IMG/VR virus record: IMGVR_UViG_3300028735_000039 | Span: 1-21,457 of that record | Reading direction: 5' to 3' (one strand) | Source: a virus | DNA length: 21,457 nt | Shown: positions 1 to 21,457 of the stretch, in pieces | Position numbering within the stretch: the first letter of the stretch is position 1 | How the letters are laid out: the number at the start of each line of letters is the position of its first letter | The notes under the pieces: generated by a model | Told to the model about the DNA's origin: nothing | The model's database searches: none | The model's input: only the letters and a program-made list of their open reading frames with translations | Program-made: the position numbers and the translations under genes

Positions 1-145
1 GCCGCCTTGCCGCTGCCAGGCGGTTGATCTGCTCCGAGCGCTCGATCGCATTCTCTATACGTCGAAGCAACGCGCGAGCGCGGCGCAGAAATCGCTCGAG
101 CGTCGGGAGGTCGGTCGGGAAGGGCAGAGGCCTGGAATTGCGCAC
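1..145 (-). CDS. Possible 5' part of a host or neighbouring-element gene, running off the left edge
   Basis: On the minus strand a frame opens with GTG at 145-143, eight bases after an in-frame TGA, and stays open to the window edge (48 codons). The peptide is helical and charged, with the stretch LERFLRRARALLRRIENAIE, which looks coding rather than random. A TATAAT-like hexamer lies about 15 bases upstream of the GTG, but there is no clear Shine-Dalgarno site. It lies outside the element. No family is recognised. The alternative is chance open frame in GC-rich DNA. Confidence 0.35.
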   Translation of the reverse strand, partial: MRNSRPLPFPTDLPTLERFLRRARALLRRIENAIERSEQINRLAAARR

Positions 146-172
146 GATTCACGAGCAATTATAGCCCGATTT

Positions 173-236
173 TTGTGTGCCGCTTGTGTGCCACTTGCGC
201 CAAACTGGGCCAAACTGAGCGATACCCGGCCAAACT
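173..236. repeat. Phased short direct repeats in the left flank (possible integrase arm sites of another element)
   Basis: GCCAAACT occurs at 199-206, 209-216 and 229-236, that is at 10- and 20-bp spacing, one face of the helix. Just before it TTGTGTGCC is repeated at 173 and 184. Helically phased short repeats next to a tRNA-derived att core are typical of tyrosine-integrase arm sites. These sit outside the present element, so they would belong to a neighbour on the left. Confidence 0.45.
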
Positions 237-310
237 CGGCCGAGCGCAACTGGCTCGAAAATCAACAACATATGCGATTTGCATGGATGGGCAAGAATGC
301 CGCGAGCCGC

Positions 311-355
311 CTTCTAAGCAGAGGGTCGCAGGTTCGAGTCCTGCCGGTCCTGCCA
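311..355 (+). repeat. attL core: 45-bp repeat equal to the 3' half of tRNA-Arg(UCU)
   Basis: The 45 bases are identical to 21331-21375. They start with the anticodon loop CTTCTAA (anticodon TCT), then GCAGA, a variable loop, a perfect T arm (GCAGG, TTCGAGT, CCTGC), acceptor strand CGGTCCT, discriminator G and CCA. The upstream bases cannot complete a tRNA: the required acceptor partner AGGACCG is absent and only 3 of 5 anticodon-stem bases pair. It is therefore a tRNA 3' fragment acting as an attachment core, not a working tRNA. Confidence 0.9.
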
Positions 356-359
356 TTCC

Positions 360-402
360 TTATCAATCACTTACAATCCCCACTGATAGCCGGATTATCA
401 AT
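360..402. repeat. Direct repeat TTATCAAT x2 inside the left end (candidate arm-type integrase sites)
   Basis: TTATCAAT is found at 360-367 and 395-402, 35 bp apart, immediately inside attL and upstream of the integrase operon. Position and size fit integrase arm sites. The same stretch has a weak promoter-like pair, TTACAA at 371-376 and ATTATC at 394-399 with a 17-bp spacer, so integrase binding here could also repress its own operon. Both roles are inferred from position. Confidence 0.35.
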
Positions 403-423
403 TTCTTGTTGGATCCGCAAGAA
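403..423. promoter_or_regulatory. Inverted repeat TTCTTG/CAAGAA around GGATCC, left end
   Basis: TTCTTG (403-408) and CAAGAA (418-423) form a perfect 6-bp inverted repeat with a 9-bp centre containing GGATCC. A related palindrome with the same GGATCCG centre and the same arms lies near the right end at 21225-21255. Matching sites inside both ends suggest binding by the integrase or a directionality factor. It lies 30 bp upstream of the first left-end gene and could also act as an operator. Confidence 0.4.
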
Positions 424-452
424 TCAATCCCCTTCCTTGCGAGGTTCAACCC

Positions 453-698
453 ATGCGATTTCAACGGTTTAGCGATGAACAAGTCCGTGCAATGTATTTG
501 CAGGCCAAGTCCTGCAACGGTGGAAACCCATCTCCACAGGCCACTCATGATCTCGATGAGATCGTCTCTAAAGTGCTGACAAGGCTGGACAAAGAGGATG
601 CTGCGGATCAGATGGGGATCTGGTTCACAACCAAGGACCACTTGTCTGATGGGCATTTCTTCGCCGAGATGATGCGCCGGCTGACGGAGGGAAGGTGA
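453..698 (+). CDS. 81-residue protein coupled to the integrase (directionality factor candidate)
   Basis: This short gene starts at ATG 453 with GAGG eight bases upstream, and its TGA overlaps the integrase ATG (TGATG at 696-700), so the two are almost certainly translated together. The protein is acidic and mostly helical, without signal peptide, membrane segment or a helix-turn-helix I can recognise. Motifs such as FSDEQVRAMYLQAK and HDLDEIVSKVL suggest a small helical fold. Being the first gene inside attL and directly upstream of int is the usual place for an excisionase or an integrase modulator. That role is inferred from context only. No family is recognised. Confidence 0.8.
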   Translation: MRFQRFSDEQVRAMYLQAKSCNGGNPSPQATHDLDEIVSKVLTRLDKEDAADQMGIWFTTKDHLSDGHFFAEMMRRLTEGR

Positions 699-1825
699 TG
701 CGCCTCTATCGCCCTACTTCGACCAAGGCCGGCCGCACCTATACCAGCAGCATCTGGTGGGTTGAGGCGTCGTTTGACGGCCAGCTGATTCGGTTCTCTA
801 CTGGAACCAGCGACCACAAAGAGGCGAGGAAACAGGCCTTGATTGGTTTGGCTGAACGCATCCAGGCCGCCCTCGCCGGCGAGGTCAAGACGATCCGGGA
901 GGCTGCCGAAGAGTACCTGTCAGCACTCCGGGCATCCAGGGCGGCCAAGACGGTTGAAACAGCACGGGCTGCATTGCGGCCCGTCCTTGCCGTCTTCGGC
1001 CACAAGCTGACAGCGCCTCCACCCTCCTCGGAAGAAATCCAGCAGTACGTCAACAGGATCGCCACTTCTCTCTCTGGCCGTACTGTTCGGATGCGCATCC
1101 AGCACCTCGCCCGGGTCTTAGGCAGCACGCCCAAAGCCTTGTGGCCGAAGTTACGGATGCCATCAGAGGTAACGGATATCGGCAGGGCACTCAGCGATGA
1201 CGAGATCAGCCGCATCCTGCATGCTGCTGACTCGATGGCCGCCGGCAGTGATGGTTCTGTCCAGGTTGAGGCGTCTGATGGGCGTGTTTTCCAGCAGCGC
1301 CGGCACTCCAGAGGCGTCCTCATGCCGTGCTATCTCCGAGTCTTGTTGTGGACAGGGATGCGGGCCGGCGAGGCAAAGAGGCTACAGTGGCGTCACCTAG
1401 ACCTCGACGCCTGCCTGATCGACGTGCCAGGTAGCAAGACCGCAGCAGCGAGGCGTCGTGTTCCGATTGCGCCGACCTTGATGGAGACGCTACTCAGGCA
1501 TCGTGACTGGTACGTCGAGAAGTTCGGCCGGACAGATCCGGAATGGTATCTCTTCCCCGCCGGCAGCCCTCAACCAGCCGATCCTCGCAAGCCGGTTGCT
1601 GATTTGACGAACGCCTGGGACAGCATCCGGGAACGGGCCGGCGTGGAGTGCAGAATCCATGACCTCCGGCACACCTTCATCAGTAGGTTGGCCGAAGCCG
1701 GCACGCCGGAGACAACAATCATGGAGATCGTGGGTCATGTTTCACGCGCCATGCTGCTACGCTATAGCCACAGCCGGCTGGAGGCGCGGAGGGCGGCCGT
1801 GAGTGCGATCAGGATAGGTGTGTGA
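698..1825 (+). CDS. int: Tyrosine recombinase / phage integrase
   Basis: This 375-residue site-specific recombinase would integrate and excise the element at the tRNA-Arg core. The N-terminal half (about 1-160) holds the arm-binding and SAM-like core-binding regions. The C-terminal catalytic domain shows the full active site: Arg222 in GMRAGE, Lys247 in PGSK, His321 and Arg324 in HDLRH, His347 in GHVSR and the nucleophile Tyr356 in LRYSH. Residues about 178-208 form a longer loop than usual before the first catalytic Arg. ATG 698 is preferred because it overlaps the upstream stop and has GGAGGGAAGG just upstream. An in-frame GTG at 695 is the alternative and adds one residue. It is convergent with the late operon. 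Confidence 0.96.
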   Translation: MRLYRPTSTKAGRTYTSSIWWVEASFDGQLIRFSTGTSDHKEARKQALIGLAERIQAALAGEVKTIREAAEEYLSALRASRAAKTVETARAALRPVLAVFGHKLTAPPPSSEEIQQYVNRIATSLSGRTVRMRIQHLARVLGSTPKALWPKLRMPSEVTDIGRALSDDEISRILHAADSMAAGSDGSVQVEASDGRVFQQRRHSRGVLMPCYLRVLLWTGMRAGEAKRLQWRHLDLDACLIDVPGSKTAAARRRVPIAPTLMETLLRHRDWYVEKFGRTDPEWYLFPAGSPQPADPRKPVADLTNAWDSIRERAGVECRIHDLRHTFISRLAEAGTPETTIMEIVGHVSRAMLLRYSHSRLEARRAAVSAIRIGV

Positions 1826-1833
1826 AACAAAGA

Positions 1834-1858
1834 GGGCCAGGGTGACAAGCCCTGGCCC
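1834..1858 (-). terminator. Strong hairpin terminator at the end of the late operon
   Basis: GGGCCAGGG (1834-1842) pairs perfectly with CCCTGGCCC (1850-1858) across a 7-base loop. Read leftward, the stem is followed by TCTTTGTTTC, a T-rich tail, so it should end the late operon. Read rightward it begins 9 bp after the integrase stop but has no T run, so it is at best a weaker terminator in that direction. The rest of 1826-1932 shows nothing else. Confidence 0.8.
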
Positions 1859-1932
1859 ATGACTGTGGAGTTTCACGAGATGAGTTTTGAGTGTCCTACC
1901 ACAGATAGTATCGGCAGACAATATCAGCAGCG

Positions 1933-2280
1933 CTATTCCTCTCCCGGTTCCGGCTGCTGAACAATCCTGATCACTGCTGCCATCGCAGCCATCTCAGCCT
2001 GCGCCTCGGCCTGCTGCGCCTGCTGGCGTGCCTGGACAGCCTGTTGCCCTGCCTCGCCGGCCAAATCCATCAAATTAACTCCGCGCATAGACAGGATAGG
2101 CTTAAGCCAATTCTCCCAGGTCATCTTGGCAAACAAGCCTGTTTTTCCCCCAACCGGCCGCCCTGTCGCCTCCTCCAGCGCAGCAGCATGGGCATCCAGC
2201 ACGTCCGCAATTTCGGCCGGAATCTCAATCCTAGTCGGCTGTTGCCCTTCTTCCTGAAATGTGATGGTAATCTTTGCCAT
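1933..2280 (-). CDS. Small last gene of the tail operon, Gln/Ala-rich C-terminus, function unknown
   Basis: This 115-residue protein starts at ATG 2280 with GGAGG eight bases upstream. It follows the tail fibre gene by 12 bp and is the last gene before the terminator. The N-terminal 35 residues look like a short beta strand followed by a helix (KITITFQEEG, then IPAEIADVLDAHAAALEEA). Residues about 80-105 are almost entirely Gln, Ala and Glu and should form a helix or coiled coil. There is no signal peptide or catalytic motif. A tail-fibre assembly or tip-associated role is possible from position, but no family is recognised. Confidence 0.82.
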   Translation of the reverse strand: MAKITITFQEEGQQPTRIEIPAEIADVLDAHAAALEEATGRPVGGKTGLFAKMTWENWLKPILSMRGVNLMDLAGEAGQQAVQARQQAQQAEAQAEMAAMAAVIRIVQQPEPGEE

Positions 2281-2292
2281 AATAATCCTCCA

Positions 2293-3279
2293 TTACGGTG
2301 CTGTCGTCGTATGAACCCACGTTGTTCCTGTGCCGGCCAAATCCAGGTATTTGTATCTGATTGTGCCGGCGTCATTATAGGCCACTACAAGCTTCGAGTC
2401 TTTCATGTACAACACACAATCGCCATTGCTTGCGAGGCCGGAAAGCGGAGGCGTTGACGTGTAGCGCGCCAACCTCATGCCTGACCGCATGTGAAGCAAG
2501 TTGTTCTCAGCGTAAATGCGCAGGTCTCCGCCGTATGCGTTGATGTCGTTAAATGTGTCGCCGTAAACCGGGAAGTGGCCAATCAGGATGCTGCGGTCAC
2601 CAGCCACATTCATGGTTTTTATCGCAGCATATTGGTTCGAATACTGTTTAATCTCCAATGAATTTTGTAAATAGTTGGTCGGTGCGTACCCAATCGTCAC
2701 CCCGCCCTGGTTTGGGTTCAGCGCAAGCGGCCGTGGATACACTCCGTACTCTACCGCCAGTATCCAACCATACATCACGCTACCAGAGGCTGTGTCGACA
2801 CCCAAAGCTAGGCGCTTGTTTTGCGATACAGAACAAAGCGTAAGGTTACCAAACTCAGCAGAGATAGTTCTGCTGGTGGGCGATGTGAACCACGCCAAGC
2901 CCTTTACGTCGAGTTCGTAGGCAGGATCACTGGAGATGTTGATTCCAAGCCGGTTCGGGATCCTGCTGTACCAGCCGGCATGCAATTGCAGCTGCATGTT
3001 CTGCCCATTGTCGAACAGCTGGATCACTCCGCCGGCGCTGTCCTGCGCAATCAACGCCCTTGCACTCCCACCACGATCCAGCCGGAAGCCCTGCCAGTCT
3101 GATGTGGTGTTGATGTGCACGGGATGTGCAGGGCTTGATGTTCCGAACCCAACAAAGGTTGACCTCGCAAACGAGATGCTGTCAGACACCCTCTCAAACG
3201 CCGCGATTGCAGCGTTCCAGGCGTTCAGCTTTGTGGCAGTTATCTTTTCGCCGGAAACCCAATTTGCAGGCAATGGCAT
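2293..3279 (-). CDS. Tail fibre / receptor-binding protein
   Basis: The 328-residue product begins with PANWVSGEKITATKLNAW, the kind of short N-terminal helix-and-anchor found in many siphovirus fibre proteins. It continues as a beta-rich, Gly/Asn/Ser-rich shaft and tip without obvious repeats. VGFGTSSPAHPVHI at about 43-56 and LGINISSDPAYELDVKG are typical of trimeric fibre shafts. No C-terminal peptidase S74 chaperone motif is visible. The ribosome site AGGAG lies 8 bases upstream of ATG 3279. It lies directly downstream of the tail hub gene (11-bp gap), as expected for a host-recognition protein. Its exact receptor and fold cannot be told from sequence. Confidence 0.75.
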   Translation of the reverse strand: MPLPANWVSGEKITATKLNAWNAAIAAFERVSDSISFARSTFVGFGTSSPAHPVHINTTSDWQGFRLDRGGSARALIAQDSAGGVIQLFDNGQNMQLQLHAGWYSRIPNRLGINISSDPAYELDVKGLAWFTSPTSRTISAEFGNLTLCSVSQNKRLALGVDTASGSVMYGWILAVEYGVYPRPLALNPNQGGVTIGYAPTNYLQNSLEIKQYSNQYAAIKTMNVAGDRSILIGHFPVYGDTFNDINAYGGDLRIYAENNLLHMRSGMRLARYTSTPPLSGLASNGDCVLYMKDSKLVVAYNDAGTIRYKYLDLAGTGTTWVHTTTAP

Positions 3280-3290
3280 GTTGTTTTCTC

Positions 3291-5399
3291 CTACTCCGTC
3301 AAGTATCTGATCAAGTCCGGCCGGAAGCGATCAAGAGTCATGTCGTATTTCGCGTTGCCGGCTGAGTCATAGCTGATGCTGACATCCTGCACCACATACG
3401 ACCCTTGCAATCCAACCTCGTCAAACAGCACGCTGACAAGCTGACCTGGGCTGATTCCGGCGCCGGCCAGCGTGGACAGCCTGATCGATTGCGCCGGCCA
3501 GGCACGCAGCGCGACCTCGCGGGCAGCCATCGCCTCACACTCAGCCTGGCTGAGGCGATTGTCAAAGATCATGATGCGCCTGAGGCCGTACTGGGCGATG
3601 CTGGCCGCATCCTGGGCTGTTGCTTCGATCGCCGGCACAACCGTCTGCCATGAGACAACAAGCTGCGGTTTGTTCGCGCCTCCACTGTCGTAGTCAGCGA
3701 TCTGGACGTAGTGGCTGGCCGATGGAGGCGAAGAAATGTTCGGATCAAGACAGTACTTGTTCTCGCCTGATTTCTCAATGCTGCCAGGAGGCAGTGCAAT
3801 TTCCAGCCAATTGCCGGCAGCAGGAACAGATGAAACGTAGGCGATCTGATCGCCTGACTCGTTGGCATAGCTGCCAACCGCAATCGGCCAGTTGACGTTT
3901 GATTTGCGGACGATGAATTCAGGATTTCCTGATTTCTGGTTGATTCTCAATCGGAGAATCGCTGACTGCACGGTTGCATTTGCAGGGATGTTCGGGTTGG
4001 GAAACCTGATCCAACCCTTTATCGTTTGGTGTTTTGGTGTTGGGTGAATCCAGCTGAGGGCCAGAGTAAAGCTGGAAAATGTCGCGTTCTGGTTGCCCAC
4101 AGGCTGGTACATCCCCAGCCAGCCGACGCGAACGTAAAGCATCCCGTTTGGCGTGATCCACGATGTCGGCAGCATAACGCTGCCTGATCCAGACGTGCCA
4201 GGAATGCTGACATAATCCCCTTGTGCGTCCTGGGTAGAGGTGAATACGTTGTATTGGTCTGCCCTCTCGATGTATAGCGAATTGGGTTCGTACGGATCGT
4301 TGTTGACGACGTTCAGATTGTATATGATTTCGGCCGAAGTAATGGTGGCCCCTGCCGGAATGCTGGACAGATCAAAGATGTAGTAACCGCCGCTGATAAA
4401 GTATAGTCCGCCACCATATGACTTGATCAGGTCCTGGTAAACAGCGTCAGGATGCAACGGAGGCGGCCAGCTGGATCCGATATAAGCCCTGTGGTATCCC
4501 GCGGATGATGGAGAGTGAGTCGTCGTGCTGGTGTCATAGCTGCGGTTGTACGCAACCGTAAACGGCGAAGTGCTGGACAGCGTAAGCCCTTGTGTAGGCG
4601 GCCAAGCCGTAGTCGGGTTGCTGGTCACCGTTGCGTCATCTCCGCTTGCCGTGCCTGTCAGGGAGGCGTTGCCCGGCGTGGTGCTGCCTCGTTGGGCCAG
4701 CACGGTGACGCTATTTGCCAAGCCGGCCCCGTCGTTGTCAATGCTTAGCGTGCCGGCGAGGATGCCATCGCCGGAGATCAGGCCGTAGGTCTTGCCGCTG
4801 TCCTCTGGCGCTGTCCGCTGTCGCCAATGCAGCCGGCCGGCGAGGTCAACGTACCAGGTCGCCTTTACCTGGCCGGCGAGATCACGCAGCACTTCCAGGG
4901 CTGATTTGCCGGTGATTGCATAAGTGCTGATCGCCGTGTTGTCAACCACGAATGAGGCATCGTTGGTCAACACGCCGGCACACTGGGACACAACCCAAGC
5001 GACAATTGCGCCGGCTGTGGTGTTATTGACGCTGTACTGGTAGATCAAGACTCGCGCCAGGTCTGCAACAACGTCCTGGCAGGAGACGCTGACCGTCAGG
5101 TGCGATTGGCCGAGATTTTTTGCAATTTGTGCGATTTTGCCTTTGAAAATGGGTTGGCCATTGTCGCGGATCTCCACAGGCGCAAAGGTTTCTGTGACAG
5201 CCGGCAGCATGGCTTCGGCGAGGATTGCCTCGTCTGTGATCGCCTGATCTGTCCGGGGGTAGTCGAGGATGCCGACAGGTTCCAACAGCACAAAGTCAGC
5301 CGTGCCGATGCCACCATCGGCAGCACGCTTGATCCTCACACTGCCAGCCTGTACGTACTGGGTGACGTCCGTAGATCCAATGATGATCTGGAGTGCCAT
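3291..5399 (-). CDS. Tail hub / minor tail protein with an inserted tandem beta-sandwich block
   Basis: This 702-residue protein follows the tape measure gene. Residues about 1-235 and 590-702 look like a tail hub of the gp27/Tal kind: DVTQYVQAGSVRIKR and VEIRDNGQPIFKGKIAQI near the start, and SPGQLVSVLFDEVGLQGSY then YDMTLDRFRPDL at the end. Between them lie two related beta-sandwich units, about 285-450 and 455-585. Each begins with a similar motif (FDLSSIPAGATITSAEI and FPNPNIPANATVQSAIL) and ends in LALSW or LVVSW, as in DNRLRE-type extracellular domains. It probably forms the tail tip and may bind the host surface through the insert. ATG 5399 follows the tape measure stop by 45 bp with GAGG upstream. 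No peptidase motif is seen. Confidence 0.82.
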   Translation of the reverse strand: MALQIIIGSTDVTQYVQAGSVRIKRAADGGIGTADFVLLEPVGILDYPRTDQAITDEAILAEAMLPAVTETFAPVEIRDNGQPIFKGKIAQIAKNLGQSHLTVSVSCQDVVADLARVLIYQYSVNNTTAGAIVAWVVSQCAGVLTNDASFVVDNTAISTYAITGKSALEVLRDLAGQVKATWYVDLAGRLHWRQRTAPEDSGKTYGLISGDGILAGTLSIDNDGAGLANSVTVLAQRGSTTPGNASLTGTASGDDATVTSNPTTAWPPTQGLTLSSTSPFTVAYNRSYDTSTTTHSPSSAGYHRAYIGSSWPPPLHPDAVYQDLIKSYGGGLYFISGGYYIFDLSSIPAGATITSAEIIYNLNVVNNDPYEPNSLYIERADQYNVFTSTQDAQGDYVSIPGTSGSGSVMLPTSWITPNGMLYVRVGWLGMYQPVGNQNATFSSFTLALSWIHPTPKHQTIKGWIRFPNPNIPANATVQSAILRLRINQKSGNPEFIVRKSNVNWPIAVGSYANESGDQIAYVSSVPAAGNWLEIALPPGSIEKSGENKYCLDPNISSPPSASHYVQIADYDSGGANKPQLVVSWQTVVPAIEATAQDAASIAQYGLRRIMIFDNRLSQAECEAMAAREVALRAWPAQSIRLSTLAGAGISPGQLVSVLFDEVGLQGSYVVQDVSISYDSAGNAKYDMTLDRFRPDLIRYLTE

Positions 5400-5444
5400 A
5401 TGTCGCCTCGCTGCCTTGTTGGCTTCTTTGCCCTGTGGGCTTCT

Positions 5445-8400
5445 TTACGCTGCGCCGGCCAACTTCAACTTCTTGCCGATGGCTTCCGTCAGGTCGTCGA
5501 TAAACTGCTGGTTGCCTACCACGTTGCCATCGATGTTGATTGTTATTTGCGCCGGCTGCTTCAGGTTTGTGGCTATGTCGGCCGTGTTGGACTTGATATC
5601 GGCGCAATAGTTGCGGATCTTCTCGGTATGGTCGTTCAGCAGCGTGTCCAGCTGGCCCTCGATTTTGCCCAGCTTTTCGTCCTTGATTTTCACCAACAGA
5701 TCAGTAAGTCTCCAGTTGTGATCATCCAACAGCCACAGGATGTGGATCACGCCCTGGCCTTCGTTGATGCCAATCTGGGTTTTCCGAGTGTTTTCTTCGA
5801 TCTTGCCGAGATCGCCTGACAGCATACTTGATCCAATCACGCTGCCAAGGATGGACAGGCCGCCGGCGATCAGGCCGCCCCAAATGCCTCCGAGGCTGCC
5901 CAACGCACCACCAGGGCCGCTGCCCCCGCCACCTCCACCACCACCGGGCGCACCAGGGACAGATGGAGTGCCGCCTCCTCCGCCTCCGCCGAAAATGTTG
6001 CCAAGGGATCCGGTGATGTTGTTCAGGGCCGGCATGACCAGCTTGTTCAGCGTTTGTTCGACGAAGTTCTCGAAAGCTTTTTTGACCGGATCCAGCGTCT
6101 TTTCAATGAAGGCGTTCTTCACGCCTTCAAGGCCCTTTTCGAGGCGCGATGCAAAGCTTTCGTTCGAGTTCAGATCAAACAGCGTATCGGAAATGGTCCG
6201 CGACACGCCCTTGAAGAGGTCCTTCACGTTGTCGCCAAACGTCTGAAATTTGCCGTATTTTTTTTCAATGTCGTCCAGCTGATCGATCATCGCCTTGTGG
6301 GCTTCCTTGATCATTTTCGGGCTGGCGTTCGGATCGTTCAGGATGGCATTGTATGCCTCGATGATTTTCTGCTTTTTCGCGGCAACTTCCTCCGGCGATG
6401 GCAGGCCAAGCGTTCCGTAGATGTCCTTCTTGTTCTCGATCTCCTTTCTGGTTGTCTCCAACGCCTGATACATTGCGTTGATGTTGGTTGTCAGCGTTGG
6501 CATGGCCGACTTGGCCAGGTTGTCCACGCTGGTCAACGACAGGCCCATCTGGTCCATCGTCTGCTTCGCCTTGTCGAACGCAGCCTCCATGTCGTTGATC
6601 TGCTGTGTGCGGTCAACATAAACCGACTTGCCTTCCTCCATCCTCAACAGCAGGGCGACAAAGGCAGAGAGGGTTTCCTTGATTTCCTCCTTCAGCGCCG
6701 CTTTTCTTTGCCGGGCAACTTCCGTTGCAATGGCCAGGTCGTCGAATTTGATTTTGGACTCGTTCATGTCCTTAATCAAATCCTGAACGGCTTTCTTGTA
6801 TTCGTCCGTTTCCTTCTTGGCCTTCTTCTTTTTGTCGGCCACATTCTCGGCAGCCTTGGCGAGATTGGCTTTCGCTTCGGTCAGGTTCTTGATCGGACTT
6901 TCGGCTGCCTTGGCCGAGTCTGTATTTGCATCGACAGCCTTTTTCGCATTATCCATTTCCTGGGCAAAGCTTTTTGCGCCGGCAGTCTCGGTCTCAAGGC
7001 CGAGGATTTTGGAAACACCAGGGATTTTCTTGGCAGCCTCGATGAATCCGTCAATGTAGCCGGCGATGGACTTCCATATATTCTCTGCCGTTGACTTGAT
7101 CCCGTCCCAGACGCTTGAGAAGAACGACTTGATCCCGTTCCAGACCGTTTCAGCCGTTGACTTGATGCTGTCCCAAATTTCACCGACAATAGTTTTGATC
7201 CAGTCCCAGACGGTTGACCACGCCTCTGACAGGTCGTCCCAGAGAGGTCCGAGGGCATCCTTGATTGGTTGGAGGATCTCATCAACAGCAGATTTGATGC
7301 TGTCCCAGACTCCTGTTACGGCATCCTTGATGGAATTCCAGGTGTATTCCCAGAGTTCTTTCAAGCCATCCCAGGCTGTGGAGATGCGGTTTTTGATGTT
7401 GTCCCAGTTGTCGTAAATCCAAACCCCGAGGGCGACCAAGGCCGCCGTCACGGCTGCAATGGCAAGGCCGACAGGGGAAAATACAGCAGCCCCAACAGCG
7501 CCAAATGCTGCTGTCAGCAACGGCCATGCTGTCGCGATGGCTGTGATGCTGCTGGCCAGGCCACCCAGGGCAAGCAGCAGAGGGCCGATGGCTGCTGCAA
7601 GCGTGGCAGCGCCAACAGCGAATTCCTTCACAGGTTCCGGCAATTTGCCAAACCATTCAGCAGCAGATTTTACGTTATTGGCAACGTCAGTCAGAAAATC
7701 AATCAGGCTTTTTGCGATCGGCGCAAGGGCATTGCCAATTTCTGTAAGTGCGAGGTTCAAGTCGTCCTTAAATGTTGACCACTTGCCTGACAGAGTTTTC
7801 GATTGTTCCTCCATCATGCCGTGAAATTTCTCGTTCATTCCGGCAAGCAGGGCAGGGATTGCATCTTTCGCTTCAATGGCTTTGTCCTCGACCAGCTTCA
7901 TGGCCTTGGGCACATCCACGCCGATGGCGTCAGCCAAAATCTGCCACGAAGGGATGCCCAGTTCGGCCAATTGCTGCATTTCCTGCGCTGCAACGGTACC
8001 CTTGCCCTGCATCTGGCCCAACGCACGGACGATGCGTTCGACGCCCTCAGCGCCTGCGCCAACGCCGGCTGCTGTGTCGCCGACAATCTGCATGATGGGC
8101 AGGAGTTCGCCGGCTTTAAAGCCATAGGCAGTGAGAAGTTGAACAGCCGAAGTAAGCTGTTCAAACTGAAACGGCGTTTTGGCCGCAAAATCCTGCATGT
8201 CCTTCAAAAGCTGGTTGGCTGTGTTCGCGTCGCCCAACATGTTGGTCAGGGCTGTCCTGGTTGTTTCCAGGTTGGCGGCCGAGTCCAAAGACGCAGCAGC
8301 GAGGGCGGTCAAGGGTGCGGTCACGGATGCCGACAACACGGCGCCGGCTGACATGGCGGCCGATCCGAATGCACTCCAACCCGAGGCTGCCGTGTCGGCT

Positions 8401-8504
8401 TGTTTGGAGAGAGAGTCCAGCTTGTTCCCGACTTCGGCAACGCCGCTTGAGAATTCCGTTGTGTCGAGTCCGATTCGAATTAGCATGTCGCCAAGGCTGG
8501 CCAT
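5445..8504 (-). CDS. Tail tape measure protein
   Basis: At 1019 residues this is the largest gene and it sits between the chaperones and the tail hub, as tape measures do. The N-terminal part has a coiled-coil start (DTTEFSSGVAEVGNKLDSL) and a tape-measure domain with KTPFQFEQLTSAVQLL and GIPSWQILADAIG. About 300-365 is a strongly hydrophobic Ala/Gly/Leu stretch that could insert into the host membrane. Residues about 366-490 carry Trp residues roughly every 11 positions (VWDSIKSAVDE, IWDSIKSTAETVW, VWDGIKSTAENIW), the classic tape-measure repeat. A long Lys/Glu/Ala coiled coil follows. A polyglycine linker lies near 815-860 (5930-6000 in DNA). ATG 8504 has an extended GAGGAGGTAAAGGA site. 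Confidence 0.95.
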   Translation of the reverse strand: MASLGDMLIRIGLDTTEFSSGVAEVGNKLDSLSKQADTAASGWSAFGSAAMSAGAVLSASVTAPLTALAAASLDSAANLETTRTALTNMLGDANTANQLLKDMQDFAAKTPFQFEQLTSAVQLLTAYGFKAGELLPIMQIVGDTAAGVGAGAEGVERIVRALGQMQGKGTVAAQEMQQLAELGIPSWQILADAIGVDVPKAMKLVEDKAIEAKDAIPALLAGMNEKFHGMMEEQSKTLSGKWSTFKDDLNLALTEIGNALAPIAKSLIDFLTDVANNVKSAAEWFGKLPEPVKEFAVGAATLAAAIGPLLLALGGLASSITAIATAWPLLTAAFGAVGAAVFSPVGLAIAAVTAALVALGVWIYDNWDNIKNRISTAWDGLKELWEYTWNSIKDAVTGVWDSIKSAVDEILQPIKDALGPLWDDLSEAWSTVWDWIKTIVGEIWDSIKSTAETVWNGIKSFFSSVWDGIKSTAENIWKSIAGYIDGFIEAAKKIPGVSKILGLETETAGAKSFAQEMDNAKKAVDANTDSAKAAESPIKNLTEAKANLAKAAENVADKKKKAKKETDEYKKAVQDLIKDMNESKIKFDDLAIATEVARQRKAALKEEIKETLSAFVALLLRMEEGKSVYVDRTQQINDMEAAFDKAKQTMDQMGLSLTSVDNLAKSAMPTLTTNINAMYQALETTRKEIENKKDIYGTLGLPSPEEVAAKKQKIIEAYNAILNDPNASPKMIKEAHKAMIDQLDDIEKKYGKFQTFGDNVKDLFKGVSRTISDTLFDLNSNESFASRLEKGLEGVKNAFIEKTLDPVKKAFENFVEQTLNKLVMPALNNITGSLGNIFGGGGGGGTPSVPGAPGGGGGGGGSGPGGALGSLGGIWGGLIAGGLSILGSVIGSSMLSGDLGKIEENTRKTQIGINEGQGVIHILWLLDDHNWRLTDLLVKIKDEKLGKIEGQLDTLLNDHTEKIRNYCADIKSNTADIATNLKQPAQITINIDGNVVGNQQFIDDLTEAIGKKLKLAGAA

Positions 8505-8508
8505 TCCT

Positions 8509-8820
8509 TTACCTCCTCGTTCTCGTTACCGCTTTTGCCCATGCATCCATCGCTGCAATCATCTGCTGATGGGTCAATCCTGGCCTGGATTTGCCTGATC
8601 TGCGCCGGCCGCCGAAGAAGTCTTCCCAGCCCAGAGGCTTCTGATTTTTGCCCCGATGGATGTTGTAAAGAAGCGATGCAATAATTCCAGCGCGATAGTT
8701 TTCAAGGTCTTGTTGGGCTTCATATGCCCTCCATAACGCCTCGAATTCCTCGAACGTCAGATCCCAGAAATCTGAGGGCGACAGCCGAAGCTGTGCAACG
8801 GCTGCCGCCCACATCGTCAA
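8509..8820 (-). CDS. Tail assembly chaperone, second (gpT-like) reading frame
   Basis: The product, about 101-103 residues, has LRLSPSDFWDLTFEEFEALW, close to the Phage_TAC motif of tail assembly chaperones, and a basic tail. It ends 4 bp before the tape measure start. The only starts are TTG 8820 and ATG 8814, and neither has a real Shine-Dalgarno site, unlike almost every neighbour. The frame remains open upstream to 8937, in the -1 frame of the preceding gene. It may therefore be made as a -1 frameshift fusion, as in the lambda G/GT pair. Independent translation from ATG 8814 is the alternative. Confidence 0.82.
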   Translation of the reverse strand: MTMWAAAVAQLRLSPSDFWDLTFEEFEALWRAYEAQQDLENYRAGIIASLLYNIHRGKNQKPLGWEDFFGGRRRSGKSRPGLTHQQMIAAMDAWAKAVTRTRR

Positions 8821-8852
8821 CCAGTCAATTTCTCTGTCGCCGGCAGAGTGTT

Positions 8853-9158
8853 CTACTCCACCGGCGTCTGAGGGCGGCCGCCAAGAAGCCTGGCGACCAC
8901 ACCGGCCAGGGTTGTCAAATCGGCCGGCAGGAGATCCTCAAACGCCTCCAGGGTCATGGTGCTGCGATCCAGCGCCGGCAACGCCTCGTAGAGGAGGCGC
9001 CCAACGACGGTATCGCCCTCGGCGGCCATTAGTTGCTGAATGCTTTTGGCCCCGCAGGCCTGCATCACGCGCCGCAAGCCGCCGAGGGTCAGCCGCAAGT
9101 TGTACTGCCGGCCATCGATCAACGTGATCGTGATCGGATCAGTTGGGGTGGGACTCAT
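8853..9158 (-). CDS. Tail assembly chaperone, first (gpG-like / GTA-gp10-like)
   Basis: This 101-residue protein lies between the tail tube and the second chaperone frame, where lambda G sits. It shows a short beta hairpin (ITLIDGRQYNLRLTLGGLRR) followed by helices, like chaperones of the GTA gp10/Phage_TAC group that coat the tape measure and recruit tail tube subunits. ATG 9158 is chosen because GAGGAGGG lies 7 bases upstream. An in-frame codon at 9182 gives eight more residues (MVREEGRR) that simply read through the ribosome site and the preceding gene's stop. It begins 13 bp after the tail tube stop. Confidence 0.82.
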   Translation of the reverse strand: MSPTPTDPITITLIDGRQYNLRLTLGGLRRVMQACGAKSIQQLMAAEGDTVVGRLLYEALPALDRSTMTLEAFEDLLPADLTTLAGVVARLLGGRPQTPVE

Positions 9159-9171
9159 TCGTCTTCCCTCC

Positions 9172-9630
9172 TCACGAACCAAACACGCTGTCCTGGTTGG
9201 TCAGGCGGGTGACGTCAGTGTCGCTGAATTTCAGCGTAATGCTGACAGTTTTCTTGTCGTCCATCGGCGCTTCCAACTTGAAACCCTTGATCCAGGCCTT
9301 GAATTCATAGCGGGTGAATTTGCCGTTCTGGCTTTCCGGAATTTCAAACGCCCAACGGGCAATCGTGCGATTGGTATACAGCGTATACAGCCCGGTGTGG
9401 GTCGTATCGGCGTCGTCATACAAAAAGCTGAATTCGATATCGCCGACTTCCTTCAGGCCCGGAATGCTACGCTTCCAGCCGTTGGTGTCATGGCTGGTAA
9501 TATCAACTTCGTCATAGCTGATTTCCGGAGGGGCGAATTCCGTGATTTCCTTGATCCTGTTCCAAGTATAGGGCGCGGATGCAGTTGTCGTGTAACCAAT
9601 CCGAACGCCCTGTCCAATTCCAAGTGCCAT
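9172..9630 (-). CDS. Major tail tube protein
   Basis: This 152-residue beta-rich protein resembles the phage tail tube families. It includes ISYDEVDITSHDTNGWKRSI, PGLKEVGDIEFSFLYD, a central region with TARWAFEIPE-like strand (TIARWAFEIPES) and the ending VSITLKFSDTDVTRL, which is the typical final strands of a siphovirus tube subunit. Stacked hexamers of it would form the tail. AGGAGG lies 9 bases upstream of ATG 9630, among the best ribosome sites in the window, which fits a major structural protein. It sits between the tail completion gene and the chaperones, as in HK97 and gene transfer agents. Confidence 0.9.
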   Translation of the reverse strand: MALGIGQGVRIGYTTTASAPYTWNRIKEITEFAPPEISYDEVDITSHDTNGWKRSIPGLKEVGDIEFSFLYDDADTTHTGLYTLYTNRTIARWAFEIPESQNGKFTRYEFKAWIKGFKLEAPMDDKKTVSITLKFSDTDVTRLTNQDSVFGS

Positions 9631-9670
9631 GTTTTCAAACCTCCTAGGGGTTTTTCATGGCCTTGGTAGT

Positions 9671-9697
9671 ATCCGGCTGTTCGGCAGGGCGCCGGAT
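9671..9697 (-). other. Hairpin upstream of the tail tube gene
   Basis: ATCCGGC (9671-9677) pairs with GCCGGAT (9691-9697) across 13 bases, in the 85-bp gap between the tail completion and tail tube genes. No T run follows in either direction, so it is not a clear terminator. It may stabilise the 5' end of a processed tail tube message. Confidence 0.4.
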
Positions 9698-9715
9698 TGT
9701 GCTGTTATTGTTGGG

Positions 9716-10084
9716 CTAGGCGAGTGCGAAAATCGTTGCCTCAATCGAGGCGGTATGGATTTTCAATGTATTGTCGTAGTCCACATCGAGGCTGCGGACG
9801 TGGATGCTGATGTCGCCGCGCCGACCGTGAAGGGCGCGTGCTACGGCTTCGGCGAGGGCCGAGACTTGGGAGTGTGAGGCAGCGTAGGCAAACACTTGAT
9901 AGTCGTATTCCAATCCGGCGATCCCATCGTAGGACGTAGTTGGGCGACACGAATTGCTGCCGTGCAGGATGAATGGCATTTGAGGCGCAGGTCTGTCCTG
10001 GGCGACATAGATGCGATTGCCAGCGATGGAAACTACAGCCGGCGAGGATTCGAGGATGGATTGAACGAGGGCTGAGACACTCAT
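9716..10084 (-). CDS. Tail completion protein (DUF3168 / gp11-like)
   Basis: The 122-residue product looks like the DUF3168 tail completion or terminator family that caps the tail tube and joins it to the head: an N-terminal helix (VSALVQSILESSPAVVSIAG), the strand RIYVAQDRPAPQMPFILH, and a strand ending in DYQVFAYAASHSQVSALAEA followed by an amphipathic helix. Its ATG overlaps the stop of the gp10-like gene by four bases (ATGA at 10081-10084), so it is translationally coupled. Order and size match the HK97 gp10-gp11 module. Confidence 0.8.
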   Translation of the reverse strand: MSVSALVQSILESSPAVVSIAGNRIYVAQDRPAPQMPFILHGSNSCRPTTSYDGIAGLEYDYQVFAYAASHSQVSALAEAVARALHGRRGDISIHVRSLDVDYDNTLKIHTASIEATIFALA

Positions 10085-10644
10085 CGCGATGCCACCTCCT
10101 CAATCAGGCCGCCAAGACGGGACTTCAGGAATTCGATCAACTGGGGCCGCACTCGCCTGATCGCCGGCGCGAAGAAGGGACGAGGCCGCATCTTTCGAGT
10201 CCCTTTTTCCCACATGGTCGCTAACGACATGCCCAACAATTGGCCCTGCTGGATCGTGCCGGCCGAGACAAACTGCTTGCGCTTTCGGCGATAGCGCACT
10301 CGTGTATAAGACGCCTTGGCGCGCCATTCACGATAGGCATGGGCGTAGGGCCGGCTGCGACCTCGCAACTTGATGCCGGCAAGCTGGCTGATCGTGCGAG
10401 ATCCGCCGGATGAATACTTGCGTTTTGAGGATGTCGCAAACAGATCCTTGTAGACGTCAGACGGTGTCCGCACAGATCGGGCTGCTGACTCGACCTCATC
10501 CCGAACCATCTCGGCCGCCTCGGATGCGATCTGCCAGAGACGATCACCAGCGCCGTCCATTTCGCCGGCGATTGCCTTGACCTTATCCATAATCTCCTTG
10601 AGTCCGGAGACCTCGAGGTTTCTCTTTGTCAGCAGCCGTGGCAT
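10081..10644 (-). CDS. HK97 gp10-like head-tail / tail completion protein
   Basis: The 187-residue protein begins with a short lead and LEVSGLKEIMDKVKAIAGEM, the signature start of the HK97 gp10-like family. It continues with helical and strongly basic segments (KRKYSSGG, RVRYRRKRKQ) and ends RPFFAPAIRRVRPQLIEFLK, where the motif RPFF.PA is typical of the family. It probably acts at the head-tail interface or in tail completion. ATG 10644 is chosen because it forms a TGATG overlap with the upstream stop and has GAGGAGG at proper spacing. An ATG one codon upstream sits too close to the site. Confidence 0.85.
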   Translation of the reverse strand: MPRLLTKRNLEVSGLKEIMDKVKAIAGEMDGAGDRLWQIASEAAEMVRDEVESAARSVRTPSDVYKDLFATSSKRKYSSGGSRTISQLAGIKLRGRSRPYAHAYREWRAKASYTRVRYRRKRKQFVSAGTIQQGQLLGMSLATMWEKGTRKMRPRPFFAPAIRRVRPQLIEFLKSRLGGLIEEVASR

Positions 10645-10988
10645 CATGCCTCCTCGACAACAGGCCTGCAATACAGCTGGCAGTACGGCCCTTTTTGGTC
10701 AATCCCCTCGGTAATCGCCACAATTTCGTAGCGCCTCATCGTGCCTTTGTAGTCGGTTGTCAGCCGGCATCCTTCATCGCAGTATGTCGGCAGTTTGGCC
10801 AGGCGCACATACAACATGTCCCTCAGGACTTCACCTCCGCCGGACACAGCATCCTCGCCAAGGTCGCTTCTCGTCGTCGCCGGCACAACCCACGCCCACA
10901 ACAGCGCGAAGTCCTGCCAAACAACCTGATCCTCGCCAGTAGCCTGGCGCGATCGTGTGGGTCTCCACAATGTGATACGCCGGCGCAT
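10644..10988 (-). CDS. Head-tail joining protein (SPP1 gp16-like stopper)
   Basis: At 114 residues, this protein matches head-tail joining (stopper) proteins in size, position and pattern: beta strands with ITLWRPTRSRQATGEDQVVW near the start, LWAWVVPATTRSD, and a final strand DYKGTMRRYEIVAITEG. Proteins of this group attach below the connector and keep DNA in the head until the tail binds. It begins 3 bp after the gp6-like stop and shares its stop with the next start (TGATG). Sequence identity in this family is low, so the assignment rests on gene order as much as on motifs. Confidence 0.78.
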   Translation of the reverse strand: MRRRITLWRPTRSRQATGEDQVVWQDFALLWAWVVPATTRSDLGEDAVSGGGEVLRDMLYVRLAKLPTYCDEGCRLTTDYKGTMRRYEIVAITEGIDQKGPYCQLYCRPVVEEA

Positions 10989-10991
10989 CTC

Positions 10992-11531
10992 TCACCTCAT
11001 CGCTGCCAATGGCATGGCGCAGGATCGCAACAAATCCCTCACCCCGTACGGCGCATCCGTCACCATCCCGCCCTGATCCCTGCGGTTCCACCAATGGCCC
11101 ACCAGCAACAGTACGGCCGCTTCCTCGGCCGGCATCAATGCGGCTGGAGTGATCGTGCGCCAGTCGATGACAACATCGCCGGAGATAGGCTGGCTGAATG
11201 CAAGCACTCCAGCGCCAGCCCAGACATCAATCTCTCCAGCCGGCGCAGTGACTCCGTTTACTGTGACGGTAATATTGGCGCCATCCAAGGTTGGGCGTAA
11301 TACAATCCTGTCCACACCTACGGAATACAGGCGCGTCTGATACACCTTGCCGATGTAATCCCGCCCGGTTTGCGCCTCTGAGTAGTCCAGGGCCGCCAGG
11401 ATTAATGCCTTGATCGTCATCTCGCCTTGCGCGTCTCCGGGATCCAGAGATATCCCGAGATAGTCGGCAACGGTAGAAACGCTGACAGGCAACGGTGCTG
11501 TCGGGCTGGCAATGCCGAGGCAGGTTGTCAT
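10992..11531 (-). CDS. Head-tail connector protein (HK97 gp6-like)
   Basis: This 179-residue protein carries the family pattern of gp6-like connectors: VADYLGISLDPGDAQGEMTIK, ALILAALDYSEAQTGRDY and, near the C-terminus, PAEEAAVLLLVGHWWNRRDQ, in which paired Trp and Arg residues are conserved. A beta insert between these helices is longer than in HK97 gp6 (about 110 residues). It would form the ring under the portal. ATG 11531 has GGAGACGGAGAG directly upstream. It is the first gene after the capsid, from which it is separated by a strong hairpin. Confidence 0.88.
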   Translation of the reverse strand: MTTCLGIASPTAPLPVSVSTVADYLGISLDPGDAQGEMTIKALILAALDYSEAQTGRDYIGKVYQTRLYSVGVDRIVLRPTLDGANITVTVNGVTAPAGEIDVWAGAGVLAFSQPISGDVVIDWRTITPAALMPAEEAAVLLLVGHWWNRRDQGGMVTDAPYGVRDLLRSCAMPLAAMR

Positions 11532-11555
11532 CTCTCCGTCTCCGTTATGTTGTTT

Positions 11556-11587
11556 GGCCCCAGCCCGCCGGTGGGCTGGCTGGGGCC
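11556..11587 (-). other. Strong hairpin between capsid and connector genes
   Basis: GGCCCCAGCC (11556-11565) pairs perfectly with GGCTGGGGCC (11578-11587) over a 12-base loop. Downstream on the transcribed strand the bases are AAACAACATAACG, with no T run, so it is not a classical terminator. Its place just after the capsid gene suggests a 3' stabiliser or partial attenuator that raises capsid yield relative to downstream genes. Confidence 0.55.
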
Positions 11588-11617
11588 GTCATGGTTGTTG
11601 TTCAGTTGGTGGTATTT

Positions 11618-12691
11618 TTACGAATTGAATTCTCCGTACACGAACGCTGCCGGCTTCATCACACACAGCGCCAGACGAACCTCGCCGCGGATCGAGATCA
11701 GGCCCTTCTGGAAGTTGTCGGCGTGTTCGGTGCTGATCTCGATGGACACAGTACCCTTCTGCCGGATGACGCTGGCCGAGGGGCTGAGAGTGCCGACCAA
11801 GAAGCGGTCAGTGCCCATGCCCGGCGAGGCGATCACGTTGAGGCCGTAGATCTTCTCCAGGTTGCCAGCAGGCGAGAAAATGTAGGCGTTGTTGCTGTCT
11901 TTTTCCCTGGCAATCTGCCACAGGTCAGCCGGATTCAAGACAACCACATCCGGCTGGGCAACAGCAGCGCAAGTGCCGGCAGCGCGGGCGATGGCGTCCA
12001 GCATCTTCTCGCCAGCGCCGGCCGTCTGGTACACAGCCACCTGCGAGAAACCAACCAGGTTCGCGCCCGCGCCATCGCCGGCGATTAGCTGGCTGTCGAT
12101 TGCCGCCACAAGGCTGTCAGCGATCAATGCCTGGATCTGCGCTTCGAGGCCGGGGAGATCCTCAAGCGTCTGCTTCGAGGTCGTCACCATCACGCCGACA
12201 GACCGCAATGGCAGTGTCACTAGCGTGCTGGCGGGATCGCTACCAGGGACGGCCGCACCCTCAGCCGTGGCAGCAGCGCTAGGCACAGCAACCCGCGCAA
12301 ACTCGACAGCGCCGGCGTCGGTGGGAACCACCGTCAACGACGAATACAGCCGGCCCGCAGCCGTGCCAGCCCCAAACACACCCATGTGTTCCTTGGTCGT
12401 GCCAAGGTTCGTGCTGGTCAGCGCCTTGGTGTCCAAGGAAATCACGGCACGGCCGGAACCCTTCCGGCGCAGCAGGGCGAGATCTTCGGAGGACTCCAGA
12501 AGCGATTTCAGCGTGATGTTGCCGGCGTTATGGGCCGACTTCTGGCTGGCATAAAGGCCATCTACCATCTCGCCGATCTCGTTGACGCGGGCTTCCAGCT
12601 TGTCGATGCTGGCCAGCTTGGATTTGGATTCGTGGACAAAAGCCTTGATGTCGTTCTCAAGGCCGTTCAGGACGTTGTTCAGATTTTCCAT
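11618..12691 (-). CDS. Major capsid protein (HK97 fold)
   Basis: The 357-residue product has the two-part design of HK97-type capsids: an N-terminal coiled-coil scaffold of about 90-100 residues (LNGLENDIKAFVHESKSK, IDKLEARVNEIGEMVDGL) that the prohead protease should remove, then the capsid domain. In the latter, LPLRSVGVMVTTSKQTLEDL, VVLNPADLWQIAREKDSN, LEKIYGLNVIASPGM and the final KGLISIRGEVRLALCV are typical. It lies after the protease gene as expected, and has the longest purine-rich ribosome site in the window just upstream of ATG 12691. It is slightly shorter than HK97 gp5 (385 residues). Confidence 0.95.
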   Translation of the reverse strand: MENLNNVLNGLENDIKAFVHESKSKLASIDKLEARVNEIGEMVDGLYASQKSAHNAGNITLKSLLESSEDLALLRRKGSGRAVISLDTKALTSTNLGTTKEHMGVFGAGTAAGRLYSSLTVVPTDAGAVEFARVAVPSAAATAEGAAVPGSDPASTLVTLPLRSVGVMVTTSKQTLEDLPGLEAQIQALIADSLVAAIDSQLIAGDGAGANLVGFSQVAVYQTAGAGEKMLDAIARAAGTCAAVAQPDVVVLNPADLWQIAREKDSNNAYIFSPAGNLEKIYGLNVIASPGMGTDRFLVGTLSPSASVIRQKGTVSIEISTEHADNFQKGLISIRGEVRLALCVMKPAAFVYGEFNS

Positions 12692-12713
12692 TTTTTTCTC
12701 TCCTTCTTCCTCC

Positions 12714-13259
12714 TCAAAGGGAAACTTGATTTGTCAGCAGCAGGAGTTTTGTCCGCAACGCCGACAGCCTGATCGCCAAGATCGGGCTTTTGATTTCTTC
12801 ATCCAGCTTTCGCGCCTCATCGACCGCCTTGACCTCGGCGATCCTGGCTTCAGGGTTGGCTGGCACAGCAACAGCGCTGACTTCAAGAAGCGTGCCCTTG
12901 CTGATGATGCGAGTGTCTCCTTCCCACTTCCATTCAAGTGGCAGGAAGCCGATGGAGAGGCCGGCAATTGCACCCATCTTCATCAGCGTATAAGTGTCAC
13001 GGCCAAGCGAAGTTTCCAGGGCCAATTGGCCGATGCACTCAATTCCTGTCGGCGTCTCCTGCACATCCACGACGCCGATGGCATGTTCGTGTTCGTACAG
13101 CAAGGGCAGCCGGGATTTCGCAGCGATTGATTCGGCAAACGTCCCAGGCATGACGATATCGCCGGCCAGGTCTTTAATGCCGTACACGTTGGCTGTGCCG
13201 GCGAAAATGCCCTGGTCGCCAACCTCTTTAATTGTCAGGTCAAACGATTTCCGTTCCAT
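12714..13259 (-). CDS. Prohead maturation protease (HK97 / U35 family)
   Basis: This 181-residue serine protease would cleave the capsid scaffold domain during head maturation. It shows the family features: ANVYGIKDLAGDIVMPGTF near the start, His in LLYEHEH (57 or 59), the nucleophile Ser102 in AGLSIGF, and KGTLLEVSAVAVPANPEA at about 121-138, which carries the conserved Glu126. ATG 13259 is preferred to 13283 because AGGAG lies seven bases upstream and it starts one base after the portal stop. The longer start would overlap the portal gene by 23 bases. Confidence 0.94.
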   Translation of the reverse strand: MERKSFDLTIKEVGDQGIFAGTANVYGIKDLAGDIVMPGTFAESIAAKSRLPLLYEHEHAIGVVDVQETPTGIECIGQLALETSLGRDTYTLMKMGAIAGLSIGFLPLEWKWEGDTRIISKGTLLEVSAVAVPANPEARIAEVKAVDEARKLDEEIKSPILAIRLSALRTKLLLLTNQVSL

Positions 13260-13260
13260 C

Positions 13261-14451
13261 TCAATCTCCTGTAGTATTCTCACTCTTGCCGGCCGGAAAC
13301 ACTTGCATGTTCACAGGTATGTGGCGAGTATCTCCATCCGGAACAGCGTCCATGTTTTCCATGCGCCTGACTTCGTTCACTGACAGGACGCCTCTGTCAA
13401 GCAGGGCCGAATATCCCTTGGTTCGTCCCTCATAATCGCCTCGGAGTAGGGCTGAGAAATCAAACTCCGCGTAGTACTCTTTTCGTTCTTGGGATGTCAG
13501 CAATTGCCGGTGGATTGCCATTTCCCAATTGCGCGCCCAGAACAGCAAGCAGTGTTGGATGAATTCAAGAGACTGGTGTTCGATGTTTGAGAATGTAGCG
13601 CGATCAAGTTCTCCGAGGAGATGCAACGGCACGCGGAACCATCTGGCGATTTCGGAGATCTGGAATTTCCTCGACGTCAGAAATTGGGCGTCTTCCGGTT
13701 TGATCCCGATTTGCTGGTATTCAATTCCGCCAGTCAGCACAATTGGCCGGTGGGCGTTGTCTTGATTTGAGTATGCAGCATCCCAGGCTGCGCGGAATGT
13801 TTCGAGATCCTGTGGATTCCGAAATCCGGCAGGGTGCCTGAGAATGTATGGCAGCCGGCCGCCGGATTGGAAGAACCTCTGGCCGTATTCCTCCATCGCG
13901 CCGGCGAGGGCGAAGGATCTACGGGTCAGAGAGATGATGGATTGCCCAACGATGCCATCGCCGGGGCCGCGGAGATGGAAGATTTCAGCCGCCGGCCTGT
14001 CCGTGCCGGCGACCCTGTAAATCAGCTTGCCGGCGTCGTCCCTACGGACGGAAACCTGATCGGGATGCAGTGGTCGGAGGGCGATGATTCGGCCGCGAGG
14101 GGCCCTAACCACTTCAGCGTATGCGTTGCCGTGCAGAAGCACAGACAACTGCATGTAGTGCCTGAAATCCAGGGCTGACTGATCGGTATTTGGGGCGTCG
14201 TGAAGAAGGGAGTAAAGAGGATGGTCTTGCGCCCGCTGCCGGCTGCCGTCTGACAGCCTGCGATAGAGGTGCAAGGGCAAGAACGAGATCGGATCAGCGA
14301 TCGCCCTGGTGCAAGCCCACACTGCGGAGATCGCCAAGGCCGGATCGGATGCGCCGAGAGAGATGCCTCCGCCCGGCAGGATGGCGATGGGCACCCATGC
14401 TTTCTCCTGCCGGCCGAAAATGCCTGTGATCTTGTCCCAGAGGTTCTTCAT
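13261..14451 (-). CDS. Portal protein (HK97 family)
   Basis: This 396-residue protein forms the dodecameric ring through which DNA enters the head. Family features include LAISAVWACTRAIADPISFL at about 40-60, LYRRLSDGSRQ, HPLYSLLHDAPN, LLHGNAYAEVVR and the clip region LRPLHPDQVSV. The later part has FQISEIARWFRVPLHLLGEL, conserved in the family, followed by FSNIEHQSLEFIQHCLLFW. Its ATG overlaps the terminase stop by four bases (ATGA at 14448-14451), so it is coupled to terL. Size is usual for the family. Confidence 0.95.
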   Translation of the reverse strand: MKNLWDKITGIFGRQEKAWVPIAILPGGGISLGASDPALAISAVWACTRAIADPISFLPLHLYRRLSDGSRQRAQDHPLYSLLHDAPNTDQSALDFRHYMQLSVLLHGNAYAEVVRAPRGRIIALRPLHPDQVSVRRDDAGKLIYRVAGTDRPAAEIFHLRGPGDGIVGQSIISLTRRSFALAGAMEEYGQRFFQSGGRLPYILRHPAGFRNPQDLETFRAAWDAAYSNQDNAHRPIVLTGGIEYQQIGIKPEDAQFLTSRKFQISEIARWFRVPLHLLGELDRATFSNIEHQSLEFIQHCLLFWARNWEMAIHRQLLTSQERKEYYAEFDFSALLRGDYEGRTKGYSALLDRGVLSVNEVRRMENMDAVPDGDTRHIPVNMQVFPAGKSENTTGD

Positions 14452-16151
14452 AGCACGATGATTCCTGGTTGCCCAAATCCTGTAGTATCAGGGGCCCCCA
14501 CGCCTCGCCGGCCGGAACCAGAGATGCCAACGGCCATGATTGCGGCCACGATGCCGTCAATTTTCCTGTCGGCCGACGCCTTGCGCGGGTAGATGTTGTC
14601 TTTCGCGTCAACATGGCATACCGTGTTGCCGGCCATCCATCTGAGGCACGGATCAGGCGCAATTCGGATGCGCCTGTCAGCGATGAGGGCTTCGAGATGT
14701 CGCATCGCAGGACTCATGTTTTGCACGGTTTGCCGATACTCCATCGCCTCAAGGCCACGATCCCGCAAGTGTTGGGACAGCTGTGCTGATTGGTAAGGGT
14801 CAAGTGCAACGCCGCGCACATCCAGCCTGCCGGCGAGATCCAGCAGGTGCCTCTCGATCAGGTCAATGTCCAGGGCTGCGCCTCGTTGCAGTGTCAGCGT
14901 GCCGGCTGCGGCGAATTGTCGGTAATGAGGTTGTTTTTGTGCTGTATTTTCAGGTGCGAAATGTTGGGCCAACAGATAGTATTTGTCGCCATCGTGCGCC
15001 AGGATTGCCAAACTCGCAACGTCAACCCTGGTTGCCAAGTCAACGCCGATCCAGCAAGGCATGTTGCCGATGCTGTCGAGTGTGAGTGATTTGTCGATGC
15101 AAGCATCCCATGCTGACATATCAAGCCAGGCCGAATCTGCCGATTGCCATACGTTGAGATGCTTGGCTAGAAAATTGTTTTTTGCTGATGGCGTTGCTTC
15201 GGCCCGATGGGCTTTGTCGCGCAAGTCGTCAAGCGATACGGTGGTGCCAAGGGAAGGGTTGGCTTTGATCCAATTCTTTTCATCTCGCCAATCATCCTCG
15301 ACGTCGATCGAGTAGATGACGGCAAAGTGCCGATCGTTTTCCAGCCGATCACCAGGTAAATCTGTATAGGGCCGGAGAACGGAGAGAGAGTATTGGAATA
15401 TTTCATAGCCAATGCCCTCGGGGCTTGCGCCGGCCGTTGTGATTGCGAAAATAAGAGGTTGCCGCCTTGCGCCTGTCGCCGACATCAGGACGTCCCAGAC
15501 TTCTCGCGTGCGATGGACATGGAGTTCATCAACAATCGCGCAGTGTATGTCGAGTCCCTCCAGCGTCCTTGCGTCAGCGCTGAGAGGCATCATCTTGGAC
15601 AGGCTGGGATGGTGAATGATTCGATGTCTCTGCGCCTCTAACTTGAGTGCCTTGGCCATCTGCGGGGATCGCCGTACCATCGCCAATGCTGCATCAAACA
15701 CGATGCGGGCTTGATCGCGGGCCGTGGCAGCCGTATAAATTTCTGCCCCCATTTCCCGATCGGCGCACAGGCAGTACAGCGCAATCGCCGCGGCCAGCGT
15801 ACTCTTACCGTTTTTTCTGGCGATCTGAATATACGCTGTCCTGTAGCGCCGGTTGCCGGATTTGTCTACCCAGCCGAAGATGGATCCAAGCACAAAGTGC
15901 TGCCAGGGTAGCAAGCCGAGGTTTTTTGATGCCCCTTTTGTGTTCGGCAAGCTGGAAGCAAAGAGGATGATACGGTCCGCTAATGATTCATCGAATCGCC
16001 AGGGATAGGTAGGGGATTTGCTGGCTTCGAGATCGGCAAGGTGGCGCCGGCATGCTGCGATTGTCCATTCGCCGGCAACGATGCGGCCCTCCGCAACATC
16101 AAGGGCGTATTGGTGGACGGGATGCAGCCCTTTTCGTCTTTTGGCGGCCAT
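14448..16151 (-). CDS. terL: Terminase large subunit
   Basis: This 567-residue DNA-packaging motor has an N-terminal ATPase with Walker A-like ARKNGKST at 111-118, Walker B CAIVDE at 204-209 and the coupling motif TTAG at 238-241. The C-terminal RNase H-like nuclease has Asp371 in IGVDLA, Asp451 in ALDPY and Asp532 in RKIDG, a full acidic triad. The pattern is that of the HK97-like Terminase_1 group, which suggests cohesive-end packaging in many relatives, although the end type cannot be read directly. ATG 16151 lies 5 bp after the small subunit stop and lacks a strong ribosome site, so coupled translation is likely. Confidence 0.97.
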   Translation of the reverse strand: MAAKRRKGLHPVHQYALDVAEGRIVAGEWTIAACRRHLADLEASKSPTYPWRFDESLADRIILFASSLPNTKGASKNLGLLPWQHFVLGSIFGWVDKSGNRRYRTAYIQIARKNGKSTLAAAIALYCLCADREMGAEIYTAATARDQARIVFDAALAMVRRSPQMAKALKLEAQRHRIIHHPSLSKMMPLSADARTLEGLDIHCAIVDELHVHRTREVWDVLMSATGARRQPLIFAITTAGASPEGIGYEIFQYSLSVLRPYTDLPGDRLENDRHFAVIYSIDVEDDWRDEKNWIKANPSLGTTVSLDDLRDKAHRAEATPSAKNNFLAKHLNVWQSADSAWLDMSAWDACIDKSLTLDSIGNMPCWIGVDLATRVDVASLAILAHDGDKYYLLAQHFAPENTAQKQPHYRQFAAAGTLTLQRGAALDIDLIERHLLDLAGRLDVRGVALDPYQSAQLSQHLRDRGLEAMEYRQTVQNMSPAMRHLEALIADRRIRIAPDPCLRWMAGNTVCHVDAKDNIYPRKASADRKIDGIVAAIMAVGISGSGRRGVGAPDTTGFGQPGIIVL

Positions 16152-16156
16152 AGTTT

Positions 16157-16558
16157 TTAATCCGCAAATTCAGCCCAAATGCCAAGCTGTTCGTCTCTAT
16201 CGCCCTGCCTCGGGCCGCCGATCAAGCCGAGATCGCGATAGATGCTGCGGATCTCACGGCTGCATGACTCGGCGACCCTGACAGCTGGCGACAATGCAAC
16301 GCGGCCGCGCTGGTCCAGGACATAGATGCCTTGCTGCGCGATGATTTCCTCAGCCTTGCGCCTCCGCGATTCAAGGGTGCAGGCGAGGATCACGAGATGC
16401 GCCACCTCATCGCGCCACAAACCGCAACGCGCGAGATGTGTGGTGAGGTCTCGCCAGGTCTCCGCAGCGACAGGATCAGATGAGATCGTCACTGGGACAT
16501 CTGCCGGAGGATCACAGGGCTTGCCGCGTCTGGTGGAGATTGGCCCGGATTTGCCCAC
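16157..16558 (-). CDS. terS: Terminase small subunit (P27 family)
   Basis: This 133-residue protein would recognise the packaging site and load the large subunit. It has the P27/Terminase_4 pattern: DPVAAETWRDLTTHLARCGL, then EVAHLVILACTLESRRRKAEE and a C-terminal SCSREIRSIYRDLGLI. GTG 16558 is the start: it abuts the stop of the HNH gene (TAG at 16561-16559), and GAGGAGGG from the last HNH codons serves as its ribosome site. It is followed after 5 bp by terL. Confidence 0.9.
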   Translation of the reverse strand: MGKSGPISTRRGKPCDPPADVPVTISSDPVAAETWRDLTTHLARCGLWRDEVAHLVILACTLESRRRKAEEIIAQQGIYVLDQRGRVALSPAVRVAESCSREIRSIYRDLGLIGGPRQGDRDEQLGIWAEFAD

Positions 16559-17017
16559 CTATTTGCCCTCCTCGTGCGTGCCGGCGGCCGGCTGCGGCCC
16601 GGCGGCCAACCGGCCCTCGCGCGGCGAGAGGGCGCGGCCGGTCTCCGGCGCAAAGGGGCCAGCTTTTTGATGGCCTATCCCCTTATCTATCAATGTCTTG
16701 CGGTTGTGGCAGGTTTGGCATAGCGGCTGCAAGTTATCCAAACAGATAAACAGATCCCAATTGCCGCAGTGATCCACGATGTGATCCACCACCACAGCTG
16801 GAGTGTGCTTTCCGGCGGCCGCACACCACCTGCACCACGGTTCGGCTGCCAGCACCTCGCGGCGTAAGGCCGCCCAGACCTTGAGGCTGTACCACTTACG
16901 CCAGGGCTGCTGTCTATCGCGGTCCTTGTCTTGGCGTCGCCAAGCTGACGGACAAGGGTCTCCGACAGGATGGCCACTCCGGCAGGTTGGGCACCACCTT
17001 AGCGCTTTCACGCCCAT
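16559..17017 (-). CDS. HNH endonuclease next to terminase
   Basis: This 152-residue protein has the HNH fold: Cys62-x2-Cys65, DHIVDH with Asp78-His79, Asn95 in LDNLQPLC, and Cys100-x2-Cys103-His104 in CQTCHNRK, the two Cys pairs binding structural zinc. An extra N-terminal CPTC-x-SGHPVGDPC may form a second zinc site. HNH enzymes directly before terS/terL, as in HK97 gp74, stimulate terminase cutting and are needed for packaging, so that role is likely here. ATG 17017 is chosen for the GGGAGGAGG site upstream. It overlaps the preceding gene by 10 bases. An in-frame start at 17143 would add a low-complexity Gly/Pro/Ala tail. Confidence 0.92.
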   Translation of the reverse strand: MGVKALRWCPTCRSGHPVGDPCPSAWRRQDKDRDRQQPWRKWYSLKVWAALRREVLAAEPWCRWCAAAGKHTPAVVVDHIVDHCGNWDLFICLDNLQPLCQTCHNRKTLIDKGIGHQKAGPFAPETGRALSPREGRLAAGPQPAAGTHEEGK

Positions 17018-17544
17018 GTTGCCTCCTCCCTTGCGGCCACTGTCGCCACTGCTGCCATCGCCGGCGGCCGCCACGGGGCCAGGTCCAGGGCGACCGGCTG
17101 CTGCCTCGGGGCTGGGTTCTGCCTCGCCACCGCCTCGAACCATCGCAAGATGGAAATGAGTTCGCCTTCCCGCAATTGCCGGCAGGGCACGGTGAAAATG
17201 CCGGTGCCATCATTGAAAATTACCTCGGCGTAAATGGCATCTTCTATTTCGCCGGTGCTGGAGTGCAATACCGCAACCACTGTGCGAGGCTTTGCGGCCA
17301 ACCGTTCCAGTGTGATCCTCTGCCCAGTTGACATCTGCGCCGGCCGGTTGTTGACGCAATGCTTGATCTCGATGATCAAATGCCAGCCGTGTCTCTCAAA
17401 GATTGCATCAATGTCAGCGAGGGCGACACGATCATTGCCCGTGATCTGTCTCAATGTGGAGTTCACAGAACTAAAATCGGCCCTACGCAAAAAGTGTTCG
17501 ATTGAACGAATATGCGAAAAGGCAGTGCTGCTGGTTGTTGCCAT
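17008..17544 (-). CDS. Putative PD-(D/E)XK nuclease
   Basis: The 178-residue product has VALADIDAIFERHGWHLIIE followed by IKH: Asp44/Asp46 and Glu59-Ile-Lys61 form a credible PD-(D/E)XK core, with GQRITLERLA after it as the usual helix carrying Gln75. Such small nucleases in phages act as Holliday-junction or branch resolvases, or in DNA repair and packaging. Its place directly upstream of the HNH and terminase genes supports DNA processing before packaging. The last 40 residues are Pro/Ala-rich and probably disordered. ATG 17544 has only AAGG upstream. The fold call is from motif spacing, and the substrate is unknown. Confidence 0.72.
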   Translation of the reverse strand: MATTSSTAFSHIRSIEHFLRRADFSSVNSTLRQITGNDRVALADIDAIFERHGWHLIIEIKHCVNNRPAQMSTGQRITLERLAAKPRTVVAVLHSSTGEIEDAIYAEVIFNDGTGIFTVPCRQLREGELISILRWFEAVARQNPAPRQQPVALDLAPWRPPAMAAVATVAAREEATWA

Positions 17545-17582
17545 TGCACTGCCTTAAGTATCCAGGGCTGAAGGAAAATCAA

Positions 17583-17897
17583 CTACTGCCGGCGAAGAAA
17601 ATTTTCGTGGGCGAATTTCTTGAAATCACGGTAATCGTTGGCGAGGTCGTCAAGGCGTTTTTCAAAGTTGGCAAGCTGGCTATCGATTGACTCCTTGAGT
17701 GCCTCAACCTGGGCGTCCAATCGATCAATCCGGGACATCATCTCGCCTCGCAGCTTTTCAATTTGCCGGCCGGAGGATGCTGAAATGAAAGCCACGGCTG
17801 CCAATATGCCGGATTTTAGTGCGTCCCAGAGTACCGGCGTTACAGATGAAACGATGTCCGTAAGGGAGTTATGATTCTGCAAGAGGTCAGCAGGCAT
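17583..17897 (-). CDS. Small protein with N-terminal hydrophobic helix and C-terminal coiled coil
   Basis: This 104-residue protein starts at ATG 17897, with GGAGGG about 9 bases upstream, and overlaps the stop of the 30-residue peptide gene (TAATG). Residues about 26-44 (ALKSGILAAVAFISASSG) are hydrophobic enough for a weak membrane helix. Residues about 45-98 form a strongly charged heptad-rich coiled coil (IEKLRGEMMSRIDRLDAQVE onward). Layout is reminiscent of XhlA-like lysis accessory proteins but with the hydrophobic part at the other end, and no family is recognised. A role in lysis or membrane association is a guess from context. A longer open frame to 18119 has no ribosome site and reads as non-coding. 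Confidence 0.78.
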   Translation of the reverse strand: MPADLLQNHNSLTDIVSSVTPVLWDALKSGILAAVAFISASSGRQIEKLRGEMMSRIDRLDAQVEALKESIDSQLANFEKRLDDLANDYRDFKKFAHENFLRRQ

Positions 17898-17989
17898 TAT
17901 CTTGCCCTCCGAACGATCAAGGCGATGAGGATAAGGCTGCACAGGGTGATGATGATACGGCCGATCGCGAGGATGTGTTCTGCGTTCAT
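17897..17989 (-). CDS. 30-residue single-helix membrane peptide
   Basis: ATG 17989 opens a 30-codon frame ending in TAA at 17899-17897, which shares bases with the next start (TAATG). After a short start MNAEH, the peptide is one hydrophobic helix (ILAIGRIIITLCSLILIALI) followed by VRRAR, a positive tail that should stay in the cytoplasm. Only a weak AGG lies upstream. It is the first gene of the late operon after the origin region. A function as a holin-like or regulatory membrane peptide is possible. Its coupling to the 104-residue gene is the main support that it is real. Confidence 0.55.
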   Translation of the reverse strand: MNAEHILAIGRIIITLCSLILIALIVRRAR

Positions 17990-18185
17990 CGCAGCCTGTA
18001 GTATCTGCTTTACGGCCGGCTGGAAGTGCAAGGGTTGCCGGGGGTGTGTGTCTGCCGGCCGAGACGCCACCGCCTCTCCCTGTGGCTGTGCTGCCTCGCC
18101 AGGCTACCATGGACGCCAAGGTTGGCCCGCAACGGGCGGGCGGCCCCTGTCACCACCACCATCCCTGACCATAGAAACAACGCTT

Positions 18186-18375
18186 CCGGGTTTCCGGGTT
18201 TCCCGGGTTTTTTGTGGCCCCTCTCTACACACACACAATACTAAAATTTTTTCCCACGCGTATGCATTAGAAAAAAAACCCGGAAACCCGGCAACGCGAC
18301 GTAACCTATTGTTAAGCAAAGACTTAACTTCCGGGTTTCTTCAAACAAAAACCCGGCAGAAACCCGGAAACCCGG
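18186..18375. other. Candidate replication origin: nine 8-bp iterons flanking AT-rich DNA
   Basis: CCGGGTTT occurs at 18186, 18194, 18203 and 18331, and its complement AAACCCGG at 18276, 18284, 18349, 18360 and 18368. The left three and the right two face each other across 18211-18275, whose second half is AT-rich with a run of T then a run of A. A further AT-rich part (18292-18330) contains GTTAAG/CTTAAC, a 6-bp inverted repeat. No open frame is supported in 17990-18472. The array lies just downstream of the primase-helicase gene and its terminator, as origins of phage satellites do. The likely binder is the primase-helicase C-terminal domain. Confidence 0.72.
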
Positions 18376-18414
18376 CAGAAAACCACCCACACCCACCCAC
18401 TTGCGGACACGAAA

Positions 18415-18442
18415 AAGGGGCGACACCAGCGCGCCGCCCCTT
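18415..18442 (-). terminator. Terminator of the primase-helicase transcript
   Basis: AAGGGGCG (18415-18422) pairs with CGCCCCTT (18435-18442). Read leftward, the stem is followed by a run of T (CCCCTTTTTCG), the standard intrinsic pattern. It lies 30 bp after the primase stop and shields the origin from transcription coming through the primase gene. The late operon must therefore start from its own promoter in 17990-18186; I could not identify that promoter. Confidence 0.8.
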
Positions 18443-18472
18443 GCGTTGTGGATTCTGGCGTGTGGGGACGTG

Positions 18473-20803
18473 TTACTCTTCCACGATCCTCCATTCAGAG
18501 GTGTTGGTGTTATGGTTTACGCCTTGTCGCAGGCTGAACCCTCCGATTTTGACATTGGCCCACCGCATCAGGTAGCGACCCGCCCGCCGCCGGTTGAGGT
18601 TGCCGCCCTCAGTCAGGTGATCCAACGCGCCGCGCAATGCCTGTGATGTATGCATCGCGGCTGCGATATCGGCAACGGTAAATGATTCCACGCCGAACAC
18701 GTCTTTCAACGCGCGGATGGTTGCCGAGAATTCATCTCTGGCCGGATCTTCTGCCCTCAGCGCCTCCATCGAGTCACAGATGTCCACGCCGGTCAGCCAG
18801 CACAGGCTTGACCGCACGAGGTCACTCCAGTTATCAAATCCGGCTAGTCTTGGCAACACCCCAGGCTTGCCGGCCGCAATGTACGCCAACACGATTGTCA
18901 TGATATTGGCGAGATACTGCGGACGGTTGTCCAACGCATGGCGCAACGGAGAACCCGAGAATTGCCGCAGTTCTGGCCGTTCTTCGGCGGGTGATAGCCG
19001 GATCGGGATTGTGCGTCGAAGCAGGTCTCCGGAGACCCTGACATTGTTGCCGGTGGCATAAATCGCCGAGGCTGGTGTGACGGAGATCATCTCGCTTCGG
19101 CCAAGAGGTCGCAGGCGTATCTCTGACTCAGAAGAGATCGCCTGACACAGGATGTCAGACTCCAAAACTCCGGTAATGTTATCAAGACACATGGTTTGGG
19201 CTGGAGATAGCAGCGCCGCTGTAACTCTCTTGTCTAACTCATCGCCGCTTGCGCCGGATGCACCAATCACAGGTTGGCGCTTGCCTGTCGCGATTGCGCC
19301 GGCGATCTCGTATAAGTAGGTCTTGCCGCTGCCGGCTACCGGTGCTGAGATGAGGTGCATCGGGCACGGGCCTAGGGATGGACGTAACACTGCCGTCATG
19401 ATAGCGGACGTTGCTGAGATGCTGTCGCTGTACTCTGCGAATGGGAAATCTTGCAACAGGGTCATCAGCGATGACAGCGCCTCCACGGCGCCCTGTTTTG
19501 TTGGCTGGTTTGGGATCGTGATATCCGGCACTCCCGCCATCAGCATCATGCTGTCGGCGTCGTAGCCGTTGCCACAAGCCACACCGCCATCTCTGCGTAG
19601 TAATGGTGAGGCCGAGACGCCACGCAGCTGGCGGTAACGCCACTCGCCAACACGCGCCAGCATCATTGCCGGCAGGTCCCTTGGCATGTCGCACTCTATC
19701 TTCACTGCGCCGAGTTTTGATGTCTTGACTTTGTAGAACCGAATATGCTTGGAAATCCGAAGTTTCAGGTCGTCTGCGCCAATCTCCCGGATGTGTAGTG
19801 CGCCGTCGATCAGCGTGGGCGCAACGAGGCGGCCACCTTGCTGGTAGACATCGCAGTCTGGTTGTGATGCGAGGATCTCCTCGCACCCGTCAGCCAGGGC
19901 CGCGATGTCGCCCACCGTGACCTCGCACTCCACTCGCCCACGGTCCCCCCCAACGTTGGCGTTGTGGCTTGTGATGTTGCTGGCAATGCCCAACCAATTC
20001 AACGCGGCCTTCAGCGCCTTCTCAGGGACCAATTCGGCCAGAGTCGGCAGGCCCGTCACATCACCGCCACCGCGGAACCTTGTATATGTGTGCGCAACTT
20101 CGGCGTCCGCCTGATGTGTGTTTGCACCAGCGCCCCAAAGGCAGCGATAGACGGCGCGTACGAATTGTGCCGCCTCCTCCTCCGTCCAGCCGGCCCGCGC
20201 AAGCACTCCCGCCAGCGCCAGAAACGCTTGGTTACGGCTGCCCTCTCCGGGCCAGTGTCTGGCTAGTAGCGCCGCAGCAGCCACACGCGCCACGGCCTTC
20301 GCCAGCACGTCTGTCTGCACCGCCGCCGCTTGCGGGCCGCACCCAGACTCGAACCGGATTAACTCCCCACTTGGGTGTGTAGACGGTGGCACCACTGACT
20401 GCGCCCCAGACTCTCCACGGCGCGACAGGCCACGCAGTTCGCACAGGCTTGCGCCAGTAAGCGGGCATTTGTATTGCCGCGTCGCCGGAACAGGGTCGCA
20501 CGCATACATGGCGTGCGAGGCAGGCTTTGATTGCCGGCCGTAGCGGAAGGGAGTAGGTGGCAGTAGTTCTCGTGCCGCCTCTACCGCTTCGGGCGCGTCC
20601 AGGTCAACGTCTGTCAGGCCGCCCACGCCAAGGATCAGGCCGATGTTCTGAGGCTGCCCGTTGAAGTAGCGGCCCACTTCTGCCAGTGAGATGCGGAGTT
20701 TTTGCCATTCTGGTGTGTTCGGGTTCTTTTGTCCGTGCGGGATCGGCACCGGCGCAAAGCCGGCATGGATGTACGCCATTGCGGATTCATACGGTTTCGT
20801 CAT
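18473..20803 (-). CDS. Primase-polymerase / AAA+ helicase replication protein
   Basis: This 776-residue protein combines an N-terminal AEP-type prim-pol domain (about 1-160: GLTDVDLD with Asp65 and Asp67, SKPASHAMY with His97, SVVPPSTHPSG), a helical linker (EGSRNQAFLALAGVLARAGW), and an ATPase with Walker A APVAGSGKT at 487-495, Walker B TMCLDN with Asp541, YATGNN at 582-587 and paired Arg at 596-597. The last about 90 residues look like a winged helix (FTVADIAAAMHTSQALRGAL). It should unwind and prime the element's own origin. ATG 20803 has GGAGG upstream. An in-frame GTG at 20953 would add 50 basic residues without a ribosome site. Confidence 0.93.
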   Translation of the reverse strand: MTKPYESAMAYIHAGFAPVPIPHGQKNPNTPEWQKLRISLAEVGRYFNGQPQNIGLILGVGGLTDVDLDAPEAVEAARELLPPTPFRYGRQSKPASHAMYACDPVPATRQYKCPLTGASLCELRGLSRRGESGAQSVVPPSTHPSGELIRFESGCGPQAAAVQTDVLAKAVARVAAAALLARHWPGEGSRNQAFLALAGVLARAGWTEEEAAQFVRAVYRCLWGAGANTHQADAEVAHTYTRFRGGGDVTGLPTLAELVPEKALKAALNWLGIASNITSHNANVGGDRGRVECEVTVGDIAALADGCEEILASQPDCDVYQQGGRLVAPTLIDGALHIREIGADDLKLRISKHIRFYKVKTSKLGAVKIECDMPRDLPAMMLARVGEWRYRQLRGVSASPLLRRDGGVACGNGYDADSMMLMAGVPDITIPNQPTKQGAVEALSSLMTLLQDFPFAEYSDSISATSAIMTAVLRPSLGPCPMHLISAPVAGSGKTYLYEIAGAIATGKRQPVIGASGASGDELDKRVTAALLSPAQTMCLDNITGVLESDILCQAISSESEIRLRPLGRSEMISVTPASAIYATGNNVRVSGDLLRRTIPIRLSPAEERPELRQFSGSPLRHALDNRPQYLANIMTIVLAYIAAGKPGVLPRLAGFDNWSDLVRSSLCWLTGVDICDSMEALRAEDPARDEFSATIRALKDVFGVESFTVADIAAAMHTSQALRGALDHLTEGGNLNRRRAGRYLMRWANVKIGGFSLRQGVNHNTNTSEWRIVEE

Positions 20804-20815
20804 TCTGTCTGTCCT

Positions 20816-20909
20816 CCGCAAGCGGCTTTTTTTCCGGCTGCATCGGAGGGCGAGGGCCGGCGTTGATCCGGCCCCCGCTGAATGACGCAACCGGATTTTC
20901 CGCTTGCGG
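20816..20909. promoter_or_regulatory. Inverted 10-bp pair CCGCAAGCGG / CCGCTTGCGG in the primase leader
   Basis: CCGCAAGCGG at 20816-20825 overlaps the edge of the primase ribosome site, and its complement CCGCTTGCGG is at 20900-20909. Each copy is itself nearly palindromic. A pair of such sites about 84 bp apart in the leader could be an operator or an RNA structure covering the ribosome site. No regulator gene was recognised that would bind it. Confidence 0.35.
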
Positions 20910-21040
20910 GGCTTGACTAGTATCCGCGTCTTTCCGGTGGCCCGCTTGGCCACGCAGATTATTTTTTCTTAATCTTCACTGATGACTGCGATAGGACTCC
21001 CTGTTGATGCCAAGAAGGGGCCGGCCAAGCCGGCGAGGGC

Positions 21041-21202
21041 ATGGCGACAACATTCCCTAGAAGCACGAGGTCGCGGGATGGTGTAAACTCAGCCTATGGT
21101 GGCCGGCAGGGTCGGACAGAATCAGCCAAAATCAGGAAGAGAAGTCCGACTTTCGTCGTTCGCCACAACTGGTATGACCAGTGCGTCAAATTACAGCAGT
21201 AA
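21041..21202 (+). CDS. Possible 53-residue basic protein near attR
   Basis: ATG 21041 opens 53 codons ending TAA at 21200-21202, directed towards attR. The peptide is rich in Arg, Lys and Ser (RSTRSRDG, ESAKIRKRSPTFVVRHNW) and ends VKLQQ. GAGGG lies upstream but only one base from the ATG, closer than normal. Placement near the attachment site and basic charge would suit an excisionase or small regulator. An overlapping minus-strand frame (21094-21330) looks less protein-like. It may equally be chance. Confidence 0.3.
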   Translation: MATTFPRSTRSRDGVNSAYGGRQGRTESAKIRKRSPTFVVRHNWYDQCVKLQQ

Positions 21203-21224
21203 TAGTCGCACTGGCATATCAGCG

Positions 21225-21255
21225 TTCTTGTCAAACCTTGTGGATCCGACAAGAA
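21225..21255. promoter_or_regulatory. Inverted repeat TTCTTGTC/GACAAGAA around GGATCC, right end
   Basis: TTCTTGTC (21225-21232) and GACAAGAA (21248-21255) are perfect 8-bp inverted repeats. A nested CTTGT/ACAAG pair surrounds GGATCCG at 21242-21248. The left end at 403-423 has the same centre and the same arm sequence. The pair lies 75 bp inside attR, and the left one 47 bp inside attL. Confidence 0.4.
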
Positions 21256-21308
21256 ATTCCGACATCGGTAGGATCTGTAAGTGGCTGGAAAATGAACAGG
21301 TTGCAGGA

Positions 21309-21326
21309 TGTCACCGGGTGGTGACA
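21309..21326. other. Short perfect hairpin next to attR
   Basis: TGTCACC and GGTGACA form a 7-bp stem with a GGGT loop, four bases before the attR core. No T run follows, so it is not a terminator. It may be a protein-binding site for recombination. Confidence 0.45.
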
Positions 21327-21330
21327 GCAA

Positions 21331-21375
21331 CTTCTAAGCAGAGGGTCGCAGGTTCGAGTCCTGCCGGTCCTGCCA
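21331..21375 (+). repeat. attR core: second copy of the 45-bp tRNA-Arg(UCU) 3' half
   Basis: Identical to 311-355 over 45 bases. The bases differ immediately outside on both sides (C versus A before, T versus A after). No anticodon-stem partner precedes it: none of the five bases before the anticodon loop pair with the 3' stem strand. It is therefore an att copy rather than a tRNA gene. Confidence 0.9.
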
Positions 21376-21381
21376 ATCTTT

Positions 21382-21457
21382 TCAGTAACTTGCTGAGACC
21401 AGCCCGAACCGCTTGGGATACTTCTTGGGATACACCATTTCGGACTCAGCCTCGAGG
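21382..21457 (-). CDS. Possible 3' end of a neighbouring gene in the right flank
   Basis: On the minus strand 24 codons from the window edge end in TGA at 21384-21382, reading LEAESEMVYPKKYPKRFG and ending LVSASY. The composition is protein-like, but the stretch is too short to judge. The repeated GTATCCCAAG inside it may instead be paired DNA-binding sites. Confidence 0.22.
   Translation of the reverse strand, partial: LEAESEMVYPKKYPKRFGLVSASY
21412..21433. repeat. Direct repeat CTTGGGATAC x2 in the right flank
   Basis: CTTGGGATAC is found at 21412-21421 and 21424-21433, 12 bp apart, 37 bp outside attR. Paired short repeats at this distance from a tRNA-derived core resemble arm-type integrase sites of a different element. 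They share no sequence with the GCCAAACT repeats of the left flank. Confidence 0.4.

Follow-up and report, generated by a model that had tools for sequence, protein, structure and literature searches.

The window analysed here is a whole virus record of 21,457 bases (IMG/VR IMGVR_UViG_3300028735_000039, positions 1 to 21,457). A 51-bp direct repeat, 96% identical between its copies and resembling the 3′ part of a tRNA, lies at both ends, and because of these repeats we read the record as most likely holding a complete prophage of ~21.0 kb, with attL and attR at its borders (Table 1). ARAGORN recovered no whole tRNA in either flank. The plus strand carries a tyrosine integrase gene, while the genes for the primase-helicase, HNH, small and large terminase, head and tail proteins are on the minus strand. 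Protein families were matched for the large and small terminase, HNH, tail assembly and baseplate hub genes; translations of other reading frames are portal-, protease-, capsid- and tape measure-like. Apart from the primase-helicase, no replication genes were recognised among the window ORFs scanned, and the proteins scanned included no Rep_3-type winged-helix initiator family, no recognisable partition gene and no second initiator. A helicase-only search of viral and genome contigs found no close relatives of the prophage, and the array region described below had no blastn match in phages.

A gap of ~570 bp follows the primase-helicase gene before the next one on its strand. In this gap, starting ~100 bp past the primase-helicase stop codon and beyond the terminator of that gene, is an array of the octamer CCGGGTTT. 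The octamer has nine exact copies in the window, all of them within 18186-18375 and in both orientations. Dinucleotide shuffles of the window (100 in all) give a mean of 0.65 copies and a maximum of 5, which rules out a chance origin for the cluster. The original prediction described nine opposed 8-bp copies, an inverted repeat, an AT-rich stretch, a lack of coding potential and an intrinsic terminator between gene and array, and each of these was recovered; six chance reading frames overlap or adjoin the array, with no match to any phage protein family. Its account of the arrangement holds overall and needs two small corrections: the third forward copy is shifted by one C (18202), and 3 bases separate the copy at 18349 from the last two reverse copies.

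Table 1. Positions of the prophage borders, the replication genes and the elements of the octamer array in the window
Feature	Position	Strand	Basis or remark
att repeat, left	311..361	.	51 nt, 96% identity with 21331-21381
Tyrosine integrase	695..1825	+	Protein family match
Iteron, distal opposed triplet	18186..18193	+	Exact match
Iteron, distal opposed triplet	18194..18201	+	Exact match
Iteron, distal opposed triplet	18203..18210	+	Exact match
AT-richer spacer with alternating purine/pyrimidine tract (ATGCATACGCGTG, gene strand)	18211..18275	.	
Iteron, inner pair	18276..18283	-	Exact match
Iteron, inner pair	18284..18291	-	Exact match
Inverted repeat GTTAAG-N6-CTTAAC, between single opposed iteron and inner pair	18311..18328	.	
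Single opposed iteron	18331..18338	+	Exact match; relatives have one at the same place
Iteron, gene-proximal triplet	18349..18356	-	Exact match
Iteron, gene-proximal triplet	18360..18367	-	Exact match
Iteron CCGGGTTT, first of gene-proximal triplet (gene-strand forward)	18368..18375	-	Exact match
Intrinsic terminator of primase-helicase gene, 12-bp stem, between gene and array	18415..18442	-	
Primase-helicase gene, 776 aa from ATG; putative initiator	18473..20803	-	
C-terminal winged-helix domain, residues 687-776, predicted iteron reader	18476..18745	-	AlphaFold model
Prim-pol domain PF09250, residues 8-154	20342..20782	-	Pfam, E 2e-12
att repeat, right	21331..21381	.	51 nt, 96% identity with 311-361

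In the spacer that separates the far triplet from the inner pair, the GC content drops to 37-40% (18210-18275) against about 57% overall, and this spacer is likely the segment that melts. An alternating purine/pyrimidine tract of 13 bases in this segment is significant (p 0.015), as are such tracts in the viral contig L005, the Streptomyces plasmid pWTY27 and a few others; this significance is not family-wide, and the tract was dropped as a general feature of the family. As single-stranded DNA, the 200-base array segment folds far better than its shuffles (z -7.2), as is bound to happen with opposed repeats. GC skew is uninformative, being flat with no switch at the array.

The candidate initiator would reach 826 aa if its reading frame were counted from a GTG at 20953. 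Its Pfam match is confined to the prim-pol domain, and the helicase part has no sequence family in Pfam, NCBIfam or the PDB; a sequence search of the PDB returned designed proteins and weak P-loop matches only. An AlphaFold model of the helicase, built from 52 aligned sequences, has a mean pLDDT of 93.9, and its best matches among solved structures in Foldseek are AsfvPrimPol, the SaPI5 primase-helicase, PriRep1-dsDNA, MPXV E5 (of the poxvirus D5/E5 type) and NrS-1, with TM-scores of about 0.4 and E-values of about 1e-6 to 1e-8. In its predicted model, then, the helicase is folded like SaPI PriRep and D5/AsfvPrimPol, with a winged helix at the C-terminus. By inspection, the last 90 residues form helices, a two-strand wing and a candidate recognition helix (model residues 451-460, protein residues 738-747), which makes a winged helix, predicted with high confidence.

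The association between octamer and helicase was approached from both sides. Going from DNA to protein, we searched the doubled octamer CCGGGTTTCCGGGTTT in 2.9 million viral contigs, ignoring genes. There were 11 loci, and a true array in only one of them, L005, which hosts eight exact octamers within 230 bp. The L005 array adjoins a 549-aa protein that is 27% identical to the window helicase over 520 residues, through the C-terminus (E 7e-41), although here the array precedes the helicase gene instead of following it. A wider search for octamer pairs with a gap allowed gave mostly chance pairs: 129 loci were checked and L005 alone has a family helicase. Going from protein to DNA, tblastn of the window protein against plasmids has matches that include pCM32 and pWTY27, and in pCM32 nine copies of the identical octamer are found, the first just 12 bp past the helicase stop codon. 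The exact octamer was found again in just these two relatives, L005 and pCM32, in the range of ~27-37% protein identity.

Some repeat arrays were seen in other surroundings. In the unrelated-looking contig L152, which has no helicase, CCGGGTTT recurs at 44-bp steps (10664-10775), possibly as part of another repeat system. The contigs L191 (11227-11474) and L189 (2056-2303) carry near-identical two-orientation arrays of the ACCGGGTTT/GACCGGGTAG type, upstream of terminase-like genes in L191. A family helicase is not detectable in either contig, and both may be fragments.

The window helicase as sole query gave no relatives in viral or genome contigs and an alignment of 13 rows proved too diverse as a query, while a three-row alignment gave 69 viral and 50 genome loci. 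Reduction at 80% identity left 70 loci with enough downstream sequence. Family members occur in Pseudomonadota and Actinomycetota, on phages, prophages and plasmids, and also in archaeal elements. Among these archaeal elements are the virus vir525 (L029) and the Methanothrix plasmid pGP6 (L026), in which the family helicase is followed by GGG-core repeats, TGCGGGTA and CCGGGGATA. In Caulobacter phages, e.g. MZ574429.2 155498-156640, helicase homologues are labelled ‘PE-PGRS family protein’, a name that seems to have been given in error.

We tested the 340 bp past each stop codon for repeated 9-mers, allowing one mismatch. Iterons were significant in 44 of the 70 dereplicated relatives, with about a third having no significant array within that distance. 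All 44 significant arrays have both orientations and 35 of their motifs contain GGG, against 16.7 expected. An independent inverted-arm score reaches p<=0.05 in 50 of the 70 loci, against 3.5 expected, part of which could be terminators. The original prediction looked for the iterons to be conserved in close relatives that keep the gene; no close relative was found, and it is the position that most of the relatives share, the exact octamer being confined to the two relatives named above. The motifs themselves vary, e.g. AGTGGGTTT, AGGGGTTT, GCGGGTAT, TGCAGGGA, GCGGGGTTT and others.

In many proteobacterial members a triplet of copies with 9-bp steps is followed, after a spacer, by an inverted triplet, as illustrated by the Azospirillum element AZO_p2 (17> 26> 35> 113< 122< 131<, where numbers are starts past the stop codon on the gene strand). 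Between the opposed triplets many of these members (e.g. L016, L017, L062, L102 and L120) carry an element of the AAACTGTCA / TGACAGTTT type, located 40-160 bp past the helicase stop codon. ACTGTCA occurs in 24 of the 70 downstream stretches, about a third, against about 1 expected; it is absent from the window. The window array starts at 95> 103> 114> 135< 179> 187> 263< 272< 280<, or >>> < >> gap <<< in symbols. A Streptomyces plasmid, NZ_CP108626, has a different iteron, CGTGGGAAC, at 92> 103> 113> 130< 179> 188> 267< 276<, and a Nonomuraea element likewise differs from the window in iteron sequence. Yet at zero offset 8 of 9 window sites lie within 5 bp of a site in NZ_CP108626 (p 0.005, shuffled layouts). 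The Nonomuraea element also matches at 8 of 9 (p 0.01), and pWTY27 at 6 of 9, which is no more than suggestive (p 0.08); these values come from among twelve comparisons and are due some discount. In pCM32 and several other plasmids the layout is unlike that of the window.

In 45 loci, iteron similarity tracks the similarity of the C-terminal domain once that of the helicase core is removed (partial Mantel r 0.17-0.19, p 0.004-0.005), a modest effect, whereas with the C-terminal domain removed the core has no significant relation to the iterons (p 0.22). A reader role for the C-terminal domain gains support from this, since iteron similarity follows that domain and not the core.

Taken together, we consider that the array is very probably the replication origin of the prophage, and the adjacent primase-helicase its initiator. 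This reading is drawn because relatives of the helicase have like arrays, that of pWTY27 being an experimentally mapped origin. Comparison strongly supports it, through the location, the repeats, the homology to a proven origin/initiator pair, the apparently conserved geometry and the predicted fold. The original prediction of an origin with the 776-residue protein as initiator thus gains support from homology to the pWTY27 replicon, from the recurrence of the octamer in L005 and pCM32, and from the position of the arrays in most relatives. As a mechanism, we suggest that the C-terminal winged helix would bind the GGG-centred octamers, the opposed iteron groups would place two helicase rings around the AT-rich spacer with its alternating purines and pyrimidines, the spacer would melt, and the fused prim-pol domain would prime both forks. 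Loading and forks in both directions are plausible given the array geometry and the bidirectional replication of pWTY27.

Other functions for the array deserve consideration. The octamers could be operators, at which a regulator, either the helicase itself or a separate repressor, controls transcription of the downstream morphogenesis genes with no origin function. The array does sit in the gap that separates the terminated primase-helicase gene from the gene after it on that strand. However, no sigma-70-like promoter was found within 17900-18700, and the pWTY27 array is needed for replication (PMC3583192). Furthermore, homologous helicases in plasmids precede the same kind of array with wholly different genes downstream, and a separate DNA-binding regulator was not recognised among the proteins scanned. 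We therefore think operators quite improbable. Iterons of classical plasmids also serve copy control, and the array might accordingly be a set of copy-control, incompatibility or partition iterons, in which case the prophage would have its true origin at another place. It could be added that a 149-bp piece of the pWTY27 iteron region is insufficient for replication (PMC3583192). Against this, neither a partition gene nor another initiator was recognised, and the array matches in position, and partly in layout, a segment that is required for replication, which leaves this account just as improbable as operators. It is scarcely credible that the array is a packaging (cos/pac) element serving the terminase, whose gene lies about 2 kb downstream: HNH, small and large terminase genes do follow on the same strand, but similar arrays stand behind the helicase genes of pCM32 and pWTY27, where no terminases are annotated in the stretch read, and behind that of an archaeal plasmid, and the arrays vary with the helicase C-terminal domain.

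The origin reading of the window raises the possibility of a more general rule. A large helicase family that lacks a Pfam or NCBIfam model may share one origin plan, in which opposed groups of GGG-core iterons, often 9-bp-spaced triplets, lie immediately after the initiator gene, on either side of a spacer that can melt. This geometry would persist as the iteron bases around the core change in step with the C-terminal winged helix. One ring would be loaded at each group, so that an initiator of a single protein would set up bidirectional forks. We give this generalisation an even chance of being right. A limited literature search found no description of a family-wide origin plan, and the layout appears to be new to the literature.

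These results are of use in several ways. An origin and an initiator can be assigned, with the confidence given above, for a phage module with a helicase outside any named family, and origin positions are predicted for dozens of phages and plasmids in which the helicases are mostly ‘hypothetical proteins’. If the opposed-triplet rule is true, it offers a compact one-protein system for the opposite-direction loading of two replicative helicase rings, and a natural data set on shifts in the DNA specificity of a winged helix.

The window element belongs to a known kind of origin: it is pWTY27-like, and SaPI-like in logic. In pWTY27, repA, the prim-pol gene repB and a 300-bp non-coding segment after repA are each needed for replication in Streptomyces lividans (PMC3583192). 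The segment holds GTGGGAAC/TTCCCAC five times in direct and five times in inverted orientation and is bound by RepA in EMSA and DNase I footprints, and a construct fitted with telomeres is propagated in linear form, which was taken as bidirectional replication (PMC3583192). RepA is homologous to the window helicase (tblastn E 1e-24), and prim-pol, helicase, terminator and iterons follow in the same order in both, with a terminator-like hairpin and then GGG-core iterons in two orientations and a partly similar layout in pWTY27. Of the features of the pWTY27 type, the window thus has a RepA-homologous helicase, a prim-pol partner and short two-orientation iterons directly downstream. The differences are that prim-pol, fused at the N-terminus in the window, has a gene of its own (RepB) in pWTY27, that the iteron is GTGGGAAC rather than CCGGGTTT, and that one is a plasmid and the other a prophage. 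pCM32, a plasmid of Saccharopolyspora endophytica, shares a homologous helicase and nine exact copies of the identical octamer; the copies differ in order and orientation, and prim-pol is again a separate gene. Among plasmid-borne sequences the nearest relative, at 34.9% over 62% of the query, is the AZO_p2 prophage module of Azospirillum (L016), with an integrase, the helicase, downstream opposed iteron triplets of AGTGGGTTT and a terminase. It has a simple >>> <<< layout and, between the triplets, an ACTGTC element that is missing in the window.

A satellite analogy was also part of the original prediction, and it survives at the level of function. The P4 alpha protein is a fused primase and helicase with a C-terminal origin-binding domain that acts with ori/crr; the window helicase has no P4-type Pfam or NCBIfam match. 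The window element encodes a capsid, a terminase and a tail of its own, so it is not a satellite, for which a missing capsid, tail and packaging set would be the mark. The primase-helicase does have the predicted D5-like fold and C-terminal winged helix of PICI/P4-like proteins, with a PICI-type PriRep among the Foldseek matches. SaPI Rep/Pri and SCCmec Cch2 are self-loading D5/AAA+ helicases whose C-terminal DNA-binding domain recognises an iteron origin directly downstream of their own gene, the Cch2 iteron being AAGTG (PMC7581432). These proteins and the window helicase match in fold and in having iterons directly behind the helicase gene, while they have no family match at the sequence level and their iterons are unrelated in sequence; the window differs further in being a whole phage, neither satellite nor cassette.
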